Positions 1 through 61,829 of a stretch of 61,829 bases of DNA are shown piece after piece (the first letter of the stretch is position 1; every line of letters starts with the position of its first letter). The notes under the pieces are model-generated. The model made no database searches and was not told the DNA's origin. It worked only from the letters and a program-made list of their open reading frames with translations. A program made the translations under genes and the position numbers. This DNA comes from Alphaproteobacteria bacterium (GTDB lineage: Bacteria; Pseudomonadota; Alphaproteobacteria; CADEGL01), in the NCBI GenBank assembly GCA_026400755.1, contig JAPLOM010000022.1:1-61829 (forward strand), read 5' to 3'.

Positions 1-13
1 CCGAATTGATTGA

Positions 14-613
14 TTAGCTATCCGGCTCGCCGCGCTTGCGCCGTGGGCCGATCGCCTCGCCCCAGCGCTTGACCGCGCCTATCTCGATGCCGAACAGGTC
101 GAGCGCACGGCCCAGCGTCTGGTCGACGATGTCGGACACGCTCTTGGGCCGCGTATAGAACGCCGGAACGGGCGGAAAGACCACGGCACCCATTTCCGAC
201 ACCTGCGTCATGGTGCGCAGATGCCCGGTGTGCAATGGCGTTTCGCGCACCAAGAGGACCAGGCGGCGGCGCTCCTTGAGCGTCACGTCGGCCGCGCGGG
301 TCAGAAGGTTCGACGTCACGCCCGTCGCGATCTCCGACAGGCTGCGTATCGAGCAGGGCGCCACGATCATGCCCTCGGTCTTGAAGGAGCCCGAGGAAAT
401 GGCCGCGGCGATATCGTCGACGCCATAGGCCCTGTTGGCCATGGCACGCACGGCAGCGACCTTCAGGTCCGTTTCGTGGGCCAGGGTGACCTCGGCCGAG
501 CGCGTCATCACCAGGTGGCTTTCCACCTTGGCGCGGCGCAACAGCTCCAACAGGCGCACGCCATAGATGACGCCCGAGGCACCGCTGATCCCGACGATAA
601 AACGCTTGACCAT
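14..613 (-). CDS. ubiX: UbiX/Pad1 flavin prenyltransferase
   Basis: Flavin prenyltransferase of 199 residues, the family's usual length. UbiX makes prenylated FMN from reduced FMN and dimethylallyl phosphate; this is the cofactor of UbiD-type decarboxylases, as in ubiquinone synthesis. The N-terminus has the family hallmark IVGISGASG (about residues 6-14), the Rossmann-like FMN loop. A central PCS motif (APCSIRSLSEIATG, about 86-99) and the ERRRLVLLVRETPLH segment (about 114-128) bind phosphate and flavin. It reads leftward and ends 13 bases from the window edge, so a partner such as ubiD outside the window cannot be excluded. The next gene diverges from it across about 140 bases. Identification is firm; the pathway use is inferred. 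Confidence 0.95.
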   Translation of the reverse strand: MVKRFIVGISGASGVIYGVRLLELLRRAKVESHLVMTRSAEVTLAHETDLKVAAVRAMANRAYGVDDIAAAISSGSFKTEGMIVAPCSIRSLSEIATGVTSNLLTRAADVTLKERRRLVLLVRETPLHTGHLRTMTQVSEMGAVVFPPVPAFYTRPKSVSDIVDQTLGRALDLFGIEIGAVKRWGEAIGPRRKRGEPDS

Positions 614-754
614 TCAGGCTTTTTCCCGCGATCGCGACCCTGTCCGGGCGGCGGCGGAGCCTATCCCAAGCCCCTGGCGGGTGCCAAGCCGCGCGCCCTC
701 GACCGGGACGGCGCGGCTGCTCTATCGTGTCGGAAGATAGACGGGGAGGCAGCC

Positions 755-1543
755 ATGGCGGCAACGACGGTCGAACGCTCGAAAGACATCGCGATCTTGC
801 CGGCGACGTACGACGCGGGCATCGGTCCCAAGGGCCGCATCGGCTTCATCGCGCTGGCCAACGGCTACACCAGCGAGCACGAAGTGGAGGCCATGCTGCC
901 CAAGGGCGAGGTGGTGCTCTACGTCAGCCGCGTCGCCAGCGACAATGTCGTCAACCTCACCAATCTGAAGGCCATCGAGAGCGACATGATGCGCGCGGCG
1001 GGCATGATCCTGCCGGCCGACACGCTCGACGTGATGGTCTATAGCTGCACCTCCGGCACCACGGCGCTGGGCGAGGAGACGGTATTCGCGCGCATCCAGG
1101 CCGTGCGGCCCGGCGTGCCGGTTACGACGCCCATCACGGGCGCGCTCGCGGCCTTCCGCGCCCTCGGCGCGCGCCGCGTCGTCATGTTGACGCCCTATAT
1201 CTCCGAGGTGACGGCGGGGATGCGCGACTATATCGAAGGGCGCGGCATCGAGGTCCTGTCGGCCAGCAACTTCAACATCAGCCTGAATTCGGACATGCAG
1301 AAGGTGGCGCCAGAGGCCATCTACGAGGCCGCTATCGCCATCGACCGGCCCGACGCGGACGCCGTCTTAGTCTCCTGCACCGCCCTGCGCACCAGTTCCG
1401 TGATCGACCGGATCGAACAGCATCTGGGCAAGCCCGTGGTCACCAGCAACCAAGCCTTGGCTTGGCACGCCCTGCGCCTGGCCGGCTATGCCGAGCCGCG
1501 CAAAGGTCTGGGCCGCCTGATGACGCTGCCGTTGCCCGCATAA
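755..1543 (+). CDS. Asp/Glu racemase-superfamily protein (maleate isomerase / arylmalonate decarboxylase-like)
   Basis: Protein of 262 residues in the Asp/Glu/hydantoin racemase superfamily, nearest in feel to maleate cis-trans isomerase and arylmalonate decarboxylase. These use one or two active-site cysteines to deprotonate or attack carboxylate substrates. Two candidate catalytic cysteines lie in the expected places: YSCTSGT (about residue 96) and VSCTALRT (about 208). The reading frame is open far upstream, but I chose the ATG at 755 because a GGGGAGGC ribosome binding site precedes it and homology-like sequence begins just after. It sits alone between divergent ubiX and aspS. The exact substrate cannot be told from sequence. 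Confidence 0.8.
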   Translation: MAATTVERSKDIAILPATYDAGIGPKGRIGFIALANGYTSEHEVEAMLPKGEVVLYVSRVASDNVVNLTNLKAIESDMMRAAGMILPADTLDVMVYSCTSGTTALGEETVFARIQAVRPGVPVTTPITGALAAFRALGARRVVMLTPYISEVTAGMRDYIEGRGIEVLSASNFNISLNSDMQKVAPEAIYEAAIAIDRPDADAVLVSCTALRTSSVIDRIEQHLGKPVVTSNQALAWHALRLAGYAEPRKGLGRLMTLPLPA

Positions 1544-1669
1544 GCCCTGTTGCGGGGAGCCGGGCCATAGGCTAATCCCTGGGCCGCGCCGGCGCCGCCG
1601 GATGGAACGCCCGGCCCCGCGCCGGTGCGGACGCGGCGCCCCGTTTCCTGAGATTTCCGAGGTCCGCGC

Positions 1670-3499
1670 GTGCACACTTATCGCAGCCATACCTGCAACC
1701 AATTGAAGGCGTCCGACGTCGGCAAGACAGTGCGCCTGTCGGGCTGGGTCCACCGCAAGCGCGACCACGGGCAGCTTCTTTTCATCGACCTGCGCGATCA
1801 CTACGGCATCACCCAGTGCGTGATCTCGGTCGAAAATCCCCTGTTCGAGAGGGCCAGCGCGCTGCGCCCCGAAAGCGTCATCAAGGTCGACGGCGCGGTT
1901 GTCGCGCGCAGCCCAGAGACGGTCAACAAGGATCTGGCCACCGGCGAAATTGAGTTGAAGATCGAAGCGCTGGAGCTTCTGAGCGACGCCGAGCCCTTGC
2001 CCTTTCCCGTCAACGCCGAACACGATTATCCGGAGGAAATGCGGCTCAAGTACCGCTTCCTCGACCTGCGCCGCGAATCGCTGCACTGGAACATCGTCCT
2101 ACGATCGAAGGTGATCAGCAGCATCCGCCGCCGCATGACCGAGCAAGGCTTCCTCGAATACCAGACGCCGATCCTGACCTCGAGTTCGCCCGAAGGCGCG
2201 CGCGACTTCTTGGTTCCCTCGCGTCTAAATCCCGGCAAGTTCTATGCCCTGCCCCAAGCGCCGCAGCAGTTCAAACAACTCCTGATGATGGCCGGGTTCG
2301 ATCGCTATTTTCAGATCGCACCCTGTTTCCGCGACGAGGACAGCCGCGCCGACCGCTCGCCGGGCGAGTTCTACCAGCTCGACTTCGAGATGAGCTTCGT
2401 CACGCAGGAAGACGTCTTCGCGGCCATCGAGCCCGTGCTGCATGGCGTGTTCGAGGAATTCGCGACGCGGCATGACGGCACCAAGCGCCATGTCTCGCCC
2501 GCCCCCTTTCCGCGCATCGCCTATGCCGACGCGCTGCTGAAATACGGTTCGGACAAGCCCGATCTGCGTAACCCGATCCTGATCAGCGACGTGACCGAGC
2601 CTTATCGCGGCGGGGGCTTCGGCCTGTTCGCCAAGCTGGTGGACCAGGGCGCCGTCGTGCGCGCGATCCCGGCACCCGGCGCCGCCACCCAGCCGCGCAG
2701 CTTCTTCGACAAGCTGAACGCCTGGGCGCGCGAGCAGGGCATGGGCGGCATGGGCTACATCGTCTACGAACAGGACGGCGCCAAGGGCCCGATCGCGAAG
2801 AATCTGGAAGCCGGCCGCGTCGAGACGATCAAGACGCTGTCCGGCGCCAAGGATGGCGACGCGGTCTTCTTCGTCTGCGGCAAGCCCGCCGATGCGGCCA
2901 AGTTCGCCGGTTTCGCGCGCACGCGCTTGGCGCAGGAACTGAACATCGTCGCCAAGGACCGCTTCGAGTTCTGCTGGGTCGTCGATTTCCCCATGTATGA
3001 GCGCGACGAAGAGACCGGCGGGATCGATTTCTCCCACAACCCCTTCTCCATGCCGCAGGGCGAGATGGACGCGCTGCTGCACAAGGACCCGCTGGAGATC
3101 AAGGCGTTCCAGTACGACATCGTCTGCAACGGGACCGAGCTGTCGTCGGGTGCGATCCGCAACCACAAGCCCGACATCATGTACAAGGCGTTCGAGATTG
3201 CGGGCTATACGAAGCAGGATGTCGAGACGCGCTTCGGCGGCATGCTGAGCGCCATGAAGTTCGGCGCGCCGCCGCACGGCGGCTCGGCGCCGGGCATCGA
3301 CCGCATCGTCATGCTTCTGGCCGACCAACCCAACATCCGCGAGGTCATCGCCTTCCCGCTCAACCAGCAGGCGGAAGACCTAATGATGCAGGCGCCCAAC
3401 GAGGTGCCCGAGGCGCGGCTGAAGGAACTCTTTATCCGCCTCGTGCCGCCGCCGGAGAAGAAGACCGACGCGAAGCCGGCAGAGCCGAAAAAGGCCTAG
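1670..3499 (+). CDS. aspS: Aspartate--tRNA(Asp/Asn) ligase
   Basis: Class II aminoacyl-tRNA synthetase of 609 residues that charges tRNA-Asp. In organisms lacking AsnRS, the family is non-discriminating and also forms Asp-tRNA-Asn. An N-terminal OB-fold anticodon-binding domain ([14 protein letters not shown], about 20-33) is followed by the catalytic core with class II motif 2 ([21 protein letters not shown], about 220-240), the bacterial GAD insert, and motif 3 (GIDRIVMLL, about 541-549). The start is GTG, with MHTYRSHTC matching the usual alphaproteobacterial N-terminus. Its stop codon overlaps the stop of the convergent aminoacylase within a single CTAG. No AsnRS or GatCAB gene is in the window to test which tRNA set it serves. 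Confidence 0.97.
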
Positions 3500-4971
3500 G
3501 CCATCGGCTGGTCGAGCGACTTGCGGCGCAGGGCGCGGCCGGCGCGGGCGCCGGTGGCCTTACCGTCTTGCCAGGTCACGCGGCCGTTCACCAGCACCGT
3601 CGATATCCCCGCTGCCGCCTGCATCGGCTTGTCGAAGGTCGCGCGGTCCAGCACCGTCTTCGGATCGAACAGCACCAAATCGGCGAACGCGCCGACCCGT
3701 ACCGTACCGCGGTCCTTGAGTCCGAAGCGGTTGGCCGACAGCGAGGTCATGCGCCGCACGGCCTCCTCCAGCGAGAACAGGCCCAGCTCGCGCGAATAGT
3801 GGCCCAGCACGCGCGGGAAAGTGCCCCACAAGCGCGGATGGGGATGCTCGTCATTGGGCAGCCCGTCCGAACCGATCATGATGTCCTTGTGCGCCATGAT
3901 GCGGCGCACGTCCTCCTCGTCCATGGCGAAGTAGATGCCACCCGCGGGCAGCAACCTCTCGACCGCCTCCTCCTGGCTGCAGCCCAACTCCGCCGCCACC
4001 TCCTTCAAGTCACGGCCCGACATCTGGGGCATGGCCTTGGACCAGGCGACCAGAATCTTCTTCGAGCGCGGGATCATGTCGGCGGAGAGGACCGTCGATG
4101 AAGCCGGATAAGGATAGACATCCACACCCACCGGCTGCTTTGCCCGCGCGGCATCCAGATGAGGCAACGTTTCGCGTGAGCGGCCGAAGTTAGGCGCGCC
4201 CGCCACTTTATGGTGCGAGAGCACGACCGGCGCCGAAGCCGCTCGGCCGATGGCGAAGGCCTCGTCCATCGATTCGATGATCTTCTCGCCCTCGTTGCGC
4301 ATATGGGTGGCATAGAGCGCGCCGTGCGCAGCCAGAAGCCCCTTGCACAGCTCGATCACTTCGTCGGTCGGCGCGTTGATCGCGACCTTGTAGGCCAGGC
4401 CCGTGGACAGGCCGATGGCGCCGGCGTCCAGCGCCTCCTCCAGCATCGCGCGCATGACACGGATTTCCGTGGCCGACGCCGCCCGGTCCATCCGGTCCAT
4501 GGCGCCGACGCGCAAGGTCGAATGGCCGACCATGGCCACGCCGTTGATCGCGGGCGCATCCTTGTCCAGCGCATCGAGATATTTGGCGAAGCTGTCAAAG
4601 CGCCAATGCCCCTCGCCCGCCAACAGGTCGAGCGGCGGCGGCGGACGCCCCGGGGTCTTCAGCGGCGCGACCGAGACGCCGCAATTGCCGACCACCACGG
4701 TGGTGACACCCTGGCTCAATTTGGGCGTCATCTCGGGCTTGGACAGAAGCACATAGTCGTCGTGGGTGTGAACGTCGATGAAACCGGGTGCCACCACCAA
4801 GCCCACAGCATCGATCTCGCGCCCGCCCTTGGTGCGCGCGAGATCGCCCACAGCCACGATGCGGTCGTCCGTCACCGCCACGTCGGCGCGTCGGCTGGGA
4901 CCGCCGGTGCCGTCCACGACGGTGCCGTTGCGGATCAGGATGTCGCAGCGTTCCGGTGCTTGATTGGTCAT
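3496..4971 (-). CDS. N-acyl-D-amino-acid deacylase (D-aminoacylase, amidohydrolase superfamily)
   Basis: Amidohydrolase of 491 residues, typical for the D-aminoacylase family, which hydrolyses N-acyl-D-amino acids to D-amino acid and carboxylate. The composite beta-sandwich opens with [13 protein letters not shown]. The metal-binding HTHDD lies about residues 68-72, the structural GNCG about 95-98, a metal-ligand His in ATHMRNEG about 223-230, and the catalytic Asp in GSDGLPND about 368-375. Dihydroorotase and urease-alpha relatives are less likely given the length and the NCG motif. It converges with aspS, sharing stop-codon bases, and diverges from the cyclase-family gene across 96 bases. 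Confidence 0.88.
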
Positions 4972-5067
4972 CGCAGCCCTCGCTTCGCGGATGCGCCGAT
5001 TCTAACGAAAGCCGCGCGCCCTGTCGCGCCACGACCTGCTAAAGTCGCGGGCAAAGAGGAGCGCGGC

Positions 5068-6120
5068 ATGGCCAAGCGGTGGAAGCACCGTCCCGAGGGA
5101 TCGAACTGGGGCGATTTCGGCGACGACGACCAGTTGGGGCGGTTGAACTTTCTGACGCCCGAGAAGGTGCGCCAGGGCGTGGCCGAGGTGCGCGAAGGCA
5201 AGGCGTTCTGCCTGAGCCTGCCGCTCGATTTTCCCAGCGGCAACGTGCTGAGCGCGGCGCGCTTTCCGCCGGAGCTGCGCCCAACCTATTTCAAGAACGG
5301 CCGGCCGCGCATGAACTATCCGCTCAACCGCGACAACGCGGCCTTCACCGACGTGATGTGCGACGACGCCGTCCTGATCCACCTGCAGTATTCGACCCAG
5401 TGGGACAGTCTGGCCCACATGGGCGCCGTGTTCGACGCGGACGGCGATGGCATGGCCGAGCGCGTCTACTACAACGGCTTCCGCGCCGACGAGCATGTTC
5501 AGGGGCCAGTCAGCTACCAGAACGGCCAGGAGACGCCGGGCCACGGCATGGGCGCCGCGGCGCTGGGCATCGAAACCATGGCGGAAACCTGCGTGCAGGG
5601 CCGCGCGGTGATGATCGACCTCTTTCCCTCCGTCGGCCGGGCGCGCAAGGCGGTCGGCTATGACGGCATGATGCGCGCGATGGAGGCCGACAGCGTCACG
5701 CTGGAGAAGGGCGACATGCTGTGCCTGCACACGGGCTTCGGCCGCGTGGTGATGGAACAGAACCGCAAGCCGGACGCGGAGACGCTGCACGGCTCCTGCG
5801 CCGTGCTGGACGGCTCGGACGCCAAACTCTTGCGCTGGCTCACCGACAGCGGCATCTCGGTGCTGGTGACCGACAATTACGCCGTCGAGCATTATCACCG
5901 CGACTTCACCACGGCCCATGTCCACGGGCCCTGCGCGGCCTATCCGCTGCACGAGCATTGCCTGTTCAAGCTGGGCCTGCCGCTGGGCGAGCTTTGGTAT
6001 CTGAGCGACCTGGCCGACTGGCTGCGCGCCCACAAGCGCCACAAGTTCCTGATGACGGCGCCACCTTTGCGCCTGCCGGGCGCGGTCGGCTCGCCGGCAA
6101 CACCGGTGGCGACGGTCTAG
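5068..6120 (+). CDS. Cyclase-family metal-dependent hydrolase (kynurenine formamidase-like)
   Basis: Protein of 350 residues in the cyclase/kynurenine formamidase family, which hydrolyses amides or lactones with a zinc or manganese site. The metal motif is the QWDSLAHMG variant (about residues 111-119), used by the longer fungal/actinobacterial-type members in place of HxGTHxDxxxH. A second ligand region is VTDNYAVEHY (about 267-276). The ATG at 5068 follows AAAGAGGAGCGCGGC and begins the conserved part; the frame is open upstream only because it runs antisense to the aminoacylase. The last base of its TAG stop is also the first base of the next gene's GTG, so the two are translationally coupled. 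The substrate is unknown. Confidence 0.82.
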   Translation: MAKRWKHRPEGSNWGDFGDDDQLGRLNFLTPEKVRQGVAEVREGKAFCLSLPLDFPSGNVLSAARFPPELRPTYFKNGRPRMNYPLNRDNAAFTDVMCDDAVLIHLQYSTQWDSLAHMGAVFDADGDGMAERVYYNGFRADEHVQGPVSYQNGQETPGHGMGAAALGIETMAETCVQGRAVMIDLFPSVGRARKAVGYDGMMRAMEADSVTLEKGDMLCLHTGFGRVVMEQNRKPDAETLHGSCAVLDGSDAKLLRWLTDSGISVLVTDNYAVEHYHRDFTTAHVHGPCAAYPLHEHCLFKLGLPLGELWYLSDLADWLRAHKRHKFLMTAPPLRLPGAVGSPATPVATV

Positions 6121-6680
6121 TGACCCGCAAACCTCTGCCACCGGTCACGATTCGCCCCGCTCGCCAGAGCGACGCGCCAGTGCTGGCGCGAATGATGAAT
6201 CGCCTGCGCGCCCATCACGGCAACACCCGCGGTCGGGCCACGGCCGCCACCGTGCGGCGCGACGGCTTCGGTGCGAAGCGCTGTTACGAGGTGCTGATCG
6301 CCGATATCGGCGGCAAACCGTCCGGCTATCTTCTGTTCCACGACGACTACGACCCGACAGAGGCCGAGCGCGGCTTCTATATGGGGGATCTACACGTCGA
6401 GGCGCGCGCCCGGCGGCGCAAGGTCGGGCGCGCGCTGATGGCGGCCCTGGCGCGCGAAGCCACGCGCCGCAAACGCGGTTTCCTGTGGTGGATTTCCAAC
6501 GGCTGGAACGACGCGGCGCGCGCCTTCTACGCCGACCTGGGCGCGGAAGACGAGCCGGTCGTGGCCCACGCCCTGTCGGAGCCGGCGCTCTCCGCGCTGG
6601 CTGAAGAAGCCGTCAGACCTTCTTCGGCGGCTTCTCTTCCTTCTGGGCGACGGGTCCGCCGGCCTCGCGCCAGGCGTTGA
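6120..6680 (+). CDS. GNAT-family N-acetyltransferase
   Basis: GNAT fold of 186 residues. It transfers an acetyl group from acetyl-CoA to an amine whose identity is unknown. The acetyl-CoA pyrophosphate loop appears as RRRKVGRALMAAL (about 99-111), preceded by beta-4 sequence (GFYMGDLHVE), and NDAARAFYADLGA (about 132-144) is the usual C-terminal helix-strand. I chose the GTG at 6120 because it overlaps the preceding stop by one base and conserved GNAT sequence begins within 12 residues. The last about 22 residues (low-complexity Ser/Arg) are read from DNA that also encodes the end of the convergent rhodanese, an overlap of 68 bases. The tail is therefore probably not part of the fold. Confidence 0.8.
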   Translation: MTRKPLPPVTIRPARQSDAPVLARMMNRLRAHHGNTRGRATAATVRRDGFGAKRCYEVLIADIGGKPSGYLLFHDDYDPTEAERGFYMGDLHVEARARRRKVGRALMAALAREATRRKRGFLWWISNGWNDAARAFYADLGAEDEPVVAHALSEPALSALAEEAVRPSSAASLPSGRRVRRPRARR

Positions 6681-7020
6681 AACCGCCCGAGACGTGGCAG
6701 ACGGGCGAGAGCCCCATGCGCTGGGCCACCTGGGTCGCCAGCGCCGAGCGCCAGCCGCTGGCGCAATAGAAGACGAAGGTCTTGCCCGAGGCGAAGATCT
6801 CCTTGTGATACGGGCTTTCCGGGTCGATCCAGAATTCCAGCATGCCGCGCGGCGCATGGAACGCGTCCGGCACCATGCCCTCGCGCTGCAACTCGCGCGG
6901 GTCGCGCAGGTCGACGAACACCGTGTTGGGATCGCCATGCTTGGCGACGGCGTCCTTGGCGGAAATCGTGGTGATCTCCTTGTTCGCGTCTTCCAGCAGC
7001 TTCTTGAAACCGACCTTCAT
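6613..7020 (-). CDS. Rhodanese-like domain protein
   Basis: Single rhodanese domain, 135 residues. Rhodaneses move sulfane sulfur or act as persulfide carriers through an active-site cysteine. The catalytic loop is YCASGWRSA (about 89-97), with Cys at about 90. The CH2A motif FVDLRDPREL (about 35-44) and the C-terminal HVSGGFNAW (about 109-117) are present. There is no signal peptide, so it is cytoplasmic. The Lys/Glu-rich C-terminus (EEKPPKK) is encoded in the region overlapping the GNAT 3' end on the other strand. It is followed leftward only by that convergent gene. The sulfur acceptor is not deducible. Confidence 0.9.
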   Translation of the reverse strand: MKVGFKKLLEDANKEITTISAKDAVAKHGDPNTVFVDLRDPRELQREGMVPDAFHAPRGMLEFWIDPESPYHKEIFASGKTFVFYCASGWRSALATQVAQRMGLSPVCHVSGGFNAWREAGGPVAQKEEKPPKKV

Positions 7021-7105
7021 GGCGTCACTCCGTCTCCAATGTCCGGCCCGATGATCGCACGGGCCGCCGATGCGTCAACCTGTCTGGGAATATAGGGCGG
7101 ATCGT

Positions 7106-8536
7106 TCAGTCCGCCATGCGCGCGGCCTCGAACGCCGTTCGCAGCCGCTTGCGCAACGATTCCAGTCGCGCCGCCGCATAGGGCTCGGTGGGGCCGCTGC
7201 CCCAAATGGGCTTTGGCCAGACCCGGTCGGTGCGATAGCGCGCGACGACGTGGACGTGAAGCTGGGGCACCATGTTGCCGAGCGCCGCCACGTTCATTTT
7301 GTCGGGCGCGAACAGTGCGGCCATGACGCGCGAGGCCAAATCGATCTCGTCCGACAACCGTGCGCGGTCGCGCGAAGACAGCTCGTGAATTTCCCGCACG
7401 CCCGCACGTTGGGGCACGAGGACGAGCCAAGGAAAGGACGAATCACACGACAGCAGCACGCGGCACAGATCGAGGCGGCAGACCTCAACCGTGTCGGCGG
7501 CAAGCTGCGGATGAAGATCGAAGCCCGCGCTGGTCGAAACCGCGCGCCCGGCGCCCAGGGTTCGCTGGGCCGAGCGGCCGAGGATCCAGCCCTCGACACT
7601 GCGGATGGCGGGCGCGTCGGGCTCGCCCGTCTCGCGGCGGCCCAGCACGATATTCAGCATGCCGAAGACACCGACCGTGGCGTCGAACGGATCCTCGCCC
7701 GCGGGCGCCTTGCCGAACCCGTCCATGATCTGGCTCCGAAGTCCGGGTGAGACGCGTATCCCCGCTTTTTTGACCCAAGCCAGCAGAATGGCGGCATTGG
7801 CAACCCGGTCGGCCTGTACGCGTTTGCCCGAATTGCCCGTCCCGACGCGGCGGCCAAAGCGCAGGCCGAGGTGACTATAGATTTCACCCGGATAGGTTTC
7901 GGCCAAGACCACGCGTTTGGTGGAAAGCAGCCCATCCAGGGGGCCGTCGAAGGGCCACAGCCCGACCTCGGCGCGCCGGTCGCGCAAGGCCGGTGCCACC
8001 AGATCTCGCCAGCCGGCCAAGGCCGCTTTGCCTACCTGGTTGCCCCCCACGGTCCAGAAGATGGGCGCGGCGGCAGGTGGGCCCCGGTCGCAATGCCGCA
8101 TCAACTCGTCCCGGCTGGAAAGCCCGAGTCCGGCCAGAAGCTGCCCATATGAGAAGTGCTGCCCGGCCGGCGTGCGATCAGGATAGAAGGGCCGATTGAG
8201 GCCGATCTCCTCCGGCTTGGCCGCGACATTATAGAAGTCGCGCCACGCCCCCCGGCCGAACCCAGCCAGGGCGTCGATCATATTCGTGATCCCAGCCTTG
8301 GCGGCGTAGGCTCGGGGCAGCCCGACCGGAAAATCGAAACCGAAAAAGACCCGGCCTTTCGGCCCAGTCTCGGCCAACAACCTCTCGATCAGATCGCCCG
8401 GCTCGCCCACCAGGCGCGGCGCATCGGCGACATAGCGCCCGTCCGCGCCCAGGCGGGCCACGACCATCCAGCGCTTGCGCGCATCGACGCTCCAATCCGC
8501 ATGGGCGACCAGATGGGGCAGGGCAGCCTTCTTCAA
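7106..8536 (-). CDS. DUF429-like nuclease-fold domain fused to a HIT-family hydrolase domain
   Basis: Protein of 476 residues that looks like two normally separate proteins joined. Residues 1 to about 325 resemble DUF429 (predicted RNase H-like): an N-terminal ADWSVDARKR strand with an acidic residue, FGFDFPVGLP (about 64-73), AETYPGEIY (about 211-219) and a closing SVEGWILGR. Residues about 350-476 are a complete HIT protein of the alphaproteobacterial 'LHPQLAADT' type, ending in the histidine triad QLHVHVVAR. HIT proteins hydrolyse nucleoside phosphate conjugates. No ATG, GTG or TTG start is evident at the junction. The start overlaps the upstream dehydrogenase stop by 4 bases (ATGA). See findings. 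Confidence 0.75.
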   Translation of the reverse strand: MKKAALPHLVAHADWSVDARKRWMVVARLGADGRYVADAPRLVGEPGDLIERLLAETGPKGRVFFGFDFPVGLPRAYAAKAGITNMIDALAGFGRGAWRDFYNVAAKPEEIGLNRPFYPDRTPAGQHFSYGQLLAGLGLSSRDELMRHCDRGPPAAAPIFWTVGGNQVGKAALAGWRDLVAPALRDRRAEVGLWPFDGPLDGLLSTKRVVLAETYPGEIYSHLGLRFGRRVGTGNSGKRVQADRVANAAILLAWVKKAGIRVSPGLRSQIMDGFGKAPAGEDPFDATVGVFGMLNIVLGRRETGEPDAPAIRSVEGWILGRSAQRTLGAGRAVSTSAGFDLHPQLAADTVEVCRLDLCRVLLSCDSSFPWLVLVPQRAGVREIHELSSRDRARLSDEIDLASRVMAALFAPDKMNVAALGNMVPQLHVHVVARYRTDRVWPKPIWGSGPTEPYAAARLESLRKRLRTAFEAARMAD

Positions 8537-9609
8537 GCGGTGCGCACCGCTTCGGCAATGGCCTTGCCGGCTTCAACCGTCGAGGCTTGGCCGCCGAGAT
8601 CCCGCGTGACCGGTCCATCCGCCAGGGCCTGCTCGATCGCGCGCTCCACCGCCTGGGCTGCGTCGGGGTGGCCCAGATGCTCCAGCATCATGGCGCCGGA
8701 CCAGATCTGGCCGATGGGATTGGCGATTCCCTTGCCCGCGATGTCGGGCGCCGAGCCGTGAACGGGCTCGAACATGGACGGCGTCGTGCCGTCGGGGTTG
8801 ATGTTGCCGGACGGCGCGATGCCGATGCCGCCGACCACCGCCGGCCCCAGGTCGGACAGGATGTCGCCGAACAGGTTGGAGCCCACCACCACGTCGAACC
8901 AGTCCGGATGTTGCACGAAATGCGCGGTCAGGATGTCGATGTGATACTGGCTGGTCTTGATGCCCGGATAATCCTTGGCCATCAGCGCGAAACGCTCGTC
9001 CCAATACGGCATCGTGTGGATGATGCCGTTGGACTTGGTGGCCGAGGTGACGTGCTTCTTCGTCCGCTTGGCCGCCAACTCGAAGGCATAACGCAAGATG
9101 CGATCGACGCCCTTGCGGGTGAAGATCGATTCCTGGACGACCATCTCCTCGTCCGTGCCGGCATAGAGGCGGCCGCCGATCTCGGAATACTCACCCTCGA
9201 CATTCTCGCGTACGACAATGAAATCGATGTCGCCCGGTTTGCGGTCGGCCAGGGGCGATTTCACGCCCTTGAACAGGCGCACAGGCCGCAGGTTGACGTA
9301 TTGGCGCATGGCGCGGCGGATGGGGATCAGGAGACCCCACAACGAGACATGGTCGGGCACGCCCGGCAGGCCGACGGCGCCCAGGAAGATGCCGTCGAAT
9401 TCGCGCAGTTGGTCCAACCCGTCGGCCGGCATCATGCGGCCGTGCTTCTTGAAATAGGCGCAGCTCCAATCGAGCGTCTGCCATTCGAATTCAACACCGA
9501 AGCGCGCACCCGCGGTCTCCAACACGCGCACGCCCTCGGGCACGACCTCCTGCCCGATGCCGTCGCCGGGGATGAGCGCGATGCGGTGCTTCTTCGCCGC
9601 CTTGGCCAT
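8533..9609 (-). CDS. Tartrate / D-malate dehydrogenase (isocitrate-isopropylmalate dehydrogenase family)
   Basis: NAD-dependent beta-decarboxylating dehydrogenase of 358 residues. The family oxidises 2-hydroxyacids such as tartrate, D-malate, isopropylmalate or isocitrate. N-terminal IALIPGDGIGQEV (about 9-21), the substrate segment RPVRLFKGV (about 108-116), VRENVEGEYSEIGGR (about 134-148), the metal-binding NLFGDILSDLG (about 245-255) and EPVHGSAPDIAGKGIANP (about 280-297) are all present. The SPLADRKPGDIDFIVVREN context fits the TtuC/DmlA subgroup rather than LeuB, and no leuCD is adjacent. It precedes the DUF429-HIT gene with a 4-base overlap and follows the SDR gene by 41 bases, suggesting one transcript. 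Confidence 0.85.
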   Translation of the reverse strand: MAKAAKKHRIALIPGDGIGQEVVPEGVRVLETAGARFGVEFEWQTLDWSCAYFKKHGRMMPADGLDQLREFDGIFLGAVGLPGVPDHVSLWGLLIPIRRAMRQYVNLRPVRLFKGVKSPLADRKPGDIDFIVVRENVEGEYSEIGGRLYAGTDEEMVVQESIFTRKGVDRILRYAFELAAKRTKKHVTSATKSNGIIHTMPYWDERFALMAKDYPGIKTSQYHIDILTAHFVQHPDWFDVVVGSNLFGDILSDLGPAVVGGIGIAPSGNINPDGTTPSMFEPVHGSAPDIAGKGIANPIGQIWSGAMMLEHLGHPDAAQAVERAIEQALADGPVTRDLGGQASTVEAGKAIAEAVRTA

Positions 9610-9655
9610 GGATTCGTCTCGCTGGATTTGAGGGGAGAGGGCCGGAAGCCGGCGC

Positions 9656-10414
9656 TCAGTTCATCGCCATGCCGCCGTTCACGCGCAGTGTGTGGCCGGT
9701 GATGTAGGACGCCTCGTCCGAGGCCAGAAAGACCATGGCGGCCGCGATGTCGTCCGGCGTGCCGTAGCGCCCAAGCGGAATCATCTGAAGCGCCTTTTTA
9801 AGCCCCTTCTGGTCCAAGGTCGCGAACATCTCGGTCGCGATATAGCCGGGCGAAACGGCGTTGACGGTGACGCCATAGGGCGCCGCCTCGACCGCCACCG
9901 CGCGCATCATGGCCATGACCGCCGCCTTGGCCGCCGTGCAGGCCGACATCATGTTGTTGCCGCCGAAATCATAGCGGTCGGCGATGATCGAACTGGCCGA
10001 GATCACCCGCCCCTTCTTCCGCTTCATCATGTGGGGCAAGGCCGCGCGGGTGACATAGAAGAACGGGTCCAGGTTGCTGTGAATCGCGCGCTTCCAGTCG
10101 TCGTCGGTCGAATCGACGAAGGCGCGCTCGATGATGATACCGGCGTTGTTGATCAGGATGTCGACATGCTTGAAGGCCTTGAGCGTGGCCGAGACCAGCT
10201 TCTTGCCGCCCGCCGCCGTGCCCACGTCGGCCTGCACCACCACGGCCTTGCGGCCGAGCGCCTCGATCTCCTTGGCCACGGCCTTCGCCTTGGGCAGCGT
10301 GTTGCGGCAATTGACCACGATATGTGCGCCTTCGCGCGCGAAGCGGAGCGCGATCTCGCGACCGATGCCGCGCGAGCTGCCCGTGACGATGGCGACCTTG
10401 TCCTTGAGCTTCAT
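9656..10414 (-). CDS. Short-chain dehydrogenase/reductase (FabG-like) with Tyr-to-Cys at the catalytic position
   Basis: Classical SDR of 252 residues. The cofactor motif TGSSRGIG is at about 11-18, NNAG at about 89-92, the catalytic Ser region is ISASS (about 141-145) and the C-terminus has ASYITGHTLRVNGGMAMN, typical of FabG-type reductases. The YxxxK catalytic pair should be in the next helix, but the sequence there is SACTAAKAA, so Cys replaces Tyr four residues before the Lys. The DNA reads TGC at that codon. The ATG at 10414 has GGGGAGATCGGAC upstream and gives the expected N-terminus; the frame extends further only as non-conserved sequence. It may form an operon with the dehydrogenase. 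Confidence 0.85.
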   Translation of the reverse strand: MKLKDKVAIVTGSSRGIGREIALRFAREGAHIVVNCRNTLPKAKAVAKEIEALGRKAVVVQADVGTAAGGKKLVSATLKAFKHVDILINNAGIIIERAFVDSTDDDWKRAIHSNLDPFFYVTRAALPHMMKRKKGRVISASSIIADRYDFGGNNMMSACTAAKAAVMAMMRAVAVEAAPYGVTVNAVSPGYIATEMFATLDQKGLKKALQMIPLGRYGTPDDIAAAMVFLASDEASYITGHTLRVNGGMAMN

Positions 10415-10479
10415 GTCCGATCTCCCCTGAGCGACGGGCATGTTAGCCCGGCGGCTTCCGGGGCGGCAATTCGCGATGG

Positions 10480-11766
10480 CTAGAGCGCGAACAGCACGGT
10501 GCAAGCGATGACTGACATGATGGCACCCGCCGCATCGCCGATCAGGCCGACGGCCAGGGCGTGGCGCATCCGCCGCACGCCGACCGCACCGAAATAGACC
10601 GCCAGGACATAGAAGGTCGTCTCGCTGGAACCCTGGATCGTGCTGACCAGATAGCCGAGATAGCTGTCCGGCCCAATGGACGGGTCCTGCATGAGCGACG
10701 CCAGGTAACCATAGGCACCCGACCCCGACAGAGAGCGCAGGATGGCCATCGACAACGCCTCGGGCGGCAAGCCGAAGGCCGTGGTGATGCGCCCCAGCGG
10801 CTTGATGAACAGATCCATGGCGCCGCTGGTGCGGAACATGCCGATCGCGACCAGGATGGCGACCAAATAGGGAATGATGCGCACCGCGACATCGAACGCG
10901 TCCTTGGCGCCCTCGACAAAGGCCTCGTAGACCGCCACGCCACGCGCCAGGCCGAACAGGACGAAGGCCGACGCCACCACGGGCACGATCCAGACCGTCA
11001 TGGCCTTGCCGAACACCAGCATGGCCGGCACCAGGGCCAACAGCACGGCCAGGGTCAGGATCGACGCCCAGACGGGCGCCGCCCGCGTGTCGCTGAGCGT
11101 GGCGTCGAAGGAAGACGCCGCGGGCTTCACCACCTGCGCAACGCCATCCGCCGCGCCGGGCGCGACCGGGAAGAGGCGCGCCAAGAGGATGGAAGCGGCG
11201 ATGGCGATGATGGTCGCGCAGACGGTGGCGAAGATCGTGGTCGCGACGATGCCGGCGGGATCGGCGGAGCCCGCCGCCGCGCGCAACGCGATCACCGTCG
11301 TCGGCAGGATGGTGATGCTGGACGTGTTGATGGCCAGGAACAGAACCATCGCGTCGGTCGCCGTGCCCTTACGCGGATTCAGTGTGTCCAGCTCCTGCAT
11401 GGCGCGGATGCCGAAGGGCGTCGCGGCGTTGCCGAGGCCCAGTAAATTGGCGGAAAGGTTGAGAATCATGGCCCCCATGGCGGGATGATCGGCGGGCACA
11501 CTGGGGAACAGGCGCACCATCAACGGACGCAGCAAGCGCGACAGAAGCCGCAGCGCCCCACCCGCCTCGATCACCTTCATCAGGCCGAGGAACAACGCCA
11601 TCACGCCGATCAATCCGATCGACAGCGTCACCGCGTCGCCCGCGGCGGAGATCATGCCGCTGGCCAGCGCCTCCATCGGCGCCTTGCCGTCTCCGTTCCA
11701 CAGAACTTGCCTTATCGCGGCGGTGCCGAACGCGATCAGGATGAGCGCGACGAAGATGATGTTCAT
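10480..11766 (-). CDS. Nucleoside-recognition (Gate) domain membrane protein, SpmA-SpmB fusion type
   Basis: Polytopic membrane protein of 428 residues with two 'nucleoside recognition' Gate domains, equivalent to Bacillus SpmA and SpmB in one chain, as is common in non-sporulating proteobacteria. The SpmA-like half has NLSANLLGLGNAATPFGIRAM (about 124-144). The SpmB-like half has the paired gate sequence near SMAILRSLSGSGAYGYL (about 332-348) and QGSSETTFYVLAVYFGAVGV. About ten hydrophobic segments are visible. The ATG at 11766 directly starts a transmembrane helix (MNIIFVALILIAFG). The function is unproven: a transporter or gated permease of unknown solute. It is read away from the AT-rich intergenic region. 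Confidence 0.8.
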   Translation of the reverse strand: MNIIFVALILIAFGTAAIRQVLWNGDGKAPMEALASGMISAAGDAVTLSIGLIGVMALFLGLMKVIEAGGALRLLSRLLRPLMVRLFPSVPADHPAMGAMILNLSANLLGLGNAATPFGIRAMQELDTLNPRKGTATDAMVLFLAINTSSITILPTTVIALRAAAGSADPAGIVATTIFATVCATIIAIAASILLARLFPVAPGAADGVAQVVKPAASSFDATLSDTRAAPVWASILTLAVLLALVPAMLVFGKAMTVWIVPVVASAFVLFGLARGVAVYEAFVEGAKDAFDVAVRIIPYLVAILVAIGMFRTSGAMDLFIKPLGRITTAFGLPPEALSMAILRSLSGSGAYGYLASLMQDPSIGPDSYLGYLVSTIQGSSETTFYVLAVYFGAVGVRRMRHALAVGLIGDAAGAIMSVIACTVLFAL

Positions 11767-11930
11767 CGCGCGATTCCTTTCGCGAGTGCGTTCATGCGTG
11801 CGCCGTGTTGCGCGTGAATCATCATCGCGCGACGCATCGTGTGCGTTCGCGCGACGCAATTTTCGGTTTCGCGTCGTGTGGGACGTTGGACACGCAGTTC
11901 AGAAAATTTTCGAAACATGCAACATTCATG

Positions 11931-11958
11931 TTGAAATTTATCTCATTTTAGTTAATTT
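11931..11958 (+). promoter_or_regulatory. Candidate sigma-70 promoter for the Lys-rich peptide gene
   Basis: In a strikingly AT-rich island (about 11895-11985) within GC-rich DNA, TTGAAA (11931-11936) and TAATTT (11953-11958) are separated by 16 bases. The placement, about 70 bases before the 25-codon ORF, fits a promoter with a short leader. This is a pattern match only. Confidence 0.35.
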
Positions 11959-12024
11959 TCACCTTAACCCCATATCTTGTTCGTCGGCACAGGGGCCGCC
12001 GACTAGACCTTGATGGAGCCTAAA

Positions 12025-12102
12025 ATGGCAGCCAAGAAAAAGGCTAAGAAGCCCGCGAAGAAGAAGACCGCGAAGAAGAAGACCGCGAAGAAGAAGATCT
12101 AA
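12025..12102 (+). CDS. Lysine-rich 25-residue peptide (histone H1-tail-like)
   Basis: Small gene encoding 25 residues, more than half of them lysine, built of repeated KKKTA units (MAAKKKAKKPA then two TAKKK repeats, ending in Ile). GGAG lies 6 bases before the ATG at 12025; an in-frame ATG 12 bases earlier is a poorer start. A promoter-like AT-rich region precedes it and a strong terminator follows within 14 bases, so it looks like a self-contained transcription unit. The composition resembles the C-terminal tails of bacterial histone H1-like proteins, which bind DNA non-specifically. That function is only an inference for a peptide this short. Confidence 0.6.
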   Translation: MAAKKKAKKPAKKKTAKKKTAKKKI

Positions 12103-12115
12103 CACTTAGTTCCTT

Positions 12116-12149
12116 GCATCGCCCGCCTTCTTCCGAAGGCGGGCGATGC
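12116..12149 (+). terminator. Rho-independent terminator after the Lys-rich peptide
   Basis: Perfect 14-bp stem (GCATCGCCCGCCTT / AAGGCGGGCGATGC) with a CTTCCG loop, followed by TTGTAAAT. It lies 13 bases after the small ORF's stop. Confidence 0.8.
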
Positions 12150-12358
12150 TTGTAAATAGAACCGAAGTTTGAGCGTCCTCCTCCGGTTCTCCTCTCTCCC
12201 GAGCAACATTCTTCGGCATCACAGCGGCTTCCGCGCTTGATGCTGTCCGCGCTTTCATCACGCGCCACATCGCGCGGATGTAGCGCGCTGTAAGCGTTCG
12301 GCGCTTAGGGATCAAATCTCCGCTCTATTTTCGCCCGCGCTGTTCGCCGCTATAGTCG

Positions 12359-12371
12359 TAAGGAAACCTTA
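12359..12371. promoter_or_regulatory. Candidate operator (autorepression) for the CI/LexA-like gene
   Basis: Perfect inverted repeat TAAGG-AAA-CCTTA, centred about 25 bases before the repressor's ATG, where bound repressor would block transcription or early elongation. Autoregulation is typical of XRE-S24 repressors. The match to this particular protein is inference from position. Confidence 0.35.
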
Positions 12372-12389
12372 ACTGTTGGGGCACTATTG

Positions 12390-13031
12390 ATGAGCATCGG
12401 TCGGCGTATCGCGCACGCTCGCAAGGAAGCCGCCCTTAGCCAACAGGCCGTGGCGGATCGCTTCGCCATCTCTCGCGCGGCGGTGGCGCAGTGGGAAAGC
12501 GGCGACACCCATCCCGGCATGACAAAACTGGAAGGCCTCGCGCAAGTGCTCGACGTACGACTGGAATGGCTTGCCACCGGCAAGGGCGCCAAGCAGGCGG
12601 GCGATACCGCTTCGTTTTCCGAGAACCTACGTACGGCGCCGCTGCTGTCATGGGAGGCATCGGCGGCTTGGCCGAACCGCGCGAATCCTCCGGGTGGTGC
12701 GCACCCACCTCTTATCACGCAGGCGGAGACCGGCGCCCGCGTCTTCGCCCTGGCTATCGAGGACGAAAGCATGTCGCCCGAGTTCACACCGGGCGACCAC
12801 GTGATCGTCGATCCGGACGTCATTCCTCAGGCTGGCGACTTCGTCGTGGCGCGTTCGGCCGAGGATGATGCGCCCGCCCTACGGCTTTATCGTGCGCTCG
12901 AACGCCACGATGGTGAAACCGTGGAGCTAGTGCCGCTCAATGCCGCATGGCCCACACGACGGATTGACCGGCGCCAACCGGGGCGCCTGGTCGGCACGAT
13001 GGTGGAACATCGGCGCTATCGCCGCTTCTGA
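12390..13031 (+). CDS. XRE-family repressor with S24/LexA-like C-terminal domain
   Basis: Phage-CI-like transcription repressor of 213 residues. An N-terminal helix-turn-helix (GRRIAHARKEAALSQQAVAD, then SRAAVAQWESGDTHP, about 4-45) is joined to an S24 domain with the nucleophile context EDESMSPEFTPGDHVIVD (about 124-141) and a closing ELVPLNAAWPTRRI. In cleavable members a Lys acts as general base just before the last strand. Here that stretch reads ALRLYRALERHDGE, with Arg and no Lys, so self-cleavage may be lost. The ATG at 12390 follows TTG and a GTTGGGG region. No phage genes accompany it, so it is probably a domesticated or stress regulator. Targets unknown. Confidence 0.8.
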   Translation: MSIGRRIAHARKEAALSQQAVADRFAISRAAVAQWESGDTHPGMTKLEGLAQVLDVRLEWLATGKGAKQAGDTASFSENLRTAPLLSWEASAAWPNRANPPGGAHPPLITQAETGARVFALAIEDESMSPEFTPGDHVIVDPDVIPQAGDFVVARSAEDDAPALRLYRALERHDGETVELVPLNAAWPTRRIDRRQPGRLVGTMVEHRRYRRF

Positions 13032-13033
13032 CC

Positions 13034-13600
13034 TCAGGCGCCGAACGCGCGCCACAGGGCGAGAACGCCCAGCACGGCGAAAAGCGCCGCGGCCACGAGA
13101 TGGATGGTCCTGACCGGCAAACGGTCGGCAAACTTCCGGCCCACCAGCACGGCCGGCACGTTGGCGATCATCATTCCGACGGTCGTGCCGAGCACCACCG
13201 CCACCACGTCTGGATACTGCGCGGCCAGCGCCACTGTGGCGAACTGGGTCTTGTCGCCGATCTCGGCCACGAAGAACGCCATGAGCGCCGCGAGGAATGG
13301 GCCGCGCCCGTTCGCGTCCACCGCATCGCCCGCGATGTCGGGGCGCAACAGCCACGCCGCCATGGCCAGGAAGCCCACGCCGAGCGCGGCATCCAGCCAA
13401 CGACCGGGGAACAGATCCATGATCGAGGCGCCGGCCAAGCCAGCCAGCGCGTGATTGACGAGGGTCGCGATCAAGATGCCCGCGAGCAACGGCCAGGGGC
13501 GCGTGGGATATCTGGCGGCCAGCATCAAAGCCAGAAGCTGGGTCCGGTCGCCGATCTCGGCGACCGCCACGCCAGCGGCGGAAATAAGGAATGCGTCCAC
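13034..13600 (-). CDS. TMEM165/GDT1 (UPF0016) family Mn2+ exporter
   Basis: Six-helix membrane protein of 188 residues with the two diagnostic E-x-G-D-[KR]-T motifs, EIGDRTQ (about 14-20) and EIGDKTQ (about 111-117), one in each inverted half. Family members (MneA in Vibrio, TMEM165 in animals) move Mn2+/Ca2+ out of the cytoplasm. The chosen GTG start at 13600 puts the first helix directly at the N-terminus; upstream in-frame codons fall in the riboswitch leader. The yybP-ykoY riboswitch just upstream, which senses Mn2+, strongly supports a manganese-efflux role. It converges with the repressor gene with 2 bases between stops. Confidence 0.88.
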   Translation of the reverse strand: MDAFLISAAGVAVAEIGDRTQLLALMLAARYPTRPWPLLAGILIATLVNHALAGLAGASIMDLFPGRWLDAALGVGFLAMAAWLLRPDIAGDAVDANGRGPFLAALMAFFVAEIGDKTQFATVALAAQYPDVVAVVLGTTVGMMIANVPAVLVGRKFADRLPVRTIHLVAAALFAVLGVLALWRAFGA

Positions 13601-13682
13601 GGTGGCAGGCCTTTTGGGTCGAGCGGCGGATGGACCACGGCATGGCCTCCCCTCCGCTCGACGTTCATCGCAGAGAGGCCAC

Positions 13683-13792
13683 GCCCATGGTCTCGCCAAG
13701 GCCCGAAGGCTCCCATGCGCCATGGCGGCCGGCGGCCGCCAAGTGTGTTGACGCATGGCCCGGTCGACGCCGGGCGACTACTCCCCAAAGAC
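13683..13792 (-). ncRNA. yybP-ykoY manganese riboswitch
   Basis: On the minus strand the leader holds the two conserved blocks of the yybP-ykoY aptamer in order: GGGGAGTAG (13778-13786) and, about 85 bases later, GGCGAGACC (13689-13697), with GC-rich variable arms between. These form the Mn2+-binding junction that raises expression at high Mn2+. It lies about 85 bases upstream of the UPF0016 exporter start, the best-known target family of this riboswitch. The rest of 13601-13682 would be the expression platform; it has GC-rich inverted segments but I cannot assign the switch helices. Confidence 0.85.
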
Positions 13793-13930
13793 GGGCGTTT
13801 GATAGCCCCCGCGCCCGCGCAACGCAAGCCCCGGCCGGACCTAATACCTATGCTAATGGGCAGGTCCGGTTGGTCCGGCTGCGCTCTACCTTATTGGTGT
13901 CCGGGGGGACCGCGTCAGGAGGAGACGGCG

Positions 13931-14026
13931 ATGAAACGCCATGCTTCCGACCCGAGCCGGGCCGCGGCCCTTTGGGCTTCCCTCTCCATCATGCTGCTGT
14001 CCTTGGCGTTCGCCGCGGCGATGTAG
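13931..14026 (+). CDS. 31-residue single-span membrane peptide
   Basis: Small ORF with an excellent AGGAGG ribosome binding site 7 bases before its ATG, and a strong terminator 9 bases after its stop. The peptide has a basic head (MKRHASDPSR) and one hydrophobic helix (ALWASLSIMLLSLAFAAAM), so it is probably inserted in the inner membrane with the N-terminus inside, or is a bare signal-anchor. No family is recognised. It is divergent from the Mn riboswitch-exporter unit, so a role in Mn handling is possible but unsupported beyond position. Confidence 0.55.
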   Translation: MKRHASDPSRAAALWASLSIMLLSLAFAAAM

Positions 14027-14035
14027 ATGCGCGAA

Positions 14036-14070
14036 CGCGAAACTCCGGCTTTTGGGCCGGAGTGTTCGCG
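14036..14070 (+). terminator. Rho-independent terminator after the 31-residue peptide
   Basis: CGCGAA-ACTCCGGC / GCCGGAGT-G-TTCGCG hairpin with a TTTTGG loop and one bulged G. It begins 9 bases past the peptide gene's stop. There is no long T-run after it. Confidence 0.6.
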
Positions 14071-14087
14071 TGTCCGCTTGGGAAGGG

Positions 14088-14133
14088 TGGTGGGCGCACC
14101 AGGACTCGAACCTGGGACCCGCTGATTAAGAGT
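14088..14133 (-). pseudogene. 3' half of a tRNA-Lys(CTT) gene (integration or recombination scar)
   Basis: On the minus strand this reads from the anticodon loop (ACTCTTAATCAG, anticodon CTT) through the variable region, the T-arm (CCAGGTTCGAGTCCTGG) and acceptor strand to an encoded CCA. No D-arm or 5' acceptor strand (a GGGCGC match) is found in the next 120 bases; the sequence there becomes AT-richer and unrelated. tRNA 3' halves are the usual attachment cores of tyrosine-integrase elements, so this is best read as an att-like remnant. Translated on the plus strand it gives the familiar spurious 'QDSNLGPAD' string. Confidence 0.75.
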
Positions 14134-14253
14134 AGAAGGGGCTATAATCTTCTGGTTTATTTCCGGGCATATCAAGCGTATGAGAACATCACGTAAATCT
14201 CGCGTAAAGATTGCGCGTAAAATTTCCGGGAGTTTTTCCGGAAATCCGGTACT

Positions 14254-15420
14254 TCAGAGACCGTCCATGATGGCGCGGCGGCCGATGCGGACGTCGCGGT
14301 GGACGCTCACACTGAGCACCAAGCCGAAGCTGAACATGAGCGACAACATGGCCGTGCCGCCATAGGACAGAAGCGGCAACGGCACGCCCACCACCGGCAC
14401 CACACCCATGACCATGGCCACGTTGATGAAGACGTATAGGAAGAACAGCGCCATCAGTCCGGCAGCCAACAGACGCCCGAACTGGCTGCGGCTCTTAAGC
14501 GAGACGCTGATGCCCTGCACCACGATCAACAGGTACAGCGCCACCAGGACAAGACCGCCGATCATGCCGAATTCCTCGGCATACATGGTGAAGATGAAAT
14601 CGGTTTGCTTCTCGGGCAGGAAGTTCAGATAGCTCTGCGTTCCCTCCATATAGCCCTTACCGAAGATGCCGCCCGACCCCAGGGCGATCTTGGACTGAAG
14701 GATGTGATAGCCCGAACCCAGCGGGTCGCGCTCGGGATCGAGGAACGTAAGGATGCGCCGGCGCTGGTAATCGTGCATGAACTCCCACGCCACGGGCGCC
14801 AGGGCGCCGACCGCGGCGACCGCGGCGCCGAAGACCCAGACGCGCAAACCGGCTAGAAACGCCATCGCCGCCGCCGCCATCATCAACATCAGGGCCGTGC
14901 CCAAATCGGGTTGGCGCATCACGAGGGCGACCGGGACCAGCACCATGCCGATGGGCGCCAGGAGGTTGACCGGCCGGTTCACGTCTTCCGTCCCCAGGCC
15001 GTGGAAATAGCGCGCCAGCGCCATCACCAGCGCCACCTTCATGACCTCGGACGGCTGAATCTGGAAGAAGCCGAAGGAAAGCCAGCGCTGCGCGCCCATG
15101 GCGCCCATGCCGACCACCTCGACCGCGGCCAAAAGAAGCAGGGCGAAGCCGTAAAGCACATAGGCCGCCTTGAACCAGAAGCGGATGTCGATCACGCCCA
15201 CGACCGTCATGAGGGTGAGACCGACGACGAAGCGAGTCATCTGGCGCACGGCCCACGGCTCGAGCGAACCACCGGCCGCCGAGTACAGGGTCACGAAGCC
15301 GATGCTCGCGACCGCGCAGAGCAGCAGAATGAGGACCCACCGGAAATGCCAGATCTTCTCCGGCCAGCTTAAGGACGCGCTGCCCAGGTCCCCCGAGCCC
15401 AGGAACGTCTCACGTTGCAT
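14254..15420 (-). CDS. rodA: Rod-shape SEDS peptidoglycan polymerase RodA
   Basis: SEDS-family integral membrane glycosyltransferase (388 residues, about ten transmembrane helices) that polymerises lipid II in the elongasome with its partner PBP2. Signature stretches are FFQIQPSEVMKVALV (about 132-146), RQPDLGTALM (about 180-189) and the C-terminal VVGVPLPLLSYGGTAML (about 351-367). The ATG at 15420 is preferred: it starts inside the last codons of mrdA (11-base overlap), giving translational coupling. It is the last gene of the mreBCD-mrdA-rodA operon. The downstream side ends at the tRNA-Lys scar. Confidence 0.96.
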   Translation of the reverse strand: MQRETFLGSGDLGSASLSWPEKIWHFRWVLILLLCAVASIGFVTLYSAAGGSLEPWAVRQMTRFVVGLTLMTVVGVIDIRFWFKAAYVLYGFALLLLAAVEVVGMGAMGAQRWLSFGFFQIQPSEVMKVALVMALARYFHGLGTEDVNRPVNLLAPIGMVLVPVALVMRQPDLGTALMLMMAAAAMAFLAGLRVWVFGAAVAAVGALAPVAWEFMHDYQRRRILTFLDPERDPLGSGYHILQSKIALGSGGIFGKGYMEGTQSYLNFLPEKQTDFIFTMYAEEFGMIGGLVLVALYLLIVVQGISVSLKSRSQFGRLLAAGLMALFFLYVFINVAMVMGVVPVVGVPLPLLSYGGTAMLSLMFSFGLVLSVSVHRDVRIGRRAIMDGL

Positions 15421-17281
15421 CGCCTGAGCTCCCGGCCACGGGCGTGCGCGGCTTGACCGATTCGCGCTCCTGGACCAGACGCATGACGTCGCGCGCGATG
15501 GGCGCGGCCACGCGCGAGCCGCCACCGCCATGCTCGACGATCACGGAACAGGCATAGCGCGGCGCATCGACCGGCGCGAAGCAGACGAACAGCGCATGGT
15601 CGCGCTGGTTCCACGGCAATTCCTCGTTCTTGAGCACGCCCGTGTCACGTTCGCGCTGGGTGATGCGGCGCACCTGGGACGTACCGGTCTTGCCGGCCAT
15701 GGCCCATTGGGGCTCGATGATGCGCGCGCCGTAGGCCGTGCCGCCCGGCACATTCACCACGCCGTCCATGCCCCGGAAAACCAATTCGAGCGAGGGTGTC
15801 GAGATGCCCAGCGGCTCGACGGCCGGAACAGGCGCCACCTCGTCCGGATCGATGCCCTTGATCCCACGCGTCAGACGCGGCTTCACGGAGAAACCGCCAT
15901 TGGCGATGCGCGCCGACATCACGGCCAACTGCAGAGGCGTGGCCAAGAGAAATCCCTGCCCGATGCCCGCGATCAATGATTCGCCCTGGTGCCAGGGCGC
16001 ACCGAACGTGGCGCGCTTCCACTCTTGGGTTGGCACCAGGCCGCGGCGTTCGCCCGGCAAGTCGATGCCGGTCAACTGGCCCAGACCGAAGCGCTTGGCC
16101 ATGGCCGCGATCCGGTCGACGCCGACGCGCCGCGCGGTCTCGTAGAAATAGACGTCGCAGGAATTGCGGAGCGCCCCTTCCATGTTGAGCGAGCCGTGGC
16201 CTTCCTTCTTCCAGCAGTGGAAGGTGCTGTCGCCGAACTGGTAGCTGCCGTCGCAGAAAACGGTGTTGGACGGGTTCGCCGTGCCCGCCTCCAACGCAGC
16301 CAAGGCCACCATCATCTTGAAGGTGGAGCCTGGGGCGTAGGTGCCGGCGATGCTCTTGTTGATCAGCGGGGCCTTGGGGTCGCGCATCAGCGCGCGCCAC
16401 TGCTCGCCCTTGATGCCTTCGGTGAAATGGTTGGGGTCGAAACCCGGCTTGGAAGTCATGACCAGAACCTCACCGGTCTTCACGTCCAGCACGACCACCG
16501 AGCCACTTTCCTCGCCCAAGCGTTCATAAGCGAAGCGCTGGGCCTCCAAATCGATCGCCAGCGCCACCTCGCGCCCCGGCTCGCCGTCCTCTCGGGACAG
16601 TTCGCGCACGACCCGTCCAACCGCATTGACCTCGACTTCCAAGGCGCCGGCCTCGCCGCGCAGCGCCAGATCGTGCTTTTTCTCGACGCCGTCCTTGCCG
16701 ACCGGGAAGTTGGGCAGGGTCAGCAGCGGATCGCCATCCTGGTCGGCCTCCGACGCCGCACCAACATAGCCAAGCGTGTGAGACAGCATGGGTCCGTAGG
16801 GATAGAAACGGCTGCGTCCCACTTCGATGGAAACGCCGGGCAGGTCGGGCGCGTTCACCTCCACCCGCGCCACGTCCTCCCAGGACAGGTTCTCGCGCAC
16901 CAGCAGCGGCATGAAACGCCGGCTGCGTTCGATCTCGCGCAGCAACCGCGCGCGTTCGGTGTCGCTCAGCTGCAGCACGACGGACAAGGCCTCGACGCTC
17001 GCGCGCGCCTTGCCGGCCTTCTCGGCCACCAGCATGACGCGGTAATTCTGCCGCGTGATGGCCAGGGGTTCGCCGAAACGGTCGACCAGGCGGCCGCGCT
17101 GCGGCGCCAAGAGCTGAAGATTGATGCGATTGTCGTCGGCCAGTGTGGCGTAGCGGTCGGCATCCATGACCTGGAGCTGATAGAGCCGGCCGGCGATCAC
17201 CGTCATCAGCACGACCTGACCGCCCAAAAGGATCGTCGCGCGGCGCGTGAAGGTCTTGTAGCGGTCTGCGTCGCCGCGCAT
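15410..17281 (-). CDS. mrdA: Penicillin-binding protein 2 (elongasome transpeptidase)
   Basis: Class B PBP of 623 residues that cross-links side-wall peptidoglycan together with RodA. It has a short cytoplasmic N-terminus, one transmembrane helix (ILLGGQVVLMTVIAGRLYQL, about 17-36), the pedestal domain, and a transpeptidase domain with SxxK as GSTFKMM (Ser at about 319), SxN-type SCD (about 378-380) and KTGTSQV (about 536-542). One base separates it from mreD and it overlaps rodA by 11 bases, so the operon is tightly coupled. It is inhibited by mecillinam-type beta-lactams in known homologues. Confidence 0.96.
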   Translation of the reverse strand: MRGDADRYKTFTRRATILLGGQVVLMTVIAGRLYQLQVMDADRYATLADDNRINLQLLAPQRGRLVDRFGEPLAITRQNYRVMLVAEKAGKARASVEALSVVLQLSDTERARLLREIERSRRFMPLLVRENLSWEDVARVEVNAPDLPGVSIEVGRSRFYPYGPMLSHTLGYVGAASEADQDGDPLLTLPNFPVGKDGVEKKHDLALRGEAGALEVEVNAVGRVVRELSREDGEPGREVALAIDLEAQRFAYERLGEESGSVVVLDVKTGEVLVMTSKPGFDPNHFTEGIKGEQWRALMRDPKAPLINKSIAGTYAPGSTFKMMVALAALEAGTANPSNTVFCDGSYQFGDSTFHCWKKEGHGSLNMEGALRNSCDVYFYETARRVGVDRIAAMAKRFGLGQLTGIDLPGERRGLVPTQEWKRATFGAPWHQGESLIAGIGQGFLLATPLQLAVMSARIANGGFSVKPRLTRGIKGIDPDEVAPVPAVEPLGISTPSLELVFRGMDGVVNVPGGTAYGARIIEPQWAMAGKTGTSQVRRITQRERDTGVLKNEELPWNQRDHALFVCFAPVDAPRYACSVIVEHGGGGSRVAAPIARDVMRLVQERESVKPRTPVAGSSGDAT

Positions 17282-17282
17282 G

Positions 17283-17798
17283 TCAGGCGTTCGCCAGGAA
17301 AGCGCGCTGCACGCGGATTAGAAGCCACGCGAGGCACGGATAGAGGACGAGGGTCAGCATGAGCTGAGTCACCGCCGGCGCCATGCGGATAGGCGCGTCA
17401 TAGAGCAGCGATGCCACCAGCCAGCTCACGATGCCCGCGCCCAGAAGGACCAGCATAAAGACGATCCAAACGACGGCGAAACCCTTGCCCGCGATCATGC
17501 GGCTGCGCGAGCGGATCAGGCTATGCACCAGCAGGAACAGAAGCGCGTTGAGGCCCAGTGGCGCCCCCGTCAGCACGTCTTCCAGGATGCCCACCAGGAA
17601 CACCGCACCGATTGGCATCAGGTCGGGCCGGTAGAGGGCCCAGTAGTAGATCGCCATCAATGGGATCAGCGGCACGATGCTGCGGTAGTCGGGCACGGGC
17701 AGCGGAATGGCGTTCAGGACGACCAGCATCACGGTGATGACAAACGGCGCCACGTGCCGGGCGGCACGGTCAAGCCGTTGCCAGAACGCGTTGTTCAT
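17283..17798 (-). CDS. mreD: Rod shape-determining protein MreD
   Basis: Inner-membrane protein of 171 residues with about five hydrophobic helices, usual for MreD, which links MreC/PBP2/RodA to the MreB scaffold. Sequence is poorly conserved in the family. The call rests on topology, length, the LVGILEDVLTGAPLGLNALLFLLVH stretch (about 70-94; the EDVLTG-type motif is typical), and position between mreC (4-base ATGA overlap) and mrdA. Confidence 0.92.
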   Translation of the reverse strand: MNNAFWQRLDRAARHVAPFVITVMLVVLNAIPLPVPDYRSIVPLIPLMAIYYWALYRPDLMPIGAVFLVGILEDVLTGAPLGLNALLFLLVHSLIRSRSRMIAGKGFAVVWIVFMLVLLGAGIVSWLVASLLYDAPIRMAPAVTQLMLTLVLYPCLAWLLIRVQRAFLANA

Positions 17799-18679
17799 GG
17801 CCGTGCGGGCGAGCGGGCCGTCACCGAGGGCAGCGGCGCGTCGGTGCCGAAATCGACGAGGCGCAGATACTCCAGGCGGTCGAAATTGACATAGGGCAAA
17901 ACCCGCACCTCGCCAGTCGCGACCGTGGCGATCACGCCCACGGGCAGGCCCGGCGGAAAGATACCGCCATGGCCCGAGGTGACGATGCGTTCACCCGGCT
18001 GTGGCGAAGCCTCGACGGGCAGGAAACGCAGTTTGGGGCGCTCGGAATTGTCGCCCATCAGGATGGCTGGATAGCGCGTCGATTCGATGATGATCGGAAT
18101 GCGCGAGTTGATGTCGGTCAAAAGGAGAACGCGCGCTGAACGGTGACCGACCTCGGTCACGCGGCCGACCAGGCCATTCCCATCGACGGCGGCCTGACCC
18201 TTGCGGACGCCCTGATCGTCGCCGACGTTCACGATCACGCTGCGGACATAGGCCGTGCTGGAATCCGAGATCACCCGCGCCGAGACGAACTGGCGGGACG
18301 ACGGCGGCACATAGTTCAACATCTCGCGCAGGGACTTGGTTTCAGCCTCCAAATCCCGGGCGATCTGCTGCCAGCCGCGCAGACGCTCGTTCTCTTCCCT
18401 GAGGCGGTCGTTCTCGGAGCGCAGCGCGGCCGTCTCGTGAACGTATTGGACCATGTCCCGTAAGGTCGCCGCCGGACGCGACAGGGCGTCGAGCACAGGC
18501 GCGAAGCCGTCGGTGATCGTGGTGCGGATGCGTTCGGCGAACTGGGCGTCGGCGCGGCCCAGGATGATCATGCCGGCGGAAAGGAACAGCAACGCCAAGA
18601 AGGCGAACCGCGGGGCCGCGGCGCGCACGGGTGTCGCGAATCGGATAATCGATCCGGCCCGGTATCTCACGCTTGGCAT
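17795..18679 (-). CDS. mreC: Rod shape-determining protein MreC
   Basis: Bitopic protein of 294 residues: one N-terminal transmembrane helix (FAFLALLFLSAGMIIL, about 25-40), a coiled coil (about 70-105, ALRSENDRLREENERLRGW) and a periplasmic beta-domain with the family segments GLVGRVTEVGHRSARVLLLTD (about 160-180) and VTSGHGGIFPPGLPVG (about 228-243). MreC activates PBP2-RodA. It overlaps mreD by 4 bases and follows mreB by 40 bases in the same operon. Confidence 0.95.
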   Translation of the reverse strand: MPSVRYRAGSIIRFATPVRAAAPRFAFLALLFLSAGMIILGRADAQFAERIRTTITDGFAPVLDALSRPAATLRDMVQYVHETAALRSENDRLREENERLRGWQQIARDLEAETKSLREMLNYVPPSSRQFVSARVISDSSTAYVRSVIVNVGDDQGVRKGQAAVDGNGLVGRVTEVGHRSARVLLLTDINSRIPIIIESTRYPAILMGDNSERPKLRFLPVEASPQPGERIVTSGHGGIFPPGLPVGVIATVATGEVRVLPYVNFDRLEYLRLVDFGTDAPLPSVTARSPARP

Positions 18680-18719
18680 CTCCCTCGCGGCGCCACCCGC
18701 CGGCGGCGTTCAGCGTTCG

Positions 18720-19760
<1,041 letters not shown>

Positions 19761-19811
19761 CTATTCTTCACATCCTGTAGAAATCGGTTGAACCCCCATC
19801 GACACGGCTGC

Positions 19812-19843
19812 GCCGTCCGACCGGTTTCACCCGGCCGGACGGC
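19812..19843 (-). terminator. Hairpin terminator after leuA
   Basis: GCCGTCCG-A-CCGG / CCGG-C-CGGACGGC stem with one mismatch and a 6-base loop, starting 9 bases past the leuA stop. There is no U-run, so it may act with Rho or simply protect the 3' end. Confidence 0.5.
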
Positions 19844-19852
19844 GCGCCATGG

Positions 19853-21409
<1,557 letters not shown>

Positions 21410-21462
21410 CGTTCTAGTCCCTTCAAAGACTTTAGGTGGACGACATCCTTCGAGAGTCATCT

Positions 21463-21506
21463 CCCCTGAACGGCCGCAGTCGAAATGATCGACGGCGGTT
21501 CAGGGG
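21463..21506 (-). promoter_or_regulatory. leuA attenuator/antiterminator hairpin
   Basis: Outer stem CCCCTGAAC / GTTCAGGGG (9 bp) with an inner GTCG/CGAC helix and 7-base loop. It begins at the leader peptide's stop codon, so a ribosome finishing or stalling in the leader would change its folding. There is no terminal U-run, so it may act as the pause or antiterminator arm rather than the terminator itself. Confidence 0.5.
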
Positions 21507-21586
21507 CACCTAAGTCGAAGGGCGAGACGGCCGAGCAGAATGGACGACAGCGCGACCGTGCGGGCGCAACGGATCGCCGGAGCCAT
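21500..21586 (-). CDS. Leucine-rich leader peptide of leuA (LeuL-type)
   Basis: Leader ORF of 28 codons, ending in the run SSILLGRLALRLRCP with six leucines among its last 17 residues, about 90 bases before leuA. Its ATG sits in the loop of a small perfect hairpin (GGAGCC-TGAT-GGCTCC, 21579-21594) that also contains its GGAG ribosome site. Its stop overlaps the base of the attenuator hairpin. This is the classic arrangement of translational attenuation by leucyl-tRNA supply. An in-frame ATG at 21631 would give 43 residues but has a poorer ribosome site. Confidence 0.6.
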   Translation of the reverse strand: MAPAIRCARTVALSSILLGRLALRLRCP

Positions 21587-21770
21587 CAGGCTCCGCTCCG
21601 AAGACACCACGCTCAACGCTCCGCCGCGCATTTTTGGCCACCAACTCCGCAATCTAGCCACTGGATCGACGCCTAAAGCCCTGAAATTAGGGCTTAAAGA
21701 CGCATCTTTACACTCGCAAGATTTACGCCCAATCAGCCCTCCCCCGCAACGGTTTTATGGAGAATGGCCG

Positions 21771-21796
21771 TAAAAAGCGGCCAAATTCAGGCCGCT
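21771..21796 (-). terminator. Rho-independent terminator after ilvC
   Basis: AGCGGCC / GGCCGCT stem with loop TGAATTT, followed on the minus strand by TTTTTA. It lies about 70 bases after the ilvC stop and before the leuA leader promoter region. Confidence 0.75.
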
Positions 21797-21867
21797 AGAG
21801 GGGTTGTTGGGAGGCGCCCTGTGACCCGGGAGGGGCCAGCGCCTGTGGCTGCCCCCTCCCGTAGCCC

Positions 21868-22926
<1,059 letters not shown>

Positions 22927-23439
22927 CTAGAGAGGCTTGGGGCCGCGCGCAATGGCGACGACGCCGGTGCGCGAGACATCCACGAGCCCCAGGGGCCGCA
23001 TGAGGTTGATGAAGGCGTCGAGTTTCTCGGTCGAGCCGGTGACTTCGAACACGAAGGATTCAATCGTGGAATCGACCACGCGCGCGCGGAACACATCAGC
23101 GATGCGCAGCGATTCCACGCGCTTCTCGCCGGTGCCCGCGACCTTGACCAAGATCAGCTCGCGCTCGATATGCGGCCCCTCGACCGTCAAGTCGCTGACC
23201 TTATGCACGGGCACCAGGCGCGAAAGCTGGGCCTTGATCTGCTCGATCACCATGGGCGTGCCGGAGGTGACGACCGTGATGCGCGACAGGCGCTCGGCAG
23301 CGTCCACCTCGGCGACCGTCAGACTCTCGATGTTGTAGCCGCGGCCGGAAAACAGGCCGACGACACGCGCAAGGATGCCCGGCTCGTTGTCCACGAGCAC
23401 GGCGATGGTGTGCCGCTCCACGGTTTGCGTCTGTGCCAC
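22927..23439 (-). CDS. ilvN: Acetolactate synthase small (regulatory) subunit
   Basis: Regulatory subunit of 170 residues (long, IlvH-type form). An N-terminal ACT domain (HTIAVLVDNEPGILARVVGLFSGRGYNIESL, about 10-40) binds valine for feedback inhibition, and the C-terminal domain activates IlvB. It follows ilvB by 73 bases, a gap that holds a perfect 8-bp hairpin (23485-23505) which may set relative expression of the two subunits. Confidence 0.96.
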   Translation of the reverse strand: MAQTQTVERHTIAVLVDNEPGILARVVGLFSGRGYNIESLTVAEVDAAERLSRITVVTSGTPMVIEQIKAQLSRLVPVHKVSDLTVEGPHIERELILVKVAGTGEKRVESLRIADVFRARVVDSTIESFVFEVTGSTEKLDAFINLMRPLGLVDVSRTGVVAIARGPKPL

Positions 23440-23512
23440 GTTAAGTCCCCCGTCCGTCTTGAATCGGTGCCGCCGTTCCGTCCCGCCCGGCGCATGCCGC
23501 CGGGCACACAGA

Positions 23513-25285
23513 TCAGACCAGCACCATCCCCTCTTCCGACACCGACTTGTCGGCGGGCTTGCCGGATTCGTCGCCCGGGCCCAGAAGCATGTCGTTGTGG
23601 GCCGCGCCCGACGGGATCATGGGGAAGCAGTTTTCGGTCTTATCGACCAGGATGTCGGCGATGACGGCCTTGTCGGTGGCCAGCATCTCCTTGATCACGC
23701 CGTCCAGCTCGTCGGGCTTGCTCGCGCGCAGGCCGACGGCGCCGAACGCCTCGGCCAGCTTCACGAAATCGGGCAGCGATTCCATGTAGCTTTCGGAATA
23801 GCGGCCGCCATGCAGCAGCTCCTGCCACTGGCGCACCATGCCCATGTACTCGTTGTTCAGGATGAAGACCTTCACCGGTAGGCGGTATTGCGCGATGGTC
23901 GACATCTCCTGGATGTTCATCAGGATCGACGCCTCGCCCGCCACGTCGATGACAAGCGCCTTGGGGTGCGCGATCTGCACACCCATGGCCGCCGGCAAGC
24001 CGTAGCCCATGGTGCCCAGGCCGCCCGAGGTCATCCAGCGATTCGGCTCCTCGAACTTTAGATACTGGGCCGCCCACATCTGATGCTGGCCCACTTCGGT
24101 CGTGATGTAGTGGTCGCGATCCTTGATGGCTTCGTAGAGGCGCTGCAGCGCGTATTGCGGCTTGATCACGTCCTTGCCCGGCTTGTACTTCAGGCAATCG
24201 CGCGCACGCCACTGGTCGATCTGCGTCCACCAGGCCTTATGGGCCTTCTGGTCGATCTTCGGCTGCTTGGCCTTCCACACCTTGATCAGGTCTTCCAGCA
24301 CATGGCCGGCGTCGCCCACGATCGGCAGGTCCACGGCCACGTTCTTGTTGATCGAGGACTGGTCGATATCGATGTGGATCTTCTTCGAGTTCGGCGAAAA
24401 GGCATTGAGGCGCCCGGTCACGCGGTCGTCGAAGCGCGCGCCCACGTTGATGAGCAGGTCGGCGCCGTGCATAGCCAGGTTGGCCTCGTAGGTGCCGTGC
24501 ATGCCCAGCATGCCGAGGAACTGCGGATCGCTGGCCGGAAAGGCGCCCAGGCCCATCAGCGTCAGCGTGCAGGGGAAACCGGTCAGATGCACGAGCTGGC
24601 CCAGCAGCTTGGACGCCGCAGGGCCCGAATTCACCACGCCGCCGCCGCAATAGAAGACCGGACGCTTGGCCTTCATCATCATCTCGACGGCGGCTTCGAT
24701 TTTCCTGAGGTCGCCCTTCACCTGCGGCTTGTAGCTGCGATGCTTCACGCGCTCGGGCGGCACGTACGAGGCCGCGCCGACCAGGATGTCCTTGGGCAGG
24801 TCGATCACCACGGGACCGGGCCGGCCGCTGCGCGCGACGTAGAACGCCTCGTGCATCACGCGCGCGAGATCCTTTGGATCCTTCACCAGATAATTGTGCT
24901 TGGTGCAGGGCCGCGTGATGCCGGTCGTGTCGGCTTCCTGGAACGCGTCGTTGCCGATCAGGTGCGTCGGCACTTGGCCGGTCAGACAGACGATCGGAAT
25001 GCTGTCCATCAGCGCATCGGTCAGGCCGGTGACGGCGTTGGTGGCGCCGGGACCCGAGGTCACCAGCACCACGCCCACCTTGCCGGTCGAGCGCGCATAG
25101 CCTTCGGCCGCGTGCACGGCGCCGCCTTCCTGGCGCACCAGGATGTGGCGCAGCGAGTTCTGCTTGAACATGGCGTCGTAAAGCGGAAGGACGGCGCCGC
25201 CGGGATAGCCAAAGATAACCTCGACGCCCTGGTCCACCAGTGCCTTGAGGATCACTTCCGAACCGGTCATGGGCTGATCGGCCAT
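23513..25285 (-). CDS. ilvB: Acetolactate synthase large (catalytic) subunit
   Basis: ThDP enzyme of 590 residues that condenses two pyruvates, or pyruvate with 2-oxobutyrate. The ThDP-activating Glu lies in VRQEGGAVHAAEGYARSTG (about 50-68), an FAD-domain follows, and the C-terminal ThDP/Mg motif reads VAGEASILMNIQEMST...ILNNEYMGMVRQWQ. The usual GD[GA] aspartate is Glu (GAG codon) here. The ATG at 25285 follows GGGAGAAGCGTC; an upstream ATG at 25321 is disfavoured. A promoter-like element overlaps the end of miaA. The gene begins the ilvBNC operon. Confidence 0.96.
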   Translation of the reverse strand: MADQPMTGSEVILKALVDQGVEVIFGYPGGAVLPLYDAMFKQNSLRHILVRQEGGAVHAAEGYARSTGKVGVVLVTSGPGATNAVTGLTDALMDSIPIVCLTGQVPTHLIGNDAFQEADTTGITRPCTKHNYLVKDPKDLARVMHEAFYVARSGRPGPVVIDLPKDILVGAASYVPPERVKHRSYKPQVKGDLRKIEAAVEMMMKAKRPVFYCGGGVVNSGPAASKLLGQLVHLTGFPCTLTLMGLGAFPASDPQFLGMLGMHGTYEANLAMHGADLLINVGARFDDRVTGRLNAFSPNSKKIHIDIDQSSINKNVAVDLPIVGDAGHVLEDLIKVWKAKQPKIDQKAHKAWWTQIDQWRARDCLKYKPGKDVIKPQYALQRLYEAIKDRDHYITTEVGQHQMWAAQYLKFEEPNRWMTSGGLGTMGYGLPAAMGVQIAHPKALVIDVAGEASILMNIQEMSTIAQYRLPVKVFILNNEYMGMVRQWQELLHGGRYSESYMESLPDFVKLAEAFGAVGLRASKPDELDGVIKEMLATDKAVIADILVDKTENCFPMIPSGAAHNDMLLGPGDESGKPADKSVSEEGMVLV

Positions 25286-25380
25286 GACGCTTCTCCCAAC
25301 TAAAAAGACGCTCACGCCCATTCCCGATCCCTGCTGGAATCGGGCGGGTCGCAGCCGCGGCCATCCGCGTATAGCCAGAA

Positions 25381-25409
25381 AACCTAGTGAATCAGGGGAG
25401 ATAGGTCAA
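25381..25409 (-). promoter_or_regulatory. Candidate promoter of ilvBNC
   Basis: Minus-strand TTGACC (25404-25409) and TAGGTT (25381-25386) are spaced 17 bases apart, about 95 bases upstream of ilvB and overlapping the miaA stop. A 9-bp hairpin (CCCGATTCC/GGGATCGGG) lies between it and ilvB. Confidence 0.4.
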
Positions 25410-26317
25410 CAGTCGGGGGCCAAAAGCCGCGTCGCGGCGGCCGAATCCGGACGTTCCAGGACCAGGTCCGGTGCGAGCTGGTGCCGGAACCAGGTGGTCT
25501 GGCGCTTGGCATAGTTGCGGGTGGCCTGGCGCGCCTTCTCTTCCGCTTGCTCCAGGGTCCACTCACCAGCCAGGTGCCGCGCCAATTCGCGGACGCCGAG
25601 CGATTTTAGCGCCGGCAGGGCTGGATCGAGGCCAAAAGCCAAGAGCGCCCGCACCTCGTCGAGGGCGCCCGCTGTCACCATGGCGCCGAAGCGTGCGTCG
25701 CACGCCGCGTAAAGCGCGTCGCGCGGCGGCATGAGCAAGATGGTGCGATAGACGTGAGCGCCCGTCCCCGCGCCACCCGCGCGCTGCCATTCGGGTAGCG
25801 TGCGGCCGGTGGCCTCGACCACCTCCCACGCGCGCACCAAGCGCTGCGTATCGCCCGCGGCCAGCCGCGCGGCGCTTTCAGGATCGCGCCGCGCGAGCTC
25901 GGCGCGGAACGCCTCGCCGCCAAGGTCGCGTTGACGCGCGCGCGCCGCCTCGCGCACTTCTTGCGGAATCGGCGGGATTTCGGCGAGCCCACTAAACAGC
26001 GCCCTCAGATAGAGCCCAGTGCCGCCGACAAGGATCGGCAGACGCCCCTGGCTGCGCGCTTCTTCGATCGCCGCGAGGGCAAGCACGCGCCAGCGCGCGG
26101 CTGAGCAAGGTTCGGCGGCCGAGAGAACGCCGTAGAGGCGGTGTGGCGCGCGCGCCATCTCCGCCGCGCCCGGACGCGCGGTCAGAATGCGCAATTCGCG
26201 ATAGACCTGCATGGAGTCGGCGTTGATGACGGTGCCGCGCCGCGCGGCCGCTAAATCGAGCGCCAGGCGCGACTTGCCGCTGGCGGTCGGGCCGGCGATG
26301 ACGAGAACGGGCGTCAT
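25406..26317 (-). CDS. miaA: tRNA dimethylallyltransferase
   Basis: Adds a dimethylallyl group to A37 of tRNAs reading UNN codons (303 residues, usual length). It has a P-loop VIAGPTASGKSRLALDLA (about 5-22), the N-terminal INADSMQVYRELRILTARP (about 30-48), the VGGTGLYLRALFSGLAEIP segment (about 96-114) and the C-terminal RQTTWFRHQ (about 272-280). It is divergent from serB across 60 bases, an arrangement common in alphaproteobacteria, and lies just upstream of ilvB on the same strand. Confidence 0.96.
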   Translation of the reverse strand: MTPVLVIAGPTASGKSRLALDLAAARRGTVINADSMQVYRELRILTARPGAAEMARAPHRLYGVLSAAEPCSAARWRVLALAAIEEARSQGRLPILVGGTGLYLRALFSGLAEIPPIPQEVREAARARQRDLGGEAFRAELARRDPESAARLAAGDTQRLVRAWEVVEATGRTLPEWQRAGGAGTGAHVYRTILLMPPRDALYAACDARFGAMVTAGALDEVRALLAFGLDPALPALKSLGVRELARHLAGEWTLEQAEEKARQATRNYAKRQTTWFRHQLAPDLVLERPDSAAATRLLAPDC

Positions 26318-26377
26318 GCCCTTGCCAGACGCAGCGATCCGACCTTATCTGCGCGCGCGAAACGGTTGGAACCCAAC

Positions 26378-27274
26378 ATGACGTCCGTCTTGACCCTCAT
26401 CGCCGGCATGACCGGCCCCGCGCTCGATCATAGCATCGCCGAGCAAGCGCGCGTGGCGTTGACAGATTGCGGCGCGGACGTAGGCGCGCCCGATTGGTTG
26501 GCGCCCGGTGCCGCCTGCGACATTCCTTATACAGGCGCAGCGCCCGAAGCGGCGCAGGCCGCCGTGCGCGCGCGCCTCGGCGCCCTTCCCATCGACCTGG
26601 CCGCGCAGCCCGCCGCCGGCCGGCGCAAGCGGCTGTTCGTGGCCGACATGGATTCGACCATGATCACCGGCGAATCGCTCGACGAGCTGGCGGCCTATGC
26701 GGGGGTGAAGGACGAGGTGGCCGCGCTGACGGTGCGCGCCATGAACGGCGAGATCGACTATCGCAGCTCCTTGCGCGCGCGCGTGGCCATGCTGAAGGGC
26801 CTGAAGCTGTCGACCATGGAAGAGGTGGCGGCCCGCATCGAGGCCACACAGGGCGCGCGGGCCCTCGTGCAAACCATGCGGAAGCACGGCGCGTATACGC
26901 TTTTGGTCACCAGCGGCTTCCGCTTCTTTAGCAGCCGCGTGCGCGATACGCTGGGCTTCCACGGCGACATCTCCAATCAACTGGAGATGGATGGCGATAG
27001 CCTGACCGGCGCGGTGGTGGAGCCGATCCTCAACCGCGACGGCAAGCGCGAGACGCTGGAGCGCACGGCCGCCGAGCGCGGCATTCCGCTGGAAGCAGCG
27101 TTGGCCGTGGGCGACGGGGCCAACGACCTCGACATGCTAGCACGGGCGGGGCTTGGCGTGGCTTTCCGGGCCAAGCCGGTCGTGGCCACCGCCGCACGGG
27201 TGCGCGTGGATCACGCGGACCTGACCGCCCTTCTCTATTTGCAGGGCTACCGGCGCGACGAATTCGCCGGCTGA
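26378..27274 (+). CDS. serB: Phosphoserine phosphatase
   Basis: Last step of serine synthesis: dephosphorylates O-phosphoserine (298 residues). An N-terminal divergent ACT-like domain is followed by a HAD core: motif I ADMDSTMITGES (about 89-100, nucleophile the first Asp), motif II LVTSGFRFF (about 178-186), and motif III VGDGANDLDML (about 245-255). I used the ATG at 26378 rather than the TTG 12 bases earlier. It converges with the protease gene with 4 bases between stops. Confidence 0.95.
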   Translation: MTSVLTLIAGMTGPALDHSIAEQARVALTDCGADVGAPDWLAPGAACDIPYTGAAPEAAQAAVRARLGALPIDLAAQPAAGRRKRLFVADMDSTMITGESLDELAAYAGVKDEVAALTVRAMNGEIDYRSSLRARVAMLKGLKLSTMEEVAARIEATQGARALVQTMRKHGAYTLLVTSGFRFFSSRVRDTLGFHGDISNQLEMDGDSLTGAVVEPILNRDGKRETLERTAAERGIPLEAALAVGDGANDLDMLARAGLGVAFRAKPVVATAARVRVDHADLTALLYLQGYRRDEFAG

Positions 27275-27278
27275 GGCT

Positions 27279-28766
27279 TCAGCCGATCTTCAGGGGCACG
27301 AAGGCGTTCTGGCCGCCGCGGCCGCGCTGGATCAGGACCACAACCGTCTTGCCGCCGTCCTTTTTGATCTTGGCCACCCGGGACTGGACCTGCGCAGGCG
27401 TGGACACCTTTTCATCCTGCACCTGCAGGATGATGTCGCCCGGACTGATACCACGCTCCGCCGCCGAACTGTTGGGCGCCACGTCGGTGATCAGGACGCC
27501 ATTCACGTCCTTATCGAGCTGGAAGCGCTGGCGCACATCGTCGGTCAGCGCCGTCATGGTCATGCCCAGTTCGCTGACGCCCTTGGGCTCAGCCGGGGAC
27601 TTCTGCTTGGAGCCGGGTGCCGCGGCCGCGACCTGATCCTCAGGCAACTCGCCGAGCACGATGGACATCGACTCTTCCTTGCCCTTGCGCCAGACCGTGA
27701 CCGGCACGCTCTTGCCGACCTGCGTCTCCGCCACGATCGAAGGCAGCGAGCGCATGCGTTTGATCTCTTTCCCGTCGAAGGAAAGGATGATGTCGCCGGG
27801 CTGGATACCGGCCTTCTTGGCCGGACTGCCCTCGTTCAGGTTGGCCACCAGCGCGCCGCGCGCGGGGCTCAAGCCGAAATTGTCGGCGATCTCGTCGGTG
27901 ACGGTCTGGATATGCACACCGAGCCAGCCGCGCCGCACCTTGCCCGTCTCGCGAAGCTGGGCGATGACCGGCTTGGCCTGCGCCGAGGGAATCGCGAAGC
28001 CGATGCCGACCGAAGTGCCCGAGGGCGAATAGATCGCCGTGTTCACACCGATCACCTGGCCGGCCACGTTGAACATAGGGCCGCCGGAGTTGCCCTTGTT
28101 GATGGGCGCGTCGGTCTGGATGAAATCGTCGTAGGGGCCGGAATGGATATCGCGACCGCGCGCGGAGACGATGCCCGCCGTGACCGTGCCGCCCAGGCCG
28201 AAGGGGTTGCCGATGGCGATCACCCAGTCGCCGATTCGCATGGTGCTGGAATCGCCCCAATTCACGAAGGGCAATGGCCGCCCGGCATCGATCTTGAGCA
28301 GGGCCAGGTCGGTCTTGGTATCGCGCCCGACCAGCTTGGCAATGTAGGTGCGGTCATCGTTCATGGTGACGGTGATCTCGTCGGCGTCTTCGATGACGTG
28401 GTTGTTGGTCACCACATAGCCGGCGGGGTCGATGATGAAGCCGGAACCCAGCGAGGTCAGCTTGCGCGGCGGCGCGTCGGGCTGGCCGCGGCGTTCCATG
28501 AAATCCTTGAAGAACTGCTCGAAGGGCGAACCCGGCGGCAACTGCGGCATCTCGGGCGCGCGCTGCTGGGCCTTGGCCGTGGTGGTGGTCGAGATGTTCA
28601 CGACCGCCGGCAGAAGCTTCTCGACCGTGTCGGCGAAACTTTCGGGCGCAGGGGCCGCGCGCGCCGTGCCCATCGCGAGGATGGCGGCCAGGATCACCGT
28701 CGCAAACAAAATCGCCACCGGCCGGCGATCGATGCGCCGCGCGTGGGGAGCCGTCATATGCGCCAC
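27279..28766 (-). CDS. degP: DegP/HtrA (Do) family periplasmic serine protease
   Basis: Trypsin-like quality-control protease of 495 residues. Signal peptide: basic start then VAILFATVILAAILAMG, cleaved near ARAAPA. The triad is His in VVTNNHVIEDAD (about 124), Asp in TDLALLKID (about 155) and Ser in KGNSGGPMF (about 228). Two PDZ domains follow (GWLGVHIQ start about 286, and a C-terminal one with ERGISPGDIILQVQDE about 442-457). Two PDZs fit DegP/DegQ/MucD. It reads in the same direction as hflK-hflC-DUF2065, an arrangement common in proteobacteria. The start may be the ATG three codons later. Confidence 0.93.
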   Translation of the reverse strand: MAHMTAPHARRIDRRPVAILFATVILAAILAMGTARAAPAPESFADTVEKLLPAVVNISTTTTAKAQQRAPEMPQLPPGSPFEQFFKDFMERRGQPDAPPRKLTSLGSGFIIDPAGYVVTNNHVIEDADEITVTMNDDRTYIAKLVGRDTKTDLALLKIDAGRPLPFVNWGDSSTMRIGDWVIAIGNPFGLGGTVTAGIVSARGRDIHSGPYDDFIQTDAPINKGNSGGPMFNVAGQVIGVNTAIYSPSGTSVGIGFAIPSAQAKPVIAQLRETGKVRRGWLGVHIQTVTDEIADNFGLSPARGALVANLNEGSPAKKAGIQPGDIILSFDGKEIKRMRSLPSIVAETQVGKSVPVTVWRKGKEESMSIVLGELPEDQVAAAAPGSKQKSPAEPKGVSELGMTMTALTDDVRQRFQLDKDVNGVLITDVAPNSSAAERGISPGDIILQVQDEKVSTPAQVQSRVAKIKKDGGKTVVVLIQRGRGGQNAFVPLKIG

Positions 28767-28862
28767 CTTGGAACCTCGTGAAATCCGTCCACAGCCCTAG
28801 ATAGCGAACTTTCCAGGTAATTGCGACGGATGTAAGGCGTATGGCGCGCGGATCAAGGCCAT

Positions 28863-29051
28863 TCACACCCGCCGGACCAGCCAAACCACGCCGAGGCCCA
28901 AAACGGCGGCAACGACCCCGCCCACCCGAAGGGCGCCGGGCGGCACGGGTTGGATCGCCGCCGCCATGCGCTTCATCCGCTCGGGCGCCGCGGCGTAGAG
29001 CAGCCCCTCGATCACCAGGACCAGGCCGAACGCCGCGAGAAGGTCGCCCAT
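28863..29051 (-). CDS. DUF2065 small membrane protein
   Basis: Protein of 62 residues with two hydrophobic helices (LLAAFGLVLVIEGLLYAA, about 4-21, and VGGVVAAVLGLGVVWLVRR, about 43-61) separated by a short PERMKRM turn. This is the layout of DUF2065, which typically follows hflC. It starts 11 bases after the hflC stop, so it is very likely the third gene of the hflKC transcript. Its function is unknown; association with the HflKC-FtsH membrane complex is inferred from position. Confidence 0.8.
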   Translation of the reverse strand: MGDLLAAFGLVLVIEGLLYAAAPERMKRMAAAIQPVPPGALRVGGVVAAVLGLGVVWLVRRV

Positions 29052-29062
29052 CGGCCCGCCGA

Positions 29063-29950
29063 TCAGCGCTTGCCGGTCCCTCGGAAGTTCTCGAAGAACT
29101 CGCCCTGGGGCGACAGGATGTAGGTCGTGTCACCGGGTTGCAGCGCCTCCCGGTAGGCCTGCATGGAGCGATAGAACTCGTAAAACTGCGGGTCGACGCT
29201 CAAGGCCTTGTTGAAGATCTTGGTGGCCTCGCCGTCGCCGAGACCGCGCTGGATTTCCGATTCCTTGTTGGCCTCGGCGCGGATCACGGTGGACTCACGG
29301 TCCGCGGTGGAGCGGATCTGCTGGGCGCGTTCGAAACCCTGGGCGCGGAACTCGGCCGCTTCCCGTTCGCGCTCGGTGCGCATGCGGGCATAGACGGCTT
29401 GGCTGGTCTCGTCGGGCAGGTCGGCGCGGCGGATGCGCACGTCGATCACGTCGATGCCCAGCGGCCTGGCCGCCGTGTTCACCTCGTTGTGCAGGTCGGC
29501 GATGATCTTCTCGCGATCCTCCAGCACCATCGAAAGCGTGTGCTTGCCCAGCACGCCGCGCACGGCCGTAGTGACGATGCGGTTCAAGAGCGCCTGCAAG
29601 GCCGCCTCGCTGCCCACCGCCTGCCGGAACTTCAGCGGATCGGCGATGCGGTAGCGCGCATAGGCGTCGACCAAAAGCGGCTTCTGGTCAGCCAAGATCA
29701 CGCGCTCGATGGGCGGATCGAGCGGCAGGACTCGCGCATCGAAATAAATCACGTTCTGAATGAACGGCAACTTGGCGTTCAAGCCGGGTTCCTTGATCAC
29801 GCGCTTCGGGTTGCCGAACTGGAGCACGATGGCTTGCTGCGTCTGTTGCACGGTGAACAGCGTGCTCATCAACAGGATGATGAAGACCAGCGCCCCGATC
29901 CCGATCAGGATCAACGCACGCTTGTTGGACAGGATACGATCGACGTTCAT
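29063..29950 (-). CDS. hflC: FtsH-protease modulator HflC
   Basis: SPFH/stomatin-family protein of 295 residues with an N-terminal transmembrane helix (ALILIGIGALVFIILLMSTLF, about 13-33) and a periplasmic SPFH domain (QQAIVLQFGNPKRVIKEPGL, about 38-57). The helical C-terminus is rich in AEFRAQGFERAQQIRSTADRE-type sequence. With HflK it forms the cage around FtsH and restrains its proteolysis. It starts 13 bases after the hflK stop. Confidence 0.96.
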   Translation of the reverse strand: MNVDRILSNKRALILIGIGALVFIILLMSTLFTVQQTQQAIVLQFGNPKRVIKEPGLNAKLPFIQNVIYFDARVLPLDPPIERVILADQKPLLVDAYARYRIADPLKFRQAVGSEAALQALLNRIVTTAVRGVLGKHTLSMVLEDREKIIADLHNEVNTAARPLGIDVIDVRIRRADLPDETSQAVYARMRTEREREAAEFRAQGFERAQQIRSTADRESTVIRAEANKESEIQRGLGDGEATKIFNKALSVDPQFYEFYRSMQAYREALQPGDTTYILSPQGEFFENFRGTGKR

Positions 29951-29963
29951 GGCGCGCCCTCCC

Positions 29964-30929
29964 TTACGGCTTCTTCGCCGGCTCGGGCGCCGGATGGTTT
30001 GCGGAAGGCAGCGGTAACGGCAGGTAAGGCGCGGTGCCGCCCGATCCCGTCACGATGTATTTCTTGGCGTCCTTGAGGATCGCTTCCATCGTGTCGTAGT
30101 ACATGCGCTTTGTGGTCACGTCCTTGGAGTTCTTGTATTCGTTGTAGACCGAGGTGAAGTGCTGGCCGCGGCCCTGCGCCTCGTTGATGACGCGCTCGCG
30201 ATAAGCGTTGGCGTCCTGCACCATTTTCACCGCCTCGCCGCGAGCGCGCGGGATGATGTCGTTGCGGTAGGCCTCGGCCTCGTTCTGAGCGCGGTCGCGG
30301 TCCTGCAACGCGCGCTGGACGTCGTTGAAGGCGTCGATCACCGGCTGGGGCGGATGCACCTCCAGGAGCTGCACCTGGCGGATTTCGATGCCCGCGCCAT
30401 AGGCGTCGAGAATATTCTGCAAGAGCGTGCGCGTGTTGGCTTCGATCGTGCCGCGCGCCTCGGTCAACGCGGGCTGGATGCCCGTATGGCCGATCACCTC
30501 GCGCATCGCGGCCTCGGCAGCGACCTTCACGGTCTGCTGCGGCTCGCGGATGTTGAACAGATATTCGCCGGCGTTCTTGATCTTCCACTGCACGGCGAAA
30601 TCGACGTCGATGATGTTCTGGTCGCCGGTCAGCATCAGGCTTTCTTCCGGCACGTCGCGCTTGGGACCGCGCGAATCCGCCATCGTGCGGAAACCCACGT
30701 CGGTCGAGTTGATCTGCTCGACGCGCGGCGTCTGCACGGACTGGATGGGCGTGGGCCAATGATAGTTGAGGCCCGGCTCGGTGGTCTGGCCGTTCCACGC
30801 GCCGAAGGTCAGGACGACGCCCTGCTCGCCCGGCTGAACCCGGTAGATGCCCGAGAGCAGCCACAGCACGATGACACCGGCCAGAATATAGAGAGGCAGG
30901 CGCGAACCGCCCGTGCCGCCCGGAAACAT
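29964..30929 (-). CDS. hflK: FtsH-protease modulator HflK (5' end uncertain)
   Basis: SPFH protein of 321 residues from the first usable ATG, with transmembrane helix LPLYILAGVIVLWLLSGIY (about 11-29) and SPFH core (VQPGEQGVVLTFGAWNGQTTEPGL, about 31-54). HflK normally has about 45-80 more N-terminal residues that are Gly-rich. That segment is present here in frame (30930-31067; 46 codons reading NQGGGGPWGGGGSG... to QGQDRFKR), but a TAA at 31068-31070 directly precedes it and no ATG, GTG or TTG opens it. Either translation starts at 30929, giving a form without the Gly-rich cytoplasmic tail, or the true start was lost beside the tandem repeat. See findings. Confidence 0.88.
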   Translation of the reverse strand: MFPGGTGGSRLPLYILAGVIVLWLLSGIYRVQPGEQGVVLTFGAWNGQTTEPGLNYHWPTPIQSVQTPRVEQINSTDVGFRTMADSRGPKRDVPEESLMLTGDQNIIDVDFAVQWKIKNAGEYLFNIREPQQTVKVAAEAAMREVIGHTGIQPALTEARGTIEANTRTLLQNILDAYGAGIEIRQVQLLEVHPPQPVIDAFNDVQRALQDRDRAQNEAEAYRNDIIPRARGEAVKMVQDANAYRERVINEAQGRGQHFTSVYNEYKNSKDVTTKRMYYDTMEAILKDAKKYIVTGSGGTAPYLPLPLPSANHPAPEPAKKP

Positions 30930-31067
30930 GCGCTTGAAACGATCCTGTCCCTGACGGAACAGATCGTCGAAGTTGGGCGACTTCTGTCCGCCGCCGCGGC
31001 CCCAGGGGCTGTTGCCGCCGCCGCCGCCGCTACCACCGCCGCCCCATGGGCCCCCGCCCCCTTGATT

Positions 31068-31122
31068 TTATATATGGCCCGCCTTATATGACAGGTATAT
31101 ATGGCCTGCCTTATATGACAGG
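31068..31122. repeat. Tandem 27-bp near-palindromic AT-rich repeat before hflK/mrp
   Basis: Two head-to-tail copies of TATATATGGCCCGCCTTATATGACAGG and its one-base variant (CCT for CCC), about 27 bp each. Each copy is itself an imperfect palindrome (ATATATGGC...GCCTTATAT). They lie in the divergent hflK-mrp region and stand out by AT content. They could be stacked operators or -10 elements, or a slipped-strand duplication that removed the hflK start. Confidence 0.75.
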
Positions 31123-31224
31123 CTCTTGGGTGGGGACAATGAATCCGGGCGCGTTCTGCGCCTCTTCTTTTTTTCTTTTGTCTCCCACCCTTGGTTATCG
31201 CTGGAATCGTGGCAATTTCAAGGC

Positions 31225-32337
31225 ATGGCCGAGATCACTGAAGAACGCGTGCTCGATGCGCTTCGCGCCGTGCGCGATCCCGACCGCGGCGGCGACGTGG
31301 TCGCACTCGGTATGGTCTCGGGCCTGAACGTCACTGAAGGGCGCGTCAGTTTTTCCCTCGCCATCGATCCCAAGGACGCCGCGCGCCTGGAGCCGTTGCG
31401 CAGGACGGCGGAAGCTGCCGTGGCCGCGCTGCCCGGCGTGGTTTCGGCCGTTGCCATCCTGACCGCCCACCGAGCCCAGCCCGCGCCGCAACGCACGCCG
31501 CCGCACGCCCATCCTCATACGGAAAAGCCCGGGCTCGCAGGTGTGCGCGCCATCGTCGCGGTCGCCAGCGGCAAGGGCGGCGTGGGTAAATCCACCGTGG
31601 CCGCCAATCTCGCCCTCGGCCTCGCCGCGCAAGGCCTCAAGGTCGGGTTGCTCGATTGCGACGTCTATGGCCCGTCCATGCCGCTGATGATGGGCGTCAA
31701 GGACAAGCCGACGAAGGCGGCGGACGGCAAGCGCTTCGCCCCACCCGTCGCCTACGGCGTCAAGGTGATGTCCATGGGCTTCTTGGCCTCGGACAAGACA
31801 CCCATGATCTGGCGCGGCCCCATGGTGGCCAACGCCGTGGAACAGATGCTGCGTGGCGTGGAATGGGAGCCGCTCGACGTGTTGGTCGTCGACATGCCGC
31901 CCGGCACGGGCGACGCGCAGTTGACGCTTGCCCAGCGCGTACCGCTGGCCGGCGCCGTGATCGTCTCGACGCCGCAGGACATCGCGCTGCTCGACGCGCG
32001 CAAGGGCCTCAACATGTTCCGCCAGCTCGAGGTGCCCGTGCTCGGCATCATCGAGAACATGAGCTATTTCCATTGCCCTCACTGCGGCGAACGCACCGAC
32101 GTTTTCAGCCACGGCGGCGCCAGGCGCGAGGCCGAGGACACCAAGGTCGAGTTCCTGGGCGAGATCCCGTTGGATATCGCGATCCGAGAAACATCCGACT
32201 CGGGCAAGCCCATCACCGCGACCCAGCCGGACAGCAAGCACGCCGAAGCCTTCCGCGAGATCGCGCGCAAGGTGTGGGCCAAGGTCTCCGGCGAAAACGC
32301 GGGCGTCCGCACGCCGCCGCGCATCGTCGTCGAATAA
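31225..32337 (+). CDS. Mrp/ApbC/NBP35-type iron-sulfur cluster carrier ATPase
   Basis: P-loop ATPase of 370 residues that carries and transfers Fe-S clusters to apo-proteins. An N-terminal MIP18/DUF59 domain (about 1-90) is joined by a His/Pro-rich linker to the deviant Walker A ASGKGGVGKSTVAANLA (about 114-130), then Walker B-like DVLVVDMPPGTGDAQLTL (about 219-236) and the cluster-binding CPHC (about 285-288). The ATG at 31225 starts the DUF59 domain; the long upstream open frame is a Phe/Ser-rich leader without similarity. A terminator follows. Confidence 0.94.
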   Translation: MAEITEERVLDALRAVRDPDRGGDVVALGMVSGLNVTEGRVSFSLAIDPKDAARLEPLRRTAEAAVAALPGVVSAVAILTAHRAQPAPQRTPPHAHPHTEKPGLAGVRAIVAVASGKGGVGKSTVAANLALGLAAQGLKVGLLDCDVYGPSMPLMMGVKDKPTKAADGKRFAPPVAYGVKVMSMGFLASDKTPMIWRGPMVANAVEQMLRGVEWEPLDVLVVDMPPGTGDAQLTLAQRVPLAGAVIVSTPQDIALLDARKGLNMFRQLEVPVLGIIENMSYFHCPHCGERTDVFSHGGARREAEDTKVEFLGEIPLDIAIRETSDSGKPITATQPDSKHAEAFREIARKVWAKVSGENAGVRTPPRIVVE

Positions 32338-32361
32338 AGACTCGCAAAGTTGCCGTGAATA

Positions 32362-32393
32362 AAGGGCCGGTGTGCTTTCGCACATCGGCCCTT
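32362..32393 (+). terminator. Terminator after the Mrp gene
   Basis: AAGGGCCG-GTGTGC-TTTC-GCACAT-CGGCCCTT: a 14-bp stem with one G-T wobble and a four-base loop, 25 bases past the stop. The A-run and T-run flanks are modest. It also faces the end of the convergent 44-aa peptide gene. Confidence 0.7.
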
Positions 32394-32425
32394 CTTGAAT
32401 GAGACGCGCGAGAAAAGTCCGCGTC

Positions 32426-32560
32426 TTAGTCTTGTCCGTGATCGCCGCGTCTGGTTTGGCCGGTATAGCTGTGGGCGGCGGGCACGGTCCGCTGAAAATC
32501 CTCGTCGCTCAGTTCGTCGAGGAACTCATCCGACGGCACGGGTTGATTGGACGGATTCAT
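32426..32560 (-). CDS. 44-residue acidic peptide, possible RiPP-precursor-like leader
   Basis: Small ORF with a strong GGGGAG ribosome site 8 bases before its ATG (32558-32560). The first half is acidic (PSDEFLDELSDEDFQRTV, about 10-27) and helix-prone; the second half is Ser/Thr/Gly/Arg/His-rich (HSYTGQTRRGDHGQD). The D-E-x-L-x-E-L-S-D-E-x-F pattern resembles leader peptides of several ribosomal peptide classes, but no modifying enzyme lies nearby and there is no Gly-Gly cleavage site. It could equally be a small regulatory protein. Coding potential is supported by the ribosome site and by an otherwise empty intergenic space. Confidence 0.5.
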   Translation of the reverse strand: MNPSNQPVPSDEFLDELSDEDFQRTVPAAHSYTGQTRRGDHGQD

Positions 32561-32686
32561 GATCGATTCTCCCCGGTATGTTCATCTGGTCTGCCGAACC
32601 CAGGGAAAAGTGCGCGTCATTCATTATCGTGTAAAGGCAGTCGCCAGCGCACGCCTTCAACGAATGACCTTATCTTAACGACGATT

Positions 32687-33115
32687 TTACCCGCCGTATT
32701 TTTTCTGAAGCGAGGCGAGGCCGGCGCCGTAGGCGCCTTGGACGAAAGCTTCGGATTCGGCGTCCGTCGCATCCTTGGCTAGAAAGACCGCCGACCAATT
32801 GAGCATGCAACCTTTGCCATCCACCGAAGGCACCAGGCGGAAGGTCGAAAGATAATCGCGGATCGGCAGGGTCGTTTCGACGATGGAATAGGTCAGCGTG
32901 AAGTTCGCATCGTCGCGCGATTCCTGGCGTTCGATCGCCGCGCGCGGCCCCTTCCACTTGATCTGCAGGTGACGCAGTTGGCCGACGCCGTCGCCCTCCT
33001 TGCGGCTGGTCAGGATGCCGGGGATCCAATTGGGCAGGCCGTCGAAATCGCCGGCGAAGCGCCACACCGTGGCGGCAGGCGCCGCGATGGGGCCGGTCAC
33101 CCATATGCGCAACAT
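32687..33115 (-). CDS. SRPBCC (START-like / polyketide-cyclase) family protein
   Basis: Protein of 142 residues with the SRPBCC opening VTGPIAAPAATVWRFAGDFDGLPNWIPG (about 5-32), in which a hydrophobic ligand pocket is built from a beta-sheet and a long C-terminal helix (AFVQGAYGAGLASLQKKYG). The ATG at 33115 is 2 bases past the thyX stop and is the sensible start. The upstream frame is only antisense overlap. The ligand is unknown. Probably co-transcribed with thyX. Confidence 0.8.
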   Translation of the reverse strand: MLRIWVTGPIAAPAATVWRFAGDFDGLPNWIPGILTSRKEGDGVGQLRHLQIKWKGPRAAIERQESRDDANFTLTYSIVETTLPIRDYLSTFRLVPSVDGKGCMLNWSAVFLAKDATDAESEAFVQGAYGAGLASLQKKYGG

Positions 33116-33117
33116 GG

Positions 33118-34080
33118 TCAGACGGCGCGGCCGAGCACGGCCATCAATTCGGCCCACTCGCGCTTGCTCATGCCACTTTGTTCCTGGGTGACCGTTTCGC
33201 CCCCGATCAACTTCTTCACGACCGCGATTCCCTTACCCGAGATGCGAACGCCGCCAAGCCCGTGGTCCTCGAACGCCTCGTAGGTCATGGGCACCCAACG
33301 CTTGGCCGTCTCCAGCATGGCGTCGGCGTAGACGCGAATCTCGTACTGGGCATGGGCATCGGCACGCAATGAGAGGAAATGCAGCAGATTGTGCAGATCG
33401 GTTTTCCAGTACCATTGGGTGTAAAAGCCGAGGTTCAGGTTCATGCGCGCCAGTTCTCGCGCCAGGCCCGAGCGCGCCGGATCAATGACGGAGCCGTCGG
33501 AGCGCTCGTTCATCATCTCCTCGTAATGCGCGTAGGAGCGCATGGCGTCCTCACGCAGAAGGTCGAGCACACGCGCGGCCTCCTTACCGTCGAGCACGTC
33601 GCCGCGCCCCTGACGGTTGGCCACGGATTGGACGGCCAATTGCTCCGGCGCGGGTAAGTAGAATTCATTGTCCAGGATTGAATAGCGCGCCGAGTACTCG
33701 TTCACGTTGGCCGTGCGGTGGCGGATCCACTGGCGCGCGACGAAGATCGGCAGCTTTACGTGATATTTGATCTCGCACATCTCGAACGGCGTCGAGTGGC
33801 GATGGCGCATCAGATAGTTGATAAGGCCGCGATCCTCGCTGACCCGCTTGGTGCCCTTGCCGTAAGAGACGCGCGCGGCCTGCACGACCGCCGCATCGTC
33901 GCCCATGTAGTCGATGACGCGCACGAACCCATGGTCGAGCACGGGCAGCGGCTCATAGAGAATCTCCTCCAGCTCCGGCACGGTCGCGCGGCGGGTCGGC
34001 GCCGTCGTGCCGCGCAGCGCGTCGATCTCCGCGCGCTGGGCATCCGTCAGGGAAATCTTCTTGTTCTTGGGGTTCGCCAT
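33118..34080 (-). CDS. thyX: Flavin-dependent thymidylate synthase
   Basis: ThyX of 320 residues makes dTMP from dUMP using methylene-THF and FAD/NADPH. The signature RHRxxxxxxxS is present as [11 protein letters not shown] (about 138-148). The N-terminal extension ([19 protein letters not shown]) begins at the ATG at 34080; longer frames upstream overlap the GFA gene. ThyX usually replaces ThyA, and its presence together with class Ia RNR in this window covers both late steps of dTTP supply. Confidence 0.95.
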
Positions 34081-34160
34081 CGCGGGTCCTAGCAGAGGTC
34101 GGCCCGGGTAGGCCGGGCGTCGGGAAAGGCGTCCATGATTAGCACAATCCGCCGCCGCGA

Positions 34161-34631
34161 TCAGGCGCGAGCAACAGCCAGGCGGGCCAGGCTTTCCGGC
34201 GGCCAGACCCGCGCCGGATCGTAAGTGTCCTCGACCGCCGGCACGCCATCCGGCAGCGCGATCCAGGGAAGTTTGAAGCGGGTGAAACAGTGGATTTGCG
34301 GCTGGAAATCGCCGCCCGCATCCAAAGTTCCCACCGTGACCAGAGCTATTTTTGGCCCAAAGAACGGATGGTGGGTCCACAGCGCAACGCCGCAGTCCTG
34401 GCAACGGACGGCCGTATGGCGATGCCCGGCCTCGCTTGTATAGGGCACTGGCACCGGTTGGCCTTGCAACACGGCCACGCGGTTGGTCTCGATGGGGGCG
34501 TTCACCCCGAAAGCCGCGCCCGAAAGACGCTGGCACCGCTTGCAATGGCAGGCATGGACGAACAAGGGCGCACCGGTCATCCGGTAGCGCACCCCGCCAC
34601 AGGCGCAGCCGCCGTCATACGCCTCGGACAT
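34161..34631 (-). CDS. GFA (glutathione-dependent formaldehyde-activating enzyme-like) family protein
   Basis: Zinc-binding GFA/CENP-V fold of 156 residues. The seven-cysteine pattern is visible: [10 protein letters not shown] (about 7-16), [17 protein letters not shown] (about 26-42) and the third pair RCQDCG (about 76-81). Gfa itself adds glutathione to formaldehyde, but most paralogues have unknown substrates, so the precise role is unassigned. It stands alone, leftward, with ssrA starting divergently about 60 bases upstream. Confidence 0.85.
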
Positions 34632-34661
34632 GGCGCTTTCCTATGGGTTACAGGGGCCGTT

Positions 34662-34689
34662 TGCAGGAGGGCCCCAGGCTTCCTATATT
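34662..34689 (+). promoter_or_regulatory. Candidate promoter of ssrA
   Basis: TTGCAG (34662-34667) and TATATT (34684-34689) with a 16-base spacer, placing the transcript start about 34696, exactly where the tmRNA acceptor-piece hairpin (CTGGG-TTTT-CCCAG) begins. Confidence 0.5.
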
Positions 34690-34695
34690 CAAGGG

Positions 34696-34985
34696 GCTGG
34701 GTTTTCCCAGATATGGCGATAAATGCCATGTGCAATAGGCGTAACGGACCCGGGGGCAGTACCCGGCGCCTCCACCAATTTCATCCTCCGGTTCGGCTTG
34801 GCCGGCCGGAGGCCTTATGGGGGCGAAACAGGCTCGACGTGCGTTGAAAAGCATGGACTTCGCTCGGTATGGTTCCGCCGTTAACGGGCTAATCTTATAG
34901 ATGCCAATGATAACGATTTGGCTCTCGCTGCTTAAGACCTAAGCAAGCGCGGTTCGGGGGGCACCGGGCAACAGAAGCCCCCCAC
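34696..34985 (+). ncRNA. ssrA: Circularly permuted two-piece tmRNA
   Basis: Permuted gene order as in alphaproteobacteria. The acceptor piece comes first and ends in the T-arm/acceptor sequence ACCCGGGGGCAGTACCCGG then CGCCTCCACCA (CCA at 34775-34777). An excised spacer (about 34778-34818) follows, then the coding piece starting GGGGGCGAAACAGGC at 34819, whose GGGGGCG pairs with CGCCTCC. The tag ORF at 34903-34935 reads ANDNDLALAA then TAA. Pseudoknot/hairpin sequence continues to about 34985. tmRNA rescues stalled ribosomes and tags the nascent chain for ClpXP. Exact mature ends are estimates. Confidence 0.9.
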
Positions 34986-35030
34986 TCGCCTGGCCCGCTC
35001 CCGGGGCGAGGCGAGGAGGGAGGACAGGGT

Positions 35031-35522
35031 ATGGCGAAATCGATGCTGCGCTACGACAGGCTGATTGAAGACGCGTTGCGCGGTGTGGTTCGCCAAGTGC
35101 TCGCCGATGCGGTCGAAGACGGCTTGCCTGGCGCGCACCATTTCTACATCACCTTCCGCACCACCCATCCCGGCGTCGAGATGTCCGACCGGCTGCGCGC
35201 GCAGCATCCGGAGGACATGACCATTGTCATCCAGCATCAGTATTGGGGGTTGGAGGTCGAGGAGTCGCGCTTCCGGGTGACGCTCAGCTTCAACCGCATG
35301 CAGGAACGGCTGGACATTCCCTTCTCGGCGGTCACCGGCTTCGCCGACCCGTCGGTCCAGTTCGGTCTGCAGTTCCAGCCGACCGAAGACGCCATGCCCG
35401 CGGTGGCGCCCTTGACCGCACCGGAGAAGGCGGCGGCGCCCGCCCTCGTCACCGAAGAGACGTCCGAGAAGCCAGACGAACGCGGCCAGGTCGTGGCGCT
35501 GGACGCCTTCCGCAAGAAATAA
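35031..35522 (+). CDS. sspB: Stringent starvation protein SspB (alpha type), ssrA-tag ClpXP adaptor
   Basis: Alpha-type SspB of 163 residues: a dimeric peptide-binding domain (about 1-115; [22 protein letters not shown], about 34-55, and [21 protein letters not shown], about 67-87), then a flexible Pro/Ala/Glu linker and a C-terminal ClpX-docking tail ([12 protein letters not shown]). SspB tethers ssrA-tagged proteins to ClpX. It begins about 45 bases after the tmRNA gene and reads the same way, so the RNA that adds the tag and the adaptor that delivers tagged proteins are neighbours. Confidence 0.93.
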
Positions 35523-35587
35523 CACCGCCCTTTCGCAAGATCCCCACCGGACGGGCGCGGCATCGCGCCTCCATTCAAGGAAACGAG

Positions 35588-37198
35588 ATGACCGACTTCA
35601 GCTTCGAGGAGATATTCCAGCTCGGCAAGGACGAGACGCCGTATCGCAAGCTCGATGGGGATTTCGTCCACGCCAAGAAAGTGGACGGGCTGGAGATCCT
35701 GAAGGTCGCGCCCGAGGCGCTGACGCGCCTGTCGGCCGAAGCATTCGTCGACATCTCCCACCTTCTGCGCCCCGGCCACCTGCAGCAGCTCCGCCATGTC
35801 TATGACGACAAGGAAGCGTCGGAGAACGACCGCTTCGTCGCGCTGGAGATGCTGAAGAACGCCAACATCGCGGCGGGCAAGATCCTGCCCATGTGCCAGG
35901 ACACCGGCACCGCGATCATCATGGGCAAGAAGGGCGAAGGCGTGATGACCGGCGGCGGTGACGCCGAGGCGCTGTCCAAAGGCGTCTACCATGCCTATGT
36001 CGAGAGCAACCTGCGCTACAGCCAGATGGCGCCGCTCGACATGTACAAGGAGGTCAACACCAAGACCAATCTGCCGGCGCAGATCGACCTCTACGCGACC
36101 GAGGGCGACGCGTACAAGTTCCTGTTCATCGCCAAGGGCGGCGGGTCGGCCAACAAGTCGTTCCTGTACCAGGAGACGCGCGCGATCCTGAACCCGGCCT
36201 CGCTGATGAAGTTCATCGAGGAGAAGATGAAGTCGCTGGGCACCGCGGCCTGCCCGCCCTACCATCTGGCCGTGGTGATCGGCGGCACCTCGGCCGAGCT
36301 CAATCTCAAGACCGTGAAGCTGGCCAGCTGCCGCTATCTCGACACCCTGCCGACCAGCGGCAACAACCATGGCCGCGCCTTCCGCGACCTGGAGCTGGAG
36401 GCCAAGATCCTGGAGCTGTCGCGCCAGATCGGCATCGGCGCCCAGTTCGGCGGCAAGTATTTCTGCCATGACGTGCGCGTGGTGCGCCTGCCGCGCCACG
36501 GCGCCAGTCTGCCAGTGGGCATCGGCGTTTCCTGCTCGGCCGATCGCCAGGCCCACGGCAAGATCACCCGCGACGGCGTTTTCCTGGAACAGCTCGAGAC
36601 CAACCCGGCCCAGTACATGCCGGAGATCACCACGGCGGAGTTGATCAACGACGTGGTGAAGGTCGACCTCAACCAGCCCATGAGCGAGATCCGCAAGGCG
36701 CTGAGCCAGTATCCGATCAAGACGCGCCTATCCTTGACCGGTCCCTTGGTGGTCGCGCGCGACATCGCGCACGCGAAGATCAAGGAGCGGCTGGATGCGG
36801 GCGAACCCATGCCGGAGTATTTCCGCGACCGCATGATCTATTACGCTGGCCCGGCCAAGACGCCTAAGGGCTATGCCTCGGGCTCGTTCGGCCCGACCAC
36901 GGCGGGCCGCATGGACTCCTATGTCGACCTGTTCATGTCCAAGGGCGGCAGCTTTGTCTCCCTCGCCAAGGGCAACCGCTCGCGCCAGGTGACCGACGCA
37001 TGCAAGAAGCATGGCGGCTTCTATCTCGGCTCCATCGGCGGCCCGGCCGCGCGCCTGGCCCAGGACTGCATCCGCAAGGTCGAGGTGCTGGAGTATCCGG
37101 AACTGGGCATGGAGGCGATCTGGAAGATCGAGGTCGAGGACTTCCCCGCCTTCATCGTGGTCGACGACAAAGGCAACGACTTCTTCGGCAGATTGTGA
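35588..37198 (+). CDS. Class I fumarate hydratase (iron-sulfur, FumA/FumB type)
   Basis: TCA-cycle enzyme interconverting fumarate and malate with an oxygen-sensitive [4Fe-4S] cluster; 536 residues, the single-chain length. Cluster cysteines are seen in PMCQDTGTA (about 101-109), [16 protein letters not shown] (about 313-328) and a third lies in the C-terminal domain ([11 protein letters not shown]). The C-terminus ends with [20 protein letters not shown], typical of the beta domain. I chose the ATG at 35588 (AAGGAAACGAG upstream) over the long upstream frame that overlaps sspB. The mug gene's ATG begins 2 bases after its stop. Confidence 0.93.
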
Positions 37199-37199
37199 G

Positions 37200-37697
37200 A
37201 TGCCGGCCGGGCATGTCCTGCCCGACGTGCTGGCGCCGGGCCTTGCAATCGTCTTCTGCGGCAGCGCCGCGGGGCGCGTCTCGGCGCTGAAAGGCGCCTA
37301 CTACGCAGGCCCGGGCAACAAGTTCTGGCCCACGCTTCATGCCATCGGCCTGACGCCGCGCCTGCTTGCACCGGCCGAGTTTCCGTTGGCGCCGTCGTTC
37401 GGCTTCGGTTTCACCGACATGACCAAGATCGCATCCGGCGCGGACGCCGATCTGCCGGCCGGCTCCGACGATCCCGAGGCGGTGCGGCGTAAGATCATGC
37501 GCTTCAAACCGCGCGCGCTGGCCTTTGTCGGCAAACGGCCCGCGCGCGTCTTCTTCGGCCACCTAGTCGATTACGGCGTACAGGCCGAACGCATCGGCGA
37601 AACAACCGTCCATGTGTTGCCCTCGCCTTCCGGCCTCGCCCGCGGCGCGTGGGACGTGCGCTGGTGGCACGCCCTCGCCGACAGCGTGCGGGCATGA
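37200..37697 (+). CDS. mug: G:T/U mismatch-specific DNA glycosylase (Mug/TDG type)
   Basis: Uracil-DNA glycosylase superfamily member of 165 residues, removing uracil or ethenocytosine opposite G. The active-site motif is VFCGSAAG (about 18-25), then YYAGPGNKFWPTLH (about 34-47; the N-K-F-W is diagnostic) and the DNA-insertion loop LPSPSGLARG (about 140-149). Its ATG starts 2 bases after the fumarase stop and its TGA overlaps the next gene's ATG, so the three are probably one transcript. Confidence 0.9.
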   Translation: MPAGHVLPDVLAPGLAIVFCGSAAGRVSALKGAYYAGPGNKFWPTLHAIGLTPRLLAPAEFPLAPSFGFGFTDMTKIASGADADLPAGSDDPEAVRRKIMRFKPRALAFVGKRPARVFFGHLVDYGVQAERIGETTVHVLPSPSGLARGAWDVRWWHALADSVRA

Positions 37698-38047
37698 AGC
37701 GCGCCATAGCCCAATCGCTCGCCGCGCGGCTCATGGCGCTGGGACCGGTCGAGGCCAAATCCATGTTCAGTGGGCACGGACTTTTCCTCGACGGCATCTG
37801 CTTCGCGCTGGTGACCCGCGACACGGTCTTCCTCAAGGTAGACGCGCGCAACCGGCCGGAGTTCGAGCGCGCCGGCATGGGCCCATTCCGCCCCTGGGCC
37901 GATCGTGACACGGCGCTGGTCACCTTCTACGAAGTGCCCGCGCCCGTGGTGAAGGACGCGCGCAAATTCGCCGCGTGGTCAGCCAAGGCGCTAGACGCCG
38001 CGCGCGAATATCGGGCGAAGAAAAAGCCAAAGAAGCCGCGCCGGTAG
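37694..38047 (+). CDS. TfoX N-terminal domain protein
   Basis: TfoX_N domain of 117 residues (MFSGHGLFLDGICFALVTRDTVFLKVDARNRPEFE, about 30-64, matches the family's beta-hairpin core). The C-terminal half (TALVTFYEVPAPVVKDARKFAAWSAKALDAA) completes it, followed by a basic tail KKKPKKPRR. TfoX/Sxy proteins regulate competence in gammaproteobacteria, but N-domain-only proteins are widespread with no known role. Overlaps mug by 4 bases (ATGA) and abuts the convergent amidohydrolase. Confidence 0.82.
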   Translation: MKRAIAQSLAARLMALGPVEAKSMFSGHGLFLDGICFALVTRDTVFLKVDARNRPEFERAGMGPFRPWADRDTALVTFYEVPAPVVKDARKFAAWSAKALDAAREYRAKKKPKKPRR

Positions 38048-38908
38048 TTACCCGCCGTCGAACCCATAGAGCGCCGCCGGATTGTCGCGAAACAACTTTC
38101 GCTGCAGCGTGGCATCGCCGGTCCAGGTGGGCACCAGATCGAGCAATTCGGCATCGTCGGGCATGGCGCCCTTGGCGGCCGGATGGGGCCAGTCGGTGCC
38201 CCAGACGCAACGCTCCGGCGCCTCGGCCAACAGCGCGCGGGCCAGGGGCGCGGCATCGGCGTAGGGCGGACCGTCGACCGTGACGGCATAAGACCCCGAC
38301 AGCTTGACCCAGGTACGCCCTTCGCCCAGCAGGCGCCGCATGGTTTCGACCGCGGGCGAATTCAGCCCCACCGAAACCGGCATATAGCCCATGTGATCGA
38401 TCACGATCTCGACCGGCAACGCACGCAGGCGCGGCGCCAGGTCAGGCAGGGTGCGCGCATCGAGCAGAAGTTGCAGATGCCAGCCATAGGACGCCAGCCG
38501 CTTGGCCAGCGGCTCCATGGCTTCGATGGGCACGCCGCCCTTGAACAGAAGATTGAGGCGCACGCCACGAAAGCCGACACGATCGAGCCGTTTGAGCGTG
38601 GCCTCTTCCACGTCGGGCCCCAGCACGGCCACGCCGCGCGCGATCGGGCCCAACCGCTCCACCGCGTCCTCCGTACAGGAATTGTCGGTGCCGAAGACAC
38701 TCGGCTGCACGACGACACAGCGCTCGATACCCAGCGCCTTCATCAACCGCTCATAGTCGGCGAGCGACGCCTCGGGCGGCGTGAAGCTGCGATTCGGCTG
38801 CAGGGGATAGCGCGCGTAGGGTCCGAAGATGTGCAAATGGCAGTCGGCCGTGCCGGCCGGTGGACGAAAGCGCGGCGGCGCTTTCGGAAACGGCGCGTGG
38901 GATTCCAT
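38048..38908 (-). CDS. Amidohydrolase 2 family protein (PDC-lactonase/LigI-like)
   Basis: TIM-barrel hydrolase of 286 residues. The first-strand metal pair is TADCHLHIFGP (about 20-30). The family relatives LigI (2-pyrone-4,6-dicarboxylate lactonase) and similar enzymes share YPLQPNRSFTPPEASLADY-like sequence (about 34-52), the IDHMGYMP strand (about 170-177) and WGTDWPHP near the end (about 236-243, catalytic Asp). The substrate is probably a lactone or cyclic acid; no lig-type cluster surrounds it. It abuts the TfoX gene tail to tail. Confidence 0.82.
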   Translation of the reverse strand: MESHAPFPKAPPRFRPPAGTADCHLHIFGPYARYPLQPNRSFTPPEASLADYERLMKALGIERCVVVQPSVFGTDNSCTEDAVERLGPIARGVAVLGPDVEEATLKRLDRVGFRGVRLNLLFKGGVPIEAMEPLAKRLASYGWHLQLLLDARTLPDLAPRLRALPVEIVIDHMGYMPVSVGLNSPAVETMRRLLGEGRTWVKLSGSYAVTVDGPPYADAAPLARALLAEAPERCVWGTDWPHPAAKGAMPDDAELLDLVPTWTGDATLQRKLFRDNPAALYGFDGG

Positions 38909-39041
38909 AAACTTTCTCCCCCATCGGTAATGATGGCGTTATGTTCCTGGTTGATCCGTCCGCGCCGGTAGGAAAAACTGCCCCTTCCCGACCGCCGGCG
39001 GATTTCTCATAGTCCGGCCCGTTTTCAGCCCTGCGATTTCC

Positions 39042-39278
39042 ATGACCGACGATATCAAAAAACGCTCTGTCCTCATCACCGGCCACCGCACCAGCGTCTC
39101 ACTTGAGCAGCCGTTCTGGCACGCGCTCAAGGAAATCGCCGACCGTCGGCACGTCTCGATCAACAAGCTGGTCGAGGAAATCGATTCCCAGCGCAAGGGC
39201 AATCTGTCGAGCGCGATCCGCGTCTACGTGCTGGACTCCCTGACACGCACCAAGCGGTCGGAACGCAGCGGCGTCTAA
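39042..39278 (+). CDS. Ribbon-helix-helix domain protein (RHH_4)
   Basis: Predicted DNA-binding protein of 78 residues: a beta-strand (SVLITGHRTSVSL, about 9-21), first helix (EQPFWHALKEIADRRH), turn and second helix (VSINKLVEEIDSQR), then NLSSAIRVYVLDSL. This matches the RHH_4 family, abundant in alphaproteobacteria. The family may regulate transcription; the target here is unknown. No toxin gene is next to it, so an antitoxin role is unlikely. Confidence 0.82.
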   Translation: MTDDIKKRSVLITGHRTSVSLEQPFWHALKEIADRRHVSINKLVEEIDSQRKGNLSSAIRVYVLDSLTRTKRSERSGV

Positions 39279-39284
39279 CGCCCG

Positions 39285-42200
39285 CTATTGCGCAGGCGCC
39301 TTCTTCTTGCCCTGCAGTGCGTTGATCAGGCCGGGAATCACCTGCTGGGTCAGGTCCTGCACGACGGTACCGCCAACTTTTACATTGGGACGGTCCAAGG
39401 CGCCGCTGGCCGCCACCGTCAACATCGGCGTGGTCGATGTGCGGCTGACGACCTGACCCTGGCCGTTGATCGTCCAAGCCGGCAGATCGACCGTGCCGGT
39501 GACCTGGGCCGTTACGCCCGGCGGGCGGCTGTTAACGAGCTGCAGATCGTTGGTGCGGATGACGCCACGCTCGACCTTGAAGGTGCCCTTCAGCTTGCCC
39601 GAATCGCTGCCCGCGGCGGCGGTTAACAAGGTGTCCATCGTACCCGAGAGGCTTTGGATCAGCTTGGCCGAGATCAGATCGGCCACGGCGGTGGCGCCAC
39701 GCGTGCTGGCATCCACGCGAGCGGTGACCGTGCCGTCGATCGCGGCCTGGCCATCGAGCGTCGAGACCAGGTCGTATTCCGTGCGCGGCACGCCGCGCAG
39801 ATTGCCGCGAATGCTGGCCCGGCCGGTGGCGCGGTCGGAATCGGCCAGCGTGTGCATGGCCTGCTGGACGTCGAACTGGTCGAGAGAAAAAGTCGTTTCC
39901 AGGTTACGCGCCGTACCGCCGACCAGCTTGCCCTTCACGTCCAGATTGCCGTCGAACAGCTTGCCGGTGAAGCGGCGCAGCTCCAGCACGCCGTTGGCCA
40001 GCACGGCCTCGACCTGCGCGTTCGCGACGCGGTACTTGCCCAGGCGGATACCGCTCGACTGCAGCTTGATCTCGGCATCGTTGGCCGAGAGCCAGGCAAG
40101 GTCGATCGGCTCGCGCGACCAATGCTCGGTCTTCGAGGCAGCACCACCAGCCGCAGCGCCTCCACCGGGCGCGGCAGCGCGCGCAGCCGGGACGGACGCC
40201 GCGGCGGGAGCGCCGAAGAATTCGCCCGGCATGTCGCCCGTGGTCAAATTGACGGTGTATTTCGCGCGCGGGCCAGCATAGTTGGCGCGCGCCTCGCCGC
40301 TCACATTGGCGGGGCCGATATTGCCGTTTAGGCCGGTGAAGGCCACGTTCGTGGGGTCGCCCTGGAGCTTAGCCACCAGTTTCGTCGGCCCCAGCTTGCC
40401 CGCGACCTTGGTGGACGGCGATAGCGCGCGCAGGAACGCCGCCGTGTCGGGGAAGTCGGCATTGAAATCCATGTCGTATTTCGACGAGGCCGGTACAGCC
40501 ACCGCCTTGCCTTTGGCCTTCAGTGCGCCATCCGCGAAGGCCAGCACTGCATCGACATCCATATCCTGACCACCCTGACCGGGCGCGCCCTTCACCTTGG
40601 CTTTTAAGGTGAAGGGACGGCGCGCCGTCTTCTCGTCGGCGTTGCCCAGGAACCAGCCCAGGTCGGGATGGTCGAGATCGAGGGTCATGTCGTATTTGGC
40701 GGCCGTGTCCACATCCGCGGCCTTGCCCTTGACCGCGAGCTTGCCGTTCGCGGCAGCCAACTGGAGGTCGAGCGTGACGTTCTTGCCGTCGGTGTCGGCC
40801 GCGCCCGTGAGGACGAAGCGGCCGAGCTTGGATGCGCTGGCCGGCACGGGCAGGCCGAGCGCCTTCAGCACGGGCCCGGCCTCGTTCGCGCGCACGTCCA
40901 GGTTGGCCTTCACCATCGGCATGCCCGTGAAGCCGCCGACGGTGCCGGTGAACTTGGCTTGGGCGCCCGCGACGTTCTTCGCACTGAGGTCGCGCACCGT
41001 CAGCACATTGTCGAGCAGCGTGCCGTCGAAGGACACGTCTTGCGCCTGCAGCCCATGATAGGAGAGCAGGCCCGCGCGCAACTTTACGTTGGCGTCGAAA
41101 CTTTGAAGCGGCGCCAGCGCCGCGAGCGGCGCGTTGACCGGTGCCTGGCCGCCGGCCCCATCGCCGGATGAAGACGCGCTTTGCGTCCCGCCGCCGCCCG
41201 AATCGTCCTTCTTCGCCGCGGGCAGATAAGCGTCGATCATCAGCCGGTCGACCGCCAGGGACGCCGCGATGGCCGGACGCTGGCGCAAGGCCAAGGTCGC
41301 CCCGCCCGCCAGGCGCGAGCCGTCGAGGGTGGCCTGGATGTCGCGAAGCTGGATCTCTTCGCCGGACGTAGCGAAATTGCCCGCGAAGGTGGCCGTCGTC
41401 AGCTTGCCCTCGGGAATCTCGTCCACCTTCAACTTGAGCCAAGAGAGAAGTGAACGAACGTTGTTGGTGGCCAGCTTGGCGCTGCCGTCGACGGCGAAGG
41501 CGCCCTTTCGCGTGGACAACGCGCCGTTCAAAGACACGGCGGTATCGCCCGGCAGGCGCGCTTCGGCCTTCTCGATCGCGAGGCGGCCGTTCTGAAGCGC
41601 CGCGGCGACGCGGAGATCCTTGGTTTCCTGGCCGTTATAGACGACCGTCGCGGCGCTTAGGTCGAGCGTGCCGTTCACGTTGGTCGGCAAGGCAAATCCG
41701 ACGGGCGTTTCGGCTTTCGAAGCTTGGCTCTTTTTACCCGTCAGCGCAGGCGCCTCGGCCGGCTTGGCGGGCGCGGCCTGCGGCGGCGCGGGTGGTTTCA
41801 GAAGCGCGTCGAGATCGACGCGGTCGGCGGTGACGCGCGCCTTCACGTCCGTGGTCTTGCCGAAGGCCATGTCGACCGCACCCGTCGCCTTCGATTCGCC
41901 CATGGTGAGCGAAAGATCGGCGATCGAAAGATTGGAATCGCTGCTCTGGATGGTGCCGTCCAGGATGAAGCGATTGACCAAAATCGGAAGTTGGTCGCTG
42001 GCCGCACCGCCGAGGAACGCATTGGTCAGCTTGATGAGATCGCCGGCCTCCGCATGCAGTTTGCCGGAGAGTTCTTCCCGGTTGTTCTTGGCGGCCACCA
42101 AGATGCCATTGAAGTCCAAGCGGGCCTGTCCAGGATCGAATTCCAGGGACACGGAAACGGCCGATGGCGTATCCGCGCCTAGCCGGCCGACAGAGATGTT

Positions 42201-42830
42201 GAAGCGGGCCGGTAAGCCACGCGGCATGGCCGTGCCCTGCGCGCGGAAGGGACCAGCGGCCGATTGAACCGAAAGCTGGGCCGCGATGGCGTCGGCCCGT
42301 TCGATATGGCCGGTGCGCGAATCACGATAAACAATGACGCCTTCCTGCACGATCAGGGGGTCCAGGCGCGGGAAACCCTCGTCCGCCTTGGCGGCCTCTA
42401 CGGGTTCGCTGTTGCCGTCAGATTTGGGATTGGCGGACGCAGCGGGCGTGAGAATCCAGTTCACCCGGCCATCGGCCATGGTTTCCAATTCCACCACCGG
42501 GCGCACGAGCGTGATGTTGTCGACCCGGATGCGCCCCGCCAGAAGCGGGAAGAGTGCCAGCCGCAAACGCAGCGACTTCAGCGTCACCATGTCGGCGACG
42601 GCCGCGCCGGGGATGTTGTCGAGCCGGATATCCTCGGCCACCAGCGTGGGCTTAGGCAGGATCGAGACGCTGATCGGCCCGCCGATCACCAGGTCACGCC
42701 CGGTGAGCTCCTTGGTCTTGCGCTCGATCTCACCCTTATACCGGCTCCAGTCGACAAAGCTTGGGCCGACCAGGGCCAAGACCAGGACGAGGCCGATAAG
42801 GGCCACGAGGCCGTAGAGAATCTTCTTCAA
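39285..42830 (-). CDS. AsmA-family protein (giant, TamB-like repeat architecture)
   Basis: Very large envelope protein of 1181 residues. A single N-terminal transmembrane helix (ILYGLVALIGLVLVLALVGPSFVDW, about 4-28) is followed by the AsmA signature (GRDLVIGGPISVSILPKPTLVAEDIRLDN, about 44-72), many repeating beta-strand blocks, and a C-terminal AsmA_2-type domain with SLDQFDVQQAMHTLADSDRATGRASIRGN (about 1000). AsmA-like proteins are thought to form periplasmic lipid-transfer bridges to the outer membrane. Its stop lies 6 bases from the convergent RHH gene. Confidence 0.9.
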   Translation of the reverse strand: MKKILYGLVALIGLVLVLALVGPSFVDWSRYKGEIERKTKELTGRDLVIGGPISVSILPKPTLVAEDIRLDNIPGAAVADMVTLKSLRLRLALFPLLAGRIRVDNITLVRPVVELETMADGRVNWILTPAASANPKSDGNSEPVEAAKADEGFPRLDPLIVQEGVIVYRDSRTGHIERADAIAAQLSVQSAAGPFRAQGTAMPRGLPARFNISVGRLGADTPSAVSVSLEFDPGQARLDFNGILVAAKNNREELSGKLHAEAGDLIKLTNAFLGGAASDQLPILVNRFILDGTIQSSDSNLSIADLSLTMGESKATGAVDMAFGKTTDVKARVTADRVDLDALLKPPAPPQAAPAKPAEAPALTGKKSQASKAETPVGFALPTNVNGTLDLSAATVVYNGQETKDLRVAAALQNGRLAIEKAEARLPGDTAVSLNGALSTRKGAFAVDGSAKLATNNVRSLLSWLKLKVDEIPEGKLTTATFAGNFATSGEEIQLRDIQATLDGSRLAGGATLALRQRPAIAASLAVDRLMIDAYLPAAKKDDSGGGGTQSASSSGDGAGGQAPVNAPLAALAPLQSFDANVKLRAGLLSYHGLQAQDVSFDGTLLDNVLTVRDLSAKNVAGAQAKFTGTVGGFTGMPMVKANLDVRANEAGPVLKALGLPVPASASKLGRFVLTGAADTDGKNVTLDLQLAAANGKLAVKGKAADVDTAAKYDMTLDLDHPDLGWFLGNADEKTARRPFTLKAKVKGAPGQGGQDMDVDAVLAFADGALKAKGKAVAVPASSKYDMDFNADFPDTAAFLRALSPSTKVAGKLGPTKLVAKLQGDPTNVAFTGLNGNIGPANVSGEARANYAGPRAKYTVNLTTGDMPGEFFGAPAAASVPAARAAAPGGGAAAGGAASKTEHWSREPIDLAWLSANDAEIKLQSSGIRLGKYRVANAQVEAVLANGVLELRRFTGKLFDGNLDVKGKLVGGTARNLETTFSLDQFDVQQAMHTLADSDRATGRASIRGNLRGVPRTEYDLVSTLDGQAAIDGTVTARVDASTRGATAVADLISAKLIQSLSGTMDTLLTAAAGSDSGKLKGTFKVERGVIRTNDLQLVNSRPPGVTAQVTGTVDLPAWTINGQGQVVSRTSTTPMLTVAASGALDRPNVKVGGTVVQDLTQQVIPGLINALQGKKKAPAQ

Positions 42831-42945
42831 AGCCGCACTCCGGGGAGGAAGGCAGGAAGGCTAAGAGATCGAAGCCCCTGCACTCAAGATCAAACCGGAG
42901 AATGTGGCGATTTTACGGGAGCCCCCATCGCTCGCCATGCGATTG

Positions 42946-44331
42946 CTAGATCCGGACGACCTTACCCGGGTTCATCAGGTTGTCCGGGTCCAACGCCATT
43001 TTGATCGCACGCATGACGGACACGGCCTCGCCATGCTCGGCGACCAGAAAGTCGAGCTTGCCGTAACCAATGCCATGCTCGCCCGTGGAGGTACCGTCCA
43101 TGGCCAGCGCCCGCATGACCAATCGCTCGTTAAGCCGCTCGGCTTCCTTCAGCTCCTCGGGCTTTGAAGGATCGAGCACGAAGGCTAGGTGGAAATTGCC
43201 GTCGCCCACGTGGCCCACGATGGGCGCCATTAGGAACGATCCATCCAAATCACGCTTGGTTTCCGCGATGCACTCGGCCAGACGCGAGATCGGCACGCAG
43301 ACGTCGGTCGGCCAAATCTTGCCGTTCGGGCGCATGGCCATGGCGGCATAGGCCGCATCGTGGCGCGCCTGCCACATCTTGGTGCGGTCCTCGGGCTTGG
43401 TCGTCCAGGCAAAGTCAGTGCCGCCGAAATCCTTGGCGATTCCCTGAACGGCCTCGGCCTGCTCGGCCACACCGCGCTCGCTGCCGTGGAACTCCAGGAA
43501 CAGGGTCGGCGCCACGCGGAAGTTGGTCTTGGAATAGGCGTTGATGGCCTTGAGCATGACGTCGTCAAGCAGTTCGATGCGCGCGACGGGCACGCCGGAC
43601 TGGATGGTGACGATCACGGCCTGCACGGCTTCGTCGAGCGTCGGGAAGGAACAGACGGCCGCCGAAGTGGCCTCCGGAATGCCGTAGAGGCGCAAGGTGA
43701 TTTCCGTGATGACGCCGAGCGTGCCCTCGGACCCCACGAACAGACGGGTCAGGTCGTAGCCCGCGGAAGATTTACGCGCACGCTTGGAAGTACGAATGAC
43801 GCGCCCGTCAGCCAGCACCACGGTCAGCGCCAGCACGTTCTCGCGCATGGTGCCGTAACGCACGGCGTTGGTGCCCGAGGCGCGCGTGGCCGTCATGCCG
43901 CCGATCGAGGCGTTGGCGCCCGGGTCGATCGGGAAGAACAGGCCCTGGTCGCGCAGATGCTCGTTGAGCTGCTTGCGCGTGACGCCGGGCTCGACCGAAC
44001 AGTCCAAATCCTGGGCATTGACCGTGACAATGCGGTTCATCTGCGACAGGTCGATGCAGACGCCGCCGTGCAACGCAGCCACCTGACCTTCGAGCGAGGT
44101 GCCCGCGCCGAAGGGGATGATCGGCGTATTGTGCTTGCGGCAGATCAGGACGATGTCGCGCACGTCCTCGGTCGATTGCGCGAAGACGACGGCGTCGGGC
44201 GGCATGGCGCGGTGGTAAGACTCGTCGCGCCCATGCTGCTCGCGCACCGAAGCCGCCGTCGACAGGCGGTTGTCGAAGCGGGTGCGAAGCTCGGCGATCA
44301 AGGCGTCGGTGCGCGCGAGCGCGGCGGTCAT
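42946..44331 (-). CDS. FAD-binding 2-hydroxyacid oxidase/dehydrogenase (GlcD / D-lactate dehydrogenase family)
   Basis: FAD-linked oxidase of 461 residues with PCMH-type FAD domain (TPIIPFGAGTSLEGQVAALHGGVCIDL, about 88-114; PGANASIGGMTATRASGTNAVRYG, about 156-179) and the C-terminal GlcD/DLD substrate domain with HVGDGNFHLAF (about 373-383) and STGEHGIGYGK (about 415-425). Homologues oxidise D-lactate, glycolate or D-2-hydroxyglutarate. No glcEF subunits follow, favouring a single-chain D-lactate dehydrogenase (cytochrome type). Start at the ATG at 44331; upstream frame is non-conserved. Confidence 0.88.
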   Translation of the reverse strand: MTAALARTDALIAELRTRFDNRLSTAASVREQHGRDESYHRAMPPDAVVFAQSTEDVRDIVLICRKHNTPIIPFGAGTSLEGQVAALHGGVCIDLSQMNRIVTVNAQDLDCSVEPGVTRKQLNEHLRDQGLFFPIDPGANASIGGMTATRASGTNAVRYGTMRENVLALTVVLADGRVIRTSKRARKSSAGYDLTRLFVGSEGTLGVITEITLRLYGIPEATSAAVCSFPTLDEAVQAVIVTIQSGVPVARIELLDDVMLKAINAYSKTNFRVAPTLFLEFHGSERGVAEQAEAVQGIAKDFGGTDFAWTTKPEDRTKMWQARHDAAYAAMAMRPNGKIWPTDVCVPISRLAECIAETKRDLDGSFLMAPIVGHVGDGNFHLAFVLDPSKPEELKEAERLNERLVMRALAMDGTSTGEHGIGYGKLDFLVAEHGEAVSVMRAIKMALDPDNLMNPGKVVRI

Positions 44332-44362
44332 GGCTCGGGGTTCCCGGTTGCGGACGCCTACG

Positions 44363-45286
44363 CTAACCCCGCCTTGACCGGCCCGCAACGAAGAGACGTC
44401 CCTCCCGCCGGGAGGGACGGGCGCGGATCCACGCGTCGAGCGGCGCGAAGAGAGCCAGCGTGCGGACCTCGATGCTCTCGCGCGGCGCGGCGCCGGGCGG
44501 GCTGCTCGGGTCGTCAAAGGCCGTGTGAGGGGCGAACCGGGCCGTGCCACCGCCGGTTTCGGAATCGAAGCTTTTAATCAGCAGCGCCTCGTCGACCCGC
44601 ATCTTGGGAAAATAGAACCAGCGGTGCCTGGGGCTGTAGGCTACGGAATAGGTGTGGCCGACGCGATCGCGGTAGACCAGGTCGGAGACGACCAGATCCT
44701 GGGGATCGACCGTGCTGGCGTCACAGACGGCCAGTGGAGAGTCCTGGACCGGTCCACGGATGGGGCGCCAGACATTGATGATGGCGAACCGATGCTTCAA
44801 CAGCCGCTCGGCATCCTCGCCGATCGCCAGCAACTCTTCGCGCGCGCGGCGCCCGCCCGAATCGGCGGTGAAGTCGTTATGCACACGCCGCACCGGCTGG
44901 CTGATCCCTTTCGAATCGCGGCCGGACGCCGCGGCATGGCGCAGGTTGTAATCGAAGGTCACGACCTTGGACGCACCCGTGATGCTGCGCACCAGACGCG
45001 CGCTCTCTTCGAAATAGCTGCTTTTGATCGCCGCCGCGTCGTGGAAGTCCGAAACCGCGGTCGGATGGCGTACGAAAGCGAAGCCTTCGCGGTCGAGCGA
45101 CGTCCGGCCTTCCAAAGGACGCCCATCATGCACGGGCACCGACACTTCGATGTTCTTCCCGGACTGCCAGGGTACGCCCGGCGGCGGCTCGAACGTGTAG
45201 GAGACAGGCCGCTCCGACGAATCCTCTAAATAAAGCAGCTTGGCGTCGACATGGCTGCGAATATCGGCGGCCAGATGGGTGTCCAT
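44363..45286 (-). CDS. CmcJ/NvfI-like putative Fe(II)/2-oxoglutarate oxygenase, copy 1
   Basis: Protein of 307 residues similar to the CmcJ/NvfI-like oxidoreductase family (cephamycin and fungal meroterpenoid enzymes). The opening RPVSYTFEPPPGVPWQSGKN (about 26-45) is shared with copy 2. The Fe-binding candidate is HxD in RRVHNDFTADSG (about 131-142) with distal His in SPRHRWFYFPKM (about 222-233); INVWRPIRGPVQDSPLAVCDA (about 169-189) is the family hallmark. GGAGGAG precedes the ATG at 45286. It lies 123 bases after its paralogue and is probably co-transcribed. Substrate unknown. Confidence 0.82.
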   Translation of the reverse strand: MDTHLAADIRSHVDAKLLYLEDSSERPVSYTFEPPPGVPWQSGKNIEVSVPVHDGRPLEGRTSLDREGFAFVRHPTAVSDFHDAAAIKSSYFEESARLVRSITGASKVVTFDYNLRHAAASGRDSKGISQPVRRVHNDFTADSGGRRAREELLAIGEDAERLLKHRFAIINVWRPIRGPVQDSPLAVCDASTVDPQDLVVSDLVYRDRVGHTYSVAYSPRHRWFYFPKMRVDEALLIKSFDSETGGGTARFAPHTAFDDPSSPPGAAPRESIEVRTLALFAPLDAWIRARPSRREGRLFVAGRSRRG

Positions 45287-45409
45287 GATCTCCTCCGAAA
45301 TCGAACGCGATAGAGATAAAGATGCGCCGGGGACCGCGGCGGTCAACGAACGTGACCTGCCGCACGGCTGAAATTAACTAAACCGACGATGTAGAAAACT
45401 TACCGTCGC

Positions 45410-46255
45410 TCAGGCATCGGGTGCGAAGACCGCCAGGACACGCACTTCGATGCTTTGGCGCGGCGGGGCGTCCGCCGGCGTGTTGGGATCGTCGAAAGCG
45501 CCGTGCGGGGTGAAGCTGGCGCGCCCGCCGTCCGAATCGAAGCATTTGATGAGGAGCACTTCGTCGGTGCGCATCTTCGGCACGTAGTACCAACGATGGG
45601 CCGGATTCGGAGCCAGCGAGTAGATCTCGCCCTTGCGGCCCGGATGCATGAGGTCTGACAAGACCAGATCATCCGGCGAAACGGTGCGCGCGTCGCACAA
45701 GGCCAGCGGCTTGTGGACGACGGGGCCGACGATCGGACGCCAGACGTTGATCAGCGCAAACCGTTGCTTGAACAGCCGGTTGGCATCGAGACCCGCCGCT
45801 TCCAATTCTCCTCGCGCGCGCTTCGGGCCGGAACCCGCGGTGAAATCGCTATGGACCCGGCGGGCGACCTCGCGCACGCCCTCGGCGGTGCGCCGTTCGA
45901 CCGCCCCCGACCGGACGTTATGGTCATAGGCCAACGCATGCGACGCCCCGGTGATGCGCTTGATCAGCGCCGCGCATTCGGGGTGATAGGCCGACTTGAT
46001 CGCGTCGGTGTTTTGGAAATCGCGGAACGCACTAGGCGCTGAGAGGAATTCGAAACCCTGCACATCGATCGAAAGCTGATCGCCCAGCGGTCTCGCGTCG
46101 CGGATGGGCAGTTTCACATCGACATAGTTCCCCGTGCGCCACGGCACGCCCGGCGGCGGCTCGAAGGTGTAATTGACGGGCCGCTCGTCCTTGGACGCGA
46201 CGTGAAGCAACGCGGCCTCGACCAGCGGAAGCTCGGCGGATTCGGTGAGAGCCAT
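45410..46255 (-). CDS. CmcJ/NvfI-like putative Fe(II)/2-oxoglutarate oxygenase, copy 2
   Basis: Paralogue of the next gene downstream, 281 residues. Shared blocks are RPVNYTFEPPPGVPW (about 25-39), the HxD site RRVHSDFTAGSG (about 133-144), INVWRPIVGPV (about 171-181) and the distal His in NPAHRWYYVPKM (about 224-235). The FDSDGGRASFTPHGAFDDPNTP end is also common. It lacks the N- and C-terminal extensions of copy 1. The ATG at 46255 (GAGGACTGTGCCC upstream) is preferred over a longer frame. Tandem duplication followed by divergence is likely. Confidence 0.82.
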   Translation of the reverse strand: MALTESAELPLVEAALLHVASKDERPVNYTFEPPPGVPWRTGNYVDVKLPIRDARPLGDQLSIDVQGFEFLSAPSAFRDFQNTDAIKSAYHPECAALIKRITGASHALAYDHNVRSGAVERRTAEGVREVARRVHSDFTAGSGPKRARGELEAAGLDANRLFKQRFALINVWRPIVGPVVHKPLALCDARTVSPDDLVLSDLMHPGRKGEIYSLAPNPAHRWYYVPKMRTDEVLLIKCFDSDGGRASFTPHGAFDDPNTPADAPPRQSIEVRVLAVFAPDA

Positions 46256-46541
46256 GGGCACAGTCCTCGAAGGGGCGATGGGCTTAACGATCGGTCGCCT
46301 GAATTGCAGGATCAACGCAAGCAGCGGCCAGCGCCAATGAATTAATGTCCGCACGCGCCCTAGGAAAAGTTATCGATGCAGCAATCGCACAAATAAATGT
46401 GAAGATATTTCAAAGGTTTGCCTGACTCGTCGCTTATCGGTTTTATTACTCGCAGCGCCTCCGTGAAGGACTCGGAAAGCCCCCAAATCCAATGCTGTGA
46501 CTTCGGTGTGAATGCCCACGCCCATCGTTGCCTCGCTCATG
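46256..46541. other. Gene-free AT-richer intergenic region
   Basis: No ORF with a credible ribosome site on either strand. The stretch 46370-46450 is AT-rich and contains a CACA-AATAAA-TGTG inverted repeat; it probably holds the promoter of the paralogous oxygenase pair. Nothing else is recognised. Confidence 0.5.
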
Positions 46542-46575
46542 AAAAAGGCTCGCCGGTCAACCGGCGGGCCTTTTT
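46542..46575 (-). terminator. Terminator after the Cys-rich protein gene (bidirectional in form)
   Basis: AAAAAGGC-T-CGCCGG / CCGGCG-G-GCCTTTTT hairpin with a TCAA loop. T-runs exist on both strands. It lies 20 bases past the minus-strand gene's stop. Confidence 0.8.
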
Positions 46576-46595
46576 GCTCTGCTCGTAGCGAAGTG

Positions 46596-46931
46596 TCAGT
46601 GCCTTGTCGTGCTGGGGGCCATCATGCGGCACAACGCGGCGCAGCGGCGGCATTCGGCGGCGCATTCTTCCTCGCCGCGCGCCTCGCACAGGGCTGCATA
46701 ACGCAAGCAAAGCTCGGCACACAGCCAGCACGCGTGTTCTAGATTGTCGGATCGCGCCAGGTTCGTGATGGCCGCGGCGTTGTCCGCTTCGTCGGCCGAC
46801 ATGATCAGGCGGAACTGGCGCGGCTCAAGCTGCTCGCCGTCGAACATCCGCTCGCCACGCGCCAAGCGCGTCGCGTAGCTGACCACCGATTCTTCCCACT
46901 GGTCGTGAAACCGTACCGCCAACTCAATCAT
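46596..46931 (-). CDS. Cys-rich helical protein, DUF326/Csp copper-storage-like
   Basis: Small helical protein of 111 residues. The C-terminal half has cysteines on a helical CxxC/CxxxC spacing (ACWLCAELCLRYAALCEARGEEECAAECRRCAALC, about 66-100), like the second half of DUF326/four-helix-bundle copper-storage proteins, which bind Cu(I) with thiolates inside the bundle. The first half lacks cysteines, so it would hold fewer ions than classic Csp proteins, or needs a dimer. There is no signal peptide, hence cytosolic. It is divergent from the zinc operon, with the Zur box about 105 bases upstream of its start. Confidence 0.62.
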   Translation of the reverse strand: MIELAVRFHDQWEESVVSYATRLARGERMFDGEQLEPRQFRLIMSADEADNAAAITNLARSDNLEHACWLCAELCLRYAALCEARGEEECAAECRRCAALCRMMAPSTTRH

Positions 46932-47027
46932 GCGGACCTCCCATCCGGCCGGCCCGCATCACCGGGGCCGATCGCCTAGTTCAACCCCGCGTGGGGCGCG
47001 GAGTTCCGGGGGCGTCGTTGGCCCGCG

Positions 47028-47061
47028 TTGACGTGATATGTAATGTTATATTATTACATAC
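47028..47061 (+). promoter_or_regulatory. Zur box overlapping the promoter of the zinc operon
   Basis: ATGTAAT-GTTATATT-ATTACAT (47038-47059), a 7-bp perfect inverted repeat fitting the alphaproteobacterial Zur pattern (AATGTTATA-type core). A TTGACG -35 (47028-47033) puts the -10 (about 47051-47057) inside the box, so Zn-bound Zur would block RNA polymerase. It lies about 40 bases before the outer-membrane protein's ATG. Confidence 0.75.
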
Positions 47062-47100
47062 TCCGAGACGGTGCAGCGCCCGTCCGTTTTGGGGGATTCG

Positions 47101-48486
47101 ATGAAATCACGCGTATTCGCAGGCGCCGTCTTGGCTGGGCTCGCATCCACAGCGCCGGCCACCGCCCAACAACCCACCGCCGCCGACATGCAGGCCCTGG
47201 CCAAACAGGTTCAGGAGATGCGTCAGCAGTACGACCAAGAAATGCGGGAGATGAAGCAGTCCTACGAAACGCGCCTTACGGAGATGGAGCAGCGCCTGAA
47301 ATCCACGGAAGCCGCCGCGGCCAGCGCCGACAAGACCGCGGCCGAGGCGCAGCAAACGGCGAAGCAAGCCTCGGAACAGCCTGTCCAGACAGCCAGTGCG
47401 CCCGCCGCCGCCGGTGCGTTCAACCCCGCCATCAGCCTGATCCTCAATGGCGCCTTCGCGAAGATGGCGAAGGAACCGGCAAGCTGGAACGTGCCCGGCT
47501 TCGCCACCGGCGACGAGGCGCAGCCCATCTCGCGCGGCTTCTCGATTGGCGAGACCGAGTTGGACATCTCCGCCAACGTCGACAACAAGCTCTACGGTCA
47601 GGCCACCATCGCCTTCCAGAACGACAACACGCTGGCGGTGGAGGAGGCCTATATCCAAAGCCTGTCGTTGCCTTACGGCTTCATCGCCAAGGGCGGGCGC
47701 TTCTTTTCCGACATCGGCTACCTGAACAAATTCCACGCCCACGCGTGGGATTTCTACGACGCGCCGCTGCCCTATCAGGTGTTCCTGAACACCCAATACA
47801 ACGACGATGGCGTGCAATTGAAATGGCAGGCGCCGACGGGCGCCATGATGCTGGAGTTCGGTGGCGAGGGCTTCCTGGGCTCGAGCTTCCCGGCCTCGGG
47901 CGCCGTGAACCAGGGCATCGGCAGTTACAGCGCCTTCGCGAAGGCCGGCGGCGACATCAACGCCAGCAACAGCATCATAGCGGGCGTGTCGCAGCTTTGG
48001 ACAAACGCCGAGAACCGGTCGAGCAACGACGACTCCCTGCTGTTCACCGGCCGCACGAACATGACGATCTTCGACATCGTCTATAAGTGGGCGCCGAACG
48101 GTGACCCCTCGCGCACCAACTTCAAGCTCCAGTCGGAATTCTTCCTGGTACACAACGCGGGCACCTACAACAACGAACCCTACGACGGCAATCCAACCGG
48201 CTGGTACGTCCAGGGCATCTATCAGTTCGCGCCGCGCTGGTCGGCGGGCCTGCGCTACGACGCGCTGTCGCCGGCCGCCGTGCCCTCCTCGCTAGCCGGC
48301 ACCCAACTCGATGGGCTCGGCCAGACGCCGCGCCGCTATAGCGGAATGCTCCAATACACGACCAGCGAATTCGGCCGCTTCCGCCTGCAATACATCCGCG
48401 ACGATTCCTATGGCGGCGCGGGCGGCAACCAGTACGTCCTGCAATACACCGTCAGCCTGGGCCCCCACGGCGCCCACGCCTATTGA
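47101..48486 (+). CDS. Outer-membrane beta-barrel protein, Zur-controlled (candidate zinc porin)
   Basis: Outer-membrane protein of 461 residues with a signal peptide (MKSRVFAGAVLAGLASTAPATA), an N-terminal coiled coil (about 26-85: QALAKQVQEMRQQYDQEM... KSTEAAAASADK), a linker, and a beta-barrel from about 108 to a C-terminus ending in alternating residues (NQYVLQYTVSLGPHGAHAY). It has no TonB box or plug domain, so it is porin-like rather than ZnuD-like. It is first in an operon with a ZnuA-like binding protein 11 bases downstream and the Zur box upstream; zinc passage under starvation is the inferred role. Confidence 0.78.
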   Translation: MKSRVFAGAVLAGLASTAPATAQQPTAADMQALAKQVQEMRQQYDQEMREMKQSYETRLTEMEQRLKSTEAAAASADKTAAEAQQTAKQASEQPVQTASAPAAAGAFNPAISLILNGAFAKMAKEPASWNVPGFATGDEAQPISRGFSIGETELDISANVDNKLYGQATIAFQNDNTLAVEEAYIQSLSLPYGFIAKGGRFFSDIGYLNKFHAHAWDFYDAPLPYQVFLNTQYNDDGVQLKWQAPTGAMMLEFGGEGFLGSSFPASGAVNQGIGSYSAFAKAGGDINASNSIIAGVSQLWTNAENRSSNDDSLLFTGRTNMTIFDIVYKWAPNGDPSRTNFKLQSEFFLVHNAGTYNNEPYDGNPTGWYVQGIYQFAPRWSAGLRYDALSPAAVPSSLAGTQLDGLGQTPRRYSGMLQYTTSEFGRFRLQYIRDDSYGGAGGNQYVLQYTVSLGPHGAHAY

Positions 48487-48497
48487 AGGAGCGCGCG

Positions 48498-49406
48498 ATG
48501 AAACGCCTATCCCTGGCGGCGTTCGCCGCTTTCGTCCTCACCGCACCCGCTCCCGCCCACGCCGCGCTGAATATCTTCGCCTGCGAGCCTGAGTGGGCCG
48601 CACTGGCGCAGGAACTGGGCGGAGACAAGGTCACAACCTATGCCGCCACCAGCGGCCTGCAGGACCCGCACCAGGTTCAAGCGCGGCCCAGCCTGATCGC
48701 CCGCGCGCGCGTGGCCGATTTGGTCGTCTGCACCGGTGCCGAACTGGAAGTGGGCTGGATGCCCGTCGTCCTGCGCCAGGCCGGCAATGCGCGCATCCAG
48801 CCGGGGCAACCCGGCTATTTCGACGCGGCCGGCGCGGTGCGGCTTCTGGACATTCCAACCCGCCTCGATCGCGCCGACGGTGACGTCCATGCCGCCGGCA
48901 ATCCGCATATCCAGACCTCGGCGCGAAACATCCGCGCCGTCGCCGTCGCGCTGTCGCGCCGCATGCAGGACATCGATACGGCCGAGGCAGCGACCTACGC
49001 CAAGCGCACGGACGATTTTCTCGCGCGCTGGGACGCGGCGACGAAACGCTGGGAAGAGGCCGCCCTCCCCCTCAAGGGCGTGAACGTGGCTGTCTCGCAC
49101 AAGAGCTGGATTTACCTGACCGCGTGGCTCGGCATGAAAGAGATCCTCGCGCTGGAACCGAAGCCCGGCATTTCGCCCGGCCCATCTTATTTGGCCCAGG
49201 TGCTGGCCGACGTACCGCGCAAGTCGATCCGCTTCATCATCCACGCGGCCTACGAGGATGCACGCCCGGCCGAGTTCGTGTCGGAGCAGGCCAAGATTCC
49301 CGTCGCGACCCTGCCCTTCACCGTCGGCGGCGACGAGAAGGCGCACGATCTGTTCTCGCTGTTCGACGACACCATCGCACGCTTGCTCGCCGCCTATGCC
49401 GGATAG
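48498..49406 (+). CDS. Zinc/manganese ABC transporter substrate-binding protein (ZnuA family)
   Basis: Periplasmic cluster A-I metal-binding protein of 302 residues with a signal peptide (LSLAAFAAFVLTAPAPAHA). Predicted metal ligands are the His in LQDPHQVQARPS (about 62-66), GNPHIQTS (about 138) and VSHKSW (about 198), and an acidic residue in HAAYEDARPA. It lacks the long His-rich loop of E. coli ZnuA. It follows the outer-membrane protein by 11 bases and overlaps the permease gene by 11 bases. Zinc is the likely metal because of the Zur box. Confidence 0.88.
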   Translation: MKRLSLAAFAAFVLTAPAPAHAALNIFACEPEWAALAQELGGDKVTTYAATSGLQDPHQVQARPSLIARARVADLVVCTGAELEVGWMPVVLRQAGNARIQPGQPGYFDAAGAVRLLDIPTRLDRADGDVHAAGNPHIQTSARNIRAVAVALSRRMQDIDTAEAATYAKRTDDFLARWDAATKRWEEAALPLKGVNVAVSHKSWIYLTAWLGMKEILALEPKPGISPGPSYLAQVLADVPRKSIRFIIHAAYEDARPAEFVSEQAKIPVATLPFTVGGDEKAHDLFSLFDDTIARLLAAYAG

Positions 49407-50166
49407 CATCGCGATCCTGATGCCCGCGATGCTCGCGGGCCTCCTTGTGCTGGCCACGCATGTGCCGCTGGGTCAGATGGTGCTCGCGCGCGGCATCGTC
49501 TTCATCGACATCGCGATCGCGCAAGTGGCGGCGCTGGGCGTCGTCGCGGGCCACGCGTTGCTGGGCGGCGAAACACAGGGGCTCGCCGCGCAGGCCTGCG
49601 CCGCTGCCGCGGCGCTTCTGGCCGCCGGATTCCTGGCCTGGACGGAACGGCGCGCGGGCACATCCCAGGAAGCGATCATCGGCGTGGTCTATGTGGTGGC
49701 CGCCAGCGCACAAATCGTGCTGCTGGGTTTCGACGCGCACGGCGCAGAGCACCTCAAGGATCTGCTGGTCGGCCAGATCCTTTGGGTCGCACCCAGGGAT
49801 CTTTTACCCATCGCCGCTCTGTACGCATTGGTTCTCTTCGCGCTTCGATGGGGCGACCTCACACGGCGGCGGCTTTTTTTCTACGCCGTGTTCGCCGTTA
49901 CCATCACCGCATCCGTGCAGCTTGTGGGCGTGCTGCTGGTTTTCGCTTCGCTGATCGTGCCGGCATTGGCGGCCAGGCGGCTCACAACGAAGACGGGCCG
50001 ATTCATCGTGGGATATGTGACCGGCGCCCTCGGCTACATCTTGGGGTTGAGCATCTCATTCATCACAGACGCCCCGACGGGAGCCACGATCGTTTGCACC
50101 CTCGCCGCCACGGCGGTCGCGACCACTGCTTTGTCCCGAAAATGTCTCGCCCCTGCCCCGCAGTAA
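49396..50166 (+). CDS. Metal ABC transporter permease (ZnuB family)
   Basis: ABC-3 family permease of 256 residues with about eight transmembrane helices. IVFIDIAIAQVAALGVVAGHALLGG (about 34-58) and QLVGVLLVFASLIVPALAARR (about 175-195) are the family's conserved helices; the latter is the ATPase-contact EAA-like loop region. Starts inside the substrate-binding gene, so coupled. No ATP-binding ZnuC gene is present before, between or after the two; the next gene is rlpA. The ATPase must be supplied from elsewhere, or the permease acts differently. Confidence 0.87.
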   Translation: MPDSIAILMPAMLAGLLVLATHVPLGQMVLARGIVFIDIAIAQVAALGVVAGHALLGGETQGLAAQACAAAAALLAAGFLAWTERRAGTSQEAIIGVVYVVAASAQIVLLGFDAHGAEHLKDLLVGQILWVAPRDLLPIAALYALVLFALRWGDLTRRRLFFYAVFAVTITASVQLVGVLLVFASLIVPALAARRLTTKTGRFIVGYVTGALGYILGLSISFITDAPTGATIVCTLAATAVATTALSRKCLAPAPQ

Positions 50167-50300
50167 GTCCTTGAATCTCCACGGCTGAGATCGGGATTCG
50201 TCCCACACCGACACCGGAACTTCACGCTCGTGACGGCGTTTTTTCCACGTCCGCATGGGACACATCTTGTTGTGTCGGCCCTCGGGGACGGGAGGTTGGG

Positions 50301-50738
50301 ATGCTGGGAACGCCGGTTAAGAGCACACTTTTTGCCCTGGGATTCTTGGCGCTGATGGGCGCGGCCACGGAACTGGAACCCGCCACGCCCTGCGCGCGCT
50401 CCGAGCACGACAATTGTTTTGTCGGCGTGGCGTCGTGGTACGGCCCGGGCTTTCACGGCAAGCGCACTGCGAACGGCGAGAAGTTCAACAAGAACGCCCT
50501 GACCGCCGCCCACAATTCCCTCCCGCTCGACAGCAAGGTGCGCGTCGTTAACATCGCCACCGGCAAGGAAGTGACCGTGCGCATCAATGACCGGGGTCCC
50601 GGTTATGGCCGCTCGATCGACCTGTCTGAGGCCGCCGCGCGCGTGCTCGGCATGCAGCGCAAGGGACTGGCACGTGTCGCCGTTCACAAGCTGGACGACG
50701 ATAACGACAACAACGACGACAAGGGCGGCAAGAGCTAG
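50301..50738 (+). CDS. RlpA-like septal lytic transglycosylase domain protein
   Basis: Double-psi beta-barrel protein of 145 residues. An N-terminal signal-like helix (STLFALGFLALMGAATE, about 8-24) is followed by the RlpA core: GVASWYGPGFHGKRTANGEKF (about 42-62, with the catalytic Glu in ANGE) and VRINDRGPGYGRSIDLSEAAA (about 93-113). RlpA cleaves naked glycan strands at the septum. Unlike long RlpA it has no SPOR domain; instead the tail is Asp/Asn/Lys-rich (DDDNDNNDDKGGKS). There is no lipobox cysteine directly after the helix, so it may be periplasmic or anchored. Confidence 0.85.
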   Translation: MLGTPVKSTLFALGFLALMGAATELEPATPCARSEHDNCFVGVASWYGPGFHGKRTANGEKFNKNALTAAHNSLPLDSKVRVVNIATGKEVTVRINDRGPGYGRSIDLSEAAARVLGMQRKGLARVAVHKLDDDNDNNDDKGGKS

Positions 50739-50806
50739 CCAATCTGAAACTTTGACCGCCCACCCTTCGAAGCCGATGATGATCTCGGATTCGGAGGGAG
50801 GTGGTC

Positions 50807-51226
50807 ATGTCGACGCAGCGCACCGGCCGTGCCGAGAGCCCAGCGGACGAATGGAACGCCTACGTCCTTCGTTTCCTCATGCATCACGGACAGGAAAGCC
50901 AGCGCCATGCGCGGCGGCTTGCGGCGTTGGAAAGCGTCGTGCTGCGCCTGTGCGAGGACGCGCCGCCTACGGCCTCCTTCGCGCTTCACAAAGCCGCGAG
51001 CGATCTCCGCGCGGAAGCACAACGCTATGCCGCCGAGACGCAGGATTCTGTGAAGAAGGTGGAGGAGTTGGCCGCCATGGCCTATCGCTTCCTTTCCCAG
51101 CAGGACGGACCCACCCGCCCCGAAAGCAGGCCTGAACCAGCGCCACCCGCCGGAAGGGCGCAGGCCAAACGCCCAGCGCCCATGAAGAAAAAGGCGCCAA
51201 AAAAGACATCCAAGAAGAAGTGCTGA
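50807..51226 (+). CDS. Hypothetical helical protein with Lys-rich tail
   Basis: Protein of 139 residues that I do not recognise. The ATG at 50807 has GGAGGGAGG about 8 bases upstream, so the start is well supported; an in-frame GTG at 50801 is less likely. Residues about 14-100 are mostly helical and charged (NAYVLRFLMHHGQESQRHARRLAALESVVLRLCED, then a second helix with AETQDSVKKVEELAAMAYRFL). The end is Pro-rich then strongly basic (MKKKAPKKTSKKKC), which could bind nucleic acid or membrane. It lies between rlpA and the cobalamin riboswitch. Confidence 0.6.
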   Translation: MSTQRTGRAESPADEWNAYVLRFLMHHGQESQRHARRLAALESVVLRLCEDAPPTASFALHKAASDLRAEAQRYAAETQDSVKKVEELAAMAYRFLSQQDGPTRPESRPEPAPPAGRAQAKRPAPMKKKAPKKTSKKKC

Positions 51227-51370
51227 CCCGATTCGTCCCGATTTCGCCACGTCGACGGTGCGAAATCCCGTCAAGGGAAAATTCTTGCGTCCGGCAGGCG
51301 GAAAGGGCGCAAACCGCCTTGACGTGAATCTGTCATAAACCCCAAGATGTTGATGTTCTCGGTTCCCCGA

Positions 51371-51545
51371 ATGGCAACATTTAGGGCTAAGAGGGAAGCT
51401 GGTGCGCCGCCCTGCGGCTAAGCCGGCGCTGCCCCCGCAACTGTAAGCGGCGAGCGGTTGCCATCCATGGTCACTGACGCCGCGAAGGCGTCGGGAAGGC
51501 CCGGCGACCGTCACGACCCGCGAGCCAGGAGACCTGCCGCGAACA
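51371..51545 (+). ncRNA. Cobalamin (B12) riboswitch upstream of nrdAB
   Basis: Contains the conserved blocks in order: AGAGGGAAGCTGGTGC (about 51390), GCTGCCCCCGCAACTGTAAGCGG (about 51429), a GGTCAC-TGACGCC segment, TCGGGAAGGC (51491), GACCCGCGAGCCAGGAGACCTGCC with the B12 box at 51522-51538. It lies 120 bases upstream of nrdA; a further hairpin AGCTGGA/TCCAGCT (51587-51619) may be the expression platform. Known riboswitches of this kind turn off the B12-independent enzyme when adenosylcobalamin is available. Confidence 0.93.
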
Positions 51546-51666
51546 CGAAAAACGTCCTCGGGGCGGGGTGCTCCCGGTGGCCGCGGAGCTGGATTTGTGG
51601 GATTAAATTCCTTCCAGCTACGCGTCCCCCGGCCCCCGAACCCCGGACCGAGCCAAGGGGGATCCG

Positions 51667-53637
51667 ATGCCGTCACTCGCCTACGATTTTGACCGCCACG
51701 GCCATCTCGTTCCGCTGGAACCGCCGCCGGTCCGAAAGCGCGTGGCGAAAGAACATCGCCCTCCCGCCCCCGTGCCCCAGCCGGTGGCGACGCCCGCGGC
51801 TGCGGCCCCCCGCCGCGCGCCGACCCCGGCACCGTTGGCCAAGCCGCCCACCCCGGCCGACCTCAAGCTCGATCGCAGCCGTGACGACCTTCTGACCGTG
51901 TTCGGCAAGGCCACCCTCCAAGACCGCTATCTGATGCCGGGCGAAAGCTTCCAGGACGCCTTCGCCCGCGTGGCCTGCGCCTATGCCGACGATCTGGCCC
52001 ATGCCCAGCGCATCTACGACGCGATCTCCAAGCTGTGGTTCATGCCGGCCACGCCCGTGCTGTCCAACGGCGGCACCACGCGCGGCCTGCCCATCTCCTG
52101 CTTCCTCAACAGCGTGCCCGATTCCCTCGACGGCATCGTCAGCACCTGGAACGAGAATGTCTGGCTGGCCTCGAACGGTGGCGGCATCGGCACCTATTGG
52201 GGCCAGGTGCGCTCGATCGGCGAGGCCGTGAAGGGTTGCGGTGAAACCTCGGGCATCATTCCCTTCATTCACGTCATGGACGGGCTGACCTTGGCGATCA
52301 GCCAGGGCTCGCTGCGCCGCGGCTCGGCCGCCGTCTATCTCGACATCCATCACCCGGAGATCGAGGAGTTCCTCGAGATCCGCAAGGCTTCGGGCGACTT
52401 CAACCGCAAGGGCCTGAACCTTCACCACGGCATCAACGTAACCGACGCTTTCATGGAGGCCGTTCGCGACGGCGCATCTTTCGCGCTGAAAAGCCCCAAG
52501 TCCGGCGAGACGGTGCGCGAGGTCTACGCCCGTCGCCTGTGGCAGCGCATCCTGGAGACCCGCCTGCAGACCGGCGAGCCATATCTGCTCTACATCGACG
52601 CGGTGAACCGCGCGCTGCCCAAACACCAGCGCGAACTGGGTCTCAAGGTCTCGACCTCGAACCTGTGCAGCGAGATCACCCTGCCGACCGGCAAGGACCA
52701 CAACGGCAAAGAACGCACCGCCGTCTGCTGCCTGGCTTCCATGAACGTGGAGACGTGGGACCAGTGGTGCGACGAGCCGCATCTGATCGAGGACGTCATG
52801 CGCTTCCTCGACAACGTGCTGACGAGCTTCATCGAGCAAGCGCCCGACGGCATGGAACGCGCCCGTTACTCGGCGTTGCGCGAGCGTTCCGTCGGCCTGG
52901 GCGTCATGGGCTTCCACTCGTTGCTGCAGGCCCAAGGCATTCCGTTCGAAAGCGCGCTGGCGAAGTCGTGGAACTTCCGTATCTTCAAAAAACTGCGCCG
53001 CGAGGCCGACGCGGCCTCGGTCGCGCTGGCGCAGGAACGCGGCGCCTGCCCGGATGCGCAGGAACGCGGCATGACCGCCCGTTTCAGCCACAAGCTGGCC
53101 ATCGCGCCGACGGCATCGATCAGCATCATTTGCGGCGGCACCAGCGCCTGCATCGAACCGATCCCGGCCAACATCTACACGCACAAGACGCTGTCAGGCG
53201 CCTTCTCGGTACGCAATCCGTACCTCACGCGCCTGTTGCGCGAAAAGGATTCGGATACGCCCGAGGTGTGGCAGTCGATCGTCGAGCACGAGGGTTCGGT
53301 CCAGCATCTCGAATGCCTGACCGAGGACGAGAAGCTCGTCTTCCGCACCGCATTCGAGATCGATCAGCGCTGGATCATCGATCTGGCGGCCGACCGCGCG
53401 CCCCATATCTGCCAGAGCCAGTCGCTCAACCTCTATCTGCCGGCCGACATCGACAAGTGGGACCTGCACATGCTGCATTGGTCGGCGTGGCAGCGCGGTA
53501 TCAAGAGCCTCTATTACTGCCGCTCCAAGTCCCTCCAGCGCGCCGGCTTCGCCGGCAAGCTGAACGAAAAGGCCAAGGAAGCCCCCCTCGCGGCAGCCGA
53601 GCGCACCGACTATGAGGAATGCTTGGCATGTCAATGA
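51667..53637 (+). CDS. nrdA: Ribonucleoside-diphosphate reductase class I alpha subunit, no ATP-cone
   Basis: Catalytic subunit of 656 residues that reduces ribonucleotides. A Pro/Ala-rich N-terminus (about 40-70) replaces the ATP-cone, so overall allosteric inhibition by dATP is probably absent. Active-site cysteines include LPISCFLNS (about 141-149), SSNLCSEITLP-like TSNLCSEITLP (about 334-344) and CLASMN (about 359-364). The C-terminal redox pair is ECLAC. AAGGGGGA precedes the ATG. Together with nrdB it forms one unit under the B12 riboswitch, implying a second, B12-dependent (class II) reductase elsewhere in the genome. Confidence 0.93.
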   Translation: MPSLAYDFDRHGHLVPLEPPPVRKRVAKEHRPPAPVPQPVATPAAAAPRRAPTPAPLAKPPTPADLKLDRSRDDLLTVFGKATLQDRYLMPGESFQDAFARVACAYADDLAHAQRIYDAISKLWFMPATPVLSNGGTTRGLPISCFLNSVPDSLDGIVSTWNENVWLASNGGGIGTYWGQVRSIGEAVKGCGETSGIIPFIHVMDGLTLAISQGSLRRGSAAVYLDIHHPEIEEFLEIRKASGDFNRKGLNLHHGINVTDAFMEAVRDGASFALKSPKSGETVREVYARRLWQRILETRLQTGEPYLLYIDAVNRALPKHQRELGLKVSTSNLCSEITLPTGKDHNGKERTAVCCLASMNVETWDQWCDEPHLIEDVMRFLDNVLTSFIEQAPDGMERARYSALRERSVGLGVMGFHSLLQAQGIPFESALAKSWNFRIFKKLRREADAASVALAQERGACPDAQERGMTARFSHKLAIAPTASISIICGGTSACIEPIPANIYTHKTLSGAFSVRNPYLTRLLREKDSDTPEVWQSIVEHEGSVQHLECLTEDEKLVFRTAFEIDQRWIIDLAADRAPHICQSQSLNLYLPADIDKWDLHMLHWSAWQRGIKSLYYCRSKSLQRAGFAGKLNEKAKEAPLAAAERTDYEECLACQ

Positions 53638-54722
53638 GGGACCTGGGCGCTGTCGACCCGCGCACGCTGATCGGCCAAGGCCGCATCGGCCTGCTCGACG
53701 CGACCGGCACCTACGACGTCGAGCGCTACCCGTGGGCCTATGATTTCTGGAAGCGCCAGCAGCAGATTCACTGGATGGGCGAGGAAGTCCCGCTGGGCGG
53801 CGACATCAAGGATTGGGCGTCGGACCGCGTGACGGACCAGGAGCGCGCGCTTCTGACCCAGATCTTCCGCTTCTTCACCCAGTCGGACGTCGAGGTCGGC
53901 GACAATTACCTGAAGCGCTACATCCCGATCTTCCAGCCGCTCGAGCTGCAGATGATGATGGCCGCCTTCTCCAACATGGAGACGGTCCACATCGATGCCT
54001 ATGCGCTTCTGCTGAAGACGCTGGGCATGCCCAAGGCCGAGTTCGCGGCGTTCCGCGATTACGCCGAGATGCGCGCCAAGGCCGACTACATGCACACGTT
54101 CGGCGTCGGCACCGTGGCCGACGTATCGCGCACGCTAGCCATGTTCGGCGCCTTCACCGAAGGCATGTCGCTGTTCGCCAGCTTCGCGATGCTTCTCAAC
54201 TTCCCGCGCCACAATAAGATGAACGGCATGGGACAGATCGTGAGCTGGTCGGTGCGCGACGAGAGCCTGCACTGCGAGGGCATCATCCGCCTGTTCCATG
54301 AGTGGAACCGCGAGACGGGCGCCCTGACCAAATCGGTGCGCGATGACATCATCGACGTGGCCAAGACCATGGTCGGCCTCGAGGAACGCTTCGTCGACCT
54401 GGCCTTCGGCATCGGCGGCATCCAGGGCATGACGCCCGAGGATATCCACGCCTATGTGCGCTACGTGGCCGACTGGCGCCTGACGCAATTGAAGCTGACG
54501 CCCGTGTTCGGCTGCTTCGAGGAAACCGAGAGCGGCTATAAGCCGCTCAAGGCCCATCCCCTGCCGTGGCTCGTGGAAATCCTAAACGGCGTGGAGCACG
54601 CCAACTTCTTCGAGCAGCGCGCGACGGAATATTCCAAGGGCGCGTCACGCGGAAGCTGGGATGGCGCCGAGGGCGTCTGGTCCAGCTTCGACAAGCTGCA
54701 GACTCCGCGAGTCCAGGCCTAG
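53628..54722 (+). CDS. nrdB: Ribonucleoside-diphosphate reductase class Ia beta subunit
   Basis: Radical-generating subunit of 364 residues. Metal ligands and radical Tyr fit the class Ia pattern: METVHIDAY (about 122-130, ExxH with Tyr four after His), EGMSLFAS (about 185), and RDESLHCEG (about 213-221, second ExxH). The C-terminus with its Tyr/Glu R1-binding tail is less obvious. GAGGA lies 9 bases before the ATG at 53628, which is preferred; it overlaps nrdA by 10 bases. An ATG two codons later overlaps the stop as ATGA. Its stop lies inside a CTAG shared with the convergent hydrolase. Confidence 0.93.
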   Translation: MSMRDLGAVDPRTLIGQGRIGLLDATGTYDVERYPWAYDFWKRQQQIHWMGEEVPLGGDIKDWASDRVTDQERALLTQIFRFFTQSDVEVGDNYLKRYIPIFQPLELQMMMAAFSNMETVHIDAYALLLKTLGMPKAEFAAFRDYAEMRAKADYMHTFGVGTVADVSRTLAMFGAFTEGMSLFASFAMLLNFPRHNKMNGMGQIVSWSVRDESLHCEGIIRLFHEWNRETGALTKSVRDDIIDVAKTMVGLEERFVDLAFGIGGIQGMTPEDIHAYVRYVADWRLTQLKLTPVFGCFEETESGYKPLKAHPLPWLVEILNGVEHANFFEQRATEYSKGASRGSWDGAEGVWSSFDKLQTPRVQA

Positions 54723-55579
54723 GCGAACAAGTAAGTCTTCAAGAAGTCGCAAGGCGCCTGGAATTCGGCCGCCGCCGCGGGACCCGAAAAGCGCGCGCGC
54801 GTGAAGCCGTGGATCATGCGCTCGGCCACGCGGAAGACGACCGGCGTTCCGGCCTTCTTCAAACGCTGCGCATAAAGCCGCCCGTCGTCGGCCAGGCAGT
54901 CGACCTCGGCAACGTGGATATGGGCGGGCGGCAGGTGGGACAGGTTCTTCGCCTTCAGCGGCACGGCATACGGATCGTCGATCGGCCGGCGCTTGCCGAG
55001 ATAAAGGTCCCAGGCCTTGTCCATCCCGGCCGTGGTGACCGGCGAATCGCGATAGGTTTCATAGGCAGGTAGGGTCAGCTCGTCGGTCAGGCACGGGTAG
55101 ATCAGCACCTGGGCCGCGATCTTCGGCCCCTTGCGGTCGCGCGCCATCAGGCAGCAGGACGCCGCCATGTTGCCGCCCGCGCTGTCGCCCCATAGGCCGA
55201 TGCGGGCGGGATCGCCGCCCAACTCGCCGCCATGCTGGGCCAGGTACGAGATCGCCGCGTAGCAATCCTCGACACCAGTCGGAAACGCATGTTCCGGCGC
55301 CAGGCGGTAGTCGGCGCCGCCGTGGATATAGACCGCGATGGGCGAGGCTTTCCGCGCCGCCTTGGGACGATAGATGCGGACGGGGATATCCCAGCCCACG
55401 CGCGGCAGCTTCATGTCGCGCACCACCATTCCGTCCGGATAAGGACGGCGCAGGGCAGCGTCGTAGCTGTCCCAACTGTTGCGCTGGGCGTTGGACGCCG
55501 CCTCGGTCGGCACGGCCTGCTTGGCCGCCACCAACTCGGCCATGTCGGGATGCAGATTGAATTGGGACATGGCGTCCAT
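54719..55579 (-). CDS. Alpha/beta hydrolase (HSL/carboxylesterase family) with apparent internal deletion
   Basis: Esterase of 286 residues. The hormone-sensitive-lipase elements are present: HGG oxyanion motif (about 87-89), DYRLAPEHAFP (about 91-101), GDSAGG nucleophile (about 131-136), Asp in AEVDCLADDG (about 225-234) and His in MIHGF (about 255-259). However HGG is followed at once by ADYRLAPEH. In the family about 33-35 residues, including the rest of the HGGG loop and a helix-strand, lie between these motifs. The total length is short by the same amount. Probably misfolded or altered, unless it is an assembly artefact. Confidence 0.75.
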   Translation of the reverse strand: MDAMSQFNLHPDMAELVAAKQAVPTEAASNAQRNSWDSYDAALRRPYPDGMVVRDMKLPRVGWDIPVRIYRPKAARKASPIAVYIHGGADYRLAPEHAFPTGVEDCYAAISYLAQHGGELGGDPARIGLWGDSAGGNMAASCCLMARDRKGPKIAAQVLIYPCLTDELTLPAYETYRDSPVTTAGMDKAWDLYLGKRRPIDDPYAVPLKAKNLSHLPPAHIHVAEVDCLADDGRLYAQRLKKAGTPVVFRVAERMIHGFTRARFSGPAAAAEFQAPCDFLKTYLFA

Positions 55580-55600
55580 AAACGTCTCCGTCGCGGCGAC

Positions 55601-55915
55601 TCAGCGCAGGGGCGAAAAATCGGTAGGAAGCAGGATGCGGCTTTCCGCCGTCTCGATCAATTCGGCGATCTTCGGCGTGAACGCCTTCCAGCGCGGGTCG
55701 GCGGCCAGTTTCGCGCGCCGCTCGGCGCGGTCGTTCAGATCCTTGTAACCCCACATATGGACGATGTGGCTCAGGGGGCCGATCTCGGTTTGGAAATAGC
55801 CGATTAGGTTGCCCAGGATCGGCTGCTGGATGGCGATGCCCTCGTCGCGGATCAACGACAGATACTGGGCCAGCTTGCCGTTCCTGATCTTGTATGTGCG
55901 CTGTTCGACGACCAT
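55601..55915 (-). CDS. NIPSNAP family protein
   Basis: NIPSNAP ferredoxin-like-fold protein of 104 residues: EQRTYKIRNGKLAQYLSL (about 4-21), IGPLSHIVHMWGYKDLNDRAERRAKLAADPRWKAF (about 45-79), typical of the family. GGGGAAGAACGC precedes its ATG at 55915. It directly follows no partner but lies 21 bases from the esterase start on the same strand, so they are probably co-transcribed. Function unknown. Confidence 0.85.
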   Translation of the reverse strand: MVVEQRTYKIRNGKLAQYLSLIRDEGIAIQQPILGNLIGYFQTEIGPLSHIVHMWGYKDLNDRAERRAKLAADPRWKAFTPKIAELIETAESRILLPTDFSPLR

Positions 55916-56020
55916 GCGTTCTTCCCCTCTTTTGACGCTGTGCCTCGGAACGATGGCCGGGCCGTCGAGCAGGCGCAAGCCCGTCGCCTTGCGCTCGCGA
56001 CTCACCCATAATCCCGGCCC

Positions 56021-56920
56021 ATGACTGGGGTGTCCTTCCTTCTGACCGTCTACAACAAGGCGTCCTACCTGCCCGCCGTGCTGACCGCCGTGCGCGGGCA
56101 GACGGGCGATTTCTCGCGCGAAATCGTGATCGTGGACGACGGGTCGACCGACGAATCGTTGGCCGTGGCGCGGTGCGTGACCGAAGGCTGGCCAGACGTG
56201 CGCATCGTGGCCCAAGCCAACGCGGGCGCCAGCGCGGCCATGAACCGCGCGGCCGAGGAAGCGCGGTTGGCCCATCTCAAGCTGGTCGATTCGGACGACC
56301 TTCTGGCGCCATCGGCTACCAACCTTCTGTTGCGCGCGCTGGCGGAAACCACGGCCGTCCTGGCCGTGGGCCAGGCGCAGCCCTACGACTATCGCGCGAT
56401 ACCCGAAACGGCGACGGACGACGCCGAATGGCGCGGCAGCCGCGTCATCGCCGATGCTTTGGCCGCGACGCTGCACACCTCTCGCTACAACCCATCGGTC
56501 ATGCTGCTGCGGCGGGCGGATTATTTCGCGGCGGGCGGCTGCGACCCGGACGTGACCTGCCAGGAATACAGCCTGTCGCTGCCCTTGGCACTCCGTGGCG
56601 GCTTCGTCGAAATCCCCAACATCGTGGCCCACGTGGCACGCGGCGATTCGAATCGCCTGTCCGCCAGCGCGAAACGCGAATTGGCCAATATCACGCGCGC
56701 CACGCTCAACTTCGTCCGCCGCCATCCCGATCTTCCGATGCGCTATCGCCGCATGGCGCTGAAGAAAGCCGCCGGCCGCGCGCGATTGTGGGCGCAGCGT
56801 CACGGTGCTCCAGGCGGCCCGTGGCCGTACGTCTGGCGCCATGTGCTGGCGCAGATGCCGCTGCCCGTCGACCATGCGCGCGGCATCGAGGAATGCCTGC
56901 GCGCGTTCGGGGAAAAATGA
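56021..56920 (+). CDS. Glycosyltransferase family 2 (GT-A fold)
   Basis: GT2 enzyme of 299 residues. The nucleotide-sugar motif EIVIVDDGSTDESL (about 28-41), the metal-binding LVDSDDL (about 87-93) and the conserved AANAGASAAMNRA-like ANAGASAAMNRAAEEA (about 67-82) are visible. Residues about 165-185 (PDVTCQEYSLSLPLALRGGF) act as the catalytic-base region. The C-terminus is basic and probably helical. It would add a sugar to a surface glycan or lipid; donor and acceptor are unknown and no polysaccharide cluster surrounds it. Confidence 0.85.
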   Translation: MTGVSFLLTVYNKASYLPAVLTAVRGQTGDFSREIVIVDDGSTDESLAVARCVTEGWPDVRIVAQANAGASAAMNRAAEEARLAHLKLVDSDDLLAPSATNLLLRALAETTAVLAVGQAQPYDYRAIPETATDDAEWRGSRVIADALAATLHTSRYNPSVMLLRRADYFAAGGCDPDVTCQEYSLSLPLALRGGFVEIPNIVAHVARGDSNRLSASAKRELANITRATLNFVRRHPDLPMRYRRMALKKAAGRARLWAQRHGAPGGPWPYVWRHVLAQMPLPVDHARGIEECLRAFGEK

Positions 56921-56924
56921 CCCA

Positions 56925-57686
56925 CTAGTCTCGCGCCGCCACCAATGCGGCCGACATTTTCTTCGCGGCGGTCAAAAGCGGCTTGGCGTAGCGCTTTTCC
57001 AGTTCCCCCATGGTCATGGCTTCAGCCACGACGATGATGTTCACGCTGGCCGCAACGCGGCCGCCATCCATCACCGGAGCAGCCAGGGCGCGAATGTCGG
57101 GGCGATTCTCCTGGTCGCTGGTCGCATAACCTTTCGCGCGCACGGACGCGAGCAACGTTTCGAACCGCTTCATGTCCTTGGGTTGACCGGTCCCCTGGCG
57201 CAACACGGTCAAGCAATCCCGCCGCTCAGCCTCGGGCAGGAACGCGAGATACGCGCGGCCCAAAGCCGTGGGCACGGCAGGCACGCGCGAGCCCACCTGC
57301 CGGCTGACGCTCAGAACGCCCGGCCGGCGGCTCGTTTCCAAGATCACCATGGCGTCGCGGTCGAACACGGCGAGGTCGGAAGGCCAGGGAATCGCGGCCT
57401 GGAACTCAGTCAAGACCGGGCCGATGGCGGCCGCCAAATTCCGCCCGTGATCGAAACGTCCGGCCAAGCCCAAGGCGCGCGCGGTCAACGCATAGGTGGG
57501 GCGGTCCTCGCCCGATGCGCGGACATAGCCAGCATGGATCAATGTTTCCAACAGACGCACCAAAGTAGCCTTGGGATATCCGGTCGCCGCGTGCAGGTCT
57601 TTGATCGACACAGCACCCTGCGCCGCAACGGCCTCCAGCACGGCCACGCCGCGCAGGAGAGCCGTGACGGGCGCGTAGCTGGGCAT
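56925..57686 (-). CDS. IclR-family transcriptional regulator
   Basis: Regulator of 253 residues with N-terminal winged helix-turn-helix (LRGVAVLEAVAAQGAVSIKDL, then ATGYPKATLVRLLETLIHAGYV, about 11-54) and a GAF-like effector domain (about 75-250; ETSRRPGVLSVSRQVGSRVPAVPTALGRAYLA). It is the last gene of an operon with the TPP enzyme (6 bases) and the acyl-CoA dehydrogenase. The palindrome at 60591-60605 upstream of the operon resembles an IclR operator, suggesting autoregulation by an unknown acid or CoA ester. Confidence 0.9.
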   Translation of the reverse strand: MPSYAPVTALLRGVAVLEAVAAQGAVSIKDLHAATGYPKATLVRLLETLIHAGYVRASGEDRPTYALTARALGLAGRFDHGRNLAAAIGPVLTEFQAAIPWPSDLAVFDRDAMVILETSRRPGVLSVSRQVGSRVPAVPTALGRAYLAFLPEAERRDCLTVLRQGTGQPKDMKRFETLLASVRAKGYATSDQENRPDIRALAAPVMDGGRVAASVNIIVVAEAMTMGELEKRYAKPLLTAAKKMSAALVAARD

Positions 57687-57692
57687 CGCCGG

Positions 57693-59378
57693 CTAGCCGC
57701 GCCCCGCGGCCAGCGCCGCGTCGCGCAACTTGGTCAAGGTCGTGCGGGTTGTAATGGCCTCGGGATCCACCACCATCTCCAGCACCGCGGGCTTGCCGCA
57801 GGCCAGCGCGCGCGGCAGCGCCGCCTTGAACTGCTCCAGCGTCTCGATCTTCTCTCCGTAAGCGCCGAAGGACTCGGCATATTTAACGAAGTCCGGATTC
57901 CGCAACTCCGTGGCCGGATAGCGGCCGGGAAACTGCGTTTCCTGGTACATGCGAATGGTGCCGTAGAGACCGTTGTTGAAGACCAGGTAGACGACGTTGA
58001 CGCCGTACTGCACGGCGGTCGCCAGCTCGTTGCTGGTCATCATGAAACCGCCGTCGCCCGCGAAGGCAATGACCGGCCGCTCCGGCGCCACGATCTTGGC
58101 CGAGATCGCCGCCGGCACACCGTAGCCCATGGCGCCGTTGGTTGGCCCCAGGAACGAACGGAAGCGCGACAGCTCGACATAGCGGTTGACCCAGGTGGCG
58201 AAGTTACCGCCGTCGGAGACGATGATCGTGTCGCGCGGCATGGTCTCACTGAGCCAGCGCGCCACACCACCGAGATCGAGCGAGCCGGGCACCGGATCGA
58301 TCGCCAGGGTGGCCTCGTAATCCGCGCGCGCATCCTTGGTCCAATGCGCCCAGGCGGGATTGTCGATACGGACCTTGCCCGCGGCCGCGGCAAACTCCTC
58401 CATGCCGGAGCAGATGAGTTGCTCACCTTGATAAACCCGGCCTAGCTCTTCCGGGTCGGCGTAAACGTGGATCAGTCGCTGCTCCGGCACGGGCGGCTTG
58501 ATCAGCGTGTAGCCGGACGTAGTCAGCTCACCCAACCGCGCGCCCACGACCAGCAGCAGATCGGTCTTCTTCACCCGCTCGCCCAAGGTGGGCGCCACGC
58601 CCAAGCTCAAGTCGCCGATGTAGCTCGGGTGCCGGTTATCGAACAGATCCTTGCAACGAAACGAGACCGCGACCGGCAGGCGGTTGCCCTCGGCGAACGA
58701 ACGGATGCCGTCGACCGCGCGCGTGGTCCAACCGCCGCCGCCCACGACCAGCAGTGGGCGCTTGGCCGTGCGCAGCCGGCCTTCCATCTCGTCGATCGAA
58801 GCCGGCGTCGGCGCGGGCCGCACCAGCTTGTAGCGCGCCACGTCCGCCGTCTCGCATTCCTCGACGCACATGTCTTCCGGCAGGCCCAACACAACGGGGC
58901 CGGGACGACCGGAGACGGCGTTGTGGAACGCGCGGCTGACCATCTCTGGAATGCGGCGCGGATCGTCGATCTCGGCCACCCACTTGGCCGTGTGTCCGAA
59001 CATAGCCTTCAGGTCGATTTCCTGCAGCGCCTCGCGTTCCTTGGCGTCGCGCGTAACGAGGCCCACGAAAAGGATCAGTGGCGTCGAATCCTGTAGTGCC
59101 GTGTGCACACCGATCATGGCGTGGGAAGCACCGGGGCCGCGCGTGACGAGGCAGATGCCTGGCCGGCCGGTCATCTTGCCGTAAGCCTCGGCCATGCTGA
59201 TGGCGCCGGTTTCGTTGCGGGTGGTGAACAGGCGGATCTTCTCGCGCGCCGCATGCAACGCGTCGAGCACGCCCAGATAGCTTTCTCCCGGCACGCAATA
59301 GGCCAGATCGACGCCGTGAATCAGTAATTGGTCCACCAGTACTTCGCCGCCGGTGCGCCTGCGGTTCGATGCCATCAT
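57693..59378 (-). CDS. Thiamine-pyrophosphate enzyme (acetolactate synthase-like / 2-oxoacid decarboxylase family)
   Basis: TPP enzyme of 561 residues. The activating Glu is in TTRNETGAISMAEAYGKMTG (about 53-72), and the Mg/TPP motif is FAGDGGFMMTSNELATAVQYGVNVVYLVFNNGLYG (about 429-463). Overall it fits the IlvB/oxalyl-CoA decarboxylase/benzoylformate decarboxylase superfamily; there is no FAD-domain signature clear enough to call it acetolactate synthase, and no ilvN partner. With an acyl-CoA dehydrogenase and IclR it is more likely a catabolic lyase or decarboxylase. GAGGGA precedes tandem ATGs; the second is 3 bases in. Confidence 0.8.
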   Translation of the reverse strand: MMASNRRRTGGEVLVDQLLIHGVDLAYCVPGESYLGVLDALHAAREKIRLFTTRNETGAISMAEAYGKMTGRPGICLVTRGPGASHAMIGVHTALQDSTPLILFVGLVTRDAKEREALQEIDLKAMFGHTAKWVAEIDDPRRIPEMVSRAFHNAVSGRPGPVVLGLPEDMCVEECETADVARYKLVRPAPTPASIDEMEGRLRTAKRPLLVVGGGGWTTRAVDGIRSFAEGNRLPVAVSFRCKDLFDNRHPSYIGDLSLGVAPTLGERVKKTDLLLVVGARLGELTTSGYTLIKPPVPEQRLIHVYADPEELGRVYQGEQLICSGMEEFAAAAGKVRIDNPAWAHWTKDARADYEATLAIDPVPGSLDLGGVARWLSETMPRDTIIVSDGGNFATWVNRYVELSRFRSFLGPTNGAMGYGVPAAISAKIVAPERPVIAFAGDGGFMMTSNELATAVQYGVNVVYLVFNNGLYGTIRMYQETQFPGRYPATELRNPDFVKYAESFGAYGEKIETLEQFKAALPRALACGKPAVLEMVVDPEAITTRTTLTKLRDAALAAGRG

Positions 59379-59386
59379 TTATTCCC

Positions 59387-60553
59387 TCAGTAGGACTTGG
59401 GCAAACCGAGAACCTTCTCGGCGATATGGTTCATGATCATCTGCGGGCTGATGGGTGCGATGCGCGGGATGAAGGATTCGCGCAAGTACCGCTCGACGTG
59501 GAATTCCGCCGAATAACCCATACCGCCGTGGGTCTGGATCGCCGTCTCGCAGGCCGTGAAAGCCGCTTCGGCGGCCAAGAACTTGGCCGTATTGGCCTCA
59601 GCGCCGCATTCCTTGCCCGCGTCGTAGAGCGCAGCGGCTTTCAAGGTCATTAAATCCGCAGCCTCTAAATTCATCCAGCAGCGCGCGAGCGGATGCTGGA
59701 TGCCTTGATTCTGCCCGATGGGCCGGCCGAAGACGACGCGCTGCTTGGCATAGTCTGTCGCGCGCTTCAACGCCACCATGCCCAGCCCCACGGCCTCCGC
59801 CGCGATCAGAATGCGTTCGGGATTGAGGCCATGAAGCAGCATCTTGAATCCGGCCCCCTCCTCTCCCACGCGGTCTTCCGCGGGCACCTCGAGCCCGTCG
59901 AAGAACAGCATGTTCGAATCGACCGCATGGCGGCCCATCTTGCGGATGGCGCGCGCCTCGACCTTCGCCCGGTCGAGCTTGGCGTAGAACAAACTCAGGC
60001 CATGCGTCTTCTTGACGACCTCATCGAGCGGCGTTGTGCGCGCCAGGATCAGGGCACGGTCGGCGACCTGCGCGGTCGAGATCCAGATCTTCTGACCAGT
60101 GATGACATAGCGATCGCCTTTCCGTTCGGCGCGCGTCTTGATCTCGGTCGTGTTGAGACCCGCATCGGGCTCGGTGACGGCGAAACAAGCCTTCTCCTCG
60201 CCACGAATCAACGGCGGCAAGAAGCGCGTCTTCTGTTCATCCGTGCCAAAGACGACCACGGGTTGCAGGCCGAAGATATTCATATGGACGGATGAGGCGC
60301 CGGCCATGCCCGCGCCCGATTCCGCGATCGCGCGCATCAGGACGGCGGCCTCGGAGATGCCCAACCCTGCACCGCCGACCGATTCGGGCATGGCCACGCC
60401 CAAGAGGCCCGCATCAGCCACTGCACGATGGAAATCGTGAGGGAAAATCCCGTCCTCGTCGCGCTTCAACCAATAGGAATCGTCGAAAGGAGCGCAGACC
60501 CTTTCAGCCAGCGCGCGGATATCCCGCTGGGATGCGCTCGGTTCAAAATTCAT
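59387..60553 (-). CDS. Acyl-CoA dehydrogenase
   Basis: FAD-dependent acyl-CoA dehydrogenase of 388 residues. The FAD-binding segment CFAVTEPDAGLNTTEIKTRAERKGDRYVITGQKIWIS (about 124-160) and the C-terminal helical domain with ACETAIQTHGGMGYSAEFHVERYLRESFIPRI (about 342-373) are present; the catalytic base is not certain from this alone. It is the first gene of the operon; its ATG (60553) lies about 38 bases downstream of the IclR-like operator. It probably desaturates a short acyl- or aryl-CoA. No electron-transfer flavoprotein gene is nearby. Confidence 0.92.
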   Translation of the reverse strand: MNFEPSASQRDIRALAERVCAPFDDSYWLKRDEDGIFPHDFHRAVADAGLLGVAMPESVGGAGLGISEAAVLMRAIAESGAGMAGASSVHMNIFGLQPVVVFGTDEQKTRFLPPLIRGEEKACFAVTEPDAGLNTTEIKTRAERKGDRYVITGQKIWISTAQVADRALILARTTPLDEVVKKTHGLSLFYAKLDRAKVEARAIRKMGRHAVDSNMLFFDGLEVPAEDRVGEEGAGFKMLLHGLNPERILIAAEAVGLGMVALKRATDYAKQRVVFGRPIGQNQGIQHPLARCWMNLEAADLMTLKAAALYDAGKECGAEANTAKFLAAEAAFTACETAIQTHGGMGYSAEFHVERYLRESFIPRIAPISPQMIMNHIAEKVLGLPKSY

Positions 60554-60590
60554 GCGTCCCTCCCGCGGGCGGCATTCACGTTTCACACAA

Positions 60591-60605
60591 TGAAATTATA
60601 TTTCA
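60591..60605. promoter_or_regulatory. Candidate IclR operator
   Basis: TGAAAT-TAT-ATTTCA, a perfect 6-3-6 palindrome close to the E. coli IclR site pattern TGGAAATNATTTCCA, just upstream of the acyl-CoA dehydrogenase operon that ends in an iclR-family gene. Confidence 0.6.
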
Positions 60606-60664
60606 ATAATAGCGACGCCAATAGGGACCGTGCAAGCCATGGCCCGGCCCAGGCGAAGCCGATT

Positions 60665-60991
60665 TCAGGCCGCCTTCGACTGGTCCACGTTCACGACCAG
60701 AAGGGTCACTTCATCCTCGGCCACGAACTCGTGCATCTCGCCGGGGCGGCGAACCACGAAGGAACCCGGCGGAACCTCGACGCCGCGGTCGCGGAAACGA
60801 CCGCTGACGACGTAAATCATCTCGGTGTACGTGTGGGCATGGAGCGGCGAGACGCGGCCTTTCGCCTTGAAGACGTTGGCCTCGATGCCATCCGCCTTGA
60901 ACAGCGCGTGCTTGGCGAACTCGCCGGGCACGACAGAAATCCGGGCCGACGTCACGCTGGCCACTTCGGGGCCGGGTTTCGAATCGCTCAT
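60665..60991 (-). CDS. Cupin-domain protein
   Basis: Single cupin barrel of 108 residues: motif 1 SPLHAHTYTEMIYVVSGRFRDRG (about 47-69; His-x-His and Glu as metal ligands), motif 2 PPGSFVVRRPGEMHEFVAEDE (about 73-93, His ligand). The ATG at 60991 begins it; the longer frame overlaps the upstream oxygenase. Metal and substrate are unknown. It lies between the 2OG-oxygenase and the IclR operon, all leftward. Confidence 0.85.
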   Translation of the reverse strand: MSDSKPGPEVASVTSARISVVPGEFAKHALFKADGIEANVFKAKGRVSPLHAHTYTEMIYVVSGRFRDRGVEVPPGSFVVRRPGEMHEFVAEDEVTLLVVNVDQSKAA

Positions 60992-61041
60992 CGCCTTAGA
61001 TCCCTTTCCGGGCGCACAGAGCGCCACCATCAAGGGGCAGT

Positions 61042-61829
61042 CTAGGACTGATCGGCGTCGGTCCCAAGCTTGTCGTCGGTTCCTTTGCCGTCGCGCCCAT
61101 AAAGGAACGTCACGACGCAATAGCGCCGGCCGCGGGTCACCGGCCGCACTTCGTGGAGCAAGGAGCAGGAGAAGGCGATCACGCCACCGGATGGCGGACG
61201 ATACGTGCGCGAATCGTGTTCCAGGAAGCGAAGATCGCCACCCTCATACTCTTCGACATTCAGATTGATGGTCAGCGCGAACAACCGATTTGACGTATCA
61301 GGCGTCGCGTCGTCCCGGTGGGAGCGGAAATAGCCACCCTCGTCGTACCGGCAGATGAAGTACTGGTCGATCTTGGCGACTTCGAACTGGAACGCCTTGC
61401 GCAGTTCCGGGAACAGTCGGCGCCCAAGGCGCGCGGTGATGGCGTCGGTGAGAGATGGTTCGGACACGCCGACGTCGCGGCGCTTCTTGAAACCTTCATC
61501 CAGGACGACCTCCAACGCTTTGGTCTCTGGATTTGGAACGACATAGACGCCTTCCTTGCCGCCGTCGCGTTCGAAACTGTCGATCAAATGACGGCAGAGC
61601 TGCGGCTCGAACACGCGCGGCACGATCAGCACAGGCGCGGACGAAAGCGCGGAGCCGCGCTCTCCCAACGGCAGCAAAGCGCCCACCACGCCCGTCAAAC
61701 GCGCAGGGTGCATCTCGACGGGTGCGATCGGAACGGTCTCGACAAGATGAAGATTGTGGTCAAGCACCAGAGAGGCTCGATCATATTGTCCGGATGCCTC
61801 GTTCCAGGCACCGAACATCGCGCTGATGC
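61042..61829 (-). CDS. 2OG-Fe(II) oxygenase domain protein (5' end beyond window)
   Basis: The visible part (258 residues from the ATG at 61818; the frame stays open to the window edge) ends in a double-stranded beta-helix dioxygenase: iron motif HRDD in YFRSHRDDATPDT (about 165-177), distal His in CSLLHEVRPV (about 217-226) and the 2OG-binding Arg in TRGRRYCVVTF (about 227-237). The N-terminal part (DHNLHLVETVPIAPVEMHPARL) resembles the end of a thioredoxin/redoxin-like domain, so the full protein is probably a redoxin-oxygenase fusion starting outside. Substrate unknown. Confidence 0.75.
   Translation of the reverse strand, partial: ISAMFGAWNEASGQYDRASLVLDHNLHLVETVPIAPVEMHPARLTGVVGALLPLGERGSALSSAPVLIVPRVFEPQLCRHLIDSFERDGGKEGVYVVPNPETKALEVVLDEGFKKRRDVGVSEPSLTDAITARLGRRLFPELRKAFQFEVAKIDQYFICRYDEGGYFRSHRDDATPDTSNRLFALTINLNVEEYEGGDLRFLEHDSRTYRPPSGGVIAFSCSLLHEVRPVTRGRRYCVVTFLYGRDGKGTDDKLGTDADQS

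Follow-up and report, generated by a model that had tools for sequence, protein, structure and literature searches.

The product of hflK assists the FtsH membrane protease. In Alphaproteobacteria this FtsH modulator is an SPFH/Band_7 protein covered by the NCBIfam model TIGR01933, with a Gly-rich HflK_N tail, and it is encoded beside hflC and, in most relatives with mrp found nearby, divergently from mrp. At the DNA level, small tandem duplication and deletion mutations arise by replication slippage at quasi-palindromes. The locus described here lies in a window of 61,829 nucleotides (the whole stretch of DNA that was analyzed). Its hflK has the domain order, the Gly-rich tail and the neighborhood of the alphaproteobacterial gene, including the divergent mrp, but neither a start codon nor a ribosome-binding site serves the full-length frame. 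With slippage mutations at quasi-palindromes the locus shares a short tandem unit, inverted arms and an apparent deletion at a shared breakpoint; it differs in that it is known from an assembly alone and could be an assembly product. The features to which the text refers are as follows.

29063–29950, minus strand: hflC, intact, downstream of hflK (198.7 bits)
29964–30929, minus strand: hflK, largest open reading frame with a start (ATG 30929, 321 aa), comprising the transmembrane segment, SPFH/Band_7 and the C-terminal part (ORF call, Pfam and NCBIfam profiles)
30930–31067, minus strand: the N-terminal 46 codons of hflK (Gly-rich, HflK_N), an open stretch lacking any start codon
31068–31070, minus strand: in-frame TAA spanning the junction of repeat copy 2 and the gene; the deletion junction lies here, with AAAATCAAGG common to the window and its congener
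31069–31095, minus strand: repeat copy 2 (CCTGTCATATAAGGCGGGCCATATATA), duplicated -10 region with no -35 element at the right distance, as read from the sequence
31096–31122, minus strand: repeat copy 1 (CCTGTCATATAAGGCAGGCCATATATA), predicted -10 region in the conserved promoter of hflK
31134–31139, minus strand: TTGTCC, predicted -35 element for hflK, with a spacer of 18 nt to TATAAG (17 nt in the congener)
31226–32337, plus strand: mrp/apbC (Fe-S carrier ATPase), divergent, start conserved in the congener

The hflK frame and its missing start

Sequence and ORF calls give the minus-strand frame as TAA (31070–31068) AAT CAA GGG GGC GGG ... TTC AAG CGC ATG (30929). The 46 open codons between the TAA and ATG 30929, which run from N to R, include zero ATG, GTG or TTG codons, and a single CTG is the sole near-cognate start codon among them. 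Because no ATG, GTG or TTG is found upstream as far as the TAA, the longest hflK reading frame with a start is the 321-aa frame from ATG 30929. The full frame including the upstream codons matches Pfam HflK_N (29.4 bits) and Band_7 (91.3 bits) and passes TIGR01933 (257.8 bits versus a cut-off of 159.4), thus the upstream codons are genuinely part of hflK. The hflK-hflC gene order is present, with the frames of hflC and degP undisrupted, and no second hflK copy was found in the 3.36-Mb genome. Another genome, G260, was considered as a further case of a start-less hflK and rejected, since the TAA in its match sits directly before a normal ATG.

A tandem repeat in the predicted hflK promoter

Two 27-bp units (31069–31095 and 31096–31122) stand in tandem and abut the hflK frame, with one difference in 27 positions. 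The first-pass annotation had reported both this repeat and the absent start beside it, and both observations hold. With a TRF score of 101 this is the top-scoring tandem of the 61.8-kb window, so the repeat is not due to chance. Within each copy, 9-bp arms form an inverted repeat that is imperfect at one position (ATATAAGGC-NN-GCCATATAT); the matching site of the congener has perfect 9-bp palindrome arms, and among the nearest genomes the palindrome is restricted to this genus. In the first-pass annotation the probable role of the unit as the -10 part of a conserved promoter went unrecognized. A hairpin or cruciform function was rejected because the folding of the palindrome is not unusual (z of -0.1 for the unit and -1.5 for the pair). 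A dispersed repeat or mobile element was also rejected, since the 13-mer and 20-mer patterns of the repeat are confined to these two copies genome-wide. No RNA element was found near the repeat; a match to the DnaX element at 31142–31190 is below threshold (E 0.75, 16.3 versus 35 bits).

Upstream of hflK, and on the hflK strand, the motif TTGNNN-N17-TGWCATATAA occurs in many alphaproteobacterial families, and in most of the motif-bearing loci TTG precedes TATAA by 17 nt. The exact form TGWCATATAA is present ≤200 nt upstream in 14 of the 59 hflK genes of the M-x-W type, versus 0 on the reverse strand and a shuffled expectation of 0.05. TGWCATATAAG has three sites in the window's genome, which are the two repeat copies and one site inside a nuoG-like coding frame. 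From this placement on the hflK strand, the conservation among relatives and the near-uniqueness in the genome we conclude that the 27-bp unit represents the -10 half of a conserved, predicted hflK-directed promoter. Copy 1 together with the upstream TTGTCC has the layout and orientation of that promoter (TTG -35, about 17 nt, TGWCATATAA, hflK strand). The window differs from it in having the -10 half twice, with the -35 element retained by copy 1 and absent from copy 2, and in a spacer of 18 rather than 17 nt. The motif is conserved beyond a plain -10 consensus and may also be a regulator site; a search of the literature on RpoH-type promoters of alphaproteobacterial hflK returned no paper. 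The form TTGCNN-N17-TGWCATATAA was seen upstream of hflK in distant families (L009, L008, L013, L015, L023, L029, L031, L035, L037, L041, L136 and L139).

Comparison with a congener and origin of the junction

The comparison rests on one congener, G001 (L033/L004, contig CADEGL010000055.1), and included no same-species genome, so the ancestral state within the species is only inferred. HflK of G001 is 96% identical to the window protein. The G001 sequence reads CCTGTCATATAAGGCAGGCCTTATATAATAGG ... GAAGGAGCGCGTTTC ATG CCG TGG CAA AAT CAA GGG, so that hflK opens with MPWQNQGGGG; an AAGGAG ribosome-binding site lies 8 nt before the ATG, which itself sits 74 nt downstream of TGTCATATAAGG. The full-length frame thus has a start of its own in G001 and none in the window, and the repeat unit is present as one copy with the intact start in G001 and as two copies without a start in the window. 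Counted from the first base of CCTGTC as far as AATCAAG, G001 has 88 nt and the window 55. Relative to G001, the window has an additional 27 bp (the second copy) and lacks about 60 bp (the ribosome-binding site and first codons), and homology resumes from AAAATCAAGG onward. The segment missing from the window was not found elsewhere in the 3.36-Mb genome, other contigs included, and no other lesions were found in the genes aligned with G001. Since a close relative has an intact start, the arrangement points either to a local lesion of recent date or to a slip of the assembly, and not to a new mechanism.

On the mrp side, positions 31182–31227 ahead of the mrp start (TTGAAATTGCCACGATTCCAGCGATAACCAAGGG, minus strand) match the congener at every base, against a background identity of ~89%, and may represent a promoter or leader of mrp. 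An A/T run and a terminator-like stem occupy 31147–31183, in the interval that separates the start of mrp from the hflK promoter, and here the congener differs by a short indel. Contigs of other genomes that begin ≤300 nt from the hflK 5′ end are found at L006 (G003:C209) and as G367:C220, G352:C358, G031:C134, G251:C11 and G103:C351.

Over the 45 alignable N-terminal codons, pS between the window and G001 is 0.18 and pN is 0.02 (six synonymous and two non-synonymous changes), values close to those of the remainder of hflK (pS 0.26, pN 0.02). The N-terminal tail is still under purifying selection, thus the loss of the start is either recent or not real, and the similarity to the rest of the gene indicates that in each of the two lineages translation of the tail continued until recently. 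The two amino-acid changes of the tail (P to S, E to D) both fall on the window's branch, which weakly suggests a relaxed constraint.

We put at about even the chance that a recent, real local rearrangement in the hflK-mrp intergenic region removed the hflK start, and slightly favor this reading over misassembly. In such an event the 27-bp -10 half of the promoter would have been duplicated in tandem, and ~60 bp from the promoter to the fifth codon would have been lost, taking the ribosome-binding site and ATG CCG TGG. Both breaks share one point of departure, the last base of CATATATA, at the far arm of the quasi-palindrome, and a single replication slippage or template-switch event at this quasi-palindrome would fit both. 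Since the N-terminal codons are still constrained, the lesion, if real, must be very recent. Somewhat short of even is the probability that the repeat was instead joined directly to the Gly-rich coding start during assembly and the ~60-bp leader with its ATG was dropped, the true genome then having its promoter, possibly with the -10 unit in tandem, ahead of an ordinary leader and ATG. The purifying selection on the N-terminal codons and the normal start in every relative that opens with M-x-W are in line with such an error, a bad join would also explain why both junctions leave the end of CATATATA, and the join shares just 2–3 A residues, like a forced overlap. Among other genomes, 6 of 80 plus-strand cases have a contig end ≤300 nt from the 5′ end of hflK, and 0 of 70 minus-strand cases have one that close to the 3′ end (p = 0.03), which marks this stretch as hard to assemble and makes an assembly error possible. 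Against this stand the requirement of de Bruijn assembly for reads across both new junctions, the one-base difference between the two copies, so that identical reads simply duplicated do not account for them, and the contig of 136 kb, in which the aligned neighboring genes carry no other lesion.

Two further readings are far less probable. One is a functional arrangement in which translation from ATG 30929 (or another start) yields a short HflK, with no Gly-rich cytosolic tail and with a doubled promoter, and we consider it very improbable. Such a protein would align from E. coli residue 77 and would keep the part modeled in the E. coli complex, for which the cryo-EM structure covers HflK residues 79–355 (PMC12048511). 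However, ATG 30929 has only AGGA 13 nt upstream versus AAGGAG 8 nt upstream in the congener, the Met at this position is not conserved (Met in 18 of 114, with Leu commoner), the tail that would be dispensed with is still constrained, and copy 2 has no -35 element. The other, hardly credible, is that a non-canonical start codon or the loss of a single base in assembly accounts for the opening of the full Gly-rich tail, a proposal that comes from the first-pass annotation only. The codon before the tail is a stop that closes the frame ahead of the 46 start-less codons, and relatives use an ATG, at M-x-W, that lies upstream of this point by a few codons; one extra A would yield ATA, which is no usual start, and ~60 bp differ from the congener, whose start region is quite a different sequence. 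The first-pass interpretation is therefore partly supported: its observation is confirmed, but of its options only the first, destruction of the start along with expansion of the repeat, agrees with the single copy and intact start of G001 set against the two copies and absent start of the window.

Consequences for HflK and for annotation

Under the slightly favored reading of a real, recent rearrangement, transcription from the -35 and -10 elements of copy 1 should persist. The message would have no start for full-length HflK; the most that it could offer is a weak internal one at ATG 30929, giving an N-terminally truncated HflK. The more likely outcome would then be that HflK function is lost or its expression strongly reduced, and the locus would represent a naturally occurring allele in which a conserved protease partner has lost its start. 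A natural lineage living with a doubled hflK -10 element and a short, tail-less HflK would imply that the tail is dispensable in FtsH-HflK/C assembly, an outcome to which we assign very little probability. The finding matters mostly for annotation, as gene callers will set the HflK start at 30929 and silently drop the N-terminal domain. A by-product of the analysis is a conserved, essentially genome-unique motif upstream of hflK that can be traced across the class.
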